From the NCBI GenBank assembly GCA_017644325.1, contig JAEPLS010000001.1, positions 930,001-994,000 on the forward strand: 64,000 bases of DNA. The letters run 5' to 3'. Position numbers and translations under genes: made by a program. Origin of the DNA: Prochlorococcus marinus CUG1438 (lineage in GTDB: Bacteria > Cyanobacteriota > Cyanobacteriia > PCC-6307 > Cyanobiaceae). The notes under the pieces were generated by a model that did no database searches, was not told where the DNA came from, and saw nothing but the letters and a program-made list of their open reading frames with translations. Within the stretch, counting starts at the first letter, position 1. Each line of letters begins with the position of its first letter. Below, piece after piece: positions 1 to 64,000 of this stretch.

Positions 1-433
1 AAGCCAATGCGTTGTACGGTCTAATTCCAACAAGGCCAGCAATTTCAAACTGACGAAGCATAAAACCAATTAGGCCAAATACTCCATGTAATGCAACAAA
101 GTTCCAAAGACCACCAAGTTGTAGCCATCTTACGAAACTACCTTGGGCTTCAGGACCCCACAAAAATAGAAGACTGTGTCCCATGGCATCACCAGGGGTA
201 CTTACAGCTGCTGTTAAAAAGTTACAGCCTTCAAGATAGGAGCTTGCAACTCCGTGTGTGTACCAAGAGGTAACAAATGTTGTTCCGACAAACCAACCAC
301 CTATAGCAAGATATGCGCAAGGAAGTAAAAGTAGTCCGGACCAACCAATAAATACAAAGCGGTCGCGCTTCAACCAATCATCGAGGACATCAAACCATCC
401 TCTTTGTGGGGCGCTACCAACTGCGATCGTCAT
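1..433 (-). CDS. psbD: Photosystem II D2 protein, truncated by window edge
   Basis: This is the N-terminal 144 codons of D2, the PSII reaction-centre subunit that with D1 binds P680, pheophytin and the plastoquinone QA. The translation starts [20 protein letters not shown] and continues through the first membrane helices (segments such as [20 protein letters not shown] and [19 protein letters not shown]), which are unmistakable for D2. The start is the ATG at 431-433. The gene is divergent from ycf4, with about 180 bp between them that should hold both promoters. The C-terminal part lies to the left of the window. Confidence 0.97.
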
Positions 434-615
434 GAGAAATCGTTTTTAGCTTCGGGATACGCAGTGACTGTAACAAAGATTGAGAGTAATGTGGGGAAAT
501 ATTTGTATATCTGAAATGCCTTGTAAAGCTTTCCTGACTTTTTTATTAAAAAATAGGTAAGAATACTCCCTTAATTTGTTAAATTATCTGCATTAGGCTC
601 AAAAAAAAGATAAAA

Positions 616-1173
616 ATGAATTCAGACCTCACGTCTTTCGATAAAATCGAACAAAAAATTGGCGGATCAAGAAAAATTTCAAATTATATTATTGGTGGAA
701 TGTTGACTATTGGGGGTGTAGGTTTCCTTTTGGCTTCTTTATCAAGCTACACAGGAAAGGATTTATTACCCATAGGAAATCCATCGACTTTATTATTTAT
801 TCCGCAAGGAATAATAATGGGAGCTTATGGCGTTATAGCTAATCTCTTAAATTTTTATTTATGGTATTTGGTTTATATCAACTTTGGTTCAGGAAGTAAT
901 TCTTTTGATAAATCATCAAAATCTGTAGAAATTAAAAGAAAAGGATTATTTAAGGATATTGAAGTCAAGTTAAACTTTGATGAAATTAAATCAGTTAAGT
1001 TGGATATAAGTGAGGGATTTAACCCACGAAGAAGGATTGCTTTAGTACTCAAAGGTAGGAAAAAACCTCTCCCGTTAAGCGGCGCAGGGGAACTTAAACC
1101 ACTACTTCAAGTTGAAGAAGAAGGGGCACGTTTGGCTAAGTTTTTGAATGTTAATTTGGAGGGCTTAAAATAA
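616..1173 (+). CDS. ycf4: Photosystem I assembly protein Ycf4
   Basis: This 185-residue protein has two N-terminal membrane helices (about residues 22-42 and 62-88) followed by a soluble domain ending in a conserved GEL-KPLLQVEEEGARLAKFLNVNLEGL tail, the layout and length of Ycf4. Ycf4 is a thylakoid factor that helps assemble photosystem I. Its TAA stop overlaps the likely original start of the next gene (ATAA), which suggests co-transcription. Confidence 0.95.
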   Translation: MNSDLTSFDKIEQKIGGSRKISNYIIGGMLTIGGVGFLLASLSSYTGKDLLPIGNPSTLLFIPQGIIMGAYGVIANLLNFYLWYLVYINFGSGSNSFDKSSKSVEIKRKGLFKDIEVKLNFDEIKSVKLDISEGFNPRRRIALVLKGRKKPLPLSGAGELKPLLQVEEEGARLAKFLNVNLEGLK

Positions 1174-1211
1174 AAAAATATTTTATAAAAGTAGCTTCTT
1201 TAGTTCAGCTT

Positions 1212-1823
1212 TTGTTTTTGATGACAGCTTGTAGTTTTAAAAAGGAGATAAATTCAAATTATTATTGTCAAAAACTAAGATTTAATTGTATTCAAGTTGA
1301 TAAGGTTATTTCTTTTAAAACCTCAAAGGGTAATTTTGAGGTTAAACTAGATGGTCAAAACAATCCAGTTACAGTATCAAACTTTTTAGAAAATATAAAT
1401 AATAATATTTACGTAAATCACAAATTTTATAAGATAATAAATTATCCCCAAATCAAGTTAATACATGGAGGTGTTAATCCGGACAATCAACTTTACAGTA
1501 AAGAGAATCAAACTTTGAATAAGGCAATCCCTACGATACCTCTAGAGATAAAATTCAAAGAAGAAAAAAAGCCTAGATATAATTATCAAATAACAAATCC
1601 TTATGAAATTAATTATTTAATTAATACTTTTGAGAGGGGGTCAATTGCCATGGTTAAGAGCGGAAAAAATAAATCTTCATCCACCGAATTTTTTTTCGTA
1701 ACGAATAAATTTCCAGAACTAGACGGAAGATATTCAATTTTTGGAAAAGTTATAAGAGGATTAGATGTACTTGAAAAAATTAATAAAGAAGACTACATAA
1801 AGGAAGTTCTGATATCTAATTAG
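1212..1823 (+). CDS. Cyclophilin-type peptidyl-prolyl isomerase, lipoprotein
   Basis: The protein has a cyclophilin-like fold: a start such as [26 protein letters not shown], a central GGVNPDN segment and the C-terminal [31 protein letters not shown]. It is probably an exported proline isomerase. A lipobox-like LMTAC lies at the start. The reading given begins at a TTG, but the frame is open upstream and encodes [21 protein letters not shown] from 1170, a complete lipoprotein signal peptide whose first codon is ATA overlapping the ycf4 stop. The true start is therefore probably 1170. The gene ends convergently, overlapping ilvH by 4 bp. Confidence 0.8.
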
Positions 1824-2344
1824 ATTTCTAGAGAATATTTGTTAATCTTTAACATTTCTGTATTAACTCCCGAAGAGCGTTTCAGAGCTACTTTGCCAGT
1901 TCTTGCTATTTCAAGAATGCCGTAAGGTTCTAGTAATTTCTCTAGAGCAACTAACTTCCCAGGATCCCCTACGACTTCTAGCGTTAAAGCTATATCTGAA
2001 ACATCAACAACCTTGGCACGGAATATTTGAACAATATCTAGGATATTACTCCGAGTATCTTCTTTCGAGGAAACTTTCAGTAACATCAATTCCCTTTCCA
2101 CAGCAGCTAAATTAGTAAAATCTACAACTCCCAAAACATTAAATAACTTATTGAGTTGTTTAGTCATTTGTTGAAGAGTCTCATCATCACCTTCTACGAC
2201 CATTGTTAACCTTGATATCCCTTTGGATTCTGCCGGTCCGACTGCGAGGCTATCAATGTTGAATCCTCTCCTAGCAAAGAGACCTGAGATTCTACTTAAA
2301 GCCCCTGACTCGTCTTCTACAAGCACTGATAATGTATGTTTCAT
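1820..2344 (-). CDS. ilvH: Acetolactate synthase small (regulatory) subunit
   Basis: At 174 residues this matches IlvH. It has an N-terminal ACT domain ([34 protein letters not shown]) that binds valine for feedback inhibition, then the C-terminal ALS_ss_C domain ([10 protein letters not shown]-type segment, [29 protein letters not shown]). It regulates the IlvB catalytic subunit in branched-chain amino-acid synthesis. The gene starts 2 bp from the end of the alpha/beta hydrolase gene on the same strand. Confidence 0.96.
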
Positions 2345-2346
2345 AT

Positions 2347-3291
2347 TTAAAAAGTTTTTAAATCTCTAATCCATTCAAAAGAGATTCTATTAAATACTGC
2401 ATGATCTTCATCATGGATACAATGTCCTGAGTTAGATACTATTTTTAATTTTACCCATCTATGGAAATTTGCAATCCTTTTACCAATAAACAAAGGTATG
2501 AAATTATCTTTATCTCCCCAAATTAATAAAAAAGGAACTTTTTTTGAAGCGCTAAGTTTTTTTAAAAGGTAAGAAGCTTGAAAATTTTCATTCCTTGTAG
2601 ACATTCCAATACACATTGCTCTCAATGATCTAGCAGAAGTTTTCCTTAAAACTGGTTTTGTTACCAAATCTACTAGTTCGCTATCGATATTATCTTTCTT
2701 GAAATAGGCAGAATTTAGACCAAGTTTTATTATTCCGAATTTGGTTATTAAAAATAAAATAATCTCTAATGGCAAAAATATGAAGAATATTTTTATAAAT
2801 CTATCTTTGAAATTTTTTAAAAATGGTCTTATTGTACTTTTTTTCTTGCTTAATTGAATTTGATCTGGCAGTGGCGATGCAACAACTGTTTCAATCTCAT
2901 CCTCTAGTAAAACAGCGCATGTTAAAGCAACTAATGATCCAAGGGAGTTGCCAATAAGAATTACTTTCCTGGGATTCTTTGGCCTTATGACTTGCGCAAT
3001 AAAGTCTTTCACCTGATTGGACCAAATCTCATTATTTAATTTCCCAATTTGATTTATTCCAGGTTGATCTGAATCTCCAAAACCTAATAAATCTATTGAA
3101 TAAGAGGCACAATTCTTGTTTGCAAAATATTCTAAATTGTTTCTCCAATGTTTTTGATTAGCGCCAAATCCGTGGAGAAAGATAATTGGAATTTCATTAT
3201 CTTCGCCTATAACACTCCAACAAATTTTAAAACCATTCCAATTCCAGTAATTAGAAAATCCAATATTTTCTTTTTTGTAATGGAGATTCAT
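2347..3291 (-). CDS. Alpha/beta hydrolase
   Basis: A 314-residue alpha/beta-fold hydrolase. The oxyanion region [10 protein letters not shown] is near residue 40, the nucleophile elbow is GNSLGS (Ser near residue 114), an acidic residue lies in [11 protein letters not shown], and the catalytic His is in [10 protein letters not shown] near the C-terminus, so the triad appears intact. The substrate cannot be told from sequence. It is immediately upstream of ilvH on the minus strand and probably shares its transcript. Confidence 0.85.
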
Positions 3292-3383
3292 ATATTCAAA
3301 ATTTTCAAGATATTTGCATTATCTACTTTTTTAACAAAAAAATGTATATAGAATGTAAATTATAGTAATGATTGAGTTTTACT

Positions 3384-3482
3384 ATGGCTAAAGAAATTTT
3401 TAGTATTGCAGCAGTTTTTTGGATACTCATACCAATAGGATTGGTTGGAGGAGCATTGTTATTAAAGTTCCAAGGGGATTGA
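3384..3482 (+). CDS. petM: Cytochrome b6-f complex subunit PetM
   Basis: A 32-residue single-helix protein starting [20 protein letters not shown] and ending KFQGD, matching PetM (subunit VII), which sits at the periphery of the cytochrome b6-f complex in the thylakoid. It occupies an otherwise empty gap between a divergent hydrolase gene and the ycf39-like gene. Confidence 0.93.
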
Positions 3483-3539
3483 TTCTCACGAATACATAAT
3501 AAATTGAGTTATGGTCTACAGGTTAAGTAAATCTTAAAT

Positions 3540-4502
3540 ATGAAGATTCTTTTAGTAGGGGCAACAGGAACACTTGGTAGGCAAATAGCAAAGCAAGCTA
3601 TAGAAGATGGACACGAAGTAAGATGCTTCGTTAGAAACCCAAGAAAAGCTTCTTTTCTACAAGAATGGGGTTGTGAGCTGACAAAAGGTAATTTATTAAA
3701 CTCCTCTGATATTGAATATGCATTGCAAGGTATTGAGGTTGTTATTGATGCCGCTACCAGTAAACCAGATGATCCTAGAAGTATTTATGAGACAGATTGG
3801 GATGGAAAAGTCAACTTGTTCAATGCTTGCGATTCTCTAAATGTAAAGAGAGTCATATTCCTCTCAATCCTCTTAACAGAAAAATTTAGAAATGTTCCAT
3901 TAATGGATATAAAATATTGTACTGAAAAACTTCTTGAGCAATCTGATCTAGATTATACAATTTTCAAATGTGCAGCTTTTATGCAAGGAGTTATAAGTCA
4001 ATTTGCTATTCCAATTTTAGATAGTCAAGCAGTCTGGATGAGTGGAACTCCAACGAAGATTGCTTATATGAATACTCAAGACATGGCTAAAGTTATTGTC
4101 TCATCAGTAGATAATTCAAAAACCCATAAGACATCATTACCATTGGTTGGTCCCAAAGCATGGGATTCAAACGAAGTTATATCCTTATGTGAAAAATTTA
4201 GCGAAAAGAAGGCTAAAATTTTTAGAGTTTCTCCTTTTCTGATTAGTGTTACTCAAAAAGTAGTTTCTTTTTTCCAAGACTCTTTAAATGTTGCTGAAAG
4301 GTTGGCTTTCGCTGAAGTAACAAGTAGTGGAGAATCACTAGATGCTGACATGAGCAACACCTACGAAATATTGAATCTAAAAAAAGAAGATATGACTTCC
4401 TTAGATAGTTATATCAAAGAATACTATCAACAAATACTTAAGAGATTAAGGGAAATGGAAGCTGATCTTAATATTGAAGAAAAAAAGAGATTACCTTTTT
4501 AA
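3540..4502 (+). CDS. ycf39: NmrA/atypical SDR protein of the Ycf39 (HCF244) family
   Basis: A 320-residue Rossmann-fold protein. The dinucleotide-binding motif VGATGTLGRQIAKQA is at residues 5-19, followed by CFVRNPRKASFL and the family-typical DIKYCTEKLLEQSDLDYTIFKCAAFMQG. Ycf39 works with Hli proteins in delivering chlorophyll to newly made D1 during PSII assembly. Being downstream of petM and a few kb from psbD fits a photosynthesis role. Confidence 0.88.
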   Translation: MKILLVGATGTLGRQIAKQAIEDGHEVRCFVRNPRKASFLQEWGCELTKGNLLNSSDIEYALQGIEVVIDAATSKPDDPRSIYETDWDGKVNLFNACDSLNVKRVIFLSILLTEKFRNVPLMDIKYCTEKLLEQSDLDYTIFKCAAFMQGVISQFAIPILDSQAVWMSGTPTKIAYMNTQDMAKVIVSSVDNSKTHKTSLPLVGPKAWDSNEVISLCEKFSEKKAKIFRVSPFLISVTQKVVSFFQDSLNVAERLAFAEVTSSGESLDADMSNTYEILNLKKEDMTSLDSYIKEYYQQILKRLREMEADLNIEEKKRLPF

Positions 4503-4556
4503 TATTGCAATTTTAGATCTTTATAGTATATTTGTACTATCTCTATAAAATAATCA

Positions 4557-4769
4557 ATGTCTGTTTCTAAGTCAAAAAATCTCGAACGAAAACTTGATAA
4601 TTTTGCAAAAGAAGCAAAAAATGAATTGAACAACGTTTGTGGATCCACATTATGGGAAAGTCTTGGATTTGTTTTTTTTGATCAATTAGAAGATTCTGAA
4701 AAAATAGCAAAAGCTAATTTTTACTATGGTCAACTTCAATTAATTAAAGAAATTCAATTTTCAATTTAA
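4557..4769 (+). CDS. Conserved small hypothetical protein
   Basis: A soluble, charged 70-residue protein (MSVSKSKNLERKLDNFAKEAKNELNN), likely helical, with no recognised domain or signal peptide. It lies between the ycf39-like gene and infA on the same strand. Confidence 0.6.
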   Translation: MSVSKSKNLERKLDNFAKEAKNELNNVCGSTLWESLGFVFFDQLEDSEKIAKANFYYGQLQLIKEIQFSI

Positions 4770-4859
4770 GTTGAATTTCTTTAATTTTTGATTTGTATTT
4801 TTTCATATTAATTTGGCCAATCTTTTTCTGATAATATAAATGTAGTAAAAAATTATTTA

Positions 4860-5126
4860 ATGATTGAAACTTCTGGTGTAATAGAAAAAGAGCAGGGAAA
4901 TGGTTTTTATTTGGTTACTTTAGAGCAGCCGGAAGGACATCAATGTTTATGCAGAGCTGCTGGTAAATTGACTAAATTTAGAATTAAATTATTGGCTGGT
5001 GATAAAGTTTTAGTTGAGATTAGTCCTTACGACCTTTCTAGAGGAAGGATAACTTATCGGGAGAGGAATGCAGGTGGTTCAAAACCTACAACTAATAAAA
5101 ATAATCCCAAGAGAAATAATAAATAA
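4860..5126 (+). CDS. infA: Translation initiation factor IF-1
   Basis: An 88-residue OB-fold protein. The core VIEKEQGNGFYLVTLEQPEGHQCLCRAAGKLTKFRIKLLAGDKVLVEISPYDLSRGRITYR is the IF-1 domain, which occupies the ribosomal A site during initiation. A short basic tail (GGSKPTTNKNNPKRNNK) extends it. The start is the ATG at 4860. Confidence 0.95.
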   Translation: MIETSGVIEKEQGNGFYLVTLEQPEGHQCLCRAAGKLTKFRIKLLAGDKVLVEISPYDLSRGRITYRERNAGGSKPTTNKNNPKRNNK

Positions 5127-5139
5127 GTCCCGAATCACT

Positions 5140-6528
5140 TTAGATAATATTTTTTATCGCTTCGTTAAATTCACTTCTTTGTTTAACGCCTTGCCATTGT
5201 TTTTTTAATAATTTTTCTTTAAAAAGTTGAACTGTTGGTGTGCCGTTAATTCCAGCTTGTTTTGCAATATCTTGATCTTTATCAATATCTATTTCAACGC
5301 CGAGAACTGCACCATCAAGTTCTTTAATTACTCTTTTTAATTGAGGTTTCAAAACATGACATGGACCGCAGCTTGGGGAACTAAAAATAACTAGTATAGG
5401 TTTTTTACTCTCATGATAAAGTTTCCTTAATGCATAACTGCCTTTTTGCCATTCAGCGTTTGCATCAAAGGTTTCTTCATTCACTTCGTCTTCATTAAAT
5501 TCTGATGAGTTAAGTTTTTTTTCTGGTTCGGGTGATTCTCTGACTATTGTTTTTGCTAAGTTTTTCTTGGCTAGCCACCTTTCAGTAGCTAATGCGGCCA
5601 TACAACCTGTTCCTGCAGCAGTAACTCCTTGTCTCCATTCTGAATCGACAACGTCACCTGCAGCGAAAATGCCTTCAATAGATGTCTCTGGCCGACCTGA
5701 TTTGCACGCAATATATCCTTTATTATCTAAATCAATTTTGTTGCCTAAGAACTTTGTATTAGGGGTATGTCCTATTGCATAAAAAAGCCCTTTAATATTG
5801 ATTTCACCTTTACCTTTTTGAGAGTGAATAGTTTCTATTTTCTCAAGCCATTCAGAACCATTAGCTTTCTCTACTTTTGTGTTCCAGTGGATTTCTATTT
5901 TTGAATTAGCTTTTACTCTATCAACCATTGCTCCACTAGCTCTTAATTTTTCTGATCTAACAATCAAATGAACTTTGCTACCATACTTTGTTAGGTATGC
6001 GGCTTCTTCACATGCAGAGTCGCCTCCACCTATAACAGCTAATTCTTCATCTCTGAATTGTGGGGTTGCTCCATCACATATTGCACAAGCACTTATTCCT
6101 TTACTCCAGAATTTATCTTCATTTATCACTCCTAATCTATTTGCACTTGCTCCAGTTGCAATAATAATTGAGTTAGCTTTTATATCCCCCTCTAAAGTTT
6201 TTAATTCAAAGGGATGTGAATCAGTGTTTATTGAAATAACATCACTTTCGTATAAATTAGTACCCCATCTCTCTGCCTGAGCCTTCATTAAATCCATCAA
6301 TTCAGGACCTAGTACTCCATCAGGGAAACCTGGATAATTTTCAACAAATGTTGTAGTCATTAATTGCCCTCCAGGAATTCCACCAGAATTAAATCCTGTT
6401 ACAAGCAAAGGTTGGAGATTGGCTCTAGCCGCATATATTGCTGCAGTGTAACCCGCCGGACCTGAACCAATAATTACTACATTTTCAACGTTAGAACTTT
6501 CTTTATTTTCCATTTTTGCAGATATCAC
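5140..6528 (-). CDS. trxB: NADPH-thioredoxin reductase fused to thioredoxin (NTRC-like)
   Basis: A 462-residue fusion. The N-terminal part is thioredoxin reductase: FAD-binding GSGPAGYTAAIYAARA, redox CAICDG, NADPH-binding GGGDSACEEA and the second FAD motif GIFAAGDVVD. After a linker rich in Glu and Asn (about residues 320-350), a thioredoxin domain carries the active site CGPC. NTRC enzymes pass electrons from NADPH to peroxiredoxins and plastid or cyanobacterial targets. All four redox cysteines are present. Confidence 0.94.
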   Translation of the reverse strand: MISAKMENKESSNVENVVIIGSGPAGYTAAIYAARANLQPLLVTGFNSGGIPGGQLMTTTFVENYPGFPDGVLGPELMDLMKAQAERWGTNLYESDVISINTDSHPFELKTLEGDIKANSIIIATGASANRLGVINEDKFWSKGISACAICDGATPQFRDEELAVIGGGDSACEEAAYLTKYGSKVHLIVRSEKLRASGAMVDRVKANSKIEIHWNTKVEKANGSEWLEKIETIHSQKGKGEINIKGLFYAIGHTPNTKFLGNKIDLDNKGYIACKSGRPETSIEGIFAAGDVVDSEWRQGVTAAGTGCMAALATERWLAKKNLAKTIVRESPEPEKKLNSSEFNEDEVNEETFDANAEWQKGSYALRKLYHESKKPILVIFSSPSCGPCHVLKPQLKRVIKELDGAVLGVEIDIDKDQDIAKQAGINGTPTVQLFKEKLLKKQWQGVKQRSEFNEAIKNII

Positions 6529-6591
6529 TACTAAATAATAATAAACAAACCTAAATAATGTCGGACGGATCTAACTCGAAAGATTTATTAT

Positions 6592-6816
6592 TTAATCGTT
6601 TACTTTTTGATCTAATAATTCTTTTAATTCCTTTGGAAAGTTTAAAACAGAATCTTTTAAATTTTCGTTTTTTTCTCCAATATGTAATATCCACTCTCTA
6701 AATTCTTCTGCAATTGCATAGCTATCTTCATATCTTTCTAGAGTATCCATTGCAGAAATTCTGTTGGTAGCCCAACAAGTCGCAATATCTATCCTTTTCC
6801 TAATGAAATTGTCCAT
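6592..6816 (-). CDS. Conserved small hypothetical protein
   Basis: A soluble 74-residue protein of unknown function (MDNFIRKRIDIATCWATNRISAM ... ELKELLDQKVND). It is probably all-helical and has no export signal. It is on the same strand as the thioredoxin reductase gene. Confidence 0.65.
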   Translation of the reverse strand: MDNFIRKRIDIATCWATNRISAMDTLERYEDSYAIAEEFREWILHIGEKNENLKDSVLNFPKELKELLDQKVND

Positions 6817-6971
6817 AGAAACTTAAAAATTTGTATATAGATAAACACAAAAAAAGGTTTAAGTATTGTCTAATAAGTTACAACTTCGTAATTCCAAACA
6901 ATAATTTAATGTTTAATTTATATTTGAGTCAATTTTCGAGGAAATTATAAAGAAAATGTAAAAAAATAGTG

Positions 6972-7565
6972 TTAAACTGCTTCACTATGGTTTGCAAGTA
7001 GCCTTTCCACTTCCTCAAAACCCTCTTTAGCGGAATTTATTGCAAGTTCCTCGCTAACTTTTTCTTCTGACATTAATTTTGCGGATATTTTCTTTAAAAG
7101 AGTTTCTTTTTTTTCTCTTAGTGAAATAACAATTTCTTCTTCAATAATAGATTTTATCGCTTTAGAAATTATTTTTTTGTCATTTGCTTCCTCAAATGTG
7201 CCTTGGACTAATTCCTGAATAAATAATCGATGCACCTCACTACTTCTTAGAAAACTTTCTGTGGCATTAATAATTCCTTCAACAAGAGCTTCATCAGGTT
7301 CAGAATCATTTTCTGCCAGCTTAAATTCCCAATCTAAATGTCTTCTTTGCCAACCTGCCGAGTGGAGACTGGGCATGACGGTCTGTGAATAAGTATCAAC
7401 TGACATTTCATAAATTCTCTCAGCTAATTTCTCACACCAGTCCTTACCATGCTTTTCTAGATTTTTCTGCATAGCTTGTCTTGGAACAGCATGACCACCA
7501 TGATGACTGTGACATACTCCATCAGGACATTCGATTGCTTTTATACTCATTGGATCATTTGGCAT
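6972..7565 (-). CDS. Conserved hypothetical protein with His-rich N-terminus
   Basis: A soluble 197-residue protein. The N-terminus has a Cys/His cluster (CPDGVCHSHHGGHAVPR, residues 13-29) that could bind metal. The remainder is predicted helical, with SAGWQRRHLDWEF as its most distinctive segment. It is divergent from pntA. I do not recognise a characterised family. Confidence 0.75.
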   Translation of the reverse strand: MPNDPMSIKAIECPDGVCHSHHGGHAVPRQAMQKNLEKHGKDWCEKLAERIYEMSVDTYSQTVMPSLHSAGWQRRHLDWEFKLAENDSEPDEALVEGIINATESFLRSSEVHRLFIQELVQGTFEEANDKKIISKAIKSIIEEEIVISLREKKETLLKKISAKLMSEEKVSEELAINSAKEGFEEVERLLANHSEAV

Positions 7566-7677
7566 CTACATATTCTAGATAGCTATTTTTTAAAGAAAAG
7601 AAAATATATTTTTAACAAAAATCCAAGACTTTTGACTTTCTTCAATTTATATTTAGTATGTTAAAAAAATAAATAAA

Positions 7678-8808
7678 TTGACAAAGATACTTATTCCTTC
7701 CGAAACAAGCCCTGGTGAAAGGAGAGTTTCAGCTACACCAGAAGCAGTCAAGAAATTAAAAAGCCTTGGATGTGATGTTTATATAGAAAGTTCAGCGGGA
7801 AAATTATCAGGATTTAGTGACTTATCATATGAAGAATCGGGCGGAACAATAATAAATAATTTTGACCAAAAAATTTGGAGTGAAGCGGATTTAATATTCT
7901 GTGTTCAAACCCCATCAGAGGATAATTTAACTAAATTAAAGAAAGGCGCTGTTCTTCTTGGTCTTCTTAACCCATACGGTAACAAGGAGCTTCTCAGAAT
8001 TATTAATAATAATAAGATTTCAGCTTTATCACTAGAGTTGCTTCCAAGGATTAGTAGAGCGCAATCTTCTGATGTTCTCTCTTCTCAGGCCAATATCGCC
8101 GGATATAAAGCAGTTCTTTTAGCTGCAAGTGAGTTGGATAGATATTTCCCAATGCTTATGACTGCAGCAGGCACAGTCCAACCTGCCAAAGTAGTGGTAC
8201 TTGGAGGAGGGGTCGCAGGATTGCAGGCAGTTGCGACAGCAAAAAGACTTGGTGCAATAGTATTTGTATCTGATATTAGACCTGCTGTTAAAGAACAAGT
8301 AGAGTCCTTAGGAGCAAGATTTATAGAACTTCCTGAAGTGGACGAAAAGCCCGGAGAGGCAGGAGGTTATGCAAAAGCCGTAACACCCGAATTTCTCTCA
8401 AAACAGAAGTCTACTTTAACTAAATATTTATCTGAAGCTGATGTTGCTATATGTACTGCGCAAGTTCTTGGTAAAAAGGCCCCTGTTTTAATAGACTCAC
8501 CCATGATTGAAAAAATGAGGCCTGGAGCAGTAGTTATTGATTTAGCAGTTTCTCAGGGAGGGAACTGCGAAGGAACAAAATCAAATGAAACTATTTTCAA
8601 AGATGGGGTAAAACTTATAGGAGCGGGCGAATTACCCTCTTCAGTCCCTTACGATGCAAGTTCGCTTTATGCTAAGAACTTAACATCTTTAATTACACCA
8701 TTTATAAAAGATGGTGTAATTAAATTAGATAAAGAGGATGAACTCATTTCTGGATGTTTATTAAGCGATGAAGGAGTTGTTCTTCAAAATAAAGTTTTTG
8801 AAAATTGA
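7678..8808 (+). CDS. pntA1: NAD(P) transhydrogenase subunit alpha part 1
   Basis: This 376-residue NAD(H)-binding domain I of the proton-translocating transhydrogenase starts at a TTG and reads TKILIPSETSPGERRVSATPEAV. The Rossmann motif is VVLGGGVAGLQAVATAKRLGA. The enzyme moves hydride from NADH to NADP+ using the proton gradient. Here the alpha subunit is split in two, as is usual in cyanobacteria, and the three genes run pntA1-pntA2-pntB with gaps of 12 and about 2-8 bp. Confidence 0.95.
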   Translation: MTKILIPSETSPGERRVSATPEAVKKLKSLGCDVYIESSAGKLSGFSDLSYEESGGTIINNFDQKIWSEADLIFCVQTPSEDNLTKLKKGAVLLGLLNPYGNKELLRIINNNKISALSLELLPRISRAQSSDVLSSQANIAGYKAVLLAASELDRYFPMLMTAAGTVQPAKVVVLGGGVAGLQAVATAKRLGAIVFVSDIRPAVKEQVESLGARFIELPEVDEKPGEAGGYAKAVTPEFLSKQKSTLTKYLSEADVAICTAQVLGKKAPVLIDSPMIEKMRPGAVVIDLAVSQGGNCEGTKSNETIFKDGVKLIGAGELPSSVPYDASSLYAKNLTSLITPFIKDGVIKLDKEDELISGCLLSDEGVVLQNKVFEN

Positions 8809-8820
8809 GGTTTTAAAATT

Positions 8821-9114
8821 ATGTCTTTTATAAATCTTCTTTGGGTTCTTTTACTTGGTAGTTTATTAGGCCTCGAGTTAATTGGAAAAGTTCCTCCTAC
8901 TCTTCACACACCCCTAATGAGTGGAGCAAATGCAATTTCAGGAATAACAATGCTTGCAGCATTAACTTGTATCGTAAAAGCAGAAGGTAACGTCCCACTT
9001 TTAATCATTGGTTCAGTTTCTCTTGGATTTGCTCTTTTCAACGTTGTAGGCGGTTTCTTTGTAACTGATCGAATGCTTGCGATGTTTAGTCGTAAACCAT
9101 CAAATAAGAAGTAA
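8821..9114 (+). CDS. pntA2: NAD(P) transhydrogenase subunit alpha part 2
   Basis: This 97-residue membrane subunit has three to four hydrophobic helices and the conserved IGKVPPTLHTPLMSGANAISGI loop. It is the membrane part of the split alpha subunit, between pntA1 and pntB. Confidence 0.94.
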   Translation: MSFINLLWVLLLGSLLGLELIGKVPPTLHTPLMSGANAISGITMLAALTCIVKAEGNVPLLIIGSVSLGFALFNVVGGFFVTDRMLAMFSRKPSNKK

Positions 9115-9116
9115 TT

Positions 9117-10538
9117 TTGAACATGACTCTACCTGAAATCATTCAATTCGTAATTGACCTTCTAGCCGTACTTTTGCTGGCTTTGGGAATAAAAGGATTG
9201 TCAAAAGTAAAATCAGCAAGGGATGCCAATAGATTAGCTGCATTTGCAATGTCGCTATCAGTAGTTGGATTACTTTCTTATTATTTGGGAACATCTGGAA
9301 TTGCTATTCAGTCTTGGATTTGGATAATAATCGGATCAATCACAGGAAGTTTATTCGGAGCAATACTTGCAAAAAAAGTACCTATGACCTCTATGCCTGA
9401 AACAGTTGCATTGTTCAATGGTTGTGGAGGGATGTCATCACTTTTGGTGGCCTTGGGAGTAGCTATTTTCCCTATATCTAGTAGTTCACTTATTAACCAA
9501 GTTTCTATATCTGTTTCAATATTTGTTGGTGCCATAACTTTCACAGGTTCAATTGTGGCAATGGCAAAGCTACAGGGTTGGTTGTCAACCCCAGGATGGA
9601 CGCAGAGCAAAGTTAGACATTTTGTAAATATTGTTTTTGCAGTTGCTTCCTTAATAGCCTTTTTTGATTTGATAAACGGTAATACCAGTTCAATTTGGCT
9701 TTTAGTTATAGTTTCTTCTCTATTAGGTATTGGAGTTACGTTGCCAATTGGTGGAGCTGATATGCCAGTTGTTATTTCTTTATTAAATAGCTATTCAGGG
9801 ATTGCTGCAGCAGCGGCAGGTTTCGTTGTAAATAGTCAGCTTTTGATAATAGCAGGAGCAATGGTTGGAGCGGCAGGTCTAATACTGACTCAAGTAATGT
9901 GCAAGGGTATGAATAGATCATTGGTCTCAGTTCTTTTTGGAGGATCTTTATCTGCTCAAAGTACGGCCTCTTCTGGTTCAGGAGAATATACAAATATAAC
10001 TTCTTGCAGTGTTGAAGAATGTGCATTGACTTTAGAAGCAGCCAACAAGGTAATTATTGTTCCTGGTTATGGTCTGGCAGTAGCTCAAGCTCAACATACT
10101 TTAAGAGAAGTGACAAAGAAACTAGAGCAAAATGGTATTGAAGTTGTTTACGCAATTCATCCTGTAGCAGGGAGGATGCCTGGACATATGAACGTACTTT
10201 TAGCAGAAGCAGATGTTCCTTACGAACAACTTAAAGAGATGGACGTTGTAAATCCTGATTTTCCAGCAACGGATGTTGTTTTAGTTTTAGGAGCAAATGA
10301 TGTGGTTAATCCTCAAGCTAAAAATGATAGCTCTTCTCCTTTATATGGCATGCCAGTTCTTGATGTGCAGGAAGCAAGAACGGTATTTGTAATTAAGCGT
10401 GGTATGAGTGCAGGTTACTCCGGAATAAAAAATGATTTATTTGATCTGCCTAATACCTCAATGGTCTTTGGTGATGCAAAAAAGGTACTGAATGATTTGA
10501 TTGGAGAATTAAAGGATCTTGGAGTTGGGGAGAAATAA
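9117..10538 (+). CDS. pntB: NAD(P) transhydrogenase subunit beta
   Basis: The protein has a hydrophobic N-terminal half with about nine helices, then the NADP(H)-binding domain III with VIIVPGYGLAVAQAQHTLREV and HPVAGRMPGHMNVLLAEA. The length of about 470 residues is normal. A TTG at 9117 and an ATG at 9123 are both possible; the ATG seems more likely. The 3' end overlaps the next gene by 20 bp. Confidence 0.95.
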   Translation: MNMTLPEIIQFVIDLLAVLLLALGIKGLSKVKSARDANRLAAFAMSLSVVGLLSYYLGTSGIAIQSWIWIIIGSITGSLFGAILAKKVPMTSMPETVALFNGCGGMSSLLVALGVAIFPISSSSLINQVSISVSIFVGAITFTGSIVAMAKLQGWLSTPGWTQSKVRHFVNIVFAVASLIAFFDLINGNTSSIWLLVIVSSLLGIGVTLPIGGADMPVVISLLNSYSGIAAAAAGFVVNSQLLIIAGAMVGAAGLILTQVMCKGMNRSLVSVLFGGSLSAQSTASSGSGEYTNITSCSVEECALTLEAANKVIIVPGYGLAVAQAQHTLREVTKKLEQNGIEVVYAIHPVAGRMPGHMNVLLAEADVPYEQLKEMDVVNPDFPATDVVLVLGANDVVNPQAKNDSSSPLYGMPVLDVQEARTVFVIKRGMSAGYSGIKNDLFDLPNTSMVFGDAKKVLNDLIGELKDLGVGEK

Positions 10539-11604
10539 TAGTATATCTTTTAGTTTTTCAGATTACGTAAAAAATAAGCCATTTCGAGAAGTCTTACCTT
10601 GGATAGGTGGCGACTTACAAACTTTGAGAGATACTTTTATTATTGATTTTGGTAAATCAAAAAAAAATAAAAAAATATTCTTTCCGATTAATAAAATTCT
10701 TTCTAAAAAATTTGAATGTGATTATCTTTTAGGTTTTTTAGAATTACCTGAAAATTTAAAATCACTTAGGGGTTTTGTAATCGTTACACATGGTTTAGGG
10801 GGCTCAACAAAACGGTTTGGTTTAAGAAGAATATCTAGGAAATTAGCTAATAATGGTTTTGGAGTTCTTAAATTAAATCTAAGAGGATCTGGATCAGCGA
10901 GATATTTAGCTAAAGGAAATTATTGTGCTAGATGTTCCAGTGATGTTATTTCAGCAATTAATTATTTTAAAAAATTCATTAATTTAGAGTTTAAAGATCT
11001 CATTAAGATGAATAATCTTCCAATTTACGGAGTTGGATTATCTTTAGGCGGAACAATTCTTTTAAATGCCTGCCTAGATTACGATGAAGACAAAGGAGAA
11101 AAACTTTTAGATGGCCTTGCCTCCGTTAGTACCCCTTTAGATTTATCTTCATGCAGTCTCTGTATTGAAAAACCTAGAAATTCTATCTACCAAAAATGGT
11201 TACTTCACCGCTTAAAAAATCAGTTATGGGAGGGATTTAATGATGAAGGCAAACTCCTTGATAACGAGAAATTAAGAATAAAAATTAGAAATTTAAAAAG
11301 TATAAGAGAATTTGATCAGAAATTTACAGCTCCTAGTTGGGGATTTAATTCTTTAGAGGATTATTATATTAAAGCTTCTCCAATATTTAGAATCAAAAAC
11401 TCAATAAAAAAATTACCTCCAATGCTTTTTATTCATGCCAAGGATGATCCCTGGGTTCCATATAAGGATACTTTGAATTTAAGAAAAGAATCTATTGATA
11501 AATTCACTATTTTTATAACCGAAAAAGGAGGTCATAATGGTTTTCACTCGATTAATGGCTGCTGGTCAGACGAAGTCGTAAAGAACTGGTTAATTAGTAT
11601 CTAG
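10519..11604 (+). CDS. YheT-type alpha/beta hydrolase
   Basis: A 361-residue hydrolase of the YheT/ABHD1-like group. It has VTHGLGGSTKRFG, LKLNLRGSGSA, the nucleophile elbow GVGLSLGGTIL, an acidic residue in IHAKDDPWVP, and a His in EKGGHNGFHS. The start codon is TTG and lies inside the end of pntB, so the genes are probably translationally coupled. Substrate unknown. Confidence 0.82.
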   Translation: MELGRNNSISFSFSDYVKNKPFREVLPWIGGDLQTLRDTFIIDFGKSKKNKKIFFPINKILSKKFECDYLLGFLELPENLKSLRGFVIVTHGLGGSTKRFGLRRISRKLANNGFGVLKLNLRGSGSARYLAKGNYCARCSSDVISAINYFKKFINLEFKDLIKMNNLPIYGVGLSLGGTILLNACLDYDEDKGEKLLDGLASVSTPLDLSSCSLCIEKPRNSIYQKWLLHRLKNQLWEGFNDEGKLLDNEKLRIKIRNLKSIREFDQKFTAPSWGFNSLEDYYIKASPIFRIKNSIKKLPPMLFIHAKDDPWVPYKDTLNLRKESIDKFTIFITEKGGHNGFHSINGCWSDEVVKNWLISI

Positions 11605-11935
11605 GATTATTTAAAAATGGTGTTTTTTTAAAAATCCATTTTTCTATTGGCTTACCGTTAATAATATGTGAGGTAAAAATCTCTGAAATTTTTTCTGGAG
11701 AAACTTTCTCATACCAAATACCATCAGGCCAGACAAGAAGAATTGGGCCGTTCTTACATACTCTTAAACAGTCAGCTTTTGATCTTAATATATGAACGTT
11801 TTTGATAGAGGGATCATTCTCAAATTTTTTTAAAGTCTTTTTCAGACATTCCCATGCTTTTTGACCTTCATTGCCTTTAAAGCATTTCTGTTTTGTGGGT
11901 GTTGCGCATAGTAGAAGATGTTTTTTAATATTCAC
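11594..11935 (-). CDS. Thioredoxin-like [2Fe-2S] ferredoxin
   Basis: A 113-residue protein with cysteines at 10, 18, 30, 56 and 60. The arrangement near the N-terminus plus DCLRVCKNGPILLVWPDG is the cluster-binding pattern of thioredoxin-fold (2Fe-2S) ferredoxins common in cyanobacteria. It starts 2 bp after the dxr stop on the same strand and overlaps the hydrolase gene convergently by 11 bp. Confidence 0.85.
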   Translation of the reverse strand: MNIKKHLLLCATPTKQKCFKGNEGQKAWECLKKTLKKFENDPSIKNVHILRSKADCLRVCKNGPILLVWPDGIWYEKVSPEKISEIFTSHIINGKPIEKWIFKKTPFLNNPRY

Positions 11936-11937
11936 TT

Positions 11938-13167
11938 TTATCCAATACTTACGTATTTTTTCCCTTTTTTAATTTCTTGCTTAACAAAAAGTCTGGCCCA
12001 ATTGTCTACCTCAAGAATATCCTCCAATTCGGGACTCAAATTCAAATTCTTCATATGTGATTCACAAGCTTTACTTATAAATATTGGAATTTCTTGAAAA
12101 GAAATTTTTTCTTTGAGGAATTGTTCAACAGCCATTTCATTAGCAGCATTTAAGACTGCAGGCATAGTCCCAGAAGATTTTCCTGCAGCATAGGCAAGTC
12201 CCATGCATGGATATTTAAACTCGTCTGGCTCTTTAAAAGTTAATTTCCCAATTTCACTTAGGTTTAATCTTTTCCAATTTGTTTTAAATCTTTTAGGCCA
12301 ACTCATCGCATATAAAATAGGTAGCTTCATATCTGGCCAACCTAATTGAGCTAATACTGAAGAATCTTCCATCTCAATCATTGAATGAATAATACTTTGA
12401 GGGTGGATAACTATTTCGATATTTTCGTAAGAGGTCCCGAATAAATAATGAGCTTCTATAACTTCTAATCCTTTATTCATAAGAGTTGCAGAATCTACAG
12501 TTATTTTTTTACCCATATCCCAATTAGGATGTGAAGTCGCATCTTCCACTGTGACATGCTTTAAATCCTCAACGGCCCAATCTCTGAAAGCACCACCAGA
12601 AGCTGTTAAATGTATGGCTTTTAATCCCTTAGGCATCACTCCTGTTGAAAAATCTGCATTTTCATAATTAGGTAATCCTTGTAAACATTGAAAGATAGCA
12701 GAGTGTTCTGAATCAGCAGGTAATAGCCTACTATTATTTTTCTTTAATGCAGGAATAACAATTGGTCCTGCCGCAATTAAAGTTTCTTTGTTAGCAAGTG
12801 CAATATTTTTCCCCGCATTAATTGCTGACATTGTTGGAATTAAGCCTGCACAACCTACTATCCCTGTTACCACAGTATCTGCCTTATCCCATGCTGCAAC
12901 TGCGTTAATCCCCTGCTTTCCACCTAAAACCAAGGGAGCATCATCTAAATCTAAGTTATTAATATTATCTTTTAAATCTTCTATAAGACTTTCATCCTCA
13001 ATTGCAACTACCTCTGGTTTATGTGTTTTAACTTGTTGAGTTAATAAATTAATATTTCTTCCTGCAGAAAGAGCTACGGCTTTAAACTTATCAGGCTGCT
13101 CACTAGCTATTTCGAGAGTTTGAGTCCCTATTGAACCAGTAGAACCAAGCACAGTAATGTATTTCAA
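11938..13167 (-). CDS. dxr: 1-deoxy-D-xylulose 5-phosphate reductoisomerase
   Basis: This 409-residue enzyme makes the committed step of the MEP isoprenoid pathway, turning DXP into MEP with NADPH, and so feeds chlorophyll and carotenoid synthesis. The NADPH-binding motif [14 protein letters not shown] is at the N-terminus. The substrate and metal regions [25 protein letters not shown] and [11 protein letters not shown], and the C-terminal [11 protein letters not shown], are all present. Confidence 0.96.
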
Positions 13168-13249
13168 TTTTCTCTGATATTTCTAATATCTTCCCATTTA
13201 AAGGTGTATTTAAAAAACAAAAATTTCAAATTGGTTTTTTTCTTAAAAT

Positions 13250-14719
13250 TTAGACCCTTATCCATGTTGTTATTTCCTTTGATTGATCAATAAGTTCAAT
13301 ACCTTTTTCTTTTAACAAATTTCTTATTTCATCGGCCTTCGCATAATTCTTTTCCATTTTTGCTTTCAATCTTTCATCAATAAGAGATGATATTTCTTCT
13401 TCTGTTATTTTATTTTCTTTTACTAAAACTTCTTTTTTAAGACCAAGTACCTCAGTCAACTTTGCAAGAGCTTTAAAATTTTCAAGTAGAAAGAATTTTT
13501 GATTTAGGTCTACTTTAAAACCTTCAACCCTTTGAAATTGGTTTAAAAAGTTTTTTATTGGTTTCGCTAAATCGTAAATAACTGCAATAGCACCTGCTGT
13601 ATTGAGGTCATTCCCCAGAGCCTCAGAAAATTTAAGCGTTTTTTGAGATAATTCAAAACTTATTTTCTCTTTATATTCTTCTTCGATAAATTCATCTTTA
13701 TCAATAGATCTAAAAACACCTTTTGTAAGATCCATAAAAGAAAGGGCTACATTAATATTTTTCCAAGCTTCTGAAGCACTCCTTAAAGCTTCTTCAGTAA
13801 AATCAAGTGGTTTTCTATAATTCACGGTCATAACAAAATATCTCAAAGTCATAGGGCTTATACCTGACTTAATTAGCTCTCTGATAGTTTTGAAATTTTT
13901 AAGGGATTTACTCATCTTTTGTCCATTTACATTGACCATCCCATTGTGTAACCAATAGTTCGCTAGCTTTTTGCCATTGGCTGCTTCTGATTGGGCGATT
14001 TCATTCTCATGATGTGGAAAAATCAAATCAGAACCACCTAAATGGATATCGATAGTATCTCCTAATTCATTTTTAACCATTGCCGAACATTCAATATGCC
14101 ATCCTGGCCTACCTTTACCCCATGGCGAATCAAAAAATGGTTCATCATCTTTGGCTTTTTTCCATAGCGCAAAGTCTTGCGGATTAAGTTTTTTACTATT
14201 TTCCTCATTAACCATTCTTCCTTGCTGATTGATATTTTGTTCTTGTAAATTTTGATTACTTAGCTTTCCATAATTTTTATTTTTGAAAACAGAATAATAA
14301 ACGTCTCCATCCCTAGAGTATGCATAACCCTTGTCCTCAAGGATTGTTATGAAGGAACAGATATTGCATATATGATTCGTTGCTCTTGGCATGCTGTCCG
14401 GACGCATTATCCCTAAAGAATCCATATCTTTGTGAAATTCAATGATATTCTTTTCAGATACTTCCTTCATTGAACTGCTTTCTTCTTTCGCTCTTTTTAA
14501 GATCTTGTCATCAATATCTGTAAAATTTTGAACATACTTCACTTTGAAATCACTGTAAATTAAAAATCTTCTCAATACATCCCAAGCGATATAACTTCTG
14601 GCATGACCAAGATGACATAAATCATAAACAGTTACCCCACAACAATAAATTTTTACTACATCATCAATAGGCTTAAAAACCTCAACTTTTTTGCTTAAAG
14701 TATTAAAAAGTTTGATCAT
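13250..14719 (-). CDS. cysS: Cysteinyl-tRNA synthetase
   Basis: A 489-residue class I synthetase that charges tRNA-Cys. The HIGH-type motif CHLGHA lies near residue 36 after the zinc ligand in YCCGVTVYD, further zinc ligands are in WHIECSAM and HHENEIAQSE, and the KMSKS loop is GQKMSKSLKNF. The C-terminal DALR-like helical region is present. Length is normal. Confidence 0.96.
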   Translation of the reverse strand: MIKLFNTLSKKVEVFKPIDDVVKIYCCGVTVYDLCHLGHARSYIAWDVLRRFLIYSDFKVKYVQNFTDIDDKILKRAKEESSSMKEVSEKNIIEFHKDMDSLGIMRPDSMPRATNHICNICSFITILEDKGYAYSRDGDVYYSVFKNKNYGKLSNQNLQEQNINQQGRMVNEENSKKLNPQDFALWKKAKDDEPFFDSPWGKGRPGWHIECSAMVKNELGDTIDIHLGGSDLIFPHHENEIAQSEAANGKKLANYWLHNGMVNVNGQKMSKSLKNFKTIRELIKSGISPMTLRYFVMTVNYRKPLDFTEEALRSASEAWKNINVALSFMDLTKGVFRSIDKDEFIEEEYKEKISFELSQKTLKFSEALGNDLNTAGAIAVIYDLAKPIKNFLNQFQRVEGFKVDLNQKFFLLENFKALAKLTEVLGLKKEVLVKENKITEEEISSLIDERLKAKMEKNYAKADEIRNLLKEKGIELIDQSKEITTWIRV

Positions 14720-14743
14720 CTTAAAATAAGTATTTCATAAGGT

Positions 14744-17674
14744 TTATTTTGTCTCCATCCAATTGTCTCCAATTCCAACATCAACTAAAAGAGGCACATT
14801 TAATTTTACACAATCTTCCATAGTCTTCTTAACTAATTTCGTCGTAATTTCCAAAGAATCTGGTTCAACTTCAAACAATAATTCATCATGTACTTGTAAA
14901 AGCATTTTTGCTGGAACATTCATTTCTATGAATTTTTTATTTAGTTGAACCATTGCAATTTTAATAATATCTGCACTTGAACCCTGAATTGGGGCATTGG
15001 CTGCGGCTCTTAGTGACTGTGCTTCCATGCCAGCTCTTCTTGCGGCTTGCAAGTCAATTTCGTAAGGATCTTTTCCTAGTAATCTTCCAAGTCCATTTTT
15101 ATCAAACTTAAATTCTCTCTTTCTACCAAAAATTGTTTTTACATAACCTTTTGATAAGGCAAGCCTTTCTTGAAGTTCAAGAAATTTGAAAATTTTTGAA
15201 TATCTTTCTTTGTATTTTATTAGGAATTCTTTTGCTTCTGGAGTACTTACTCCTGTAGAACGTGCAAACTTTTTTATCCCCATACCATAGATAACTCCGA
15301 AATTTATAGTTTTCCCAACTCTCCTCTCATCAGAAGAAATTTCTTCTTTCTCAAAAATTAATCTTGCAGTCAAAGAATGAATGTCATCATTTTTATGAAA
15401 TGCATTTATTAGTATTTCTTCATCCGCTAAGTGAGCGAGTATTCTTAATTCGATCTGAGAATAATCAGCTGATAAAAGTTTCCAATTTTTTTCAGGCAAG
15501 AATGCTTTTCTGATTCTCCTACTAAATTCAGTCCTAACAGGGATATTTTGAAGATTAGGATTGCTACTACTTAGTCTCCCAGTCGCTGTAGCAGCTTGAT
15601 TAAAGTTTGTATGAACTCTCCCTGTTTTTTCGTTAATAAGATTTGGGAGAGCATCAATATAGGTGCTAAGTAATTTGCTAAGAGTTCTATGTTTTATTAA
15701 ATGTTGGACTATTTCATGTTCGTCGACTAATCTTTCCAGAACTACTGCATCCGTGCTCCATCCTGTTTTTGTTTTCCTTGATTTTTTCTTGTCCAAATTT
15801 AATTTTTCAAACAAGATCTCACCAAGTTGTTTTGGTGAAGATAGATTGAAACTTTCCTCTGCTAACTCATAAACTTTACTTTCAATATCTTCTAAGGTGC
15901 TTTTTAATTCTTTGGAGAGTTTATCCAAATAAGGGATGTCGATAGTTATGCCATTCATTTCCATTTGTGACAATACCGGCTCTAAAGGTAGCTCGATTTC
16001 TTCGAACAATTTGATTAATTCATCTTTTTCCTTTGAAAAACTTTCTTTAAAAATTTTGACAATCTTAAAAGTTAGAAAAACATCATAACCGCAGTAAATA
16101 CTTGCTTCATCAATATCAACAAATGAAAAGTCTTTATTTTTTCCAACTGTCTCCTTAAATGAAGGAGGCTTAAATCCAAATAATCTAAAACTAATTTCAC
16201 TTAACCCATGTTTCTCCTGATTATTAAGAAGGTAGTCTGCTAACAAGGTGTCAAAGGTTACTCCTTTAAGATCAAGTCCATGATTAAAAAATATTTGCCT
16301 ATCAAATTTAGAATTTTGAAGTGCCTTTTCTTTTTTTGGATCTTCTATCCAATTTCTTAGCTTTGAGAAAACATCTTCAATTGATAATTGATTGGGGGTC
16401 TCCTTTTTTGTTTGATGACCAAGAGGTATATAAAATAAATCATCATTTTCTTCTCCAAGACATAACCCTATCCCAACAAGTTCCGCATCGATTGGATTTA
16501 AACTATTGGTCTCTGTATCTAAAGAAACTATTTGATTAGTCTTATCTAATCTTTGAATTAATTTATCAAGTAATTCGAAATCATTTACAACAGTTACGTT
16601 GACTTTAGGGATTTTATTTTCACTATTTTCTAATTCATTATTGCCTGCGACTTTTGGTGCCTTCTCCTCCTCTTTAGCTACATTATTTTTGTCAAAACCA
16701 CCTTTGCTGAAAGTTGAATTGAAAATATCAATTTGTCTAAGTAGTGTTGATAGTTCTAATTTTTTCAGTGACTCTGAAAGTAGTTCTTTATTTATATTTT
16801 TTAATTCATAACCGTTACTTAAAATTAAAGGCACCTCAGTATTTATTTTTGCTAAATCTCTGGAAAGAAAAGCATTATGTTTATCGTTTCTGAGCTTTTC
16901 AATAACTGAACCTTTGATGAATCCTTTATATTTCTTATCGTTGTTCTGCTGAATCTTGTCCAAAGCCTGATAGATTCCATCAAGCGTATCGTTCTCTTTT
17001 AGTAGATTAATTGCAGTTTTTGGTCCTACTCCTTTAATACCTGGAATATTATCAGAACTATCACCAGTTAGGGCTTTGAGATCAACTACTCTTTCTGGCG
17101 CAACACCTAATTTTTCTTTTACTCCATTTTCATTCATAAGAGTTGGATTTCCACTTTTCGCATATGGACCACCACCCATATAAAGTACATAAATGTCTTT
17201 TTGATCATCTACTAATTGAAATAAGTCCCTATCTCCAGAAAGAATATTCACGCACCATCCTTTAGAAGAAGCATCATTTGCGATTGTGCCTAGGAGATCA
17301 TCTGCTTCGTATCCTGGAGATTTAAAAATTGGTAAATTAAGGCTTTCTTCTAAAATGATTTCTAGTTGTTCAATATCCTGAAAAAAAACATCTGGTGCTA
17401 CATCTCTATTGGCCTTATAATTTGGATCTAATTCATGTCTGAAAGTAGGTTTTTCGGTATCAAAAGTAATACAAACACCCTCCGGACTAATATTTTTGCA
17501 ATTATCAAGAAGGCTTTTTAGAAATCCATAAGTCACACTTGTTGGGAATCCCTCTTTGGTTGTTAAACCTCCATCAATCCCTTTGCTAAATGCATAGAAG
17601 CTTCTAAAAGCAAGTGAATGGCCATCGACTAAAAGTAAAATTGGTTTTTTAGAGTTTTCAGATTTTAAACTCAT
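14744..17674 (-). CDS. polA: DNA polymerase I
   Basis: A 976-residue PolA with all three domains. The N-terminal 5'-3' exonuclease is recognisable from LLLVDGHSLAFRSFYAF and GDSSDNIPGIKGVGPKTA. The 3'-5' proofreading domain keeps its acidic residues (SLDTETNSLNP, NSKFDRQIF, YCGYD). The polymerase domain has DYSQIELRILAHLADE and QVHDELLFEVE. It functions in replication and repair. Its ATG overlaps the stop of the upstream HlyD-family gene by 4 bp. Confidence 0.97.
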   Translation of the reverse strand: MSLKSENSKKPILLLVDGHSLAFRSFYAFSKGIDGGLTTKEGFPTSVTYGFLKSLLDNCKNISPEGVCITFDTEKPTFRHELDPNYKANRDVAPDVFFQDIEQLEIILEESLNLPIFKSPGYEADDLLGTIANDASSKGWCVNILSGDRDLFQLVDDQKDIYVLYMGGGPYAKSGNPTLMNENGVKEKLGVAPERVVDLKALTGDSSDNIPGIKGVGPKTAINLLKENDTLDGIYQALDKIQQNNDKKYKGFIKGSVIEKLRNDKHNAFLSRDLAKINTEVPLILSNGYELKNINKELLSESLKKLELSTLLRQIDIFNSTFSKGGFDKNNVAKEEEKAPKVAGNNELENSENKIPKVNVTVVNDFELLDKLIQRLDKTNQIVSLDTETNSLNPIDAELVGIGLCLGEENDDLFYIPLGHQTKKETPNQLSIEDVFSKLRNWIEDPKKEKALQNSKFDRQIFFNHGLDLKGVTFDTLLADYLLNNQEKHGLSEISFRLFGFKPPSFKETVGKNKDFSFVDIDEASIYCGYDVFLTFKIVKIFKESFSKEKDELIKLFEEIELPLEPVLSQMEMNGITIDIPYLDKLSKELKSTLEDIESKVYELAEESFNLSSPKQLGEILFEKLNLDKKKSRKTKTGWSTDAVVLERLVDEHEIVQHLIKHRTLSKLLSTYIDALPNLINEKTGRVHTNFNQAATATGRLSSSNPNLQNIPVRTEFSRRIRKAFLPEKNWKLLSADYSQIELRILAHLADEEILINAFHKNDDIHSLTARLIFEKEEISSDERRVGKTINFGVIYGMGIKKFARSTGVSTPEAKEFLIKYKERYSKIFKFLELQERLALSKGYVKTIFGRKREFKFDKNGLGRLLGKDPYEIDLQAARRAGMEAQSLRAAANAPIQGSSADIIKIAMVQLNKKFIEMNVPAKMLLQVHDELLFEVEPDSLEITTKLVKKTMEDCVKLNVPLLVDVGIGDNWMETK

Positions 17675-18732
17675 TTTCTCTTCTTAGCCCAAGGTGGAAT
17701 ATCAATAAAGATTTGCTCTCCAGGTTCTAATCCATCAATTACTGAAGTTTTATTTCCGCTACTAATACCAATTTCAATTTTTTCAAATTTGGGAGAATTG
17801 TTTTTATCAACTTTCAAAATTCCCTTTTCACCTTTTTCTGTGACAATTGAAACTGTTGGAACTAAGATTTTTTCTTCTTTACCTTCGACTCTAAATTCAA
17901 GATCTGCAGTCATTCCAATTTTAATTTCTTCAGAAATATCTTGAAAATTTAATGTTACTTCGAATGAGGTTACATTATTATCTTTTACAGCTCTTGTAGC
18001 TATTTTTTTAACTATGGCACTATATTTTTTTGAGGGATAAGCTTCTATTCTTACTAAGGCTTCTTGACCTGTTTTTATTCTGCCAATATCACTCTCAGGA
18101 ACTTTAGCAACAATTTCTAAACCCTCTGATAGTTCAAAAATAAAGTTCTTGGTTTTAGGGTCTGAACTTAAGTTTGTAGTTGGTGTGACATATGATCCTA
18201 TCTCAGCATATTTTGCAGTTATCTTTCCTCCATAAGGAGCTTTAATTAGATAGAAACTTTTTTCAGCTTTTGCATCATTTAGTTTGGCGCTACTAATGTT
18301 GTAGTTATTTTTATAACTTTCATAGTCTTCTTTACTTACTGCACCCTCTTGATATAAATATTCCCTTCTTAAAAATTCAGATTTTTGTTTTTCTGCGTTT
18401 AATTCAAGTTCTTCAATTTTATAGATAAATTCTTCATCATCAAGAGAAGCTAAAACCTGATCTTTTTTTACAAGATCGCCCTCATCTACTTTGATTTCTT
18501 TTATTACGCCTTGCATCCGAGGCCCAATATTGCTTGTCCTTATTGCTTTTACTTCACCACTAGTATTAATTGAATCTGAGAGGATTCCTTTTTCCACTTG
18601 AACTACAAAATCAGAAATATCTTTTGACTTATTTTTCTTGAAGGAATTGGTTATAAAAACGATAAATATAGCTAGAGAAAGCAATATAATTCCACTTCTT
18701 AAATTTATATTTTTTTTTATTAAATCAAACAT
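17671..18732 (-). CDS. HlyD/DevB-type efflux periplasmic adaptor
   Basis: A 353-residue membrane-fusion protein. One N-terminal helix (residues 14-30) anchors it. A biotinyl-lipoyl half-motif (MQGVIKEIKVDEGDLVKKDQVLASLDDEEF) is followed by a short coiled coil and a returning lipoyl half (YLIKAPYGGKITAKYAEIGSYV), then a beta-barrel. Such proteins link inner-membrane ABC or RND pumps to the outer membrane. No partner pump is adjacent. It precedes polA with a 4-bp overlap. Confidence 0.88.
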   Translation of the reverse strand: MFDLIKKNINLRSGIILLSLAIFIVFITNSFKKNKSKDISDFVVQVEKGILSDSINTSGEVKAIRTSNIGPRMQGVIKEIKVDEGDLVKKDQVLASLDDEEFIYKIEELELNAEKQKSEFLRREYLYQEGAVSKEDYESYKNNYNISSAKLNDAKAEKSFYLIKAPYGGKITAKYAEIGSYVTPTTNLSSDPKTKNFIFELSEGLEIVAKVPESDIGRIKTGQEALVRIEAYPSKKYSAIVKKIATRAVKDNNVTSFEVTLNFQDISEEIKIGMTADLEFRVEGKEEKILVPTVSIVTEKGEKGILKVDKNNSPKFEKIEIGISSGNKTSVIDGLEPGEQIFIDIPPWAKKRK

Positions 18733-18875
18733 TTCTTTTTAAAGCAGAGGTAGAGAATATTTAGGAACTAAATAAATAATCAAGACGATTATAATTAACT
18801 TATCCAAGATTGGTTAAGTAAATACTATATTACTAGAAGATGTTTTCTTTATAATTTTTCCATAAGTTTTTTCAA

Positions 18876-19967
18876 ATGTTAAAAGCAGGTATTATTGGAT
18901 TACCAAATGTTGGAAAATCAACTCTATTTAATGCACTTGTAGAAAATGCTAAGGCTCAAGCGGCTAATTTCCCCTTTTGTACTATAGAACCTAATAAAGG
19001 CATAGTTTCAGTCCCAGATCAAAGGTTGAGAGAGTTAGGTAAGTTAAGTTCTAGCCAAGATATTATCCCAACAAAAATTGAATTTGTAGACATCGCAGGA
19101 CTAGTAAAAGGAGCTAGTAAAGGAGAAGGTTTGGGAAATAAATTTTTATCAAATATTAGGGAGGTTGATGCAATAGTTCATGTTGTAAGGTGCTTTGAAG
19201 ATAGTGATGTAATTCATGTTTCTGGAAAGGTCGATCCCTTGGATGACATTGAGATAATTAATCTGGAATTGAATTTAGCTGATTTATCTCAACTCCAAAA
19301 AAGAAGAGAAAGAATTAAAAAACAGGTTAGAACCAGTAAAGAGGCGGCAAAAGAAGACACCTTATTAGAAAAAATTGAAGAAGAGCTAGAGAAAGGCCTT
19401 TCAGTTAGATCAATATCTTTGAGTGAAGAAGAAAATTTAATAATTAAGCAACTAGGCTTCCTTACTGCTAAACCAATTATCTACGCAACGAATTTAAATG
19501 AAAATGATTTAGCTGAAGGTAATGCTTTCTCATCAAAAGTTCAGAGTTTTGCGAGCAATGAAAATACAGAATGTATAAAAATATCAGCGCAAGTCGAATC
19601 TGAATTAATAGAGTTAGAACCAGAAGACAAAAAAGACTATCTTATGGGTTTAGGAGTAGAGGAAGGGGGATTAAGTTCTTTAATTAGATCAACATATAAA
19701 TTATTGGGATTGAAAACTTATTTCACTACGGGAGAAAAGGAGACAAAAGCATGGACTATAAAAGATGGGATGACTGCGCCACAGGCAGCAGGAGTAATTC
19801 ATACTGATTTTGAAAAAGGATTTATAAGAGCTCAGACTATTTCATATCAAAATTTAATTGATTCAGGTTCAATTGCCAATGCAAAAACTAAAGGTCTTTT
19901 AAGAAGTGAAGGGAAGGAATATATTGTTAACGAAGGAGATGTAATGGAGTTTTTATTTAATGTTTAA
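18876..19967 (+). CDS. ychF: Ribosome-binding ATPase/GTPase YchF
   Basis: A 363-residue OBG-family P-loop protein, with G1 GLPNVGKSTLFNAL, switch and G3 FVDIAGLVKGASKGEGLGNKFL, an atypical NxxE-type base-recognition region (ATNLNEND) and a C-terminal TGS domain (YFTTGEKETKAWTIKDGMTAPQAAG). YchF hydrolyses ATP and associates with ribosomes. Confidence 0.95.
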   Translation: MLKAGIIGLPNVGKSTLFNALVENAKAQAANFPFCTIEPNKGIVSVPDQRLRELGKLSSSQDIIPTKIEFVDIAGLVKGASKGEGLGNKFLSNIREVDAIVHVVRCFEDSDVIHVSGKVDPLDDIEIINLELNLADLSQLQKRRERIKKQVRTSKEAAKEDTLLEKIEEELEKGLSVRSISLSEEENLIIKQLGFLTAKPIIYATNLNENDLAEGNAFSSKVQSFASNENTECIKISAQVESELIELEPEDKKDYLMGLGVEEGGLSSLIRSTYKLLGLKTYFTTGEKETKAWTIKDGMTAPQAAGVIHTDFEKGFIRAQTISYQNLIDSGSIANAKTKGLLRSEGKEYIVNEGDVMEFLFNV

Positions 19968-19975
19968 TAAGTCTC

Positions 19976-20134
19976 TTAAGGCTTACTATTTTGCTTTTTG
20001 AATTTAAATTCAAAAAATGAAATTAACAAAATTAAGATACATCCTAAGCAACTTCCTATTAACCCAAAAACAATGGTTGTAAAGCCATCATCGTAGCCAT
20101 ATTGTATTTGTGGTAAGTGAGGAGGTATTGGCAT
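19976..20134 (-). CDS. Small membrane protein, unknown
   Basis: A 52-residue protein with one hydrophobic helix (about residues 20-41, TTIVFGLIGSCLGCILILLISF) and a basic tail. The reading starts at an ATG preceded by AATACC-type sequence and overlaps the stop of the upstream 47-residue gene by one base (TAATG), which supports real translation coupling. Confidence 0.6.
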   Translation of the reverse strand: MPIPPHLPQIQYGYDDGFTTIVFGLIGSCLGCILILLISFFEFKFKKQNSKP

Positions 20135-20277
20135 TATTTTTCAACAGAATTTTCAATATCTTCAAGTAAATGTTTAGTTGATCTACTAAAACCATTAGTT
20201 TTTAAATAGTTTTGAGCCTCTCTAAATTTTTCAGCTACTCTTTTTGCATAAGGAGTATTCATGGAATTTTGAGTCAT
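20134..20277 (-). CDS. Small conserved hypothetical protein
   Basis: A soluble 47-residue protein, MTQNSMNTPYAKRVAEKFRE and onward, amphipathic and helical. It is coupled (TAATG) to the following small membrane protein. Function unknown. Confidence 0.6.
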   Translation of the reverse strand: MTQNSMNTPYAKRVAEKFREAQNYLKTNGFSRSTKHLLEDIENSVEK

Positions 20278-20439
20278 GTTGAAAATGCGACTAATTCTAT
20301 AATCTGATTTAGATAAACCCTTGATAAGTATTCAAAAATACAAGAATATAAAATTAGGATTTTTTACTTACTAAAAAATTTATTGTGAAAAGTTCTTGAT
20401 TCTCCAAAATAAGGTTTTTTCAAATTTGAAAGATTTACA

Positions 20440-20724
20440 ATGACAAATATATTATTAATTCTTCTTTTTGTACTTTTATTTTTATTATTTTTTTATTCAA
20501 AACGAGATAGAAGGTTAGCCCAAAAAACAAAAATTATTCCAACTTATGTACCTTTCTTAAAAGAACAAGAATTTAATCCTGACATAAGTACTGATAATTG
20601 GGCTTTACACAAACTTAGATTAGATAAATTTAAAAGATCACAATATAAGGGATTAACTTTCTTTGTAAGTTCAGAAAATAGAATTTATTATCTTTCTGAA
20701 GAAGGGGATAAAGTTTATTGCTAA
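20440..20724 (+). CDS. Small membrane-anchored hypothetical protein
   Basis: A 94-residue protein: one N-terminal helix (residues 3-20, NILLILLFVLLFLLFFYS) and a soluble tail with WALHKLRLDKFKRSQYKGLTFFVSSENRIYYLSEEGDKVYC. Unknown function. First of three small same-strand genes. Confidence 0.7.
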   Translation: MTNILLILLFVLLFLLFFYSKRDRRLAQKTKIIPTYVPFLKEQEFNPDISTDNWALHKLRLDKFKRSQYKGLTFFVSSENRIYYLSEEGDKVYC

Positions 20725-20777
20725 CAGGTGAAATTAATTTTATAAATAAGAAAAACCGATAGGAATTAATAATATTA

Positions 20778-21029
20778 ATGAAGTATTTATTTTTGTTATC
20801 AGAAAAGTTCTATAGGTTTATCGAGTGGGAGTTGAATACCTTAAAAAATCTAAGAAGAAAAAAGAGAAAGAATTTTTTTATAAGAGGATCATTTGCTTTA
20901 TTTAGTTTATTCTCTATTCTTTTTTTAATATTTTCTCCTCCTATCGCTTTTGGATTGTTATTTGGAGAGGGATTGAAATTCAGTATTTTTTTTATTTGGA
21001 TATGGATTTTAAATTTGAAGTTTTTTTGA
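20778..21029 (+). CDS. Small membrane protein, unknown
   Basis: An 83-residue protein with a basic central stretch (NLRRKKRKNFF) and hydrophobic segments at about 39-62 and 67-83. No known domain. Confidence 0.55.
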   Translation: MKYLFLLSEKFYRFIEWELNTLKNLRRKKRKNFFIRGSFALFSLFSILFLIFSPPIAFGLLFGEGLKFSIFFIWIWILNLKFF

Positions 21030-21087
21030 GAAAGTATGATTAATTTCTCCAGATTATTTAAAATTAAGAATATAAAAAATTTACCTT

Positions 21088-21303
21088 ATGCCAAAGATAT
21101 TCAAACAAAATAAGTTTGCTTTGTTGGGAGCAAATATATTAATAATTTTGCTCTGGGTAACTATATCTTCTTTTTTGCTAAATTTGTTTCAAAGTGAAAA
21201 TGCCCCATTTTATATTTATAAAATTTCTTTTTTAATTAGATTCCTTCCTCCTATTTGGGTTACATGGTTCCTATGGATAAAAAGAGGTGGTTTAAAAAGA
21301 TAA
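21088..21303 (+). CDS. Small membrane protein, unknown
   Basis: A 71-residue protein with two hydrophobic helices (about 11-32 and 43-62). It is the last of three small plus-strand genes. A strong terminator follows about 95 bp later. Confidence 0.55.
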   Translation: MPKIFKQNKFALLGANILIILLWVTISSFLLNLFQSENAPFYIYKISFLIRFLPPIWVTWFLWIKRGGLKR

Positions 21304-21397
21304 ATAACAAAAATATTTTTGCGTATTTACTATAAAAATAAATCAGTTAAGATCTGTAAGCTTACTTGAAATTTTCATGTAAGAATTAGGTAATTGA

Positions 21398-21434
21398 GAG
21401 ATTGTTTTTAGCTAAGAAACAATCTCTTTTTTTT
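21398..21434 (+). terminator. Strong rho-independent terminator, possible small RNA end
   Basis: Perfect 10-bp stem GAGATTGTTT/AAACAATCTC followed by eight T. A smaller hairpin (CTTAC...GTAAG) lies at 21361-21383, so a separate short RNA of about 100 nt could end here rather than only the upstream gene. Confidence 0.75.
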
Positions 21435-21452
21435 ATTTTTATTTTTTCTCAT

Positions 21453-21489
21453 AAAAAAAGTGTCTGTCAGTATCCCTATTGACAAACAC
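21453..21489 (-). terminator. Terminator of the Hli operon
   Basis: On the minus strand the hairpin GTGTTTGTCA/TGACAGACAC is followed by seven T. It lies about 20 bp after the stop of the last minus-strand gene of the Hli cluster and is the natural end of that transcript. Confidence 0.75.
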
Positions 21490-21511
21490 TCATGACGATC
21501 AATTTTTGGAA

Positions 21512-21691
21512 TTAAACAGGTAATCTATTATCAATTTCTACCACTCTAGAATCCATAAGACGGCCAATTCTAATAACTAAAGCCATATCTAACCTAGAAA
21601 ATTCGGATTGGTTGTTGGTAATCCAATCAAGTTCTGAAAGTGTTATTACTCCTAAAGTATTTACTTTAAGAAAAAGTAAGCCTAAGTTCAT
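21512..21691 (-). CDS. Small hypothetical protein of the Hli operon
   Basis: A 59-residue soluble protein (MNLGLLFLKVNTLGVITLSE ... VVEIDNRLPV). Its start lies 1 base from the stop of the upstream Hli gene, and a terminator follows, so it is the fourth gene of the operon. Its role is unknown. Confidence 0.7.
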   Translation of the reverse strand: MNLGLLFLKVNTLGVITLSELDWITNNQSEFSRLDMALVIRIGRLMDSRVVEIDNRLPV

Positions 21692-21692
21692 T

Positions 21693-21821
21693 TTAAAAAA
21701 TTCCTGGAATTATCCAGCCGAATAAGCCATAATTTACAACTAGTGCAAATAAGCCCATCATTGCCATTCTTCCATTAGTTCTTTCGGCATTTTGCCAATA
21801 AGTTGGTTTTGAATTTTCCAT
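21693..21821 (-). CDS. hli: High-light-inducible protein, 42 residues
   Basis: A one-helix chlorophyll-binding protein: MENSKPTYWQNAERTNGRMA with the ExxNGR motif, then a helix ending FGWIIPGIF. Hli proteins bind chlorophyll and carotenoid and protect or assist assembly of photosystems under stress. Third gene of the operon. Confidence 0.92.
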   Translation of the reverse strand: MENSKPTYWQNAERTNGRMAMMGLFALVVNYGLFGWIIPGIF

Positions 21822-21858
21822 TTTCTTCTGAGTTTGTAGGTTTATTAAATAGTTAGTT

Positions 21859-22119
21859 TTAAACGAAACCAGGAATTATTTGACCTGTTGTTAGATATGC
21901 TCCAACAGCAGCAATAAGTCCAAGCATTGCGAATCTGCCGTTAAGAGTTTCAGCAACAACTTTTTCTTTTTCGATTGTTTTAACTTTTGTGTTTGTGTTT
22001 TTCATTTGATTAGAAGGTGAATAGTTTAAATTTTCGTTTTGGAATTGCTTGGTTAGATAAGCAACGAGGATGGCTGTAAAGAATACAATTACGGCTAAGA
22101 AACCTGAAAGTGGACTCAT
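21859..22119 (-). CDS. hli: High-light-inducible protein with extra N-terminal helix
   Basis: An 86-residue protein that starts at the ATG at 22117-22119 (MSPLSGFLAVIVFFTAILVAY). An extra hydrophobic helix precedes the Hli helix, which carries AETLNGRFAMLGLIAAVGAYLTTGQIIPGFV. The start overlaps the stop of the upstream Hli gene by one base (TAATG), so the longer open frame to 22194 is not used. Confidence 0.9.
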   Translation of the reverse strand: MSPLSGFLAVIVFFTAILVAYLTKQFQNENLNYSPSNQMKNTNTKVKTIEKEKVVAETLNGRFAMLGLIAAVGAYLTTGQIIPGFV

Positions 22120-22325
22120 TAAAAAATGCCAGGAATAATTTGTCCAGTTGAAACGTAAGCACCAACTAATGCAACAAGGCCAATCATTGCCCAACGACCA
22201 TTAACTTTTTCTGCATTTTGTGGGTAGCTGTCATATGACACAGACTCATCTATGTAAGGACGTGTTTCAGTAGGAAACATATTCTGTCTACCACCTGATT
22301 CAGTAGTAATGTTTGAATTAGCCAT
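22119..22325 (-). CDS. hli: High-light-inducible protein, 68 residues
   Basis: First gene of the Hli operon. It starts at MANSNITTESGGRQNMFPTE and has the motif AEKVNGRWAMIGLVALVGAYVSTGQIIPGIF. The frame is open further upstream, but that part (rich in Arg, Tyr and Thr) does not resemble an Hli protein, so I place the start at 22325. Confidence 0.92.
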   Translation of the reverse strand: MANSNITTESGGRQNMFPTETRPYIDESVSYDSYPQNAEKVNGRWAMIGLVALVGAYVSTGQIIPGIF

Positions 22326-22489
22326 TGATTTGATGTAATTGTTAATTAATGTAACACTACTATTAACAAATGTAAAGTAATAGGTCAAAAATAAGTGATT
22401 TTCAAGATATGTGCTACACTTATGTATCAATATCGTTGCATATAAAGTTAAATAGTTGGTCTTTTGAATAGTTTCTTGACGGGGAATCC

Positions 22490-22759
22490 TTATCCGTATT
22501 GGTGGTAGACCTCTGTCCAGCCTTTTTGGTGGAGTTCGTTCCACTTTTCCCAGGCTGTATCTATGTTTAGTTTTTCAGAGAATTTGTACCCTCCTGGTTC
22601 TCCAAGGTGATTTGTGTAGAAAACATGAGTATGAATTTTTAAATTAGGTTTAGGAGGATTTTTGCATTCTTCGAAGAAGATCATTCTGCTACCTTCGGGA
22701 TTTAGTAGGCATCCGTTGGGTTTGCTAGTGCTACAACCAAATGAGTACTTAGGCTTCAT
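22490..22759 (-). CDS. DUF1651-type small protein
   Basis: An 89-residue soluble protein. Its C-terminal AWEKWNELHQKGWTEVYHQYG fits the A-x-x-x-W-x-x-L-x-x-x-G-W signature of DUF1651, a picocyanobacterial family of unknown role. It precedes the Hli operon on the same strand. Confidence 0.75.
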   Translation of the reverse strand: MKPKYSFGCSTSKPNGCLLNPEGSRMIFFEECKNPPKPNLKIHTHVFYTNHLGEPGGYKFSEKLNIDTAWEKWNELHQKGWTEVYHQYG

Positions 22760-22901
22760 GCTTTACCTTTTATTGGCGACTGATTATTAATACGTTTGTA
22801 CTATAAAATAAAACCTCCTTGTCTTGCTGTCAATCCTTTTAAGGTTAAGTACTTATTTACTAATAATTATTTTGTTTTTTAATAAAAAAGATAATTTCTT
22901 T

Positions 22902-23090
22902 ATGCTTATGAATTACAGGGAAGATCTAGAAATCAAACTACAAAAAGTAACACTTGCAATGCAAGAAGTTGTAGATGATATCCATAAAACTGATCCTGAG
23001 AAGCAAAGAATAATTTCTAAACTTATTGAATTTAAAGAAGCAATCATTTCAAAGGGAATTGAACTTAATATTGAACTAGAGGCCGCCTAG
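22902..23090 (+). CDS. Small hypothetical protein
   Basis: About 62 residues, MLMNYREDLEIKLQKVTLAM and onward, soluble and helical. The frame is open back to 22824, but ATGs at 22902 and 22908 are better starts. Unknown function. Confidence 0.6.
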   Translation: MLMNYREDLEIKLQKVTLAMQEVVDDIHKTDPEKQRIISKLIEFKEAIISKGIELNIELEAA

Positions 23091-23163
23091 AAATATTGAA
23101 TATCTCACGAATGTTTAACAACTTTTAGAATAGTGTTACTAACAACGAAGGGTTATTTATCAA

Positions 23164-23325
23164 ATGCAACCTGGTACTTTTGAATTATTGATTCTCGTAT
23201 TTATCTTTTTAGGTATTCAAGCTTGGTGGATTATTCCAATAGTTATCAAGAATAATAAATTAAATAAGAGAGGTAAAGATTTAAGAAAGGAAATAAAGCA
23301 ATTAGAAAAGTTATATAAAAAATAA
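23164..23325 (+). CDS. Small membrane protein with basic tail
   Basis: A 53-residue protein: a helix at residues 5-28 (TFELLILVFIFLGIQAWWIIPIVI), then a lysine-rich tail. Unknown function. Confidence 0.6.
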   Translation: MQPGTFELLILVFIFLGIQAWWIIPIVIKNNKLNKRGKDLRKEIKQLEKLYKK

Positions 23326-23360
23326 ATTAGTTTATTATTTTTGCAAACTACCTATTATTA

Positions 23361-23801
23361 GTGAAACTTAAATATCTAATGAAATTAAAAAAATTTATTC
23401 CATTATGTTTCCTTTTTATTGGGACTTTAGCTTTACAATACCCATCTCTTGCTGAAGAAAAGATTGAAGTTATACCTATTATTCAAAGTTCAAAAGGACT
23501 TAGTGGTAAAAATTTTAATTATCTCGAGGGTAAGCCTGAATTAAGACTCTTAAAAGTAAAGATTCCAGTTGGCTTGAAAACTCCAATTCATACTCATCCT
23601 TCCCCAATGTTGATTCATGTCACCAGAGGAAGATTAAAACATGTGAGGGGTGAAGAAATTAATTTCTTTAAAGCGGGTGATGCATTTATAGAGAGTAATA
23701 ATGGGGCCCCCCACTATGTGAAAAATGTTGGAAAGAAGCCGGCCATACTTCATGTGGGAGTTGTATCAGTAGTTGGAATGCCTACGACCATAAATAAATA
23801 A
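23361..23801 (+). CDS. Exported cupin-domain protein
   Basis: A 146-residue protein with an N-terminal signal peptide (about residues 7-31, ending YPSLAEE) and a small cupin barrel. The metal-ligand-like residues are in PIHTHPSPMLIHVTRGRLKHV and GAPHYVKN. It starts at GTG 23361 or ATG 23379. Probably a periplasmic metal-binding cupin; substrate unknown. Confidence 0.8.
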   Translation: MKLKYLMKLKKFIPLCFLFIGTLALQYPSLAEEKIEVIPIIQSSKGLSGKNFNYLEGKPELRLLKVKIPVGLKTPIHTHPSPMLIHVTRGRLKHVRGEEINFFKAGDAFIESNNGAPHYVKNVGKKPAILHVGVVSVVGMPTTINK

Positions 23802-23846
23802 TATTTTTCTGTAATTTGTTCAATCTGCATTTTTAGGATTCACCTT

Positions 23847-25553
23847 TTACGAAGAACAACTGTAATGAGATACTCCTCCATAGTTAAAATACTGGCTTGG
23901 CTTTAGTCGATTATATTTTTGATCTATTTCTGAGGGTTGTTCTAAATATGGATTGCTAAAGACATCCTGTAACTCTTTTATTTTTTTGTAATTTCCCTTT
24001 TCAGCTTCTTCATATGCGGGAACTACCATCCATTCGCGCCAAGTATAGACTGGATTATGGGATTTCATTGATGCCGATTTTGCTTTAATATTGCCCTCTT
24101 TTTTTAAGACTGATTGCCAGTTTTCAAGCCAAATTTCCCACCTACTATTGAGCTCGTCATTAATTGGTAAATAGAAACAGTCTTTTAAAGAATCTAAGTT
24201 GTAAGGGATTTCAGAGAGTTTACGGAACAAAATTGTATAGTCTGCTTTTGAAATGACCATGAGATTAAAAAATTCATTTATTAGAGTTTCGTTGTAATGT
24301 TCTAAACCAAGCTTGTTTGCCCACATTTTTATCAATCCCTTATTCATTAATTCAGAAAAGTCTTTTTCGATTTGATCTAACTTTTCTTGATCTTGTTTGC
24401 TTTGTGAAAGTAACGGACTAAGGGATGAACAGAATGTTTTAAAGTTGATTGCAGCTGCAGAAGGTTGGTTAAAAAATGAGAAATGCTCACCTCCACCTGT
24501 CCATGGTTGAAATCTTGGATCAAATAATTCACAGAATCCAAAGGGGCCATAATCCAAGGTATAACCTCCAGCAGCACAATTATCACTATTGAAATTACCC
24601 TGGCAATAACCAACTCTCATCCAGTTGGCTATAAGTGTTATGAGTCTTGATCTGTATAAAGAAGCCAGTTTTATTACTTTACTTTCAATTGAAATCTCAT
24701 ATTCAATTTCGTCTTTATAATTTCTATCAATTAGATGTTGAACTATCATCTTTAGTTCATTTAGGGCCTCATCATGCGCATTATTGCGAACTCGTCTTGC
24801 AAAAAGTTCAATCTGGCCTACACGTAAAAAAGATGGAGCGACTCTTGTAGTAATTGCCACTTGATTATCAATCATGATATCAGGTTCAAAATATCTGGAC
24901 CCTTTGGAATACCACGGTCTTCTAACTATTTCTGAACGTGAGACATAAAGTGTTAAAGATCTTGAAGTGGGGATTCCTAAGGCATCCATTAATTCTTGTG
25001 CAAGAAATTCTCGTACGCTAGACCTTAAGACAGCTCTACCATCTGCTCCACGACAGTATGGAGTTGGACCTCCTCCTTTAAGTTGCATTTCCATTCTTTT
25101 CCCATTGAATAAACCTTCAAAAACAGAAATTGCTCTGCCATCGCCATAACCATTACCAGTGCCAAAGGGACATTGTTGGGTATATTCATTCCCGTAAATT
25201 GATAATGCATAACCTGTTGCCCAACCAACAGGACTCATTGGATAATTAGCAACAGAAATATCACCTGAGAAAAAACGACAAAAATTCTGGTCTTTAGTAA
25301 GATCTGAGCTTAGCCTTAGTTCTTTAAAAAGTTTGTTGCTATGGGAAATATATTCTGGTTCTGGAATAGCAGTTGGTACAACTGGTACGTAATGACCTGA
25401 ATATACTGAACGCGGCTTATGATCATTTCCATCTTTTGTTGATTGAGGATCTGCTTTAAGAGAATTCATAAAAGAATAGTCAGATAGTTGAGAAAATTCA
25501 GAAAAATTTTCTGTAAGCTTTTCTTTTAATGAATCAGATTTGGTTGACATCAA
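23847..25553 (-). CDS. selO: Protein adenylyltransferase SelO (YdiU family)
   Basis: A 568-residue pseudokinase-fold enzyme that transfers AMP to protein hydroxyls. The glycine-rich QCPFGTGNGYGDGRAISVFEG, MQLKGGGPTPYCRGADGRAVLRSS and the metal-binding GNFNSDNCAAGGYTLDYGPFGFCE are diagnostic. The C-terminus ends CSS, with Cys where animal homologues have selenocysteine. Confidence 0.94.
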   Translation of the reverse strand: MMSTKSDSLKEKLTENFSEFSQLSDYSFMNSLKADPQSTKDGNDHKPRSVYSGHYVPVVPTAIPEPEYISHSNKLFKELRLSSDLTKDQNFCRFFSGDISVANYPMSPVGWATGYALSIYGNEYTQQCPFGTGNGYGDGRAISVFEGLFNGKRMEMQLKGGGPTPYCRGADGRAVLRSSVREFLAQELMDALGIPTSRSLTLYVSRSEIVRRPWYSKGSRYFEPDIMIDNQVAITTRVAPSFLRVGQIELFARRVRNNAHDEALNELKMIVQHLIDRNYKDEIEYEISIESKVIKLASLYRSRLITLIANWMRVGYCQGNFNSDNCAAGGYTLDYGPFGFCELFDPRFQPWTGGGEHFSFFNQPSAAAINFKTFCSSLSPLLSQSKQDQEKLDQIEKDFSELMNKGLIKMWANKLGLEHYNETLINEFFNLMVISKADYTILFRKLSEIPYNLDSLKDCFYLPINDELNSRWEIWLENWQSVLKKEGNIKAKSASMKSHNPVYTWREWMVVPAYEEAEKGNYKKIKELQDVFSNPYLEQPSEIDQKYNRLKPSQYFNYGGVSHYSCSS

Positions 25554-25948
25554 ATTTGTTATCTATTCTTTTAGGCGCTCTAATTGCTTTAAATTAAACA
25601 CCTAAATGTATCTTATATAGATTCTATTAGGTATGGTTTTTGGCGATACGTTTGAGATTAAATATAAGTTAAAAGTTAATACTTAATGCTTAATACTCAA
25701 TACTCAATACTTAATTAAAAAAGGATCCGCGGTAAGAAATTTTTTTGGAAAAAATTTTTTGGCTTTTAAAAAATAAAAAAAGAACTTATCAAATATATTA
25801 ATTTTTAAGCAAGAACCAGTGCAAATACTTATACATTGAGGTTTTTTTAGATTGTTTAAAAATGCTTTGAAAAAGTTCCACAATTTAATTTGTTGATCGA
25901 CTTATATGACCCCCCTTATTTCCTCACTATATTACTTGTAAAAATTTT
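25554..25948. other. Gene-free intergenic stretch
   Basis: 395 bp between selO and the upstream NSS transporter gene. It holds a six-unit heptamer tandem repeat at 25676-25717 and A/T homopolymer tracts around 25740-25790, but I see no credible coding frame. The selO promoter should lie here. Confidence 0.7.
25676..25717. repeat. 7-bp tandem repeat, six units
   Basis: Six consecutive heptamers: TTAATAC, TTAATGC, TTAATAC, TCAATAC, TCAATAC, TTAATTA. It sits about 125-165 bp upstream of the selO start. Confidence 0.9.
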
Positions 25949-27292
25949 CTAACTTACCCAGCCTTTGAGTAAATCAAACACACTAATGAATAGTCCAAAG
26001 CCAATAATTGGAGGAGCAACCCATCTAGTCATGAATTTCAAATAACGGGTCGTTTTGACTCCTACTTTTGAATCACTAAGCTCTTCATTGAACTTTCCAG
26101 GAACTACCCATCCCATAAAGAAAGTTACCAAGAATCCACCAAAAATAAGTAATACTCCTCCAAAAATTGAATCAACAGTTCCAAGAATGTTTAAATTCAA
26201 TGCAGAAGGAATTCCAGCCAAGAATAAGAATAGAGTTATCAGCCAAACAGATTTTTCTCTTTTAAAACCAAATTTATCCATTAAAGATGAAACTGGAACT
26301 TCCAATAATGAAACAGAAGAAGTTATAGCTGCAATATAAGCTAATGCAAAAAATGCAACTGCTACAATCCTACCTGCTGCGCCATATGAACCTAGACCTG
26401 TTGGAATTGATATGAATAAAGCCCCAACTGTGGATTCAGAAATTGCGTCACTTAAACCGAATGTTAGTACTATTGGGAAAGTTATTAAGCCAGCCATAAG
26501 TCCAACTAAGGTATCTAAAGATGCAACACTAATACTTAGTTTTGGTAGATTACTTTTTTTATTTAAATAAGAGGCATATGTCACCATAATTCCAATCCCT
26601 AAACTTAATGAAAAGAACGCTTGTGTAAAGGCATTTCTTATTGTTTGAGGATTTCTTAATTCATTAAAATCAAACTTAAGTAAAAATGTTTTATAACCTT
26701 CCCAGGCCCCCGAAAGTGAAGTGGCCCAAATAGCAAGTATTAGAATAATTAAGAAAAGGATTGGCATGAAATATCTAGTAACCTTTTCTATACCTTTTTT
26801 AATTCCTGAGGAAACAATTATGGCTGTAAGTAGAAGACTCAATAGATGTCCCAATAAAACACTGCTTCCGGTACTAATTGAGCCAAAGAATGTTTCTGCT
26901 TCACTTAAATTTTTTGGTAATCCAAAAAACAAAGAATGGAATAAGGTATCTGCAGTCCAACCCATTATCACTGAATAATATGATGCTATACCCAAAGGAG
27001 CTATAAAGAATAAAATTCCTAATGGATACCAATTCTTCCCAGCTAGCTTTATAGGTGCAAGTAATGTACTTGCCATAGCATTTCTACCTAAAGCCATCTC
27101 AGCAACAAATACTGGAATACATACAATCAAAACGATCAATATATACAAAAGTACGAAAGCAGCTCCGCCACCTTGAGAGGCTCTGTAAGCGAAACCCCAA
27201 AGGTTGCCTAGACCTACTGCACTTCCTGCCGCTGCAAGAATAAATCCCAGCTTGCTAGTCCATTGTTCTCTTTTAGAAATTTTTGAGTTCAA
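25949..27292 (-). CDS. Sodium:neurotransmitter-type symporter (NSS family)
   Basis: A 447-residue membrane transporter of the LeuT fold with about 11-12 helices. The N-terminal helix 1 signature GFILAAAGSAVGLGNLWGFAYRASQGGGAAF is diagnostic. It probably imports an amino acid or similar solute with sodium. It ends with a single Trp-Val-Ser tail. Confidence 0.92.
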   Translation of the reverse strand: MNSKISKREQWTSKLGFILAAAGSAVGLGNLWGFAYRASQGGGAAFVLLYILIVLIVCIPVFVAEMALGRNAMASTLLAPIKLAGKNWYPLGILFFIAPLGIASYYSVIMGWTADTLFHSLFFGLPKNLSEAETFFGSISTGSSVLLGHLLSLLLTAIIVSSGIKKGIEKVTRYFMPILFLIILILAIWATSLSGAWEGYKTFLLKFDFNELRNPQTIRNAFTQAFFSLSLGIGIMVTYASYLNKKSNLPKLSISVASLDTLVGLMAGLITFPIVLTFGLSDAISESTVGALFISIPTGLGSYGAAGRIVAVAFFALAYIAAITSSVSLLEVPVSSLMDKFGFKREKSVWLITLFLFLAGIPSALNLNILGTVDSIFGGVLLIFGGFLVTFFMGWVVPGKFNEELSDSKVGVKTTRYLKFMTRWVAPPIIGFGLFISVFDLLKGWVS

Positions 27293-27424
27293 AATTAAAA
27301 TCGATTTTTATAGTTGATTTATAACTCATAAATAAAAAATAGTTAATACCTTGCTTAATAAAAACTAATTTTTTTGATTAATTTTTTCAGAGAGATTTAG
27401 AATTAAATAACTTTTATTTTGCGC

Positions 27425-27706
27425 ATGACTATTGAAACGACTATTTTAGATTTTCAACTAAGTAATACTTTTGAACAATATGAATCTTATATGAATGCTG
27501 AGGAACAGCAGTCGATGTTTAAAGAAATGGGAGTTAAAACATTTTATATTGGTAAATCATTAGATGATCCTCAAAGGGCAACTGTAATTTTTCAAGGACC
27601 AGAAAATGTTTTATACGATATTTTCATGAATCCCGAAACAAAGGCTATAGTTGAAGCTTCAGGACATATTTACGAGGGGACAAAAATTACTCGCTGGATT
27701 TCTTAA
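27425..27706 (+). CDS. DUF3764-family small protein
   Basis: A 93-residue protein (MTIETTILDFQLSNTFEQYES) with the family pattern STF-x...DDPQR-x-x-VI-x-Q-x-P. It is a paralogue of the protein at 50330-50635 and resembles ferredoxin-like antibiotic-biosynthesis-monooxygenase folds. The ATG at 27425 is preferred to a TTG two codons upstream. Function unknown. Confidence 0.75.
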   Translation: MTIETTILDFQLSNTFEQYESYMNAEEQQSMFKEMGVKTFYIGKSLDDPQRATVIFQGPENVLYDIFMNPETKAIVEASGHIYEGTKITRWIS

Positions 27707-27720
27707 AAAATAATTTTTTT

Positions 27721-28020
27721 ATGAATTACCAACTTTTAATTGAATCATATTGTTTTGGGTCTTCCCTTTCTGAGCAAGAAATAGAACTTTTAAGTCTGGA
27801 ACTTGAAACTCAAATCATGAACATTAATATTTCAACAGAGTTTGTTTTTTTTAAATCGGCGCCATACCATATTTGTGAAAAGCTTAATTTAAAAAAAGAT
27901 ACTTCTTGGATTATGTGTCTCGCAGAAATGGTAGATTTACATAAGCGACCTAAATTAGGGAAAACAAAAAAAGTGGAGGTATTCGATTTACTTCTTGAGA
28001 AAGGTCTTGTTATTGGTTGA
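27721..28020 (+). CDS. Conserved small hypothetical protein
   Basis: A soluble 99-residue protein beginning 14 bp after the DUF3764 gene, so likely the same transcript. Its sequence (MNYQLLIESYCFGSSLSEQE and onward) matches no family I know. Confidence 0.65.
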   Translation: MNYQLLIESYCFGSSLSEQEIELLSLELETQIMNINISTEFVFFKSAPYHICEKLNLKKDTSWIMCLAEMVDLHKRPKLGKTKKVEVFDLLLEKGLVIG

Positions 28021-28099
28021 TTATTTAGTTATTTGAGTATTAAAAAATGAATTTTTTTTACTTATTCTGATAAAATTAGTCCTAGGTTAGGCAAGAAAA

Positions 28100-28456
28100 A
28101 TGGAAGATTCATGTGTATTGATATTGGAAAATCTTATAAAACTAACTAGATCAAGTGAAAATCAATTTAAGAGAGGAAATTTCAAGGTAGCTTTAGACGA
28201 AAAAATGAAGGCTAATGCAATATTGAAATCTAAATCTTTTAGTAAAAAAATGATTCAAAACTATAGAAAGGAATTATCTAGTTTGTATTCTTCAAAATTT
28301 GATCTTATATTCGACCATAAGCTGAAAATTGATGAAATAAAAATAAATAAAATAGTGAAAATGTTGGAACTTAAAAGTGAGGAAAAATTAAAAAATCTTG
28401 ACTATAAAGGAGCAATAAAAGCCTTAAGAAGGGCAGAAAAATACATGTCAAATTAA
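28100..28456 (+). CDS. Small helical hypothetical protein
   Basis: A lysine-rich 118-residue protein with alternating helices. The C-terminus (EKLKNLDYKGAIKALRRAEKYM) resembles a single TPR-like helix pair. Unknown role. Confidence 0.6.
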   Translation: MEDSCVLILENLIKLTRSSENQFKRGNFKVALDEKMKANAILKSKSFSKKMIQNYRKELSSLYSSKFDLIFDHKLKIDEIKINKIVKMLELKSEEKLKNLDYKGAIKALRRAEKYMSN

Positions 28457-28547
28457 AAATAATTTAGACTAAAGTTAGTTTTAAGAAGTTTTGCTTATTG
28501 TGTTTTTCTTAACTCAGTTTAGATTTGAAATACTTAAGTAATAATTT

Positions 28548-28664
28548 ATGCAAAAGCAAATTAATAATAAACTCAAAAAGTTTAATAAAAAGAAGTTAGA
28601 TGCTTTAGATAGGTTTTTGACGATTTTATGGAGAAAAGAGGTTGAATACAAAATAAATATCTGA
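28548..28664 (+). CDS. 38-residue basic protein
   Basis: MQKQINNKLKKFNKKKLDAL followed by DRFLTILWRKEVEYKINI. Very basic and helical. It is plausible as a real short gene because it fits a chain of same-strand small genes, but coding support is limited. Confidence 0.4.
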   Translation: MQKQINNKLKKFNKKKLDALDRFLTILWRKEVEYKINI

Positions 28665-28691
28665 TAAAAGCAGATTTGAATAAGATATCTT

Positions 28692-28808
28692 ATGAAAGTT
28701 CGAATAGGATTCCTAATTATACTTTTTATTTTTCACTCATTATCTGATTTTGCGTTTAAAAAAAGAGTATTAAAAAATAAATTTAGAAGGGCTCAAAAAG
28801 TAAATTAA
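28692..28808 (+). CDS. 38-residue membrane-anchored peptide
   Basis: MKVRIGFLIILFIFHSLSDF followed by a basic tail: either an N-terminal signal-anchor or a short exported peptide. It is 18 bp before the Nramp-like gene. Confidence 0.4.
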   Translation: MKVRIGFLIILFIFHSLSDFAFKKRVLKNKFRRAQKVN

Positions 28809-28825
28809 ATCATCTGATTATTAAC

Positions 28826-30130
28826 ATGAAATTATCAAAAGAAATACAAAAAAGTTTAGGCCCAGGAATTTTGCTAGCTGGAGCAGCTATTGGTGGGTCT
28901 CATTTATTATCTTCAACTACTGCTGGCGCGAAGTTTGGATTTTCATTGGTTGGTCTAATTCTTCTTACTAATCTTTTAAAATATCCATTCTTGTTGGTAG
29001 GGACTAGATTTACAGCATCTACTGGTAAATCATTATTAGAAGGTTTCAAAGAGCAGAATTCTTATTATCTTCCTTTATTCCTTATAGTTAGTCTAATTAC
29101 AGGTACTTTCACAATAGCAGCTGTAAGTTTTGTTTCTGGTGTTCTATTAACTAATATTCCCTTTTTCTCAGCTTTCCCGGCTATGGATTTATCTATAGGA
29201 ATTCTCATTGCTTCTGGAATGACATTAATTCTTGGTAAATATAGAGCCCTTGATCGTATTTCAAAAATTTTAGTATCTCTTCTGACTTTTTTAACATTAT
29301 TTGCAGTTTTATCGCTCTTATTCAAAGGTTCAATAAATGAGTCTTTGAAAATGAGTTTTTTTGAACCAGAAATCAGCCCATGGAAGGTAACAAATTTATC
29401 TTTTTTGATACCTTTAATGGGATGGATGCCTTGTCCAGTGGAGTTATGTGTTTGGCCTTCTTTATGGATGTTTTCAAGAGTAAAAGATACAGAGTATAAG
29501 CCAAATATCAATGAAGCAGAATTTGATTTTAATCTAGGTTATGTAATAACTGTTGTTACAGCTATTTTCTTCCTTACGCTTGGAGCAATAACAATGTATG
29601 GTAGTGGCGATGGAATGCTTTCAGGAAGTGGAGTCTCCTTCGCTCAAAAATTAATACTGCTTTACACCAAATCTATTGGTGATTGGGCCAAATGGATCAT
29701 TATACCTGCAGCCTTTGCCGCAATGTTTAGTACTACTATTACTTGTCTAGATGCATATCCAAGAAGTATTTCTGCTATTCAAGGTTTATTGAGAGGTACT
29801 GATTTTGGACACATGGATTCCAAGGCAGAGCGAAATAGATTTCAACTTTGGATGACTTTACATATCTTTGCCTCGTTAATAGCTTTGCTGATTGCAAGGG
29901 CTGGAGGTATTGGAGTAAAAGATTTTGTATTTGCTGCAATGACTGGAAGTTTTCTAACCGCACCTTTATTTGCATGGATGGCAATGGATACTATTAATAG
30001 CAAATTGGTCCCAATTAAAAATAGATATGGATTATTCTTGAAAACAATAAGTTGGATAGGATTAATTTTCTTAATATTATTTAGTTTATTGTTTATTGCA
30101 AATTCATTTTTAGGTATCGGGATTGGTTAG
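28826..30130 (+). CDS. Nramp-family-related transporter, non-canonical
   Basis: A 434-residue membrane protein with about 11 helices and overall Nramp similarity (LGPGILLAGAAIGGSHLLSS; GWMPCPVELCVWPS). The helix-1 metal-binding DPGN of true Nramp Mn/Fe transporters is replaced (AAIGGSH), and the helix-6 MPH is MPC. It belongs to a divergent bacterial Nramp-like group, so the ion it carries cannot be assumed to be Mn2+ or Fe2+. Confidence 0.85.
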   Translation: MKLSKEIQKSLGPGILLAGAAIGGSHLLSSTTAGAKFGFSLVGLILLTNLLKYPFLLVGTRFTASTGKSLLEGFKEQNSYYLPLFLIVSLITGTFTIAAVSFVSGVLLTNIPFFSAFPAMDLSIGILIASGMTLILGKYRALDRISKILVSLLTFLTLFAVLSLLFKGSINESLKMSFFEPEISPWKVTNLSFLIPLMGWMPCPVELCVWPSLWMFSRVKDTEYKPNINEAEFDFNLGYVITVVTAIFFLTLGAITMYGSGDGMLSGSGVSFAQKLILLYTKSIGDWAKWIIIPAAFAAMFSTTITCLDAYPRSISAIQGLLRGTDFGHMDSKAERNRFQLWMTLHIFASLIALLIARAGGIGVKDFVFAAMTGSFLTAPLFAWMAMDTINSKLVPIKNRYGLFLKTISWIGLIFLILFSLLFIANSFLGIGIG

Positions 30131-30271
30131 TTTTTAATTATAAAAGAAATATTTTTATCTAGGCGATTTTTAATGCTCTTAAATTTATTAATTTGAAAAT
30201 AGAAAATAGTTAAAGGGTTGATTTTTCTTTAAAATTCGGTTCTCTAAAAATGTATATTTATGGTGCTAATT

Positions 30272-30385
30272 ATGGTTATGCCTCAATCTACTTTGGAGAG
30301 CTTATTATTTTTTTTTATACTATCTCTTATTGCAACTTACCTTGTGAATTTAAAGTATTCTTCAAAGTTAAAAATACAAAAGTAG
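30272..30385 (+). CDS. 37-residue membrane peptide
   Basis: MVMPQSTLESLLFFFILSLI and onward: a single helix with a short basic tail. A second ATG lies at 30278. An overlapping frame from 30250 is less likely because it is rich in Tyr, Cys and Phe and has no clear helix. Confidence 0.4.
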   Translation: MVMPQSTLESLLFFFILSLIATYLVNLKYSSKLKIQK

Positions 30386-30420
30386 AGTAAATATATATTA
30401 ATCTTTTTTCTTAATAGCTT

Positions 30421-30618
30421 TTATTTATTTGGATCACTCCAAGTTTCTTGGTATAACCAACTCAAAAAAGTAAGAGTAAGTATATTCCCAAATGCATAGG
30501 TTATTCCTAATAATGGGTCATAAATATTTGCAATAATCGTCGACATTATAATGATAATTAACCCTGAAACAACCAAATCCTGGATAGGTAATTGTTTAAA
30601 ATTTACAGAATTTATCAT
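30421..30618 (-). CDS. Small membrane protein
   Basis: A 65-residue protein with two hydrophobic helices (about 14-33 and 36-55) and a WLYQETWSDPNK tail. Function unknown. Confidence 0.6.
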   Translation of the reverse strand: MINSVNFKQLPIQDLVVSGLIIIIMSTIIANIYDPLLGITYAFGNILTLTFLSWLYQETWSDPNK

Positions 30619-30700
30619 TTGAAAAATTGTTTATAATAGATTAAATAAATTATAAAACTAAAAAGTAACTTATTTAGCCATATGGAAATATCATCTAAAT

Positions 30701-30931
30701 ATGAATAATTTTAGGATTGCTAAAGTAATTTTATTTATTTCATTATTATCTTATTTGAGTGTTATTTTTTTAAGAAATTATAATTCCCCAGAAAATATAG
30801 AAAAAAGATGTATGCTTAAATTTGAAAAAGATTTTGAAAATCCTATGCAAACAACTCATGAAGAATGGGATCAAATTTTAGATTTAGCTGATAAGAATTA
30901 TTTTAAATGTATGGGAATGCCTCAGTATTAA
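30701..30931 (+). CDS. Small anchored hypothetical protein
   Basis: 76 residues: an N-terminal anchor (residues 8-24), then a soluble acidic domain with two cysteines (KRCMLKF, FKCMGMPQY). It lies 2 bp upstream of the DUF2839 gene and is probably co-transcribed with it. Confidence 0.6.
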   Translation: MNNFRIAKVILFISLLSYLSVIFLRNYNSPENIEKRCMLKFEKDFENPMQTTHEEWDQILDLADKNYFKCMGMPQY

Positions 30932-30933
30932 TT

Positions 30934-31149
30934 ATGGGAGAAGCAAAGAGAAGAAAAAGTTTAGGTATTCCTCCTAGAGAAAAAACTGAAGATATAAAGT
31001 TGCCACAACTTGATAAAAAAGCCATACAACAAAAAGTAAGGACTACATTGTATAAATATCCAATTATACCTTTTCTTTTTTATGGAGCTGCAATATTGAT
31101 CCTAATCGGAGGTTTGATTTATGTTTTCAAAACCTTCAATATAGCTTAA
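30934..31149 (+). CDS. DUF2839-family membrane protein
   Basis: A 71-residue protein that starts MGEAKRRKSLGIPPREKT, the hallmark of the cyanobacterial DUF2839 family, and has one C-terminal helix (residues 47-68). A paralogue is at 33320-33520. Function unknown. The start is the ATG at 30934; the frame open further left is not used. Confidence 0.8.
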   Translation: MGEAKRRKSLGIPPREKTEDIKLPQLDKKAIQQKVRTTLYKYPIIPFLFYGAAILILIGGLIYVFKTFNIA

Positions 31150-31282
31150 TTAAAAGGATTGTTAATTTTGATATTTAGGATTTTTAGGTATCATCAATTA
31201 AAAAAAAATTGAATGATAATAAATGAGCAATTTTTATTCCGCAAAAATAATCAAAGAAATAATATATGAGATTTTTTTACGA

Positions 31283-31310
31283 TTGACAACATCATATGGT
31301 GTTGTAATTT
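31283..31310 (+). promoter_or_regulatory. Promoter with palindromic operator in the spacer
   Basis: TTGACA (31283-31288) and TAATTT (31305-31310) are 16 bp apart. The near-perfect 20-bp palindrome ACAACATCATATGGTGTTGT (31286-31305) fills the spacer. The layout suggests a repressor-controlled promoter for the 44-residue gene 22 bp downstream. Confidence 0.55.
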
Positions 31311-31331
31311 TAGAATGAATTTAAACTATTT

Positions 31332-31466
31332 ATGAAAAAAATAAATAAAAAATATGCTGAAATAATGCGTCAAGCTGATAGTGCAGTTGGAAGAAAAGAA
31401 GTAGTTAGCTTATTAAAAAAAGCGGCAATTATTATGTCTAAATCAGAGGAGAACTTAGTAGCTTAA
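31332..31466 (+). CDS. 44-residue small protein
   Basis: MKKINKKYAEIMRQADSAVG and onward: soluble and helical. It is preceded by the palindromic promoter. Function unknown. Confidence 0.55.
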   Translation: MKKINKKYAEIMRQADSAVGRKEVVSLLKKAAIIMSKSEENLVA

Positions 31467-31474
31467 ATTAAAAG

Positions 31475-31606
31475 CTATTTTATTAAGATAAATAAAACAC
31501 AATAAAGAATGATAGATGAGGATGTAGCCATAAAGATAAATGGTAATATCATTCCAGAGTTTAACCATCTTAAAAATCTAATTTTTTTGTTAACTACTCT
31601 TGGCAT
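31475..31606 (-). CDS. Small membrane protein
   Basis: 43 residues from the ATG at 31604-31606 (MPRVVNKKIRFLRWLNSGMI), or 51 residues from an upstream in-frame TTG at 31628-31630. It has one C-terminal helix. Confidence 0.5.
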   Translation of the reverse strand: MPRVVNKKIRFLRWLNSGMILPFIFMATSSSIILYCVLFILIK

Positions 31607-31808
31607 TTCCCCTGAATCTCTTAATTGCAACTTAACAAGTAAATGAATTGTGTAAATGATTAATTAATCTTTTTAAATTAAATTTTCTAAAGAAAAATAT
31701 TTTAATTTTATACGAATTATTTATTTTGAAAGAAATTTTTTAGGTAATTAATACCTTGTATTCTGCAAATTTTTCAAGCAAAATTTAGAAACTATTGATT
31801 TCTCAATA

Positions 31809-32084
31809 ATGATTGAAGATTTAAAAGGGAGCCCTGAAGAATTTAAAGATTATGATTCAGATCTTTTACTTCAGATTCTAAATAAGACATCACTCGAGAA
31901 TAAAAAAGGTGATGATAAAGAACTATTTGTTGATGAAAATTGGAAAATTAATTCAAAAAATATTGAAAATGAAATTTCCTCAGATAATTCAAATTTGAAA
32001 AGAATATTATCAGATATTTTCCCAAATAAAAAAATAGTGATTCAGGATAATAATGATGGGTCGCAAACAATTTTCTTATCCTAA
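31809..32084 (+). CDS. Acidic small hypothetical protein
   Basis: A 91-residue protein rich in Asp, Glu, Lys and Asn, with no export signal. The C-terminal RILSDIFPNKKIVIQDNNDG segment is its most structured part. Unknown. Confidence 0.55.
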   Translation: MIEDLKGSPEEFKDYDSDLLLQILNKTSLENKKGDDKELFVDENWKINSKNIENEISSDNSNLKRILSDIFPNKKIVIQDNNDGSQTIFLS

Positions 32085-32186
32085 TTTAAGTATTATTAAA
32101 AGCTTATTTATACAATTTATTCAATATTTATTTTTTTGAGAAAAATTAGTAAAAATTACTCTCGCGGAATTTTTTTAAAGATGTTA

Positions 32187-32238
32187 CCGTTCATCCAAGT
32201 TTATATCTCTGGACGCATGAAATGAGGGTAAGGAACGG
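32187..32238 (+). promoter_or_regulatory. Probable glutamine riboswitch (glnA / downstream-peptide RNA)
   Basis: The CCGTTC at 32187-32192 pairs with GAACGG at 32233-32238 (P1). Inside is TCC...GGACG and a GAGGGTAAGGAACG stretch, the order and sequence of conserved blocks in the glnA and downstream-peptide glutamine-riboswitch class known in cyanobacteria. It ends 24 nt before a 56-residue ORF, as expected for the downstream-peptide type. The central GGACG block is followed by CATGAAATGAGG rather than the most common GnAAGTAGG, so the match is good but not exact. Confidence 0.65.
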
Positions 32239-32262
32239 GATTCTCATTAACTGCAAATAATC

Positions 32263-32433
32263 ATGAATAACCTCTTACAAATAAGAGAAAAAATCAAAAG
32301 AGCCAATAGGCTACATGAAGCCCAACTTTTGGCAACTAAAAGCGGAGAAGTTACTCCATATAGAAGATCCGTCTTTGAAGAAAGAATCAGGACAACACAA
32401 AAAGAAATGAAATTGAAAGACTCAAAAAATTAA
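32263..32433 (+). CDS. Small peptide under the putative glutamine riboswitch
   Basis: A soluble, basic 56-residue protein (MNNLLQIREKIKRANRLHEA and onward). By position it is probably made in response to glutamine, perhaps to modulate nitrogen metabolism as the Gif proteins do, but I see no clear sequence match to GifA or GifB. A terminator follows at 32459. Confidence 0.7.
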   Translation: MNNLLQIREKIKRANRLHEAQLLATKSGEVTPYRRSVFEERIRTTQKEMKLKDSKN

Positions 32434-32458
32434 ATTCTTTTTTGAAACTGATTAATTA

Positions 32459-32486
32459 AGAGGGGGTTTAATCCCTCTCTTTTTTA
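32459..32486 (+). terminator. Rho-independent terminator
   Basis: AGAGGG/CCCTCT stem with an 8-nt loop, then CTTTTTTA. It is 25 bp after the stop of the riboswitch-controlled peptide gene, so that transcript is a discrete unit of about 300 nt. Confidence 0.75.
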
Positions 32487-32623
32487 TTTTTATAAAAACA
32501 ACGTAATTATTAATTTGTTTTTCGATTATCGATTATTAAAAAGATCATAATTTTGATGCTTTTACTATTGATTTAAATTATATAAATGGCAAATTTAATT
32601 CAGTAATTAAGAGTTAAATAAGT

Positions 32624-32914
32624 ATGTTTAAAAAGAAATATAAACAAATTAAAACCTCACCCAATAAATCAAATTTGGATCAAGTTTTATGGTTTATAGA
32701 AAACTTTTTACCACAGAAGAAAAATCGAGATTTAAAAAAAAATTTGTATTTGGATAATCTAGAAGCAGAGAGTATTAAAAAATTTTCTAAATTAGCCTCT
32801 ATACGCTCTAAAACATTATTGCCAACTACAAAAAATACGACAATCTCTTTTACCTTTGGTAATTGGGCTTTGCCTTACCTGAAATTGCTTAAGAAAATAG
32901 GAATAGCTAAGTAA
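32624..32914 (+). CDS. Basic small hypothetical protein
   Basis: A 96-residue lysine-rich protein with no export signal (MFKKKYKQIKTSPNKSNLDQ and onward). The C-terminus is weakly hydrophobic (FTFGNWALPYLKLLKKIGIA). Unknown. Confidence 0.55.
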   Translation: MFKKKYKQIKTSPNKSNLDQVLWFIENFLPQKKNRDLKKNLYLDNLEAESIKKFSKLASIRSKTLLPTTKNTTISFTFGNWALPYLKLLKKIGIAK

Positions 32915-33068
32915 GAAAATTGTGATCGGCCAGAACTAGGTTTATCTTACAAATAAGAATAAATAAATATTATAAAGTCTCAGAAAGTTCTTTTCGAAAT
33001 TTAATGAGAAATACTTACTTTACATAAAAAATACAATTGCTAAATTTAAAATAAAAGATCTATTGATT

Positions 33069-33215
33069 ATGTTTCTTAATTATTTGCCTAGTGAAATGGT
33101 TGAAGTTGTTGGTTTGACAATGATTTTTTCATTTCTAGTTGGAACTATATTAATTTTGTTATTTACATCAGATCAGGCAAATACAAAGAATCTATATTTA
33201 AAGAAGGCTAAATAA
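33069..33215 (+). CDS. Small membrane protein
   Basis: A 48-residue protein with one helix (residues 10-34, MVEVVGLTMIFSFLVGTILI) and a basic tail. Unknown. Confidence 0.5.
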   Translation: MFLNYLPSEMVEVVGLTMIFSFLVGTILILLFTSDQANTKNLYLKKAK

Positions 33216-33319
33216 ATTTTAAAAAATTTTTATCTTTAAAGGACCTCTATTTTTAATAAAGTTAACTCGCGGGTGTAGAACATAATTTTTAATATAAAAA
33301 CATAAAGAAATTTAAGATT

Positions 33320-33520
33320 ATGGGCGAGGCTAAAAGAAGAGAAGAATTAGGATTACCACCTAGACAAAAAAAAATTGAATTAAATAAATCTGATAGATAC
33401 GTTTCATGGCTTCCTATAACTAAATCAAGAATTAAGAAATACCCTTATATCGGTGTAGCAACAATGGCACTAGGAGCGATAATTTTCTTAGTAAGTGGGG
33501 GCGCAAATAGTATTAATTAG
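33320..33520 (+). CDS. DUF2839-family membrane protein
   Basis: A 66-residue protein that starts MGEAKRREELGLPPRQKKIE and has one helix near the C-terminus (YIGVATMALGAIIFLVSGG). It is a paralogue of the protein at 30934 and closer to the canonical DUF2839 form. Confidence 0.82.
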   Translation: MGEAKRREELGLPPRQKKIELNKSDRYVSWLPITKSRIKKYPYIGVATMALGAIIFLVSGGANSIN

Positions 33521-33548
33521 TTAGATTCTGGCTTGGCTTAGATTATAT

Positions 33549-33809
33549 CTAAGATTTTTTTTGTAACAGTTTAACGCCAGATATTATTGAGATTATTGAA
33601 GCTATACCTAGAAATATCGAGTAAAAAGGTTGCAAATTAATAATGCCAAAATTACCTGTATGCCATTTTATTAACCAAAAAGCATCTATTCCTAGTGGCA
33701 GAAGAATACTATAAATAGTCCCAGATACAATAGTAATTAGTAAAGGGATTGCTGAAATTGAGGTTATTTTTCTGTGAATTTTTCTTTGACTTGTTTTTAA
33801 TTTTTCCAT
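33549..33809 (-). CDS. Small PepSY-TM-like membrane protein
   Basis: An 86-residue protein with IHRKITSISAIPLLITIVSG, WLIKWHTGNFG and a last helix ending SGVKLLQKK. The layout resembles the transmembrane part of PepSY-associated proteins. It starts 1 bp after the stop of the DUF3721 gene, in a run of minus-strand genes linked to metal handling. Confidence 0.65.
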   Translation of the reverse strand: MEKLKTSQRKIHRKITSISAIPLLITIVSGTIYSILLPLGIDAFWLIKWHTGNFGIINLQPFYSIFLGIASIISIISGVKLLQKKS

Positions 33810-34031
33810 CTATTTCCTCAAATAGATATGTAATTCTTTTTCATTTTTACATGGCATCCATTTATCTTGATTCTTATGTATCCCTTCGCAACCAAGTTCT
33901 AAAGATCTATTTTCGGCCTCCGCTTCAGAAAGAAATGTACCTCTCATATGTGCATGCGAATAACTATTGAAATTTAGAGATAAGGAAAATAAAAAAATAA
34001 AAAATTTAAAATTTCTAAGAAAAATATGCAT
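33810..34031 (-). CDS. DUF3721-family exported protein
   Basis: A 73-residue protein with a signal peptide (residues 1-27), then HMRGTFLSEAEAENRSLELGCEGIHKNQDKWMPCKNEKELHIYLRK, which matches the DUF3721 pattern (AHGTF, AEAE-x-RA-x-ELGC-x-G-H, WMPC). Exported, with two cysteines. Function unknown. Confidence 0.82.
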   Translation of the reverse strand: MHIFLRNFKFFIFLFSLSLNFNSYSHAHMRGTFLSEAEAENRSLELGCEGIHKNQDKWMPCKNEKELHIYLRK

Positions 34032-34052
34032 TATTTCAAATAAGTATTTGTA

Positions 34053-34571
34053 TTAAGGAGAGATTTTATCAAATATTTTTGTTTTGCCAGTTTTGCTAAA
34101 TGAAACTACTTTATAGTTCTTATAATCATGAGAGTGTGAGTCGTGAGAATGCATTTCCATCCCTGGAGAACCAAGTGGCATGCCAGGTACTGCTATCCCA
34201 TAGACATTTGGTTTTTCTCTGAAAAGTTTGTTGATTGATTCAATCGGGACATGCCCTTCAATAGTATAGTTAGCTATCTGAGCAGAGTGACATGATCTCA
34301 GATTATTGGGAATCTGATATTGGTTTTTAATTACTGAAACATCATCAACTATATTATCAACAACTTCTAATCCATTATCTCTTAAATGATTGATCCATTT
34401 TTTGCAACAATCACATGATGCTGATCTGTAAGAAACAACTTTTGGTATATCTATATTTTCTTGAGTTAAAGCAATACTCTTATTTGGATTAATTAAATTT
34501 GTAAAAAGAATTCCAGGAAAAATTAGATAATTTAAAAATCCTCTTTTCATAAATATTTTATTAAGTGCCAT
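34053..34571 (-). CDS. DUF411 exported metal-binding protein
   Basis: A 172-residue protein with an N-terminal signal or anchor and a DUF411 domain: VVSYRSASCDCCKKWINHLRDNG (clustered cysteines), LRSCHSAQIANYTIEGHVP, GIAVPGMPLGSPGMEMH. A His-rich HSHDSHSHDY follows. DUF411 proteins are commonly linked to copper handling. It is the second gene of a metal-associated run. Confidence 0.88.
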   Translation of the reverse strand: MALNKIFMKRGFLNYLIFPGILFTNLINPNKSIALTQENIDIPKVVSYRSASCDCCKKWINHLRDNGLEVVDNIVDDVSVIKNQYQIPNNLRSCHSAQIANYTIEGHVPIESINKLFREKPNVYGIAVPGMPLGSPGMEMHSHDSHSHDYKNYKVVSFSKTGKTKIFDKISP

Positions 34572-34632
34572 ACTAATTATGACGATTAAATTTAATATTT
34601 AAATTAACCTTAAATGAAAATTTATTAAATCG

Positions 34633-35085
34633 CTATTTAATCAAAATAAACACACTCATAATTGCCATTAAAAGATTTTCGATAAAACTAATAATTCCCA
34701 AAGGAGTTTTTGCATATCCTCCAATACATGCGCAATTTAATTTTAATTTATCCAAATAAACAGCCTTAAATACTGAAATCATTCCAGAAATTCCTAAAAC
34801 TAGGGCAATAAAAATAATTAAAGAGGGTGGAGAAGAATTAAGAAAACTTATACCAATTAATAATTCGCAAAAAGGATAAATAAATATCCAGCTATCAAAT
34901 TTATAGGATATTAAATCATATTTCTTATAACTTGTTCCAAAAGCTTCAATATCCATAAGCTTGAGCATCGCTAAAAGACAAATTGATATCCCCATAAAAA
35001 TTTGAAAACTTTTAAGCAATGAAATGGTTATCAGAAATGAAGTACCAAAGACTGCAATTAAGGGGATAAATGACTTGATCTTCAT
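34633..35085 (-). CDS. MauE/DoxX-like membrane protein
   Basis: A 150-residue protein with four helices and KLNCACIGGYAKTPLGIISFIENLLM, the C-x-C-x-GG...K-x-PLG...EN pattern of MauE-type proteins found next to heavy-metal or disulfide systems. It is encoded upstream of the DUF411 gene on the same strand. Confidence 0.78.
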   Translation of the reverse strand: MKIKSFIPLIAVFGTSFLITISLLKSFQIFMGISICLLAMLKLMDIEAFGTSYKKYDLISYKFDSWIFIYPFCELLIGISFLNSSPPSLIIFIALVLGISGMISVFKAVYLDKLKLNCACIGGYAKTPLGIISFIENLLMAIMSVFILIK

Positions 35086-35087
35086 TT

Positions 35088-35318
35088 TTAACTTTTGAGG
35101 ATAGAATCACAAATACTAGATGGATTTGCTTGTTTAACTATTTTTAGTCTTTTGATAAGTTTGTCTCGATCTATTTGATGTTTTAAATATTTAATACATA
35201 AGTTTTTTTCCTGATATACCTCTGCTATTGGAGTAATCTTTAGAGCAATAGCAAAAGTACCAATAACTAAAATAATATTTGTAGCTAGTCGAATGTTTGG
35301 TCGAAAATTTGATCTCAT
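35088..35318 (-). CDS. Small anchored hypothetical protein
   Basis: A 76-residue protein with an N-terminal anchor (residues 11-30) and two Cys (LCIKYLKHQ; SSICDSILKS). It lies 2 bp before the MauE-like gene and overlaps the upstream gene's stop by 4 bp, so it belongs to the same operon. Confidence 0.65.
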   Translation of the reverse strand: MRSNFRPNIRLATNIILVIGTFAIALKITPIAEVYQEKNLCIKYLKHQIDRDKLIKRLKIVKQANPSSICDSILKS

Positions 35319-35431
35319 TCGTATTCTTTATTTCTGTCAATAACTTCTCTTAAATATATATCTTTTAGCTCGTCGTTGTATCCATTTTCTTTAGCAAATT
35401 TCTCTATTTCCTTCAACTCTTTTTCTGTCAT
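35315..35431 (-). CDS. 38-residue acidic protein
   Basis: MTEKELKEIEKFAKENGYND and onward: soluble and helical. ATGA overlap with the next gene and TAATG overlap with the previous one place it in a coupled operon. Confidence 0.6.
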   Translation of the reverse strand: MTEKELKEIEKFAKENGYNDELKDIYLREVIDRNKEYE

Positions 35432-35574
35432 TAGGAAGATTTGGATATATTTTTTTTCATATCTTCAATTTGGTTGATTAATGCATCTAACCACTCTGTA
35501 TTATTTTCGGATCTTTTTTGAAAATATGTAATTTTAGGTTGATTGATTTCTAGCGTCTCATAATCTCCACTCAT
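35431..35574 (-). CDS. 47-residue hypothetical protein, first gene of the metal cluster
   Basis: MSGDYETLEINQPKITYFQK and onward: soluble. It is coupled to the next gene by TAATG. It is the most upstream gene I can place in the minus-strand run 33549-35574. Confidence 0.55.
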   Translation of the reverse strand: MSGDYETLEINQPKITYFQKRSENNTEWLDALINQIEDMKKNISKSS

Positions 35575-35719
35575 AAATTCGCCCTAAATATATACTCTGC
35601 ATAATTTATCTAGAGAAATTATGCCCATCAATAGGCTCTAATACTTATTTGGTATTTGCAATGGGTAACAAGTCACTTTTTTAATAGTACAAATATCAAG
35701 GAATTTATCTCCCAAAAAC

Positions 35720-35824
35720 ATGGCAACTAATGAAGAACTAGAAAAAAGAATTGAGACTTTAGAAAAAGAAGTACAACACCTAAAAGCTGTTATGCAATAT
35801 CAAATGAGAAATAAGAAAAAGTGA
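35720..35824 (+). CDS. 34-residue coiled-coil protein
   Basis: MATNEELEKRIETLEKEVQH and onward shows clear heptads (L/I/V at a and d), so it probably oligomerises. Unknown role. Confidence 0.55.
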   Translation: MATNEELEKRIETLEKEVQHLKAVMQYQMRNKKK

Positions 35825-36007
35825 TTTTTTCTTATTGCATAGAAATTAATTTTGGTCAGATAAGCATTATCTCTTGGTTTTTTTGGGTACCTAATGTCAA
35901 ACTAAATATTAAAAATTAGACCATTATTTAGTCACTTTTTGAAAAAAATATTTTTAATCATTGATATTTAGAACATATTTGTTTTTATATATATAAAACC
36001 ACTTGAT

Positions 36008-36124
36008 ATGATTAACTCAATAGCTATTACATTGTTATTATTAGGCTCTTTAGTCGTTTACAGAATACTTAAAAGAAAGAAACGGCGATTTCACGCACCA
36101 CCCACAAATCAGCTTCCTAGTTGA
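36008..36124 (+). CDS. 38-residue membrane peptide
   Basis: MINSIAITLLLLGSLVVYRI then a basic tail (LKRKKRRFHAPPTNQLPS). Convergent with the next gene. Confidence 0.5.
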   Translation: MINSIAITLLLLGSLVVYRILKRKKRRFHAPPTNQLPS

Positions 36125-36127
36125 AGA

Positions 36128-36241
36128 TTAAATACCGTCTTCATCTTCTCCAAAAGGATTGTATCTAATATCCCAGATGAGAACTACTGCTATAGATAAG
36201 AGCAATAGACCAAAAATAACTTGAGGAGGAGGAAATAACAT
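36128..36241 (-). CDS. 37-residue membrane peptide
   Basis: MLFPPPQVIFGLLLLSIAVV followed by LIWDIRYNPFGEDEDGI. One helix with an acidic C-terminus. Preceded by GGAGG-rich sequence only inside the coding part, so the ribosome site is weak. Confidence 0.5.
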   Translation of the reverse strand: MLFPPPQVIFGLLLLSIAVVLIWDIRYNPFGEDEDGI

Positions 36242-36274
36242 TTATGAAATATAACAATTATCAATAAACTTTGC

Positions 36275-36460
36275 TTATGAAAATCTTAAAGGGTAATCGA
36301 TATTGTTAGGTTCTAAATGTTTTATATAACATGCTGTTGTGCAATCTACCCTCTCAGTATTGAGGTTACAAGAAGTTATGCATTCAAAAAAACTTTCCAG
36401 AGCATATGAATCTTTAATCTTTGAATAAATGTCTTTATTAATGGTCAATCTTCCATTCAA
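36275..36460 (-). CDS. Small Cys-containing protein, decaying paralogue
   Basis: Paralogue of 43398-43565 (shared ALESFFECITSC...VDC-x-TACY-x-KHLEP-x-NIDYPL-x-FS, four cysteines). In the other copy the protein begins with an ATG that aligns here with an ATT at 36440-36442, so this copy lost its start and would need the upstream TTG at 36460. It may be non-functional or translated from a rare start. Confidence 0.6.
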   Translation of the reverse strand: MNGRLTINKDIYSKIKDSYALESFFECITSCNLNTERVDCTTACYIKHLEPNNIDYPLRFS

Positions 36461-36464
36461 AAGC

Positions 36465-36494
36465 TAACTAGCAATTAATTTTTAATAATGTCAA
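36465..36494 (-). promoter_or_regulatory. Conserved promoter shared with the 43-kb paralogue
   Basis: On the minus strand TTGACA (36489-36494), an 18-bp spacer and TAGTTA (36465-36470). The flanking TTTACCTAAAATTTGACA and ATTGCTAG are conserved in the copy at 43589-43618, so this is likely the true promoter of the paralogous pair. Confidence 0.55.
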
Positions 36495-36520
36495 ATTTTA
36501 GGTAAAGTCCCTTTCACCAT

Positions 36521-36769
36521 TTAAAAAAAACTATTGAATCTATAAGTTTTTACCCACCCTTCCTCTAATAGTTTTTTTTATTCGTTTCTGGCTTCTTTAA
36601 TAGTTTCAACCCTAGAGCTTTTCATGACTGGCTTACTTGATCGTTCGAAAACACAACCATAAGAAATTAAAATCGCATTAATCATAGAAGCGTTCTTAGA
36701 ACTATCTTCAAACGGTTCAAATACTTTAACCCTCGATCTGGCTTTATTGATTAAAGTAAATTTTTCCAT
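36521..36769 (-). pseudogene. DUF1651-like gene with premature stop
   Basis: Full-length homology (83 codons, identical length) to the intact gene at 42932-43180, starting MEKFTLINKARSRVKVFEPF. Codon 64 is TAA at 36578-36580, where the paralogue has Tyr. Homology continues in the same frame beyond it (KKLLEEGWVKTYRFNSFF then stop, versus EELLKEGWKKTSLFRSYF). The C-terminal GW signature is lost if translation ends at the TAA. Confidence 0.8.
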
Positions 36770-36770
36770 A

Positions 36771-36793
36771 AAAAAAGGGCGTTAGCCTCGCCC
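36771..36793 (-). terminator. Hairpin and T-run abutting the pseudogene start
   Basis: On the minus strand GGGCG...CGCCC (36777-36793) is followed by six T at 36771-36776, one base upstream of the ATG at 36767-36769. It may end a short upstream RNA or act as a leader attenuator. Confidence 0.5.
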
Positions 36794-37073
36794 CAATAAA
36801 AAGCAGGATAATCCCCATCACCCAGCCTTTTTAAGATCTTAGCACTATATATGGTGTTTGTAAGTATTTAAAATTACCTATTGATGGGGTTGTTTCTTTC
36901 TATTTAATTTGTCATTATAAGAGTCCCCATCACCTAGGCTCGTAAGAGTCTTTTTTTTCGTTTTTTTTCTTTCTACTTTTTCCTTCTAGGCTTAATCCCT
37001 TTTTAATTAGTATTTAAAGACTTTTTATTTAATTTTTGAATTTGAAGATTAATAATTAAGAAAAATTTTATTC
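36794..37073. other. Gene-free stretch with repeated CCCCATC elements
   Basis: Two similar elements, TCCCCATCACCCAGCC (36812-36827) and TCCCCATCACCTAGGCT (36924-36940), flank an inverted GATGGGG (36883-36889) that could pair with either. No credible ORF. Possibly a minus-strand leader RNA ending at the hairpin at 36777. Confidence 0.5.
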
Positions 37074-37388
37074 ATGCAAACTTACATCATACACTGGCAA
37101 TTTCCAGATCAAGAAAGTCATATGCAAGGGGCCGAAGCTTTTGCGGATTTTGTTGAGGGAGGATGCGTAGGTGATGAATTTGATGGGTTTAAAGTTCTTA
37201 ATCGAGTAGTAAATCCTGAAGGAGCTAATGGTTGGGCAATAGTGGAATCTTCAAACCATCAGAACATTTGGAAATGGAGTAGTATCTGGGTCGATAATTT
37301 TGGGGTAGAAATTGAAGTTACACCAGTATTAACGGATAAAGAATTTCTTTCTGTACACAAAGAAATTGCGGCGGCCTCTAACCAATAG
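37074..37388 (+). CDS. DUF3303-family protein
   Basis: A soluble 104-residue protein (MQTYIIHWQFPDQESHMQGA, GWAIVESSNHQNIWKWSSIWVDNFGVEIEVTPVL). The pattern matches DUF3303, a small ferredoxin-like cyanobacterial family of unknown function. Confidence 0.85.
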   Translation: MQTYIIHWQFPDQESHMQGAEAFADFVEGGCVGDEFDGFKVLNRVVNPEGANGWAIVESSNHQNIWKWSSIWVDNFGVEIEVTPVLTDKEFLSVHKEIAAASNQ

Positions 37389-37446
37389 TTAATCTTTTTT
37401 GTGTTTTACTGTTGATCTAAAATAAAAAGGGTGGTAATAAATTTTA

Positions 37447-37604
37447 ATGGAAAAATTTTCTTCTGAAGAAATAGAAAGTCAATACAATTTAATAAAAATG
37501 CTTTAGCTGAAAGGGAGAAGTATAGAGGTGCCATTAATGCAATCAAGAAGGATATTGAATAACTGCCTGTAGAGCTTAAAAAAAACTTGTGTAAGAAAAT
37601 ATAA
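37447..37604 (+). pseudogene. Small gene with frameshift and nonsense changes
   Basis: The reading MEKFSSEEIESQYNLIK breaks at an A5 run (about 37490-37496). Adding one A restores NALAEREKYRGAINAIKKDIE. A TAA then interrupts, but the frame continues LPVELKKNLCKKI before the next stop. The simplest reading is an approximately 53-residue helical protein with one lost base and one CAA-to-TAA change. Confidence 0.5.
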
Positions 37605-37678
37605 TCTTTTGAATGAGACTTAAATGGCATTCATCATGAACTTTAATTTTAAAGATTAGTAATAGCCACTCTAGTAAA

Positions 37679-37843
37679 CTATCCGAGAGAGTCTAAATCT
37701 CTACGATAGTGAACTGTATTTACCTCATCTTGTGGGGCTTTCTGTTCTCTCATTAAATCTGCAATTGTTGGATAATCTTTTGTATTATCGAGATCTCTTG
37801 CATTTTTATCTTGAATTGAGAATGGTGATCTTTTTAAATTCAT
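37679..37843 (-). CDS. 54-residue soluble protein
   Basis: MNLKRSPFSIQDKNARDLDN and onward, ending VNTVHYRRDLDSLG. No known family. It starts 11 bp after the next upstream minus-strand gene. Confidence 0.6.
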   Translation of the reverse strand: MNLKRSPFSIQDKNARDLDNTKDYPTIADLMREQKAPQDEVNTVHYRRDLDSLG

Positions 37844-37854
37844 AATTAATTTCC

Positions 37855-38040
37855 TCAAAATTTTTGTTGGATTCTGATTACAGATCCTGGATTGTCATGT
37901 ACGTAAGAGTTGAATTCTTTCGCAAGCATTAGGCAATCGTATGCATCGCGTGCGTAGAAGCCAACTTCATGTGTCTTATTTGATGAATCTTTGTAACTCA
38001 ACACATATTTATTACAAGATTTGATCGGAGTCGAAGGCAT
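37855..38040 (-). CDS. 61-residue conserved hypothetical protein
   Basis: MPSTPIKSCNKYVLSYKDSS ... GFYARDAYDCLMLAKEFNSYVHDNPGSVIRIQQKF. A small alpha/beta protein with two cysteines, of a type widespread in Prochlorococcus. Function unknown. Confidence 0.65.
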   Translation of the reverse strand: MPSTPIKSCNKYVLSYKDSSNKTHEVGFYARDAYDCLMLAKEFNSYVHDNPGSVIRIQQKF

Positions 38041-38287
38041 TTAATTTATTTCTGATACTACTAATTTCTAACTATTCATGGTCATCAACCGACTAATAAA
38101 AATGTACGGTTTAAGGCACAAACATATACGGATAGAGGACCAACAACTAAATTTAAAAATTAATATAATGATTTAGTGTTTTGCTAATAGAGAGATAATC
38201 TTTCCTTTACTTCTAATATTATTTTAATTTTAGCTTGTTTTTGTAGGCAACTTCCTCTTAGAGACTATTGCTTTGTAAACATTTCAG

Positions 38288-38452
38288 TTATCTAGCAAAA
38301 TTAGAGTGTTCGAAATTATAAATATATTTTTCTCCATCATCATCACCATCGTCATCATCATGGAAAGAAGAGATTAATACATAAACTCCTCCAAGCCCGA
38401 GTAACATAGATAAATAGAGAATTGGATCTGTCATAAACCAATTTTGAAACAT
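38288..38452 (-). CDS. Small membrane protein with Asp-rich segment
   Basis: 54 residues: a helix MTDPILYLSMLLGLGGVYVL then HDDDDGDDDGEKYIYNFEH. The His/Asp-rich stretch could bind cations. Unknown. Confidence 0.6.
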   Translation of the reverse strand: MFQNWFMTDPILYLSMLLGLGGVYVLISSFHDDDDGDDDGEKYIYNFEHSNFAR

Positions 38453-38625
38453 TCAAATCTAATTTGAGGAAGCTTTTCAATATCTATATTTTCTTTTAAT
38501 TATTAAGATGAAAAACTTTCTATGATCAAGAAAATGTTTTTTTATTTGAGAAAACTCAAAGTAGATCTAAAATATGGAAAATTCGCAGTTTATTTTAACT
38601 TAGTTTCTAAAAGATTTTTAAATCA

Positions 38626-39264
38626 ATGTGCGGAAGATTTGAGCTGAATACAAAATTTGAGAAGTTGCCAAAGGTTTTGAAACAAGAATATCCAAGTGGA
38701 CTGGATTCTAAATACGAGACTCAAAATCTAATAAGACCTAATGATCCTGTGCTTGTAATTAAAAACGAAGGAAGAATTAAAACTACTTTTATGATATGGG
38801 GCTTTGTTTCCCCTTGGGCTAAAACCCCATTTGATAAAGAGAGGCCAAGACCATTTAATGCAAGATCAGAATCTGTAGAAGAAAAAAAATTATTTAGTGG
38901 AAGTTGGAAACATAAAAGGTGCCTAATACCTGCGAGTGGTTTTTTTGAAAAAAAATATCGTATCCGAAAAGCGAACTATGAGACTTTTTGGTTGGGAGGA
39001 ATTTGGAGTAAATGGACCTCACTAGATGGAGCAGAACTTGAGAGTTGCTGTATTTTAACAACTGAACCGAATGAATTAGTTAAACCTTTACATCACCGCA
39101 TGCCTGTAATTATTCCTAATGGATACGAGGAGCAATGGACAGAGCAAGTTAAAGATTCTAGGAAATTAAAAGGATTACTTCCAATAATGATGGGTTGGCC
39201 TTCTGATGGTTGGATAGTAGAAGATATTGGGAGGGGGGGAACTGATCAAATGAGTTTGTTTTAA
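38626..39264 (+). CDS. SRAP-family abasic-site protein (YedK/HMCES)
   Basis: A 212-residue SOS-response-associated peptidase family protein. Cys2 (MCGRF) is the residue that crosslinks to abasic DNA. RPFNARSES, ASGFFE and LHHRMPVII supply the other conserved active-site Asn, Glu and His. It protects single-stranded DNA abasic sites. The start is the ATG that exposes Cys2. Confidence 0.94.
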   Translation: MCGRFELNTKFEKLPKVLKQEYPSGLDSKYETQNLIRPNDPVLVIKNEGRIKTTFMIWGFVSPWAKTPFDKERPRPFNARSESVEEKKLFSGSWKHKRCLIPASGFFEKKYRIRKANYETFWLGGIWSKWTSLDGAELESCCILTTEPNELVKPLHHRMPVIIPNGYEEQWTEQVKDSRKLKGLLPIMMGWPSDGWIVEDIGRGGTDQMSLF

Positions 39265-39595
39265 ATGTTTAGCATGTTCATAAATTAAGTTCTTCAGGGG
39301 TTTTTCATGACTGTTCATTCACTAATCATCTAGAGTTTTCTCCTTTTAACGAGGACTTTAAGCTAAGACCATTTTGAAATCTTTATGATTTTGAGGCCAC
39401 TTGAAAATTCCCTTTCACAGAAGGAAATGTTATCCCATAAAAACAATCTGGAAACTCTTTTGAAAATTTTTTGTAAAGTTTGTGAAATCAGGATTCCAAG
39501 CTGCAACCTTGTGATCTGTAAGAAATAGTAACTGTAGAATAAATTATTAATTCAATTATTAATAGGTTATATTAAAAATCAATTTGGGAATAATT
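39265..39595. other. Gene-free stretch with a possible decayed tRNA remnant
   Basis: 331 bp without a credible ORF. At 39491-39516 the sequence GGATTCCAAGCTGCAACCTT resembles the T-arm part of the tRNA-Pro fragments found further right (GGATTCGAACCTGCGACCT), with several mismatches. It may be an old attachment remnant or chance. Confidence 0.4.
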
Positions 39596-40213
39596 ATGAA
39601 TTTAAAAATAATTAGGGAATCAATTTTGATTGCAGTTTTAATTTTTCCACAATATTTAGTTTCAGTTAAATCATCTCATCTTAATAAATTTGAATTTAAT
39701 GATATTTCAGATCAATTATTAATTTCTGGTTGGAATCCATCATCAGATAAAAATAGAAAAGATAAAAAAGCTAGTGATAAGACTTTAAGGGCATTAAATA
39801 AGTTCAAAAAAATATCCTCTTTGAAACCTTACTTTAAAAAAGCAAGAGGGTTTGCGGTTTTCCCAAATGTAGGGAAAGGGGGTATTGGTATAGGAGGGGC
39901 TAGAGGGAAAGGTGAGGTCTTTGAAAAAGGCGATGTTATTGGTTCAACTACCCTAACGCAGGTATCTATTGGTTTTCAACTAGGTGGACAAGCATTTAGT
40001 CAGATTATCTTTTTCAAAGATAAGAAATCCCTTGAAAGGTTTACAGAAGGTAATTTTGAATTTGGAGCTTCTGCAAGCGCAGCTTTAATTTCAGAGGGAG
40101 CTATTGCATCCGCTGATTATAGTGACGGAGTTGCAGTTCTTACATTTTCAAAAGGTGGACTTATGTATGAAGCAAGCATTGGAGGACAAAAGTTTAGCTT
40201 TGAAGAATACTAA
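39596..40213 (+). CDS. Exported SYLF (YSC84-like) lipid-binding domain protein
   Basis: 205 residues from the ATG at 39596, with a signal peptide (residues 1-25). The SYLF domain is clear: KARGFAVFPNVGKGGIGIGGARGKGEVFEKGDVIG, VSIGFQLGGQAFSQIIFFKDKKSLERF, FEFGASASAALISEGA, GGLMYEASIGGQKF. SYLF domains bind phosphoinositides in eukaryotes; the bacterial role is unclear. Confidence 0.9.
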   Translation: MNLKIIRESILIAVLIFPQYLVSVKSSHLNKFEFNDISDQLLISGWNPSSDKNRKDKKASDKTLRALNKFKKISSLKPYFKKARGFAVFPNVGKGGIGIGGARGKGEVFEKGDVIGSTTLTQVSIGFQLGGQAFSQIIFFKDKKSLERFTEGNFEFGASASAALISEGAIASADYSDGVAVLTFSKGGLMYEASIGGQKFSFEEY

Positions 40214-40256
40214 TAATAAATACATCCTATTTTTATTTAAAAAAACTATCGAAAAA

Positions 40257-40346
40257 TTATTTTTTTCTCTTTTTTTTTAGAGTTAAATACAAATTTGTAT
40301 AAGCTGCAATTACAAGCAAAATTAAAAGAAAGGTATTTATATTCAT
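40257..40346 (-). CDS. 29-residue membrane peptide
   Basis: MNINTFLLILLVIAAYTNLY then LTLKKKRKK: one helix with a strongly basic C-terminus. Plausible but very short. Confidence 0.35.
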   Translation of the reverse strand: MNINTFLLILLVIAAYTNLYLTLKKKRKK

Positions 40347-40353
40347 TGATTAT

Positions 40354-40548
40354 TTGTATCCAAGATTAATCTTACTCTTTAGAAAAACATTTAAAAATAA
40401 ATTTTCATCTTCTTTTTGGTTTGGAATATTATTAGGATCTTTGGTTTACGAAAGAATCATTGCATCTCTAAATTTTTTAAGAATTAGTATTAAAAATTTA
40501 TATCAAACAAATTTGTTTTTTATACTTGATATCTGTATTTCCATTTAA
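40354..40548 (+). CDS. Possible small membrane protein
   Basis: A 64-residue frame beginning at a TTG (MYPRLILLFRKTFKNKFSSS), with two weakly hydrophobic stretches. No ATG and no ribosome site stand out, so it may not be translated. Confidence 0.3.
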   Translation: MYPRLILLFRKTFKNKFSSSFWFGILLGSLVYERIIASLNFLRISIKNLYQTNLFFILDICISI

Positions 40549-40599
40549 CTGCAAATTATTGATTCTTTTTTAAAATAAATAGAAGGTAACTTTGAGGAA

Positions 40600-41322
40600 A
40601 TGGCTACAAGAATAAATAAATATTTAAGTGAAGTCGGTTACTGTTCTAGAAGGGGCGCAGATAGATTAATTGAAGAGGGCAAAGTAACCATTAATGGGAA
40701 AGTTTCTGAAATTGGTGCCAAGGTGGATGCAGGTGATTATGTAGAAGTTGAAGGTAAAAAAATAGCAAAATCAGAAAGAAAAAAAAACAAATATTTAATC
40801 TTTAATAAACCAGTTGGAATTGTTTGCACCACAGATCGAAGAGTAGAATCTGAAAATATCATTGATTTTATTAAATACCCTAAAAGAATCTTTCCCATTG
40901 GAAGATTGGATAAGCTGAGCGAGGGATTAATTTTCTTAACTGACGATGGAGATATCGTAAATAAAATACTCAGAGCAAGAAATAATCATGAAAAAGAATA
41001 CGTGGTAAGCGTTAATCGTCCAATTAATAAAAGTTTTATTAAAAGCATGAGTAATGGGATCGAAATATTAGATACCATAACTAAAAATTGTTTGGTAGAA
41101 CAACTAGGGCCCAAAACATTTAAAATCGTTCTTACTCAAGGACTTAACCGTCAGATTAGAAGAATGTGTGAGACCTTAGGTTACAGAGTTAAATCATTAA
41201 AGCGTGTAAGAATTATGAATATTAAGTTAGACATCCCAATAGGAAAATATCGAGAATTCACCAAAAAAGAACTCTCAGAATTGAATGAATTACTTGAAAA
41301 TTCTTCAAAAATATCTGACTAA
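40600..41322 (+). CDS. rluF: 23S rRNA pseudouridine synthase, RluF-like
   Basis: A 240-residue RsuA-family pseudouridine synthase: an N-terminal S4 domain (TRINKYLSEVGYCSRRGADRLIEEGKVTING), the catalytic Asp in FPIGRLDKLSEGLIFLT, and DGDIVNKILRARNNHEKEYVVSVNRPI, QGLNRQIRRMCETLGY. The RARNNHEKEY and LTQGLNRQIRRMCE segments point to the RluF branch (23S position 2604) rather than RsuA or RluB. Confidence 0.85.
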   Translation: MATRINKYLSEVGYCSRRGADRLIEEGKVTINGKVSEIGAKVDAGDYVEVEGKKIAKSERKKNKYLIFNKPVGIVCTTDRRVESENIIDFIKYPKRIFPIGRLDKLSEGLIFLTDDGDIVNKILRARNNHEKEYVVSVNRPINKSFIKSMSNGIEILDTITKNCLVEQLGPKTFKIVLTQGLNRQIRRMCETLGYRVKSLKRVRIMNIKLDIPIGKYREFTKKELSELNELLENSSKISD

Positions 41323-41367
41323 TCAATAATTTTCTCAAACCCAGTTAATAAATTAAGTTCGTCGCTT

Positions 41368-41385
41368 TTTACCGCCTTCGGTAAA
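41368..41385. other. Perfect short hairpin
   Basis: TTTACCG-CCTT-CGGTAAA, a 7-bp stem with a tetraloop, 46 bp after rluF. There is no T-run, so it is at best a weak terminator or an RNA stability hairpin. Confidence 0.5.
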
Positions 41386-41515
41386 GACAGATTTTGGCAA
41401 AAAAAAGAAAGTCAGGAAAATTTTTAGAATAAATTAAGGGGTTATTTACATTGCAGTTAAAGAACTTGAATATTTTTAAAATGAAATGGTTGAAGTTGGC
41501 ATCATTGAAAAATGC

Positions 41516-41621
41516 CTAGCCAAAATAAAAAGCAAATGCAGTTACAACAAAGGCAGCATATTGAAGCCAATGAGTTCCATACTTATCTATCCCATTTTTG
41601 TTAAAAATCAGGATTACTCAT
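41516..41621 (-). pseudogene. Small membrane protein gene split by a one-base insertion
   Basis: The ATG at 41619-41621, directly after the Hli stop, gives MSNPDF then TAA. Deleting one T from the T5 run restores MSNPDFNKNGIDKYGTHWLQ continuing YAAFVVTAFAFYFG, a 34-residue protein with one helix. It is either a real frameshift or a sequencing error. It would be the second gene after the Hli gene. Confidence 0.5.
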
Positions 41622-41876
41622 TTAAAGGATTGGATATGCTATCCATCCAAATAAGGTGTAGTTGATAATGACAGCCATGAAACCTATCATTGCAAGCCTC
41701 CCATTTGTTCTTTCCGCAATAAACCAATAGGTATTTGGCCATTCAAAATCTCCCCCCGTATTGGATATTTGATCATCTGAAATTGGGTTTACTCGACTAG
41801 TATTGTCCTGATCGAGATAATAATTACTATCAGGATAAAAGCTTTCGCTTGAAAAATTATCTTTAAATTTACTCAT
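41622..41876 (-). CDS. hli: High-light-inducible protein, 84 residues
   Basis: A long polar N-terminus (SKFKDNFSSESFYPDSNYYL) precedes the Hli helix, WPNTYWFIAERTNGRLAMIG followed by FMAVIINYTLFGWIAYPIL. The ExxNGR motif is intact. It is separate from the operon at 21.7-22.3 kb and closest to the 42-residue copy there. Confidence 0.9.
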   Translation of the reverse strand: MSKFKDNFSSESFYPDSNYYLDQDNTSRVNPISDDQISNTGGDFEWPNTYWFIAERTNGRLAMIGFMAVIINYTLFGWIAYPIL

Positions 41877-41936
41877 GTAATCGAATTATTAACTTAATAT
41901 ATCTTAAAAAATAAAAAGGCTAAATAGGTTAAAAAG

Positions 41937-42062
41937 CTATTTATTATTTCGACTATTTGAGAGGAACTGAACCAACAAAATAAGTTCTCTTTCTTCAGCA
42001 TTCTTTGGCGCTATTGAAGCTATGGATACTAATGCAAGTGATGTAAGACTTTTTTCTAACAT
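41937..42062 (-). CDS. 41-residue hypothetical peptide
   Basis: MLEKSLTSLALVSIASIAPK then NAEERELILLVQFLSNSRNNK. The frame is open upstream to 42122, but the ATG at 42060-42062 gives a more usual protein. Weak evidence. Confidence 0.4.
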   Translation of the reverse strand: MLEKSLTSLALVSIASIAPKNAEERELILLVQFLSNSRNNK

Positions 42063-42182
42063 AAAAAAATAATTTACATGAAAGAAATGCCAAATAATTT
42101 TTCTAAGGACTCTTTTAGACACAATTCATATTGTTATTATTTATTCAGTCTTAATTATTTGTCCATTATTTTCAAATTGAAA

Positions 42183-42773
42183 TTAATAATGAATAGAGGT
42201 TAGTTCTTTTTCGATCGAGTATAAAAATCCTCTTAAATTTCCCAAGATTAAAGCAATTAAATATAAGTTTATTTTTACCCCATATAAGTCAATGCTTCTA
42301 TATTCCCCTACAGAAATAATCAAAAATCCAACAAATGAAATTGTTAGAAAGATAACAATTTCATTTAAAGATTTTAAATTAAGACCTTTTAAATTATTAA
42401 ATAAACCGTAAAAAGAGATAAAAGTAATTGAATATCCGACTAATGAAAGTAAGAATAAGCCATCTGGCATAGATTCATTATTAAATCCTGAAATTAAAAT
42501 AAAAAACCAATGAGGTAAGAATATAAATCTTGAAAAAATTCTTACATATTTTGCCTTTTTGTGTTCTGAATTTATAATTTTTTTGTTTTGCTTAATTAAT
42601 TTTTCTAATTCAGGATCATCAGCTTGATCATCTGGATACAAGTTTGAAAGACGTCCATCTGTATGTTTATAAGTATCAAAATAGTATGGTTCATCAAACA
42701 AATCAGTATGTTGATAAAAATACCAACCACCAATACCTTCTTTTTTATAGTCAATACTTTTTCTAATAAACAA
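42183..42773 (-). CDS. Hypothetical membrane protein
   Basis: A 196-residue protein. A soluble N-terminus (WYFYQHTDLFDEPYYFDTYK and onward) is followed by about four helices from residue 80. No family recognised. Confidence 0.65.
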   Translation of the reverse strand: MFIRKSIDYKKEGIGGWYFYQHTDLFDEPYYFDTYKHTDGRLSNLYPDDQADDPELEKLIKQNKKIINSEHKKAKYVRIFSRFIFLPHWFFILISGFNNESMPDGLFLLSLVGYSITFISFYGLFNNLKGLNLKSLNEIVIFLTISFVGFLIISVGEYRSIDLYGVKINLYLIALILGNLRGFLYSIEKELTSIHY

Positions 42774-42931
42774 ATCTAAATATTGTAAATTTAATAACTA
42801 TGTTAGTTTAAGTTAGATTCTGATTGATTTTCTGAGAACTTGAATTACTCTGTAAAATAAAAACTTTTCAAATTTATAAAAAACTTTTTCGTGTACTTTT
42901 TGGGTGCAAACTTTTTTTCTATTATTAATTT

Positions 42932-43180
42932 ATGGAGAAGTTCACTTTAATAAATAAAGACAGATCAAGGATAAAAGTCTTTGCACCATTTGAAGATATT
43001 TCCAAGCCTTCTCCAAGTATCGATGCAATGATGATTAGTTATGGCTGTGTTTATAATAGAAGTAGCAAACCAGTTATGAAAGGTAGCAGAGTAGAAACTA
43101 TTGAAGCTGCAAGAAAAGAATATGAAGAATTATTGAAAGAAGGTTGGAAGAAGACTTCATTATTTAGGAGTTACTTTTAA
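42932..43180 (+). CDS. DUF1651-like protein, intact paralogue
   Basis: An 82-residue soluble protein (MEKFTLINKDRSRIKVFAPF ... VETIEAARKEYEELLKEGWKKTSLFRSYF). The A-x-x-x-Y-x-x-L-x-x-x-GW pattern resembles DUF1651. It is the intact form of the broken gene at 36521-36769. Its stop overlaps the next ATG (TAATG). Confidence 0.8.
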   Translation: MEKFTLINKDRSRIKVFAPFEDISKPSPSIDAMMISYGCVYNRSSKPVMKGSRVETIEAARKEYEELLKEGWKKTSLFRSYF

Positions 43181-43287
43181 TGACTCATATCTATGGCATG
43201 GCAATTACTTATGGAGTTGTTAGTTTGTTATTACTTGGTGGTTTTGCTTATTTAACCTTCGAAATTAAAATGACCTCTAAAAAATGA
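43180..43287 (+). CDS. 35-residue membrane peptide
   Basis: MTHIYGMAITYGVVSLLLLG followed by GFAYLTFEIKMTSKK. It is coupled by TAATG to the gene before and ATGA to the gene after, so it belongs to a three-gene operon. Confidence 0.65.
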   Translation: MTHIYGMAITYGVVSLLLLGGFAYLTFEIKMTSKK

Positions 43288-43379
43288 TTGGAAGCTTGCC
43301 CAAATTAATTGCTATACTTATAGTCTTGCTCCTTGTGGGGAGCACTTTTATTGGTGGAATTATTTATTTTGTTAGATAA
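43284..43379 (+). CDS. 31-residue membrane peptide
   Basis: MIGSLPKLIAILIVLLLVGS followed by TFIGGIIYFVR. One helix. Third gene of the coupled operon. Confidence 0.6.
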   Translation: MIGSLPKLIAILIVLLLVGSTFIGGIIYFVR

Positions 43380-43397
43380 AAAAGTAGCTGTTTTTGA

Positions 43398-43565
43398 TTA
43401 TGAAAAATTTAAAGGGTAATCAATATTTTTTGGTTCTAAATGTTTCATATAGCAAGCTGTTGAGCAGTCGACTCCTTCACTATTGATACTGCAAGAGGTT
43501 ATACATTCAAAGAAGCTTTCTAAAGCATCTGATTCTTTCATATTTGTATAAATTTCTTTTTTCAT
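43398..43565 (-). CDS. Small Cys-containing protein, intact paralogue
   Basis: A 55-residue protein (MKKEIYTNMKESDALESFFE, CITSCSINSEGVDCSTACYM, KHLEPKNIDYPLNFS) with four cysteines in a C-x3-C...C-x3-C pattern, suggesting a disulfide hairpin or metal site. Paralogue of 36275-36460. Confidence 0.75.
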   Translation of the reverse strand: MKKEIYTNMKESDALESFFECITSCSINSEGVDCSTACYMKHLEPKNIDYPLNFS

Positions 43566-43588
43566 TGTTAATCCTCAAATCTAAAGTT

Positions 43589-43618
43589 TATCTAGCAATT
43601 TCTTCTAAATAGTGTCAA
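43589..43618 (-). promoter_or_regulatory. Promoter of the Cys-containing protein gene
   Basis: On the minus strand TTGACA (43613-43618), an 18-bp spacer and TAGATA (43589-43594), matching the copy at 36465-36494 in sequence and spacing. Confidence 0.55.
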
Positions 43619-43621
43619 ATT

Positions 43622-43783
43622 TTAGGTAAAGTACCTATTCGCACATTTTTTGAAAAAAAAACTATTGATATATATATCGTTTAATTTTAAATAAATTCCT
43701 AACAATCCTAATGTTGCTGTACCTAATCCAATAACCGTAATTTGTTGATTAAGCCATAGCCCCTGAAGATATTCCGTTAAAGG
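43622..43783 (-). pseudogene. In-frame continuation of the 49-residue gene past a TAA
   Basis: Directly after the stop of 43784-43933 the same frame stays open for 53 codons and encodes a helix (NQQITVIGLGTATLGLLGIYL). It has no start of its own, so it may be the lost C-terminal half of a nonsense-split gene. Confidence 0.35.
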
Positions 43784-43933
43784 TTAATAAGCAAAATGGT
43801 GAGTTTTATACATTTTCCTATAATCATTATGCAATCTTTCAGTTACTAATTTTCTTCTTTTCATTGCATCTATAATTAAATCCATCTTGTTAAATTTTCG
43901 ATTGAGAATAGTGAAAGGGGTTGTAAGTTTCAT
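43784..43933 (-). CDS. 49-residue basic protein
   Basis: MKLTTPFTILNRKFNKMDLI and onward, ending YKTHHFAY. It has a strong ribosome site (GGAGGTTTT directly before ATG) identical to that of the gene at 43972-44154. Confidence 0.6.
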   Translation of the reverse strand: MKLTTPFTILNRKFNKMDLIIDAMKRRKLVTERLHNDYRKMYKTHHFAY

Positions 43934-43971
43934 AAAACCTCCTTATTTAAAAAAGACTAAAAATTAAAAAC

Positions 43972-44154
43972 TCAGTCACAGTAAATTAAACAATTTTGAT
44001 TTGTTGGATGTTCTCTACATTCTTTTTCCCAAAAGTTTTGAAACTCAGGAGTACATTTTTCAAGCTCTTTTGGAGTTTCATTAAGATTTAAACCTGCATA
44101 ATTAAATGCAGTTAAGTATCTTGGAAAAATATTGAATTGATTGAATAGTTTCAT
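43972..44154 (-). CDS. 60-residue hypothetical protein
   Basis: MKLFNQFNIFPRYLTAFNYA ... CTPEFQNFWEKECREHPTNQNCLIYCD, with four cysteines toward the C-terminus. It has the same GGAGGTTTTATGAAACT start as the next gene downstream. Confidence 0.6.
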   Translation of the reverse strand: MKLFNQFNIFPRYLTAFNYAGLNLNETPKELEKCTPEFQNFWEKECREHPTNQNCLIYCD

Positions 44155-44207
44155 AAAACCTCCTAGATCTATACCTATATTGTCCTCCTTTTGACTTGAA
44201 ATTCATA

Positions 44208-44221
44208 GGGTATTAATACCC
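44208..44221. promoter_or_regulatory. 14-bp perfect palindrome
   Basis: GGGTATTAATACCC lies 54 bp upstream of the 60-residue gene and just before the plus-strand leader at 44230-44370. It could be an operator for one or both directions. Confidence 0.45.
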
Positions 44222-44229
44222 GAGTATTA

Positions 44230-44370
44230 GTGCTTTGTGGTTGTTACGACTATCTTTTCCCATTCAGTAGGAGTAGAAATAATACAGGGGTCAAAAGCTC
44301 TTCATCGACTTTGCGGACAGTGAGGTGCATAAGACTCGAAGAGGGCAAAAAAATGCCCTCTTATTTTTTA
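44230..44370 (+). ncRNA. Candidate attenuator or small RNA with terminator
   Basis: A terminator (GAGGGC, 44341-44346, with GCCCTC, 44355-44360, then TTATTTTTT) ends this stretch. An upstream CTCTTC (44298-44303) can pair with GAAGAG overlapping the terminator's 5' arm, giving mutually exclusive folds. It lies 70-200 bp before the gene at 44439, so it may be either a leader attenuator or a stand-alone RNA. Confidence 0.5.
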
Positions 44371-44438
44371 AGTATTAGCACTCTTGATTTTCATATCTGA
44401 CTGATACTAGATAATAACTAGATCAAAGGAGGTTAATT

Positions 44439-44609
44439 ATGACTTGCGGAAATCCTATCAAACATAAACTTCAAAAAGTAGTTGAAAACTGGCTTGATAT
44501 TTTCTCAGTTGAAAGAAAGCTATCTGATGATCAAATGGAATGTATGCAATTTGGTATTTGTGATTATGCTCCAAGACAAGTTGAGGAAGTGCCCTTTTTC
44601 CATTACTGA
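44439..44609 (+). CDS. 56-residue hypothetical protein
   Basis: MTCGNPIKHKLQKVVENWLD and onward, with three cysteines (TCG, MECMQFGICDY). It has a strong ribosome site (AAAGGAGG 8 bp upstream). Function unknown. Confidence 0.65.
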   Translation: MTCGNPIKHKLQKVVENWLDIFSVERKLSDDQMECMQFGICDYAPRQVEEVPFFHY

Positions 44610-44654
44610 CTACAGTCACGAAAGGACCTGTCAAAATCTGAGTTGTTAAGATGA

Positions 44655-44676
44655 TTGACGGATTTTTAAGGAAAAC
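44655..44676 (+). repeat. 11-bp-period doublet (TTGACGG type)
   Basis: TTGACGGATTT then TTAAGGAAAAC, an imperfect direct repeat with an 11-bp period, 69 bp left of tRNA remnant 1. It is similar to the doublet at 48532. Confidence 0.4.
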
Positions 44677-44744
44677 TATTCCATCATGATTTCCAATAAA
44701 AAAGCGAGTCTGGGAAACTCTCTAGTATGAATGGTTTGTAAGAG

Positions 44745-44790
44745 TCGGGGCGGCAAGATTCAAACCTGCAACCTAGCGCTCCCAAATCAC
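44745..44790 (-). pseudogene. tRNA-Pro(UGG) 3' fragment, copy 1
   Basis: A degenerate 46-bp copy of the 3' half of tRNA-Pro (acceptor 3' strand, T arm, anticodon loop). On its left is the tRNA's terminator hairpin (GAGAGTTTCCCAGACTC type with T-run on the minus strand, about 44698-44722). It probably marks an old integration site. Confidence 0.75.
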
Positions 44791-44826
44791 TAGTTCAGAA
44801 GACTCTAGAATCTATATCTATAATTT

Positions 44827-44840
44827 GAAGCTATAGCTTC
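44827..44840. repeat. Palindromic AGCTATA box near remnant 1
   Basis: GAAGCTATAGCTTC, a perfect palindrome 37 bp right of the tRNA remnant. An AGCTAT box recurs 16-46 bp past the CCCAAA of most other copies. Confidence 0.45.
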
Positions 44841-44895
44841 AGTTATAAGCCTTTTTCTTCTAAAACCTTATGAAATTTTCTAATAATAAATTGAT

Positions 44896-44918
44896 TTTCC
44901 CCAAAATTATCCCTAAAT
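44896..44918 (+). repeat. 11-bp-period doublet (TCCC type)
   Basis: TTTCCCCAAAATTATCCCTAAAT: CCC recurs at an 11-bp period. A related TTTTCCCTAAG occurs at 45704-45714 at the other end of this segment. Confidence 0.35.
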
Positions 44919-45074
44919 TTGACTTAGTACTCCATAAGGTTTTAAAAGTTGGTTTATATAATGGGGCTGTAGCTAAGAAGAAAACCAGTATTTTTAGAAG
45001 TTATTTTTAATTTGGAAAAAACATTTGCATAATTTCTTACAACTGATAATTTTAGTAGGCTTCAATAAGTTCAA

Positions 45075-45290
45075 ATGCAAGATCAAAGAATTGAAAAGTT
45101 AGTGGCTGTTGTAGTAAACATAATTAAGGTGCTGGTAATAATTTATCTAGGCTTCGTAGAAGTATTTGAAATAATCAAGTCACTTCGAAAGTTGTTAGAT
45201 GCTCAATTAGACATTCCTCGAAGATGGGCTTCACAAAATTATTCAATACTAAAAAAACGACTTGCGGAACAAAAAATAGCGGGAGTTTAA
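45075..45290 (+). CDS. Small membrane protein
   Basis: A 71-residue protein with one helix (residues 9-35, LVAVVVNIIKVLVIIYLGFV) and a basic C-terminus. It is the main gene of the 0.95-kb segment between remnants 1 and 2. Confidence 0.6.
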   Translation: MQDQRIEKLVAVVVNIIKVLVIIYLGFVEVFEIIKSLRKLLDAQLDIPRRWASQNYSILKKRLAEQKIAGV

Positions 45291-45311
45291 AAATAATTGC
45301 TATAAATTAAT

Positions 45312-45430
45312 TGAGGCCAAACCTCGTCAGCAAAATCTACATTTGCTGCAAGACATAAATTGATTCTATATAGTTGCGAGTCGATTTAATAACCCTTTCA
45401 GTAGTTGGAATTTCTGGAAGGGTTTCTTGT
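45312..45430 (+). ncRNA. Candidate structured small RNA
   Basis: Three hairpins in about 120 nt: GAGG-CCAAA-CCTC (45313-45325), CAGCAAA...TTTGCTG (45328-45348) and a terminator AACCCTT...AAGGGTT plus TTCTTGTT (45391-45430). There is no good ORF on this strand, and a minus-strand gene starts on the far side. Confidence 0.6.
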
Positions 45431-45432
45431 TA

Positions 45433-45555
45433 CTACTGATATTTATTGAGTAAGCGATTATAAATTACCAACAAAACTATTAGTCCACCTACGCCATAAG
45501 CTGCGTGATATGGGTCGTGATGATTCTGCCAAAGATCTATTAAAAATTCCTTCAA
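45433..45555 (-). CDS. 40-residue membrane peptide
   Basis: Starts at a TTG: MKEFLIDLWQNHHDPYHAAY then a helix GVGGLIVLLVIYNRLLNKYQ. His-rich ahead of the helix. Convergent with the small RNA candidate. Confidence 0.45.
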   Translation of the reverse strand: MKEFLIDLWQNHHDPYHAAYGVGGLIVLLVIYNRLLNKYQ

Positions 45556-45743
45556 AACTTATTAGCTATTGCTCAATGAGGCTAGCAACTAACTCTATCT
45601 ATGTATATAAGGTAGGCTTATATCCTAAAAAATTTAATAAAATTCTATAAAATATAAGGAAAAATGATTTGAAAACCCCTAAAAAGGATGTCATTTTCTA
45701 AGATTTTTCCCTAAGTCAAATTAGATAATTCCTGAAAAGCCAG

Positions 45744-45790
45744 TCGGGGCAACAGGACCTAAACCAACGACCTAGTGCTCCCAAAACGCC
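45744..45790 (-). pseudogene. tRNA-Pro(UGG) 3' fragment, copy 2
   Basis: A degenerate copy (TCGGGGCAACAGGACC...ACGACCTAGTGCTCCCAAAA). It is followed rightward by about 70 bp that resembles the sequence after copy 4, including an AGCTATA box (45821). Confidence 0.75.
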
Positions 45791-45878
45791 GCAAAGGGCT
45801 AGTACAGTAATAGGTTTTCGAGCTATATCTGACTTTTTGCTTGGTTCTGTGAAGTTTGTCATAACAATTAAAGCAATA

Positions 45879-45889
45879 TTTGTCCGCAA
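45879..45889 (+). repeat. Single TTTGTCCGC arm-type unit
   Basis: The sequence around it aligns with the TGTCCAC doublet at 50240 with one 11-bp unit deleted. The right end of the same segment has TTTGTCCGCAATTTGTACG at 48303. Confidence 0.45.
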
Positions 45890-45965
45890 AATATTAGTTA
45901 AGAAAAAATTTGAATAGCATTTTATACAAGATATTGATCTATTTAAATCAATAAAAATTTGAGAT

Positions 45966-46127
45966 ATGGAATATAGTTTTTGGGAATTACGAACAAAAAT
46001 TTTGGAATCATTTGATTACTTCGAATATCTAAATTCAATATCATTTCATCCACCTGTAATGATAATTACTACACTATTATTTTTTTATATAAGAAGAAAA
46101 ATTTTATTAGCTGGCAAAAAAAATTAG
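45966..46127 (+). CDS. 53-residue membrane protein
   Basis: MEYSFWELRTKILESFDYFE and onward with one C-terminal helix (PPVMIITTLLFFYI) and a basic end. Unknown. Confidence 0.5.
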   Translation: MEYSFWELRTKILESFDYFEYLNSISFHPPVMIITTLLFFYIRRKILLAGKKN

Positions 46128-46131
46128 CAAT

Positions 46132-46215
46132 CTATTTGATATTTATATTTTTGAATGAGTCAAAAATTAAATAAACAAAGCAAATAATAAAAACAATCAC
46201 ATATATAGATTCCAT
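46132..46215 (-). CDS. 27-residue membrane peptide
   Basis: MESIYVIVFIICFVYLIFDS then FKNINIK. Its ATG directly follows the stop of the 122-residue gene, consistent with an operon. Confidence 0.4.
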   Translation of the reverse strand: MESIYVIVFIICFVYLIFDSFKNINIK

Positions 46216-46584
46216 TTAATTTATTGTTGTTATTGAACTGCTTAATCCATAAGTGAGAAAAATAAAACTTGCAAAAGTTACTCCTATCATTACTGTTGTA
46301 TAAAGTTTGTTTAGTTTTAAGTTATTGCTTTCAGATGAAAAGTCTGCAATAACAAAACTTTTAATTGAATATTTATCTCTATTTCTGAAATTATTGCTGT
46401 TAACCATACCGCCTAAAATTGGATCTTTAGAAACTGTTATTTCTTGATTGATAACAGAATTTAAACCTTTATCTTCATTGAAGAATCTTGGAAACATGTA
46501 TGTATGCCATAAAGCTATTATTGCCACCCAAAAAACTAAAGTAACTCCTGCAAAACCAAAAAGTAAGAATCTAAAAGTTTCCAT
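46216..46584 (-). CDS. Membrane protein with two helices
   Basis: A 122-residue protein with helices at about 6-29 and 96-118 and a polar middle. Unknown; the first of two minus-strand genes in this element. Confidence 0.65.
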   Translation of the reverse strand: METFRFLLFGFAGVTLVFWVAIIALWHTYMFPRFFNEDKGLNSVINQEITVSKDPILGGMVNSNNFRNRDKYSIKSFVIADFSSESNNLKLNKLYTTVMIGVTFASFIFLTYGLSSSITTIN

Positions 46585-46803
46585 ATTTTTTTTAATTTAT
46601 TAAAATCTACATCAAATAAAATATCTAAATATCGCGACCCAAAAAAATATACTTTAAATAAATCAATTAATCATTTCATGATGTTACTAATGATTAGAGA
46701 CAATGTTATTAAGCTTTTTTCTTTAAATATAAGTTAATGATCAAATCATTTATTTAACTAAAAAAGACAAAATAATAATCAAATTTATTATTACTTTTTA
46801 GAA

Positions 46804-47100
46804 ATGGATTTCAGGATTTTACTTGTTATTGCACCAATAATATTCTCATGGATATTTACAGTCTTTTGGTTAGGTAGGTGGGATGTATTTAGATTAACGC
46901 CACTAGGATTACCAAAGAGGGGAGTAGCTCCTTTTAAAAATTATCAAGTATGGGAAGATTCAGCATTAATTCCTGATAGTGGCAGACCAGCAGAAGGTTA
47001 TCCAGTATTTACTGTAAGAACCGTAGCAGTTAATGCCCTAGGGATTCCAACCGTTTTTTTCCTTGGAGCAATATTGGCAATGCAGTTTAAAACTTATTAA
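46804..47100 (+). CDS. Two-helix membrane protein, weakly PsbY-like
   Basis: 98 residues. The N-terminal [20 protein letters not shown] resembles the start of PsbY (DWRVLVVLLP-type helix), and a second helix is at the C-terminus ([19 protein letters not shown]). The middle is well conserved in style ([20 protein letters not shown]). A photosystem role is possible but unproven. Confidence 0.6.
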
Positions 47101-47108
47101 AAGGAATT

Positions 47109-47297
47109 TTGATGGATATTAGATTTTTAATTGTTGGAGCACCATTTTTAATCGCATTTTTTTATACCTTATTTTGGCTAAGAAAATGGGGTGCTTTTAA
47201 TTCTACGAATAATAATTTGCCAAAAAATATTTCGCTTAAAAATGAATCAATAGAACAAAGTTATATTTTAGAGAATATCTTTTTAACAAAAAATTAG
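47109..47297 (+). CDS. Small membrane protein related to the preceding gene
   Basis: 62 residues: MMDIRFLIVGAPFLIAFFYT then LFWLRKWGAF. The helix aligns with the N-terminus of the 98-residue neighbour 8 bp upstream, so the two probably arose by duplication. Confidence 0.55.
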   Translation: MMDIRFLIVGAPFLIAFFYTLFWLRKWGAFNSTNNNLPKNISLKNESIEQSYILENIFLTKN

Positions 47298-47332
47298 TCA
47301 AATTATTCTTACCCTTTTATTAATACCCTGTC

Positions 47333-47431
47333 ATGATTCCAATAGAACAGTATTTATTTTTTGCAGTTTCTCTTTATGCATTTTTTTATCTTTCAATAAC
47401 TATAGTAAGTACATTAATTAACTTTTCCTAA
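47333..47431 (+). CDS. 32-residue membrane peptide
   Basis: MIPIEQYLFFAVSLYAFFYL then SITIVSTLINFS. One helix. Third of three small plus-strand genes. Confidence 0.5.
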   Translation: MIPIEQYLFFAVSLYAFFYLSITIVSTLINFS

Positions 47432-47513
47432 GCAATAATTACATAAAATATTAAACACATATTTGTATAAAATTAATCTTTCTGTATTTTAAGACTCATT
47501 ATATAACTATATA

Positions 47514-47622
47514 AGTAGATCTTAGGGCAATCTACTAACCGCTAGCTTTGATAAAGCGGTTCGTAATGAGAACCTCCCTTTGACCTCATTTTCTTTTTCG
47601 CAATCTTAGAAAATGAGGTTTA
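47514..47622 (+). ncRNA. Candidate structured small RNA with terminator
   Basis: Three back-to-back hairpins: AGTAGAT...ATCTACT (47514-47536), AACCGCT...AGCGGTT (47537-47561) and a terminator CCTCATTTTCT...AGAAAATGAGG (47583-47619). No ORF. The compact layout is typical of a trans-acting RNA. Confidence 0.65.
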
Positions 47623-47745
47623 AATAATTTTAAAAGTCAGGAATATTTAATTTGATTTTCTATTTATATCCAGTCATTAAATTTTATTCATGATTATGTA
47701 TATTATTTACTTTTTAAAAAAGAGTTTTTTATTTATAAAGAATAT

Positions 47746-47860
47746 GTAGATATTTGGCGAATCTGCAACGGTATAGATTCCGTCTTTATGAACCTAGCCA
47801 ACGAAAATATTCTTAACTACGTTTTAGTTATTTTAGTAGTTAGGAATATTTTTCTTTTAA
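47746..47860 (+). ncRNA. Candidate structured small RNA with terminator
   Basis: CGAATC...GATTCCG (about 47758-47782) then a long terminator stem, AATATTCTTAACTAC (47806-47820) with GTAGTTAGGAATATT (47836-47850), followed by a T-rich run. It may stand alone or act as a leader that ends 24 bp before the gene at 47884. Confidence 0.6.
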
Positions 47861-47883
47861 GGTTAATTTTTTCTTAACAACAA

Positions 47884-48297
47884 ATGATCAATAAATCACA
47901 AAAAGTATCTTCATTAGAAAATATCTACAAGAATTTGGAATTTGGCATGCCAGAGAATAAATCTATTAAAGATTATGCTCTCCCTAATGCGAGACAGTGG
48001 TTAGGTGTAAGATATGTAGCCCTTTGGGTATTACCTATTTATTTAATTGGAAAAATTGCAAAATTGGTAGCTTCCTCTGCATTTATAAAACCATATTCAC
48101 CAATTAATAATGGCCCTTCTTATAAAAGACCAGAAACTTTGTACACCTCTTTAAAAGGTGTTTTTAAAGGAGAAGACCATTTAAGATTTTTTGATCATAG
48201 GTTTATCGCTATTTGGGTATTGCCTATTGCTTTGACTGGAATTGTTTTTGAAGTGCTTTTTATCTCTCCCACTAAGAATACTTTCCCTTTCAATTAA
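47884..48297 (+). CDS. Hypothetical membrane protein
   Basis: A 137-residue protein with two similar hydrophobic segments (RYVALWVLPIYLIGKIAKLV and RFIAIWVLPIALTGIVFEVL). The repeated R-x-x-A-x-WVLPI suggests an internal duplication. Unknown function. Confidence 0.7.
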   Translation: MINKSQKVSSLENIYKNLEFGMPENKSIKDYALPNARQWLGVRYVALWVLPIYLIGKIAKLVASSAFIKPYSPINNGPSYKRPETLYTSLKGVFKGEDHLRFFDHRFIAIWVLPIALTGIVFEVLFISPTKNTFPFN

Positions 48298-48302
48298 GCA
48301 TC

Positions 48303-48322
48303 TTTTGTCCGCAATTTGTACG
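48303..48322 (+). repeat. 11-bp-period doublet (GTCCGC type)
   Basis: TTTGTCCGCAA then TTTGTACGTAT. Right-end partner of the unit at 45879 for the segment between remnants 2 and 3. Confidence 0.55.
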
Positions 48323-48396
48323 TATCCATTGAGGACAAAATTTAAGTAGTAAAAAAGACAGGCTGGGAAACCTGTCTGTGAATTGGATTATTAGAG

Positions 48397-48441
48397 TCGT
48401 GGCGACAGGATTCCAACCTGCGACCTAGGCTCCCAAAGCAC
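48397..48441 (-). pseudogene. tRNA-Pro(UGG) 3' fragment, copy 3
   Basis: A 45-bp fragment with small changes. It keeps a perfect terminator on its 3' side: on the minus strand GACAGG-TTTCCCAG-CCTGTC then six T (about 48353-48377). Confidence 0.85.
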
Positions 48442-48531
48442 TTAACAACCCTAGCAGGGGACTATGTCTACAAGCTATGACTAAATAGTTGCGGGGTATT
48501 GCTTAATTTGACATGACAAACTAAGTGATGA

Positions 48532-48553
48532 TTGACGGCATATTGAGGGTTTT
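48532..48553 (+). repeat. 11-bp-period doublet (TTGACGG type)
   Basis: TTGACGGCATA then TTGAGGGTTTT. Left-end partner of the ACGG doublet at 50011 for the segment between remnants 3 and 4. Confidence 0.5.
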
Positions 48554-48560
48554 TAATTTG

Positions 48561-49928
48561 TTATTTGAACTTGTTACCGCAACTGTTTAAATTCATTTCT
48601 AAGGCGTCTAACCCACCAGGTCTTCTCACTTTAAGTTGTTGCATTATATCAACTATTGAAACAGCAAAATTTAAACCTTCGCTGGAGGTTTTACCAAATG
48701 TATTTACTCCAATAACTTCTCCATTCTCGTTTAAAAGAGGCCCTCCGCTATTACCGGGATTTATTGCAGCATCAGTTTGAATTAATGAAGAGCCACTCAT
48801 AACAATTGAATCAAAGTCACTTCCTGATCTTCTCAAGGCGCTAACAATCCCCCTGGTAACTGTGTTTGACAAACCAAGAGGAGAGCCTAATGCAACCACA
48901 TCTTCTCCTGCCATTGGATAATTTGAATAGCAGATAGGCAAGGCTTTTGGAAGATCAGTGCCCTTAACATCAATGATTGCAAAATCATCTTCTCTACTTA
49001 TATAAGATACTTTTCCTTTATATTGTCTCCCTGAAACAGTATCAATAAGAATTTCTTTATTGGATGCTCCACTAACAACATGCCTATTGGTAAGTATAGT
49101 ACCTTCGTCAGAAATAAAAAAACCAGTTCCTTGCCCACTTCCAGCTCTTACAGTAACCACACTAGGAAGTGAGCTTCCTGCGATTTCTTTAATTGAGGGA
49201 TTCTTTTTTATGTTTTTTATGTTTATGGCAATCTTTGGTAAATCCCATTTTTTAATTGATTTTTTATAAAGAAGAGATAGTTTTTCAACAGTTTTTTCCC
49301 CTATAGGAACAACAGTACGTCTTACTCTTATTGATAAACCATCATAGGTTTTTGCATTTTTGATATCATTCACAAATCTATTAGGAAGCATAAATTTGCC
49401 ATCATCGCCATAGAGAGAATAAGTTTTCCCAGCAAATTTAACTTCCAAAGGGGAAGGTAAATCCCCACCATCTGTTTCATAACCTGCAGTGCAAGCTATA
49501 AGACCACAGCCTGCTTTTAAAGTCCAAATGCCTCTTACATAATCTGATGACCACTTCGTAAAAACGGTGGATTCATATGGATAACTAAATTTATAATTCC
49601 TGTCATAAACAACATACTCAGTAGTCCCATCAAAACCAGATGTAGCTTTGACTATCTGACCATAAGGAACTCTGTTTCTTCTTGGGATTCTGTTCCATAA
49701 TATGTCACTTTCCATTTCAACAACAGAAAGGCCCGTATCAGGATCAATTAGTTCTTTTCTCTTGGGTCGCCCATCTTTATCAACACAATTTTTATGTTTA
49801 CCTCTATGAACTGGAGATTCACAGTTAATTTTCACTGCAAATGCACTTTCTGATAAAGGGGAGAAGGTGGATAGACCAAAGAAGCTCCCAAAAGAAATTA
49901 TCGAGATTATTGAGTTTTTAAAACGCAT
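48561..49928 (-). CDS. Exported HtrA-like trypsin-type serine protease
   Basis: A 455-residue protein with a signal peptide (residues 1-31) and an uncharacterised N-terminal domain of about 200 residues with several Cys. The trypsin-like domain has the triad His in LTNRHVV, Asp in DDFAIIDV and Ser in NPGNSGGPLL. There is no PDZ domain, unlike DegP/HtrA. It is the only gene between remnants 3 and 4 and is therefore the cargo of that element. Confidence 0.9.
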   Translation of the reverse strand: MRFKNSIISIISFGSFFGLSTFSPLSESAFAVKINCESPVHRGKHKNCVDKDGRPKRKELIDPDTGLSVVEMESDILWNRIPRRNRVPYGQIVKATSGFDGTTEYVVYDRNYKFSYPYESTVFTKWSSDYVRGIWTLKAGCGLIACTAGYETDGGDLPSPLEVKFAGKTYSLYGDDGKFMLPNRFVNDIKNAKTYDGLSIRVRRTVVPIGEKTVEKLSLLYKKSIKKWDLPKIAINIKNIKKNPSIKEIAGSSLPSVVTVRAGSGQGTGFFISDEGTILTNRHVVSGASNKEILIDTVSGRQYKGKVSYISREDDFAIIDVKGTDLPKALPICYSNYPMAGEDVVALGSPLGLSNTVTRGIVSALRRSGSDFDSIVMSGSSLIQTDAAINPGNSGGPLLNENGEVIGVNTFGKTSSEGLNFAVSIVDIMQQLKVRRPGGLDALEMNLNSCGNKFK

Positions 49929-50010
49929 TAAAAAAAGACATCGTTGATAAATAATAATTTGATTGTTATATGATTTCCACCATTTTTAAAAATAGTTTTA
50001 AAAAAAATTG

Positions 50011-50032
50011 TTTTAACGGTATTTTTACGGCT
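50011..50032 (+). repeat. 11-bp-period doublet (ACGG type)
   Basis: TTTTAACGGTA then TTTTTACGGCT. Right end of the HtrA-bearing segment. Confidence 0.5.
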
Positions 50033-50104
50033 CTTGCAGTCGTTAGATTTTTCAATAAAAAAACGAGTCTGGGTAACTCGCTAGTATGAATTGTTTTTTA
50101 AGAG

Positions 50105-50150
50105 TCGGGGCGACAGGATTCGAACCTGAGACATTGTGCTCCCAAAGCAC
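50105..50150 (-). pseudogene. tRNA-Pro(UGG) 3' fragment, copy 4
   Basis: Almost exact 3' half. Its terminator is perfect on the minus strand (CGAGT-TACCCAG-ACTCG then seven T, about 50059-50081). An AAGCTATA box is at 50181. Confidence 0.88.
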
Positions 50151-50239
50151 TTAACAGCTCTAGTGCAGCATTAGGTTTTTAAGCTATAGCAAATTTTTTG
50201 CTTAGTTCTGCGTAGTTTGTCTTGTCAAAAAAAGAAGCA

Positions 50240-50261
50240 TATGTCCACTATTTGTCCACTT
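50240..50261 (+). repeat. 11-bp-period doublet (TGTCCAC type)
   Basis: TATGTCCACTA then TTTGTCCACTT. Left end of the segment between remnants 4 and 5; matches 50914 and 52034. Confidence 0.65.
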
Positions 50262-50329
50262 TCTTGAGAAGTAGAAGCCCTAGCACTCTTTACTTTAATA
50301 ATAAATGGGAATTGAAGTCTTTTCATTTG

Positions 50330-50635
50330 TTAATCACAACAATCTTCCTTTGTTAATGAAGCGGTCCAAGAGGATTCCTTCATTGTTGATAAGTCAACTC
50401 TATGAGTTGCCATCCAGTCACCATTTGCTTCCACAAACTTTTGAACATTCCCATCTGGAGCTTGATGAATAACAATTATTCTTTGAGGATCATCCTTGCT
50501 TACTCCTCTGAAAAGCGGCTTAATATCAAATTCTGAATGCCTTTTATCTGCTTCTGCACTATCAAATATTGCAGCCCATTCATCGAAAGTGCTTTCAATT
50601 TTAAAAGTAAACACGGAGGTAACTGAACAAGACAT
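50330..50635 (-). CDS. DUF3764-family protein
   Basis: A 101-residue protein (TFKIESTFDEWAAIFDSAEA, DIKPLFRGVSKDDPQRIIVI), a clear DUF3764 member and paralogue of the core-region protein at 27425. It ends with a CC-containing tail (KEDCCD). Its role is unknown. Confidence 0.82.
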   Translation of the reverse strand: MSCSVTSVFTFKIESTFDEWAAIFDSAEADKRHSEFDIKPLFRGVSKDDPQRIIVIHQAPDGNVQKFVEANGDWMATHRVDLSTMKESSWTASLTKEDCCD

Positions 50636-50681
50636 AAAATAAGGAGCTTATTCCTCTTATTTTAAATCAACTATCAATCAA

Positions 50682-50804
50682 TTAATAATTAATTAATTTT
50701 TTTTTCCCATCTCTAGTCTCTACTCTATTTATTCTTAACCCAATAAACAAAGCCCATATAAGTGCAAAGACAATTGGTAAGAAAATGATTGCAAGTTTTA
50801 TCAT
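50682..50804 (-). CDS. 40-residue membrane peptide, PsbY-like
   Basis: MIKLAIIFLPIVFALIWALF then IGLRINRVETRDGKKKLINY. The L-P-x6-W-A-x-F arrangement resembles PsbY of PSII. Short, so only a tentative match. Confidence 0.5.
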   Translation of the reverse strand: MIKLAIIFLPIVFALIWALFIGLRINRVETRDGKKKLINY

Positions 50805-50913
50805 TTTTTTAATCCTGTTATTTGCTAAAAATAATAACCTCTAAATGAATAACAAAATATAGGTACTTTATCTAAAAAAAGTAGGGTCGAGTTTAGATCT
50901 ACTGTTAATCAAA

Positions 50914-50935
50914 TTTGTCCACTATCTGTCCACTT
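50914..50935 (+). repeat. 11-bp-period doublet (TGTCCAC type), internal
   Basis: TTTGTCCACTA then TCTGTCCACTT. It lies inside the segment without a tRNA remnant and may mark a former boundary between two elements. Confidence 0.55.
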
Positions 50936-50947
50936 CGAAAAATTTAT

Positions 50948-51940
50948 CTAGCATCTCCATTGTCTTGCATTTACACCGGCTTGTTTGTTTCCTAACTTTC
51001 TGGAAACTTTCCAATCTTTACATGCTTTTTTCCAATCCTTTGTTATCCAACTGTAGGCATTACCTCTATACAAATGAAGTTCCGCAAGTGTGATCATATC
51101 AAAATCCCTTTCGATTTCGTATTTTTCAGATTCTTCTTGGCTTGGAGCGATAGCGATTGCATTTGTGTAATGATTTATCGAATCTTTTAAATATTGCTTA
51201 GCAGCAATTCGGTCACCATTTTTTTTGTAAGAAGTATATAAAATGTCAAAATTAGCATCGCCTAGATAGGAGTGTGCTTCATATGTAACACCTAATGGGA
51301 ATAATCTTTTTATTATTAAATTCTTTTCAGGGTTTTTATCTGAAATTACTTGTTCAAAACTTGTTATTGAACTTTTAGCATTGCTAATAGCTAAATCATT
51401 TTTATTTTTATCTAATAATACGTAAGCATAATCAAGAAGTATATTCCCTCTCGCGAGATTCACATAGGTATCTTGTGGAGATAATTTATAAGCTTTCTCA
51501 ATATCTTTTTTTGCTTGTGAGGCGTTCCCTAATTCCCAGTACAAGTGATCTGCTCTAAGAGCATAAGCCATGGCATACTGATCATCTATTTCGATAGCTT
51601 TATTGAAATCTTCCATTGCCTTTTCATTCTCCATCAAGTCGTAGCTATAAATGATTCCTCTAGCTAAATAAGCCTCTTTGGATGAATTATTATCTTTAAT
51701 AAATGAATTAATCTTTTTCATTGCAGAAGATGTGTCACCTGCTTCAAAGAAAATTAAAGCCTCATCATATTTAGAACTTACCCGTGAACTATTTTTATTG
51801 GTTTGACCAGACATAGTTTTCACGCAACCCTCAAAGTCAGTTGCTTTAATACATATTTCAGCAACTTTAGGATCAATATTTGCCTGAATTGCAGTAGGTA
51901 AAGCAAAAAATGATAAAAGTGCAACAGTAAATTTTTTCAC
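50948..51940 (-). CDS. Exported TPR protein
   Basis: 330 residues: a signal peptide (residues 1-20), Cys-containing EICIKATDFEGCVKTM, then TPR units (EAYLARGIIYSYDLMENEKA and AYALRADHLYWELGNASQAK) and a Cys-containing end (KACKDWKVSRKLG). Probably a periplasmic scaffold. Confidence 0.85.
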   Translation of the reverse strand: MKKFTVALLSFFALPTAIQANIDPKVAEICIKATDFEGCVKTMSGQTNKNSSRVSSKYDEALIFFEAGDTSSAMKKINSFIKDNNSSKEAYLARGIIYSYDLMENEKAMEDFNKAIEIDDQYAMAYALRADHLYWELGNASQAKKDIEKAYKLSPQDTYVNLARGNILLDYAYVLLDKNKNDLAISNAKSSITSFEQVISDKNPEKNLIIKRLFPLGVTYEAHSYLGDANFDILYTSYKKNGDRIAAKQYLKDSINHYTNAIAIAPSQEESEKYEIERDFDMITLAELHLYRGNAYSWITKDWKKACKDWKVSRKLGNKQAGVNARQWRC

Positions 51941-52033
51941 AAATAAAAAACTGAATATTTTGAATTATAAATTACATGTCAATTTTAATTAAAGAAGCAT
52001 GAAGAACTAAGAAATACTGCGAAAAACTACGCA

Positions 52034-52055
52034 TCTGTTCACTATCTGTCCACTT
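52034..52055 (+). repeat. 11-bp-period doublet (TGTCCAC type)
   Basis: TCTGTTCACTA then TCTGTCCACTT. Right end of the segment, directly left of the terminator of remnant 5. Confidence 0.6.
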
Positions 52056-52125
52056 TGGGCGTGGACAAATATTTCCAATAAAAAAGCAAGTCTGGGTAAC
52101 TCTCTAGTATGACTTGGTTTTGATT

Positions 52126-52222
52126 GAGTCGGGGCGACAGGATTCGAACCTGCGACCTAGTGCTCCCAAAGAACTAGGATCGTTTAAGCTATAACTAAGA
52201 CTTATTGTGCTAACAGGACTTT
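52126..52222 (-). repeat. tRNA-Pro fragment copy 5 within a 97-bp direct repeat
   Basis: This 97 bp is identical to 62727-62823. It includes the tRNA-Pro 3' half (52129-52174), which breaks after CCCAAAG, and about 50 bp beyond with an AAGCTATA box. The tRNA terminator lies on its left (about 52086-52107). Confidence 0.92.
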
Positions 52223-52263
52223 TAGAAAAATAAGTATGGTCGAATTCGGCCTATTAAACCTTA

Positions 52264-52285
52264 ATTTGCGTGAGTTTTGCGTGAG
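52264..52285 (+). repeat. 11-bp-period doublet (GCGTGAG type)
   Basis: ATTTGCGTGAG then TTTTGCGTGAG. Left end of the segment between remnants 5 and 6; similar to 62864. Confidence 0.65.
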
Positions 52286-52334
52286 ATTTAATTTGACAGT
52301 CGATCTACAATAAGGGGCAATTAGCTCCTTTTTT

Positions 52335-52691
52335 GTGAAAAAATATCTTTTAATTTCGGCCTTTTTATTTTTTCTCCCAATGCCTGTTGTTGCTGAAAAA
52401 TGGATAAATGAATTAAAAGAATCAGAGATTGAAATTTTACAAAGAAATTTATTCTTACATGGTATTTACCAAGGGTCAGTATTAACCGCTTGCATGGCTC
52501 AACAATATGGATATATTAACGAAGAACAGAAAATTAATTTAATTGAACCAGCTCGTAGTTTTTTGTATAAAGAAACTTCCAAAGCAAGAGGATTTGAAAT
52601 TGAAACTGGATTTGAAATTGAAACTAGTATAAATAAGAGAGCTAATAAAATGTTTAAAGGCTTTATATGTATGCCAACGACAAAGCCATAG
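52335..52691 (+). CDS. Exported hypothetical protein
   Basis: A 118-residue protein from a GTG, with a signal peptide (residues 1-20, ending VVAEK). GFEIET is duplicated (residues 86-97) from an exact 18-bp tandem repeat. A hairpin and T-run ends directly at the start codon. Unknown. Confidence 0.7.
   Translation: MKKYLLISAFLFFLPMPVVAEKWINELKESEIEILQRNLFLHGIYQGSVLTACMAQQYGYINEEQKINLIEPARSFLYKETSKARGFEIETGFEIETSINKRANKMFKGFICMPTTKP
52590..52625. repeat. 18-bp exact tandem duplication inside a gene
   Basis: GGATTTGAAATTGAAACT occurs twice in tandem (52590-52607, 52608-52625) and adds six residues in frame. Confidence 0.9.
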
Positions 52692-52698
52692 TAAATAA

Positions 52699-52767
52699 AT
52701 GAAAAAAACATTTATATTTACAATTTTTACTGTTTTTGCTTTGCCCCTGGCCGCTGATGGGTTTTAA
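52699..52767 (+). pseudogene. Signal-peptide-only gene remnant
   Basis: MKKTFIFTIFTVFALPLAAD then GF and stop: a complete signal peptide with no mature protein. The reading ends where a copy of the leader repeat (TTGACAGTCGATCTA) begins, which suggests a recombination scar. Confidence 0.5.
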
Positions 52768-52787
52768 TTGACAGTCGATCTAACATG

Positions 52788-52811
52788 GAGGGATAAAACC
52801 CTCTTTTTTTT
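52788..52811 (+). terminator. Leader terminator
   Basis: GAGGG-ATAAAA-CCCTC then eight T. It follows a second copy of the leader TTGACAGTCGATCTA. The first copy (52293 onward) is followed by a weaker GGGGC/GCTCC hairpin and T-run. Confidence 0.6.
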
Positions 52812-52827
52812 ATGGAAGAATTAAGAC

Positions 52828-53223
52828 ATGGCATCTAAAAAACCTGAGCAAAAACCTTGGACTAAATTCGAAAAAGTATCATACGTTTTAATTGTTGTTG
52901 TTTCTATAATTTTTTTTCCTGTAGGGGTTGTAATTGTTAAAGATATCCTTGGTATTTTCATTGTTTCTGCAATCTATTATCCTCTTTTGTTATTTATATA
53001 TATCCCAATTATTTATATAGCTTGTAGAAAAAAGCTTAGAAACAAGACAAAGAAAACATTTCTAAATTTATTTAAAAAAAGTACCTTAAAACAATTTAAT
53101 ACTGATGTATTTAATAGAAAATCTAATGCAGATGAACTAAAAAAATATGCTGACTTAAAAGATCAAGGCATCATAACTGAAGAAGAATTTCAAGCTAAAA
53201 AGAAAAAGTTATTAGATTTTTGA
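52828..53223 (+). CDS. Membrane protein with SHOCT-like C-terminus
   Basis: A 131-residue protein with two helices (about 17-38 and 46-66). The C-terminal DELKKYADLKDQGIITEEEFQAKKKKLL is a SHOCT motif, a short domain common in oligomerising bacterial proteins. It overlaps the next start by 4 bp (TTGA). Confidence 0.75.
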   Translation: MASKKPEQKPWTKFEKVSYVLIVVVSIIFFPVGVVIVKDILGIFIVSAIYYPLLLFIYIPIIYIACRKKLRNKTKKTFLNLFKKSTLKQFNTDVFNRKSNADELKKYADLKDQGIITEEEFQAKKKKLLDF

Positions 53224-53612
53224 AACGCTTACTACTCCCACTACTTGCTCTACTTTCTTTTCCTACTGCTGTTAATGCAAAATTGGTCTATTTAGAATGT
53301 TATTTCCCAGAACAAAATGGGAGAGAACCATATATTGTTGAACTCACATTACAAGAAGAACAAGGTAAGGTAACTACACTATTTAAAAAAACAGGAAGTA
53401 CACGTACGTATCCTGGAACAAATGGAGAGATAATTCATAAGTCTTCATTTTTTTCTCAAAAAATATTATTTTCTCAAGAGCATAATGAAAAAACAATATT
53501 AAAATGGGAACTTAATAGAACAAATGGAAAGATATTTATGGAGTGGTTATATGATGGGTTTTCTTATTTTGGAGATTGTAAAAAAGTAAAAAAAACCAAA
53601 ACAATGTTTTAA
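53220..53612 (+). CDS. Exported hypothetical protein
   Basis: A 130-residue protein from a TTG start that overlaps the preceding stop. It has a signal peptide (residues 1-20, ending VNAK) and then a predicted beta-rich domain with Cys at both ends (LECYF; FGDCKK). Confidence 0.65.
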   Translation: MKRLLLPLLALLSFPTAVNAKLVYLECYFPEQNGREPYIVELTLQEEQGKVTTLFKKTGSTRTYPGTNGEIIHKSSFFSQKILFSQEHNEKTILKWELNRTNGKIFMEWLYDGFSYFGDCKKVKKTKTMF

Positions 53613-53918
53613 ATGAAACGCTTTTTTCTCCCTTTGGGTTTTATTTCAGGAATACCTTTTATAATTCCTCTTTCAAACTATATTTATGTTGGAATTATTC
53701 TTTTCAATTTACGTTTTTTTTCATGGTGGGTAATAGTTTTATTAGCTTTCTGGGCTTATGTAACAATAATGGGAAGTGATGGTGCTAGAGCAATGCTTAA
53801 AGAAGAATTAGATAAAAAAGGTCTTACTCCTGAACTTGGTATAAATACATTAGTTTTTAATTTATTGAGATTTCCATTTCCAATTGCAGCCATATATGCC
53901 ATTAAAAAATCATTATGA
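53613..53918 (+). CDS. Hypothetical membrane protein
   Basis: 101 residues with three hydrophobic stretches (about 5-20, 26-52 and 82-96). It directly abuts the gene before and overlaps the one after by 4 bp. Confidence 0.65.
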   Translation: MKRFFLPLGFISGIPFIIPLSNYIYVGIILFNLRFFSWWVIVLLAFWAYVTIMGSDGARAMLKEELDKKGLTPELGINTLVFNLLRFPFPIAAIYAIKKSL

Positions 53919-54190
53919 AAGTTATTCTTGGAATAATTATTGGATTAACAGGGATTTGGTGGTTTTTCCCTACAAAAGATGATATCTGCTATAGATATCT
54001 TGACGGTAGATATTCTTATAAAACAGCAGTAAAAAAGTGGATTGGACGTGGTGAAAGATACGGAAGTGAATTTGGTTTAATTGATAATTGCAGAGATAAG
54101 ATCCAATACGTTGATCCAGATAAACTAATAACTAATAAGGAAGGTTTTTGGGATACTTTCCATAACAAACATATTCAAGGATTAGACTAA
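53915..54190 (+). CDS. Small exported or anchored hypothetical protein
   Basis: A 91-residue protein: MKVILGIIIGLTGIWWFFPT anchor, then a soluble part with CYRYLDGRYSYKTAVKKWIG and a C-terminal Cys. Last gene of a four-gene operon (52828-54190). Confidence 0.65.
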   Translation: MKVILGIIIGLTGIWWFFPTKDDICYRYLDGRYSYKTAVKKWIGRGERYGSEFGLIDNCRDKIQYVDPDKLITNKEGFWDTFHNKHIQGLD

Positions 54191-54289
54191 AAAAAGGGGC
54201 GACAGAAAACCCCTTGAAAGTTACGCCAAGTCGGGCAGAACTAAATACCAAACTTCTAAAGTTATGCCAATTATTCAGGAGAAAATAAC

Positions 54290-54311
54290 TTTTGGGCACT
54301 TTTTGGGCACT
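54290..54311 (+). repeat. 11-bp exact tandem doublet (GGGCAC type)
   Basis: TTTTGGGCACT repeated exactly twice. It is the right end of the segment between remnants 5 and 6 but does not match that segment's left-end doublet. Confidence 0.7.
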
Positions 54312-54362
54312 CTACTTTTTAGGTTAAATATATTATTAGCTGAGACTTACTGCTATGACTGA

Positions 54363-54408
54363 TCGGGGCGACAGGATTCGAACCTGCGACCTAGTGCTCC
54401 CAAAGCAC
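54363..54408 (-). pseudogene. tRNA-Pro(UGG) 3' fragment, copy 6
   Basis: A perfect-looking 46-bp 3' half (TCGGGGCGACAGGATTCGAA ... CCCAAAGCAC) without its terminator. A short further piece, TGCGACCTAGTG, recurs at 54561-54572. Confidence 0.9.
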
Positions 54409-54537
54409 TCGATCAGCAAAATGCGACAGTACCCATGAGAACGAAGTGAGGCTATGACTTTAGTTTGAAATATTTGTTATCAAAATGAGTCTCAAGAATT
54501 GTCTTATATGCAGCAAAGTGTTGCAAAGTTAAGCATT

Positions 54538-54559
54538 TGATCGCCCGAGGATCGCCCGC
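54538..54559 (+). repeat. 11-bp-period doublet (GATCGCCC type)
   Basis: TGATCGCCCGA then GGATCGCCCGC. Matches the doublet at 57582 at the other end of the segment. Confidence 0.75.
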
Positions 54560-54573
54560 TTGCGACCTAGTGT

Positions 54574-55296
54574 TTAAAAATGTAATCCAAATCCATTTTT
54601 TTTCTTTTCTGATTGATATCCAGCCCTTACGAATTGAGTATTATCAGTCCCTACATCATAGAGAGTATAATTTTTGCCTGCTCCAACACCAATGACAGCT
54701 TTTTGAGGAACCTTCTGCTCCTTCTTATGATTTCCGGTTAAATCGTGTACTTCCGAATTAAGAATCCCCTCTGTTAATTCCAAATGAAATTGTTGTGTAC
54801 TTCTCGCAGTAAATAATCTGTTTACTTGAAGACGTGTAAGTCTATCCAGGAGTGTTAATGGCGGGGTATCTAATGTTAAATCGTCGCCAACATCTTTTGA
54901 GCTCCCGTGAATTAAACCACAATCAAGTTCAACAAATCCAAATTGAAGTGCTGCTATCCAATCAAGAAATGATTTATCAACAGCATTTATTAGAGATTTG
55001 ACCACTTCTTCACCTTTATTTATTCTCAAAGCTTCAGCTCTTTGATTGCCACGGTAACCACTTTCTAAGAGGATTTGTTCTTCCCACCAACCATATATGC
55101 ACCATGGTTGTAAATCATTACTTTTTGGATTAATTAATCTGTGTAGAAGTTTATTACAGTTTTTTTCAGGGCCTATCATATCCCCCAAAACAAAGAGGGT
55201 TATGTTCCCAGGAGTTTTTTTTAAATCTTTTTGAATAAGTTCATAAGTATCTAGATCCCCTTTTAACCCACTTATAAGTGCCCAGCGTTCTATCAT
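54574..55296 (-). CDS. Degenerate metallophosphoesterase-like protein
   Basis: 240 residues with the calcineurin-like fold by layout (SGLKGD, FVLGDMIGP, YGWWEE, LIHGSS), but the usual DxHGN, GNHD and GHTH metal ligands are mostly replaced. It is probably not catalytic, or uses an altered site. It overlaps the intact paralogue's stop by 4 bp. Confidence 0.75.
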   Translation of the reverse strand: MIERWALISGLKGDLDTYELIQKDLKKTPGNITLFVLGDMIGPEKNCNKLLHRLINPKSNDLQPWCIYGWWEEQILLESGYRGNQRAEALRINKGEEVVKSLINAVDKSFLDWIAALQFGFVELDCGLIHGSSKDVGDDLTLDTPPLTLLDRLTRLQVNRLFTARSTQQFHLELTEGILNSEVHDLTGNHKKEQKVPQKAVIGVGAGKNYTLYDVGTDNTQFVRAGYQSEKKKNGFGLHF

Positions 55297-56108
55297 CTTT
55301 CACAAACATGAGAAGCATCTTCAGCTCGTTCGGCAAATTCAAATCCGTTTTTTAAACGCCATGCAAAAATCGGAGGAAGACCAGCATTTATTATTGCTTT
55401 GCAGGTAAGTTCGATATCATATTCAACTTCTCTAATTTTTACGTCATTAGTGATGTCGTTATAAACCACATAAGTAGCTTTAGTTCCTCCATGCCGTGGC
55501 TCTCCCACTGAACCTGCATTTACTATTCTTCGCATCGGCAAATTCATTTCTTTCTTTTGAATATCTTTCGAACCACTGTTTTTGACCTTTACGGCAATTG
55601 AACCATTTGCTAGTTCACGTATATAAGGTTGATGAGTATGTCCACAAAATAGAATCTCGGCTTTGGCATTTTCAACTCTCTCAAGAGCTGCGAATGCATC
55701 CATATCGGGCAGCAGATATTCATGTTGACTATTAGGACTACCATGAACAAAAAGACATTTATCTTTACGAATTGAGTAGGGTAAATTAGCTAAAAAATCC
55801 TTATTTTCTTTTGTTAATTTTTCCGTAGTCCATTGATGAGCGAAATGACCTCTCCTTTCAGCGATCTGAGAAGGGTAACTACAATCGCAGGCATCTAATC
55901 CATCAACTACATCTTCGTCCCAACAACCCTGACAAGTGGCAATTTTTTTCTCTTTGATTAACTCAATAACCTCATTAGGTTGAGGACCATAACCTACTAA
56001 ATCTCCAAGGCAGGTAATATTCGTAATCCCTTGTAATTCAATATCTTTTAATACGGCTTCTACTGCAGGTAGATTTGCATGTAAACATGAAATAACAGCT
56101 TGATTCAT
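55293..56108 (-). CDS. Metallophosphoesterase (calcineurin-like)
   Basis: 271 residues with ISCLHANLPAVEAVL, CLGDLVGYGPQP, GCWDEDV, FVHGSPNSQHEYLL, CGHTHQPY and NAGSVGEPR, the motif order of the YfcE/ApaH-like phosphoesterases. The first motif has Cys for the usual Asp (SCLHAN). It is probably a metal-dependent phosphatase. It is encoded directly after the CobW-like gene. Confidence 0.88.
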   Translation of the reverse strand: MNQAVISCLHANLPAVEAVLKDIELQGITNITCLGDLVGYGPQPNEVIELIKEKKIATCQGCWDEDVVDGLDACDCSYPSQIAERRGHFAHQWTTEKLTKENKDFLANLPYSIRKDKCLFVHGSPNSQHEYLLPDMDAFAALERVENAKAEILFCGHTHQPYIRELANGSIAVKVKNSGSKDIQKKEMNLPMRRIVNAGSVGEPRHGGTKATYVVYNDITNDVKIREVEYDIELTCKAIINAGLPPIFAWRLKNGFEFAERAEDASHVCER

Positions 56109-56114
56109 TTTTAA

Positions 56115-56897
56115 TTAATTTCGAGAAGTTTGTAATTGTGAATTTCTAAGTGTGGCTTGATGATGCTCTAGAACAGCATCACTAAGAAGGCAATTATTGA
56201 TAGTTGATTTTATTAATTGGAAGTTTAAGTTTTTCCCCTGTATGACAATTTCAGAGTGTCTTTCTGGTCTTCCATTAAGAGGAGCAACTTGATTTAAGGT
56301 TTGATATTGAGAACCTTTCTGAGTCAATATCCAGTTAAACAAGATATAACGACCATCTGGTAAGTTCATTAATGCTTTTGCTCTATATACGTCTCCATAA
56401 GCACCGTTTACTAATTCGAACCAAAAAGTATTTAAACTTGCAGGATCCCAAATATTTTTTTTGAGGTCAATACTACATGATTCAATTGCTTTAAAATCTA
56501 AAGTATCCTTTATTGGTAATTCTAGATCTCTGCCAAAATGCAAATATTTATTTGGTTGAAGATTATATATTTCAAGCTCTTTTATAACTCTCAAATCAAT
56601 ACCACTAATACCCTGAAATTTAGGTATGAAAAATTGAGGAAATTCAATAATAATCAAAATATTCTCTTTCTCTACCTCTAAGGGCAATTTTGAACTTGAC
56701 AAATCTAATAAATTAGGAATTTGATCTTTCAAAAAAGCAAAATCAATTTTTGAATTTATTGCTTGCTCTAAATTAATTTCTGAATATCCGCCAAGACGTA
56801 CATAACCACAATTTCCAGAGTGATTCTTAAAAGTATTTAGTATCCAACTTGTCTTACCGCATCCTGGAGGCCCTGATATTATCCAAGTTTGACTCAT
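56115..56897 (-). CDS. CobW-like P-loop GTPase or metallochaperone
   Basis: 260 residues. The Walker A motif GPPGCGKTSW is at residues 9-18, and IIIEFPQFF could be the Walker-B-like strand. The C-terminal half has the CobW_C layout (YGDVYRAKALMNLPDGRYIL; RPERHSEIVIQGKNLNFQLI). The CXCC metal motif of classic CobW/ZNG is not present. It probably serves metal delivery. Confidence 0.78.
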   Translation of the reverse strand: MSQTWIISGPPGCGKTSWILNTFKNHSGNCGYVRLGGYSEINLEQAINSKIDFAFLKDQIPNLLDLSSSKLPLEVEKENILIIIEFPQFFIPKFQGISGIDLRVIKELEIYNLQPNKYLHFGRDLELPIKDTLDFKAIESCSIDLKKNIWDPASLNTFWFELVNGAYGDVYRAKALMNLPDGRYILFNWILTQKGSQYQTLNQVAPLNGRPERHSEIVIQGKNLNFQLIKSTINNCLLSDAVLEHHQATLRNSQLQTSRN

Positions 56898-56934
56898 AAA
56901 AAACTACCTAATGTATAAAATTTACACCAAAATG

Positions 56935-56951
56935 AAAATGAAAATCATTTT
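56935..56951. promoter_or_regulatory. Fur/Zur-like palindrome between divergent metal genes
   Basis: AAAATGAAAATCATTTT is a perfect 7-3-7 inverted repeat in an A/T-rich GAAAATCATTT context like Fur-family boxes. It lies 38 bp from the CobW-like start and 140 bp from the A-type carrier gene, so one metal-sensing repressor could control both. Confidence 0.55.
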
Positions 56952-57090
56952 TGTTTTTGTTTTTAGATATTTCTTATGAGAGGAAATAAAAAATTCAGAG
57001 AAATTACGCAGCTAATAAAGTGAGAACATTATGGAATGCTTGTTATTGAATTAAAAAATAATTAATCTATGTACTAAGTGTATTTAAAAA

Positions 57091-57423
57091 TTGAGTTCTT
57101 TAACTATTACCAAGGCTGCTTCAAATGAATTGCTCAGGCAATCAATTTATCGTGGTACACCTGGAGAAATATTCCTATATTTGCAACCTGATATTCTTGA
57201 TGATGGATGGATGTTTCTGAGAGTTAATATCTGGGAAAAATCAGGAATTCCGATTGCAAGAACTGATGGCTTAACTGTCTACGCTCCAGAATCTCAAAAA
57301 AGTTTACTAGATGAACTATCACTTGATCATTATCAGGATTTATCCGGAGGAGGATTCTTGATTAGTACTCCAAAAGGCGCGACAAAAAGTTCTTGTGGTT
57401 CGGGTTTTAAATTTAATAAATAA
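57091..57423 (+). CDS. A-type iron-sulfur carrier-like protein, altered
   Basis: 110 residues from a TTG start. The fold is that of IscA/HesB (LTITKAASNELL; ARTDGLTVYAPESQKSLLDELSLDHYQDLSGGGFLISTP), but the cluster cysteines are changed: the first is absent and the C-terminal CGCG-type motif is SSCGSGF. It is unlikely to hold a normal Fe-S cluster and may bind another metal. Confidence 0.75.
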   Translation: MSSLTITKAASNELLRQSIYRGTPGEIFLYLQPDILDDGWMFLRVNIWEKSGIPIARTDGLTVYAPESQKSLLDELSLDHYQDLSGGGFLISTPKGATKSSCGSGFKFNK

Positions 57424-57581
57424 AAACCTATTTAAAATGAAAAAATGATTATTTTGAAAGACTATTAACTCGCAAGGGTAGATCTTAATTTTTAGTATTG
57501 GAGCAATGGTCTGTTTAATATTGCTTATTTAGTTGTTTTAGCGGGCGATGCAGTATGCAAAGCTATGCAAGGTATAGCAAA

Positions 57582-57603
57582 TGATCGCCCAGGGATCGCC
57601 CAA
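57582..57603 (+). repeat. 11-bp-period doublet (GATCGCCC type)
   Basis: TGATCGCCCAG then GGATCGCCCAA. About 50 bp of flanking sequence is also shared imperfectly with the copy at 54538, and an inverted GCGGGCGAT is at 57541. Confidence 0.75.
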
Positions 57604-57631
57604 GGACTATTTAAGAATCGTGAGAAGTCAA

Positions 57632-57677
57632 TCGGGGCGACAGGATTCGAACCTGCGACCTAGTGCTCCCAAAGCAC
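57632..57677 (-). pseudogene. tRNA-Pro(UGG) 3' fragment, copy 7
   Basis: A perfect-looking 46-bp 3' half (TCGGGGCGACAGGATTCGAA ... CCCAAAGCAC) without a terminator. The sequence beyond it does not continue as tRNA. Confidence 0.9.
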
Positions 57678-57809
57678 CCGCTCTAACTTTTGATTTTTGC
57701 TTCCAAACCAACTAATTTCATAAGAACTTTTGCATTAAAAATATTTTATGGAATTTAAATATGATTCAATATCAGACATATTCAATCAATCTTTAAAAAA
57801 CTTAAAATT

Positions 57810-58394
57810 TTATTTGCAATATTTTTCAAAAAGATCAAGAGTTTTATTGTTAAATGTCAAAGCCTTCTTAAAATCATCACAAGCTTTTTCATTTTCTCCT
57901 ATTAGTAATTGAGCAATTCCTCTTCTTTCGTAAGCATCTGCTAATTTTGGATTAATTGATAGTGCTTTATTCAAATCATTTATTGAACCAGAATAGTCTT
58001 CAAAGAAACCTCCCTTTAAAGTTCCACGATTCATGTATGCTTCCGCAAATTGTGGATTAATCTCTATAGCCTTGTTGTAATCCTTAAGTGCGCCTTGAAA
58101 ATCTTTTATTTTTACTTTTGCTAAACCTCTGTTTAAATAAATCAAATCAATATTTGGATTTATTTGCTGAGCCTTATTATAAAAATCAATTGCAGCTTTA
58201 TAATTCCCTTTATTTCTCGCCAAAATTCCTTGTGTAATATACCAAGAAACTGTATTTGCATAAGCTTTTTCTGATGTAAATAAAGATGCAATTGGAAAGA
58301 AAATTGTCGTTCCAATTCTTAATGGTTTTAGAAAGAATATCAAAAGTATAAAAGCTGTAAGCGTAGCAATTCTTTTCTTCATATGTTTTATCAA
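57810..58394 (-). CDS. Membrane-anchored TPR protein
   Basis: 194 residues: an N-terminal anchor or signal (residues 10-25), then four TPR units (ILARNKGNYKAAIDFYNKAQ; LAKVKIKDFQGALKDYNKAI; MNRGTLKGGFFEDYSGSIND; RRGIAQLLIGENEKACDDFK). Confidence 0.85.
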   Translation of the reverse strand: MIKHMKKRIATLTAFILLIFFLKPLRIGTTIFFPIASLFTSEKAYANTVSWYITQGILARNKGNYKAAIDFYNKAQQINPNIDLIYLNRGLAKVKIKDFQGALKDYNKAIEINPQFAEAYMNRGTLKGGFFEDYSGSINDLNKALSINPKLADAYERRGIAQLLIGENEKACDDFKKALTFNNKTLDLFEKYCK

Positions 58395-58543
58395 CTGTAA
58401 TCCTTCATTTTTTTTTTAATTCTAAGAATTTTTCCTAATTAAGACTAGAAGCCATATCAAGTCCATACAAAAAATTTCTTAAAGAAACTTAATTTGCATT
58501 CTATTAAAAGTTCGCTTAAATAAGTGTCCCCTAAAAATTAATA

Positions 58544-59437
58544 ATGAGTGAAGAAAGCATTAATGATCGAACAAAAGTAATTGGTGAAATACTGAGTACC
58601 AAATTTGAAGAAATCGAAAGTCGTGCTTTAGGTAATAGTGAATCTGGAATCCCAGTATCTTTTTATGATTACGACGCTATGACTCAAGGACTTCCAAGAG
58701 GGGGATTAATTGTTCTGGGTGGAAGACCTGCAATGGGCAAGACATCATTATCTTTAAATATGGCATTGAATGTTGCTAAAACTCAAAATCTTCCAATTTG
58801 CCTTTTCCATCTGGAAATTAGTAAGGAACAAATATCTAATCGACTTTTGTCAATGGAAATAGGAATTGAATCTGGTCGACTAAGAACAGGCAGATTACAA
58901 CAAGATGAATGGTTTTTACTAAATGAAGGCATTAATTCTTTAAGTAAATTACCTTTGCATATCACTGATAAACCAATAAGTTCCATTCAAGAGATGCAAT
59001 CAATCTGTCAAAAGATTAAAGAGGAATCTGAAAAAAAGAGTTTAGGACTTGTAATTCTTGATTATGTCCAATTACTCGATTATTTGCCTATTTCTGAAGT
59101 ATCAAATAGAGAAGAATATTTATTGAAATTAGCAAAGAGTCTTAAAAGGATAGCAGAGGAACTAAATGTCCCTGTTATTGTTATTTCTCAACTTAGTAAG
59201 GATGTAGAAAAAAGAAGAAATAAAAGACCAATGTTAAGTGATATCAGAGACTTTGAACCTCTTGAGGTGTATTCAGACATTATTACCATGATTTATAGAG
59301 ATGAATATTACAACCCAGAAACCGAAGATAGAGGCATTGCTGAAATTATTACCTGTAAACATAAAAATGGTCCTTTAGGAACAGTCAAATTATTATTTGA
59401 ACCGCAATTTACAAGATATAGAAATCTTGCTGCATAA
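58544..59437 (+). CDS. DnaB-type helicase C-terminal domain protein
   Basis: 297 residues matching only the RecA-like C-terminal domain of replicative helicase DnaB. Walker A GGRPAMGKTSLSLNMALNVA, the GLVILDYVQLLDY Walker-B region, ISQLSKDVEKRRNKRPMLSDIRDFE, and CKHKNGPLGTVKLLFEPQFTRY are all intact. The primase-binding N-terminal domain is absent. Such short DnaB-C proteins occur on phages and integrative elements. Confidence 0.9.
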   Translation: MSEESINDRTKVIGEILSTKFEEIESRALGNSESGIPVSFYDYDAMTQGLPRGGLIVLGGRPAMGKTSLSLNMALNVAKTQNLPICLFHLEISKEQISNRLLSMEIGIESGRLRTGRLQQDEWFLLNEGINSLSKLPLHITDKPISSIQEMQSICQKIKEESEKKSLGLVILDYVQLLDYLPISEVSNREEYLLKLAKSLKRIAEELNVPVIVISQLSKDVEKRRNKRPMLSDIRDFEPLEVYSDIITMIYRDEYYNPETEDRGIAEIITCKHKNGPLGTVKLLFEPQFTRYRNLAA

Positions 59438-59489
59438 ATTCGGTTCATAAGATAATTTTTATATACATTATTTATCTAAGTTAAAAATC

Positions 59490-59909
59490 ATGGATGAAAA
59501 TAAAGTAGTTTCAATTGACAAGAATAAAGAACCAGATATTGACACTCGAGGATTTATTTCTAAACAAATAGAATCTTTTCCTTTATTAGAAAAGGATATC
59601 CTTAGATTAAGTTTAGGTTTAGGAGAGTCTTATGAAATTATGCATACAAATGATGAAATAGCAGAAATATTAAATGAGACAAAAGAAACAATTGAAATAA
59701 ATTGGTCAAATGGAATGAAAAGACTTAGAGATGTCTCTAAAAAAGAGAAATTAAGACAAGAAAATGAAGATGCATATAACGAGATTAGATTACAAATGCA
59801 CAATAGAGTAATAAAAAAACTTCGCTCACTTAAGGAAGAGTGGAAACTTGAAAATATAAGTCAGGTCACAGAAAGAATTATGCTTGCTTTTTTTAAGAAT
59901 GATATTTAA
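59490..59909 (+). CDS. Sigma-70 region 4-like HTH protein
   Basis: 139 residues. The central FPLLEKDILRLSLGLGESYE ... NDEIAEILNETKETIEINWSNGMKRLR has the layout of sigma-70 region 4 (helix-turn-helix with an RL-x-LGL core), but no region 2 is present. It could be a transcription regulator of the element. It follows the helicase gene on the same strand. Confidence 0.6.
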   Translation: MDENKVVSIDKNKEPDIDTRGFISKQIESFPLLEKDILRLSLGLGESYEIMHTNDEIAEILNETKETIEINWSNGMKRLRDVSKKEKLRQENEDAYNEIRLQMHNRVIKKLRSLKEEWKLENISQVTERIMLAFFKNDI

Positions 59910-59946
59910 AAAATATTTTGTAAGAAATTCTATATATCCTTGACTT

Positions 59947-60381
59947 ATGACTGAACCAAAAACTATTTCTGAACTCATGAAACTTGTAATGGAAGAGTGT
60001 AAAAAAGGCAATATTAATAATTCAATCATTTATTTAAATGAGGCAATAGAAATTAAACCGAATGATGCCAGGTTTTATATAAGTCGCGGGACTTTTAGAG
60101 GAACAAAAAACTATGAAGATGCGATTGAAGATTATACAAAGGCAATAGAAATTGAACCTAATAGTGTTTTTGCTTATCGATTGCGTGGAGATTCAAAGAG
60201 TAAATTAGGAGATTATCAAGGAGCAATTGATGACTACACAAAGGCAATAGAACTATTTCCTAATAAACCTAATAAAGCATATTTATATAATTATCGTGCA
60301 AGTGCAAAGCGTAAATCAGGAGATAATGAAGGCGCTGATGAGGATGATAGAAAAGCAGAGAAACTCAAAAATATTTTTTAA
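59947..60381 (+). CDS. TPR protein
   Basis: 144 residues, all TPR units (IYLNEAIEIKPNDARFYISR; YEDAIEDYTKAIEIEPNSVF; DYQGAIDDYTKAIELFPNKP). No signal peptide. Probably a cytoplasmic protein-binding scaffold. Confidence 0.88.
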   Translation: MTEPKTISELMKLVMEECKKGNINNSIIYLNEAIEIKPNDARFYISRGTFRGTKNYEDAIEDYTKAIEIEPNSVFAYRLRGDSKSKLGDYQGAIDDYTKAIELFPNKPNKAYLYNYRASAKRKSGDNEGADEDDRKAEKLKNIF

Positions 60382-60385
60382 ATTT

Positions 60386-60817
60386 ATGGCAAAAGATTTT
60401 CGTAATATTGAATATCATACAAATCAAGATGGAGATGGACTTAGATATTATGCGTGCTCAACATTAAATACCAAAAGGAAAGAGTTGAGCTTTCATAAAA
60501 ATAAAGGAGCTATTGTTCAAATGAGATGGGAATTAAATATAGGTGAAGATATTAAAAATCTTAGTGAGACTTTTAATTTTACTCCTCAATTTGGAGAGTT
60601 TGTTGAATATCAAAATTTATTTGATTACATAAATCAATTTTGTCGCAAAGAAAAAAATATGAATATGAAAATTACTGATCTCCAAGTTTCCTGGCAGAAA
60701 GATTTTTTATTCAAAATAAACCCCACAACTCTAGAACTTGGATACTTATGGATTAGTGACTTAGAACAAATTACAAAGAACTATAAATTGGATAACGATG
60801 AATGGATTGAAATTTAA
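60386..60817 (+). CDS. Hypothetical protein
   Basis: 143 residues from the ATG at 60386, 4 bp after the TPR stop (MAKDFRNIEYHTNQDGDGLR and onward). Soluble, alpha/beta. The frame is open further left inside the TPR gene, but that part is an overlap. Unknown. Confidence 0.65.
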   Translation: MAKDFRNIEYHTNQDGDGLRYYACSTLNTKRKELSFHKNKGAIVQMRWELNIGEDIKNLSETFNFTPQFGEFVEYQNLFDYINQFCRKEKNMNMKITDLQVSWQKDFLFKINPTTLELGYLWISDLEQITKNYKLDNDEWIEI

Positions 60818-60916
60818 TTTGCTTTAATTTCAGAATTTGTTTATTTAAGGTTCAATAAAAAGATTAATCAATTTTAAATAGTTCTAATAAAATTAAAATA
60901 TTGTGAATTTGCATAA

Positions 60917-62602
60917 ATGAGAAAATTAATATTTTTAATTTTATTTTTATTTTCATTTTCTACATCAACGCTTTATTCATTTAATTTTTTAAACAATAGA
61001 GTTTTTAAGTGTAGAAAAAATAATTATGGATTTGAAGAATTATATAAAAACGCCAAAAATGGAGTTGTCGTTGTAAAAACACCAAAAGGTTCAGGAAGTG
61101 GAATTGTTATTAAGCACCATAAGAATTTAACTTACATTATTACAAATAGTCATGTGGTTGATAAATATAAAAGAGTAGCAATAGTTTGGTCTAATAAAGA
61201 AGTTGATGGAGGTTATGTATTATCTAATGGCTTAATCCCTAGAGAAAAAGATATTTCTGAATCATTTAAAAATGAAAACAATCTAAGTAAAGATCTTGCA
61301 TTAATAGTCTTAAAAGGAACTAAGGGTACTTCATTAGAGTTTGATAAGAATGATCCACCTATTGGACGAGAGGTTATAACTGTTGGTTCTCCAAGTGGAT
61401 TGGATTACACAATTACAAGAGGAATTATCAGTGGAATAAGGTCTGAGGGTGAAATTATTCAGACTGATGCAGCAATAAATGAAGGAAATTCTGGTGGTCC
61501 TTTATTAAGTTTGAATGGATGTGTCATAGGCATAAACACCTTCAAAATTTCTGATAAAGAGGGTTTGAATTTTGCTATTTCACGAAAGGCTTTTGATAAT
61601 TTTGCTGAAAAATTTCCTTTAGATTCAGATATTGTGAATATTGTTAGTAAGGTGGATTTATCCAAAAAATCAATTGCCAAATTTTATTTAGGGGATAAAA
61701 CTAAAGGTCTGCCTCCCTTTTATGATGATAGATTCAAATGGGATTATTATAAATTTGGAACACCTGCTTTCATAAAGGAAATTGAATTAGAAATAATCAG
61801 AGATTTAGATTTTGCACTTTTATTTGATAAAGATAATCCAGATATCTATTTAATAAGTGCTCCTTTTAAAGCTGCGATTGCGCATACCTATCAACATTTT
61901 GATAGTCCAATGAATAAATGGATGGAAGGGTTTAGGGAACTTGCATTATATGATCTAAATAAATTAGAAGAATTGAAACCTAGTAGCTTGACGCCATATT
62001 TTTATAAGTACAAATATATTTACAGTGATCGGGGGCTAACTTACACCCCTCCATTCTATGAAAAATATAAACAGAAAAAAAAATATTACTTTGAAAAAAT
62101 TAAGAATAAAGAAGCTACTGATCATAATGATTTTTACTATAAAGCATTTGTTTTTTATAAAGATAGAGACTTTAAAAAAGCCCTATTAAATATAAATATG
62201 GCTTTAGATCTTTACCCAAACAGATCTCTTTATAATTATTTGAAATCAAAAGTAAGCAGAGACTTAGACGAAAGTCTGTTAGCAATAGATAAAGCAATAC
62301 TTTATGCTACTCCTCAAAGTGAAGTAGCTTTTTTCGAACAGAAATATAATCTTTTTAAATATAGGTATAAAGATGAAGCAAGAGCCTTAGAATTTGCAAA
62401 AAGTATTAAAGGAAAGTTAAAGAATGCTTCTCGTTTTTATGGGGATCTATTGCCATTTCTATTTGGCATAAGTATGGATGCCGAGAAATTGCGAGATATG
62501 AAATTTGCATGTGAATTAATTAAAATCAGATATGAAAAAGGAGAGCATTCAATTGATCTCAAAAGATATCAATCGAATTCCTGCTCACTTTATCTCAGAT
62601 AA
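60917..62602 (+). CDS. Exported HtrA-like protease with C-terminal TPR-like region
   Basis: 561 residues: a signal peptide (residues 1-20), then a trypsin-like domain with the triad His in ITNSHVVD, Asp in LSKDLALIVL and Ser in NEGNSGGPLL. A long C-terminal helical region has TPR-like units (YYKAFVFYKDRDFKKALLNI). No PDZ domain. It is the second such protease in the island, with a different accessory part from 48561-49928. Confidence 0.9.
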   Translation: MRKLIFLILFLFSFSTSTLYSFNFLNNRVFKCRKNNYGFEELYKNAKNGVVVVKTPKGSGSGIVIKHHKNLTYIITNSHVVDKYKRVAIVWSNKEVDGGYVLSNGLIPREKDISESFKNENNLSKDLALIVLKGTKGTSLEFDKNDPPIGREVITVGSPSGLDYTITRGIISGIRSEGEIIQTDAAINEGNSGGPLLSLNGCVIGINTFKISDKEGLNFAISRKAFDNFAEKFPLDSDIVNIVSKVDLSKKSIAKFYLGDKTKGLPPFYDDRFKWDYYKFGTPAFIKEIELEIIRDLDFALLFDKDNPDIYLISAPFKAAIAHTYQHFDSPMNKWMEGFRELALYDLNKLEELKPSSLTPYFYKYKYIYSDRGLTYTPPFYEKYKQKKKYYFEKIKNKEATDHNDFYYKAFVFYKDRDFKKALLNINMALDLYPNRSLYNYLKSKVSRDLDESLLAIDKAILYATPQSEVAFFEQKYNLFKYRYKDEARALEFAKSIKGKLKNASRFYGDLLPFLFGISMDAEKLRDMKFACELIKIRYEKGEHSIDLKRYQSNSCSLYLR

Positions 62603-62633
62603 ATATAAAAAAGTAATAGCAAGCTATAGCTCA

Positions 62634-62653
62634 GGAGGGGCTACTGGAGGGGC
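62634..62653 (+). repeat. 12-bp-period doublet (GGAGGGGC type)
   Basis: GGAGGGGCTACT then GGAGGGGC. It occupies the position of a right-end doublet before remnant 8. The period is 12 here instead of 11. Confidence 0.5.
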
Positions 62654-62726
62654 AAATCTAAATATGAGACTACTTACAAAATAAAAAAGACAGCTTGGGA
62701 ATGCTTTCTATGACTTGGTTTTATAA

Positions 62727-62823
62727 GAGTCGGGGCGACAGGATTCGAACCTGCGACCTAGTGCTCCCAAAGAACTAGGATCGTTTAAGCTATAACTAAG
62801 ACTTATTGTGCTAACAGGACTTT
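62727..62823 (-). repeat. tRNA-Pro fragment copy 8, second 97-bp direct repeat
   Basis: Identical over 97 bp to 52126-52222. It includes the tRNA-Pro 3' half (62730-62775) and the AAGCTATA box. An imperfect terminator hairpin precedes it (about 62687-62710). Confidence 0.92.
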
Positions 62824-62863
62824 ATTAAAAAAAGTACGGACTAGATCGGTCTAATTTGATGTG

Positions 62864-62885
62864 ATATGCGTGTCATTTGCGTGCC
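62864..62885 (+). repeat. 11-bp-period doublet (GCGTG type)
   Basis: ATATGCGTGTC then ATTTGCGTGCC. Similar to the doublet at 52264 and at about the same distance from the same 97-bp repeat. Confidence 0.6.
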
Positions 62886-62950
62886 TTATGGCTTAAAGGA
62901 AAGCTTGGAATTAATTTTTCAAATATAATTAAAACTAAAAAAAGAATCCC

Positions 62951-63754
62951 TTGTTAAAAGATATACAAAAAGAAGTCGATGATTTAAAGAAAACTCTTCT
63001 ACCTTTACTAGGCAATGAGAGGACAAACTTTCTTCGCGATTTAAAGACTTATGTTTATGTTTACTGTGAGATTTCGGAAGACAATAAACGAATACCTATA
63101 TATATAGGTAAAGGTAAAAGTGATAGATGTTTTGCTCATTTAAATAATCTTGAAGATATTTCTAAGACAAAAAATAGAAAAATTACAAATTTATTATTAG
63201 AAAAAAAACTTAGTATCGATATTCTCGCTTATGGATTAGACAACCAGACAGCATTATTAATTGAATCGGCATGCATCGATTTAATGGGTATAGATAATTT
63301 GGCAAACTTGGTAAGGGGGCAGGGAGAAAATTGTAAGAGAATACCACTTGCTGAATTAACAAATCTTCTAACGGAAAAGACTGTTGAAGTGTTACCTGAA
63401 CATAAAGGAGTTTCAATCCTTATCAACAAATGTTTTAAGCCAACTTTTGGAGATTTAGAAATTTTTGAATATACAAGGGGGATTTGGCCAAAAAGCATGA
63501 TGACAGTCTCAGGAGATTCAAAATATGCTTACGCGACATTTAAAGGGGTAGTTAAAGAAGTTTATGAAATACATAGTTGGGTTCCAGCTGGTACTCAAGA
63601 ATATTTCACTAGAGAATTGGATCCAGAAAGATTGTCTGCTTGTAAATGGGAATTTGTTGGTAGAAAAGCGCCTGAAGAAATAAGGAAACTTTATGTCGGT
63701 AAAATCATTAAAAAAGATAGGAGTTATGGATCATCATTTATACCTGTTGGGTAG
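62951..63754 (+). CDS. GIY-YIG (LEM-3-like) domain protein
   Basis: 267 residues from a TTG. TYVYVYCEISEDNKRIPIYIGKGKSDRCFAHLNN followed by ALLIESACIDLMGIDNLANLVRG fits the LEM-3-like GIY-YIG nuclease domain (Tyr pair, Arg, Glu). The C-terminal 110 residues form a second domain of unknown role. Confidence 0.8.
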   Translation: MLKDIQKEVDDLKKTLLPLLGNERTNFLRDLKTYVYVYCEISEDNKRIPIYIGKGKSDRCFAHLNNLEDISKTKNRKITNLLLEKKLSIDILAYGLDNQTALLIESACIDLMGIDNLANLVRGQGENCKRIPLAELTNLLTEKTVEVLPEHKGVSILINKCFKPTFGDLEIFEYTRGIWPKSMMTVSGDSKYAYATFKGVVKEVYEIHSWVPAGTQEYFTRELDPERLSACKWEFVGRKAPEEIRKLYVGKIIKKDRSYGSSFIPVG

Positions 63755-63845
63755 TTAATAAGTACCAAAAATGAATAATTCCTTGTTTTTTCCTTTTTTT
63801 TTCGTAAGTATGCGTTTATAGGCTTTCACATAGGAGTTGACGACT

Positions 63846-64000
63846 ATGCAAATTCCAGACGAAATGTTGAAAGAAATTAGAGAAAGTGGATACGATCAAG
63901 AGCTTGTATATAACTACATAAGAGAACTATTAAACAGCGATAAACAAATTAAAGAAAATAACAATCTAGAGCTTATGGACAATTACTTATTAGACAAAGA
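63846..64000 (+). CDS. Hypothetical protein, cut by window edge
   Basis: 51 codons visible: MQIPDEMLKEIRESGYDQEL and onward, soluble and helical. A ribosome site (AGGAG) lies 9 bp upstream. The rest lies to the right of the window. Confidence 0.6.
   Translation, partial: MQIPDEMLKEIRESGYDQELVYNYIRELLNSDKQIKENNNLELMDNYLLDK

What the first reader, a model, noticed from the sequence alone, without database searches (positions are those of the whole stretch)
32187..32433. Probable glutamine riboswitch controlling a 56-residue peptide
CCGTTC/GAACGG closing stem, TCC...GGACG and AGGGTAAGGAACG follow the order of conserved elements of the glnA/downstream-peptide glutamine riboswitch. A short ORF and a clean terminator follow, giving a compact unit of about 300 nt. 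The peptide has no clear match to known glutamine synthetase inhibitors and may be a new nitrogen regulator.
Basis: partly seen in the sequence, partly recalled or inferred. Interest (0 to 1): 0.75.

Follow-up and report, generated by a model that had tools for sequence, protein, structure and literature searches.

The report
Glutamine riboswitch with conserved small protein
An ocean cyanobacterium carries a small gene whose RNA leader is a known type of glutamine sensor; the 56-residue protein it controls is conserved and uncharacterised, and its first half reappears in proteins of viruses that infect these bacteria, joined to repeats that resemble part of a known nitrogen-enzyme brake.

Summary
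Window 32185-32247 (+) is a Glutamine-II ("Downstream-peptide", RF01704) aptamer: 45.3 bits, gathering score 33. It differs at 3 of 60 bases from the Prochlorococcus RNA whose structure is solved; that exact RNA leads this same gene in relatives. One 56-codon gene under purifying selection and a terminator follow. The genome has six such aptamers, two before copies of this peptide.
The peptide matches no Pfam or NCBIfam family and shows no homology to IF-type or PirA-like C-termini. Some composites sit behind glutamine aptamers.
Most likely it is a glutamine-ON switch making a small effector when nitrogen is plentiful; ON, level of control and target are inferred.
A side result may be the most novel: in many cyanophage contigs a glutamine aptamer has a whole gene inside its P1 loop.

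The parts
32141..32165 (+). Conserved stretch at the upstream edge of the unit, presumed promoter (no GTAN8TAC box)
   Evidence: mean identity to the window 0.98 among 79 unique sequences, against 0.54 at 32113-32140; no GTAN8TAC in 130 nt upstream of the aptamer. Promoter role inferred; the sigma-70 consensus scan found no site on this strand.
32185..32247 (+). Glutamine-II riboswitch aptamer (RF01704)
   Evidence: 45.3 bits, gathering 33; cells changed on both sides 26 against 7.5 in shuffles, 0/500
32188..32192 (+). Pseudoknot 5' strand CGUUC
   Evidence: pairs with 32233-32237; invariant in all 27 aligned rows
32194..32213 (+). P1 hairpin (UCCA 32194-32197 with UGGA 32210-32213)
   Evidence: 97% of cells paired, 2 of 4 pairs with a change on both sides
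32222..32247 (+). P2 (32222-32228 with 32241-32247) enclosing the pseudoknot 3' strand GAACG 32233-32237
   Evidence: 97.6% of cells paired, 2 of 7 pairs with a change on both sides
32263..32433 (+). 56-residue peptide gene, start ATG 32263, 15 nt after the aptamer
   Evidence: dN/dS median 0.26 over 197 of 210 pairs; 197 relatives in genome contigs, 80 kept; two predicted helices 3-26 and 35-55
32272..32287 (+). 6-bp hairpin CTCTTA-CAAA-TAAGAG in the first codons; possible part of the expression platform
   Evidence: 29 of the first 30 coding positions at least 98% identical among 79 sequences; third codon positions 0.994 in the first 10 codons against 0.952 in the other 46, a modest difference; predicted in many of the folds. 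Role inferred.
32458..32483 (+). Intrinsic terminator
   Evidence: stem-loop and T-run; a simple terminator pattern in 69 of 80 relatives

Best explanation
A single-gene nitrogen-status unit of a Prochlorococcus-like genome. Its transcript begins shortly upstream of a Glutamine-II aptamer. When glutamine is plentiful it binds the aptamer, stabilises the CGUUC/GAACG pseudoknot and leaves the start region (no Shine-Dalgarno seen; AUG 15 nt after the aptamer) open, so that the 56-residue basic two-helix peptide is translated; when glutamine falls, translation drops. The peptide is a small effector of the nitrogen-replete state that acts by binding a partner protein through its N-terminal MNxL...RLxxAQ helix. 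Shown here: aptamer, gene, coupling, selection, family. Shown by others (as reported in the papers read): the structure and glutamine binding of the RS01 aptamer, which is 3 bases from this one, and ON behaviour of a type 2 aptamer of a Prochlorococcus strain. Inferred: ON behaviour of this copy, translational level, transcript start, and the effector function.
For: RF01704 hit. 57 of 60 bases as in the crystallised RS01 aptamer printed in PMC6698751 (passages); that exact RNA occurs in 4 of the 29 loci L008-L036 and 45 of the 80 loci, all loci of this gene. Covariation. Sharp upstream edge of conservation. Purifying selection. Aptamer ahead of the peptide in 18 of 20 and 9 of 9 relatives (8 of the 9 above gathering). 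Review PMC6316151 (passages and section 2.7): a type 2 aptamer of a Prochlorococcus strain activates expression on glutamine binding. N-terminal module shared with composites that carry DUF4278-like repeats, some behind glutamine aptamers. In relative L023 the aptamer is below threshold and the frame is broken, and its genome keeps a second copy.
Against: No ligand or expression data for this copy. No Shine-Dalgarno, so occlusion of a ribosome site is not obvious; the folding test that favours an open start when the aptamer is masked is biased that way by construction. Two covariation measures do not stand out: pairs with two-sided change 4 against 2.5 (42/500 shuffles as high) and further pair types 15 against 14.3 (238/500). 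No sigma-70-like promoter on this strand. In relative L024 the aptamer is degraded but the frame is intact, and one genome of the genus, G294, lacks the peptide. No fold match in the PDB, and only E >= 0.19 by sequence. No GTAN8TAC box, unlike the four other copies in the genome, so its control differs from that described for gif genes.
Confidence: 0.72

Rival explanations
1. The peptide is a glutamine synthetase inactivating factor in disguise (IF7/IF17-like): made when glutamine is high, it binds and silences GS.
For: Basic (pI 10.4), small, glutamine-aptamer controlled like gifB (PMC6316151); related composites carry DUF4278-like repeats, and DUF4278 is the N-terminal domain of IF17.
Against: Profile comparison with the IF-type C-termini of eight DUF4278 proteins from other cyanobacteria finds nothing (probability 0.2). 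The DUF4278-like part is the half the window peptide lacks. The review says earlier findings ruled out IF-mediated regulation in this clade, but leaves the question open.
Confidence: 0.25
2. It binds PII or another nitrogen regulator, like PirA, rather than GS.
For: In other cyanobacteria a second class of DUF4278 proteins has a C-terminus of the pattern HxxNxxxxLExRxxxAxxxGDxxL, which I take from recall to be PirA-like; PMC8092223 passages mention PirA versions with an extended N-terminus. So DUF4278 may join different target-binding modules, this helix among them.
Against: Profile comparison of those PirA-like C-termini with the peptide: probability 4. PirA is reported absent from marine picocyanobacteria (PMC8092223 passage).
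Confidence: 0.3
3. The transcript is a dual-function regulatory RNA like Yfr6, the ORF being secondary.
For: Yfr6 was first called an ncRNA, is 244 nt with a short frame, and its 5' part is this motif (PMC1242208 and PMC2864571 passages); third codon positions are somewhat more conserved in the first 10 codons (0.994) than in the rest (0.952).
Against: dN/dS 0.26, and the frame is kept in relatives at 40-60% protein identity. Yfr6's frame has 33 codons; that length fits the copies L001 and L003, not this one.
Confidence: 0.07
4. The aptamer works at the level of transcription or RNA decay, not translation.
For: No Shine-Dalgarno before the ATG; a hairpin follows the start codon.
Against: The terminator scan lists no + strand site between aptamer and ATG. 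The discussion passage of PMC6698751 favours ribosome-site control.
Confidence: 0.25

Closest known systems
Glutamine-II (Downstream-peptide, type 2) riboswitch RF01704, e.g. the Prochlorococcus RS01 aptamer crystallised in PMC6698751
   Same: Same architecture, 57 of 60 bases; the RS01 sequence itself heads this gene in 49 loci held here
   Different: The passages seen of the structure paper do not treat the downstream gene; outer pair C32187-G only in the window copy
Peptides behind the genome's other type 2 glutamine riboswitches (DUF4278 kind, such as PMM1846; Yfr6 kind)
   Same: Same aptamer class in the same genome (L001-L004). L001 and L002 peptides match DUF4278
   Different: The window peptide has no DUF4278 match, nor has the L003 peptide (L004 not tested); L001-L004 all have GTAN8TAC 16 nt before the aptamer, the window copy has none
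phrog_545 composites of cyanophages (S-CBS2, PSS2, ACG-2014f, S-TIM5 and others)
   Same: N-terminal 24-25 residues homologous; of eight phage records tested, a glutamine aptamer lies upstream above gathering score in S-CBS2 (RF01704) and ACG-2014f (RF01739), below it in PSS2 and S-WAM2
   Different: Second half has YRGxxY repeats, DUF4278-like, instead of the second helix
GS inactivating factors IF7/IF17 (gifA/gifB)
   Same: Small, made at high nitrogen; gifB has a glutamine riboswitch (PMC6316151)
   Different: No shared sequence with the IF-type C-terminus

Membership tests
Glutamine-II riboswitch (RF01704) | Covariance-model score above the curated gathering score | tested here: met
   45.3 against 33 bits
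Glutamine-II riboswitch (RF01704) | P1, P2 and pseudoknot, kept by covariation | tested here: met
   98.2% of cells paired; cells changed on both sides 26 against 7.5 (0/500), covariation score 0.265 against 0.138 (0/500); two other measures not above chance (42/500 and 238/500); pseudoknot pairs invariant, so not tested
Glutamine-II riboswitch (RF01704) | Binds L-glutamine and changes expression | not testable with these tools
   Reported for the RS01 aptamer, 3 bases different (binding; PMC6698751), and for another copy (expression; PMC6316151)
Glutamine-II riboswitch (RF01704) | In the 5' region of a short conserved ORF | tested here: met
glnA riboswitch (RF01739) | Covariance-model match | tested here: not met
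   no match at E <= 1 in 31000-33600
DUF4278 (PF14105) | Profile match of the peptide | tested here: not met
   0 families at E <= 1; in the whole genome only two other places match
GS inactivating factor | Homology to the IF-type C-terminal region | tested here: not met
   hhalign probability 0.2; the eight IF-type sequences were picked by eye, the label IF resting on recall
GS inactivating factor | Inhibits glutamine synthetase | not testable with these tools
   needs an enzyme assay
PirA | Homology to the PirA-like C-terminal region | tested here: not met
   hhalign probability 4; the label PirA-like is from recall
phrog_545 | Match over the whole profile | tested here: not met
   Only positions 1-25 of 55 (E 2.3e-4); all 25 members of A1 match the family at E <= 0.1, best 2.5e-7
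Yfr6 | 244-nt RNA with a 33-codon frame | tested here: not met
   56 codons here; 33-codon frames lie behind L001 and L003

The most novel reading that the evidence does not exclude
The 56-residue peptide is one form of a mosaic family of glutamine-induced effectors in which a short target-binding helix and a DUF4278 module are shuffled. Marine picocyanobacteria keep the modules mostly on separate riboswitch-controlled genes; cyanophages carry the fused form to steer host nitrogen assimilation during infection, under glutamine riboswitches, many of which hold a complete gene inside the aptamer so that translation of one small protein and folding of the sensor for the next exclude each other.
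Probability: 0.35. Interest if true: 0.8.

Novelty: new member of a known kind. Interest (0 to 1): 0.5.

Why it matters
How Prochlorococcus restrains nitrogen assimilation without the usual inhibitor proteins is called unclear in the review read here (section 2.7 of PMC6316151). This locus offers a concrete, conserved candidate: a protein presumably made only when glutamine is high, with a named motif to mutate and a solved sensor. The phage composites suggest that the same pathway is a target during infection.

Tried and rejected
Rejected: glnA-type aptamer; an L20-leader match at 32411-32491, 24.7 bits against a gathering score of 58.7, which is the terminator. Yfr6 identity and IF or PirA homology, see membership rows. 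This exact peptide in phages: no tblastn match at E <= 1 in 50,697 phage records. PDB relatives by sequence and fold: nothing credible; the model has mean pLDDT 83.5 but pTM 0.42, so helix packing is uncertain. Start-site accessibility is biased by its own constraint and counts for little. Phage-type split aptamer in host genomes: 0 of 300 at up to 3 mismatches, which tests one exact 3' half only. My first profile comparison of peptide and composites (97.3%, E 2.4e-11, residues 1-34) had one row, from L078, that the window peptide itself had brought in; without it the result is 96.8%, E 2.3e-10, residues 1-24, which is what I rely on.

Rows chosen or dropped: A1 holds 25 full-length two-helix members picked (broken, partial, duplicate and tandem-helix forms left out, L023 among them). 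A3 holds 27 of the 36 aptamers of this family located (left out: L008, L010, L014, L015, L017, L018, L078, L080, L091). dN/dS: 21 sequences, second copy L006 included, 13 of 210 pairs dropped for dS outside 0.05-3. Of the loci fetched, only L073, L078, L080, L082 and L083 (plus L032) were scanned with Rfam.

Literature: the key paper on this riboswitch in cyanobacteria (PMC6212724) is not held, so its data reach me through a review. That T4-like cyanophages carry glutamine riboswitches is already in print (PMC9602691 and PMC9964418 passages), and a marine methylophage too (PMC9004378 passages). That neither the link of this helix to DUF4278 nor the gene-in-aptamer arrangement was found in print rests on the listings and on passages of the papers opened; one open-licence library, no supplements.

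Full report
What is there. The window comes from a Prochlorococcus-like genome (G000, 1.63 Mb in 4 contigs; Yfr13 and Yfr19 in the window; the 80 named loci kept are Prochlorococcus or uncultured Synechococcaceae, strains MIT 9314 and MIT 9201 among them). At 32185-32247 on the + strand cmscan finds RF01704, Glutamine-II, at 45.3 bits against a gathering score of 33. The glnA model gives nothing at E <= 1. The aptamer differs at 3 of 60 bases (32225, 32227, 32231) from the Prochlorococcus RS01 sequence printed in the crystal-structure paper PMC6698751 (passages). The RS01 sequence itself occurs in 4 of the 29 loci L008-L036 and in 45 of the 80 loci, all loci of this gene. So the sensor is known and its structure is, in effect, that of this gene's leader.

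Fold. On 27 of the 36 aptamers of this peptide family that I located (25 distinct), P1 + P2 + pseudoknot has 98.2% of cells paired, 26 cells with changes on both sides against 7.5 in shuffles (0 of 500) and a covariation score of 0.265 against 0.138 (0 of 500). Two measures do not stand out: pairs with two-sided change 4 against 2.5 (42 of 500) and further pair types 15 against 14.3 (238 of 500). Sliding the partners by one to three columns drops pairing to 34-56%. Pseudoknot pairs never vary, so covariation says nothing about them; they rest on the family model and the solved structure.

Gene. The 56-codon ORF 32263-32433 is real. Median dN/dS among close relatives is 0.26 over 197 of 210 pairs. 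Relatives at E <= 0.001 are found in 59 of 300 genomes drawn from the family and in 23 of the 24 of the genus, own included; some of the 59 match over residues 1-29 only, in longer frames. Invariant among 25 chosen members are M1 N2 L4 R16 L17 A20 G28 Y33 F38 R41. RF01704 lies directly upstream in 18 of 20 and 9 of 9 (8 above gathering) of the next best loci. In the two misses, L023 and L024, the aptamer strands are visibly altered; L023's frame holds two stops, L024's is intact, and both genomes carry a second copy of the peptide. Among more distant members scanned, L073, L078, L082 and L083 score above gathering, L080 and L090 below. Of 80 loci from named genomes, 79 carry the aptamer pattern, 69 a terminator pattern, none a GTAN8TAC box. 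Identity among 79 unique sequences jumps from 0.54 to 0.98 at 32141, the upstream edge; downstream there is no sharp edge. The genome has a second aptamer plus peptide, 80% identical, 38 kb away outside the window.

Regulation. G000 has six RF01704 copies. The four in front of other peptides (L001-L004) have a perfect GTAN8TAC box 16 nt before the aptamer; among the 29 aptamer-bearing loci of the window's own peptide family examined only L032 and L033 do, 21 nt before it. The NtcA consensus is from recall; PMC6316151 mentions an NtcA motif at PMM1846. If the box is NtcA-repressed as in gif genes, the window copy listens to glutamine alone (inference). The ATG has no Shine-Dalgarno. No sigma-70-like promoter was found on this strand, so the transcript start is inferred from the conservation edge. 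The first 30 coding positions are nearly invariant (29 at 98% or more; third positions 0.994 against 0.952 in the rest) and hold a 6-bp hairpin, a candidate expression platform (inference). Review PMC6316151 states that a type 2 aptamer of a Prochlorococcus strain activates expression on glutamine binding; I take ON for this copy by analogy.

What the peptide is. No Pfam or NCBIfam match. PHROGs gives phrog_545 over positions 1-25 of 55 (E 2.3e-4), and all 25 chosen members match it at E <= 0.1, best 2.5e-7. The other half of phrog_545 matches, in the same genome, the peptide behind aptamer L001, which is DUF4278 by Pfam. With it as query, tblastn at E <= 0.1 finds places in 35 of 50,697 phage records, 25 named Synechococcus phages and 10 cyanophages; 26 of the 30 listed have weak E-values (0.01-0.09), many are ACG-2014f isolates and some records are duplicates. 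The members from L094 and L097 match phrog_545 at 8.1e-21 and 1.2e-36. Profile comparison of the peptide family with seven composites gives 96.8% probability, E 2.3e-10, over residues 1-24. For the composites' second half DUF4278 is over the Pfam cut-off for L086 only, by 0.1 bit (25.4 against 25.3), and below it for the two phage members tested (20.9 and 15.6); 'DUF4278-like' is therefore a likely, not a settled, label. Of eight phage loci scanned, S-CBS2 has RF01704 (66 bits) and ACG-2014f RF01739 (41.1) above gathering, PSS2 and S-WAM2 matches below it, and S-TIM5, S-TIM54, Sf-CH11 and S-RIM50 none at E <= 0.1; the side result explains some of these. Further relatives repeat the helix motif twice (L073-L075, L077, L079, L090). 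Comparison with IF-type and PirA-like C-termini of DUF4278 proteins of other cyanobacteria finds no homology. AlphaFold gives two helices; no fold match.

Reading. A glutamine-ON riboswitch gene for a small basic effector, the sensing known from others' work and the effector function inferred from control logic and from module sharing with DUF4278-like proteins. Novelty lies in the peptide family and its mosaic relation, not in the riboswitch.

Side result. In S-TIM54, S-TIM5, Sf-CH11, S-WAM2 and S-RIM50 (L096, L098-L101) the aptamer before the composite is split: CGTTCATCC(C/T), then ATG and a whole gene, then a 3' half with CGCAAACGACTGAAGGAACGG. In the viral contigs fetched plus these phage loci that 3' half occurs 132 times; 8 are too near an end or lack CGTTCA, 10 have an ordinary short loop, 114 a long one, and 110 of these hold an ORF of at least 30 codons, with the ATG 4 nt after CGTTCA in 106 and the stop at a fixed place inside the 3' half in 103 (without the edge rule, gave 118 long, 11 short, 3 none). 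Over 100 distinct inner proteins the P1 flanks pair in 479 of 500 cells, shuffles 457, highest 464. An upstream aptamer shows the same with a different gene in 48 of 163 usable cases (172 less 9): 197 of 220 cells against 177, highest 186. Relatedness is not controlled in these shuffles. In 95 of 106 an MNxL frame follows within 200 nt. Differences by codon position fit coding (21, 12 and 27 per pair in the largest length class). The ten short-loop cases suggest that gene and hairpin loop can stand in for each other. Whether these phage aptamers are type I or II is not settled: L097, without insert, scores 41.1 bits for RF01739 and 32.1, below gathering, for RF01704. That ribosomes on the inner gene and folding of the aptamer exclude each other is inference.

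Noticed in passing
L096 782-967, L098 782-967, L099 754-939, L100 753-965, L101 754-966; viral contigs L102-L286: Cyanophage glutamine aptamers with a complete small gene inside the P1 loop: 110 of 124 usable cases (132 hits less 8 near an end or without CGTTCA); start codon abuts P1, stop codon lies in the 3' half, flanking stem pairs beyond shuffles; an MNxL frame follows in 95 of 106. Inner proteins of three phages match phrog_504 (two) and phrog_13397 (one), unknown function.
   Followed up: partly
L096 and L098 from 546, L099 from 518, and viral contigs: An upstream tandem aptamer also carries a gene in its loop in 48 of 163 usable cases (172 hits less 9); the L096 example matches phrog_6471, unknown function.
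   Followed up: partly
L001-L004 (G000): Perfect GTAN8TAC box 16 nt before each of four Glutamine-II aptamers that precede other small peptides; absent at the window copy and its second copy.
   Followed up: partly
L370, L375, L377, L383, L385-L387, L390-L393: DUF4278 proteins of other cyanobacteria whose C-terminus resembles PirA (recalled) rather than IF, so DUF4278 may be a general carrier of nitrogen-regulator modules.
   Followed up: partly
window 45313-45410 and 21360-21441: Yfr13 and Yfr19 cyanobacterial RNAs.
   Followed up: no
window 30907-31149 and 33320-33520: Two DUF2839-like small genes flank the region (19.4 bits, below the cut-off of 22, and 31.2 bits).
   Followed up: no
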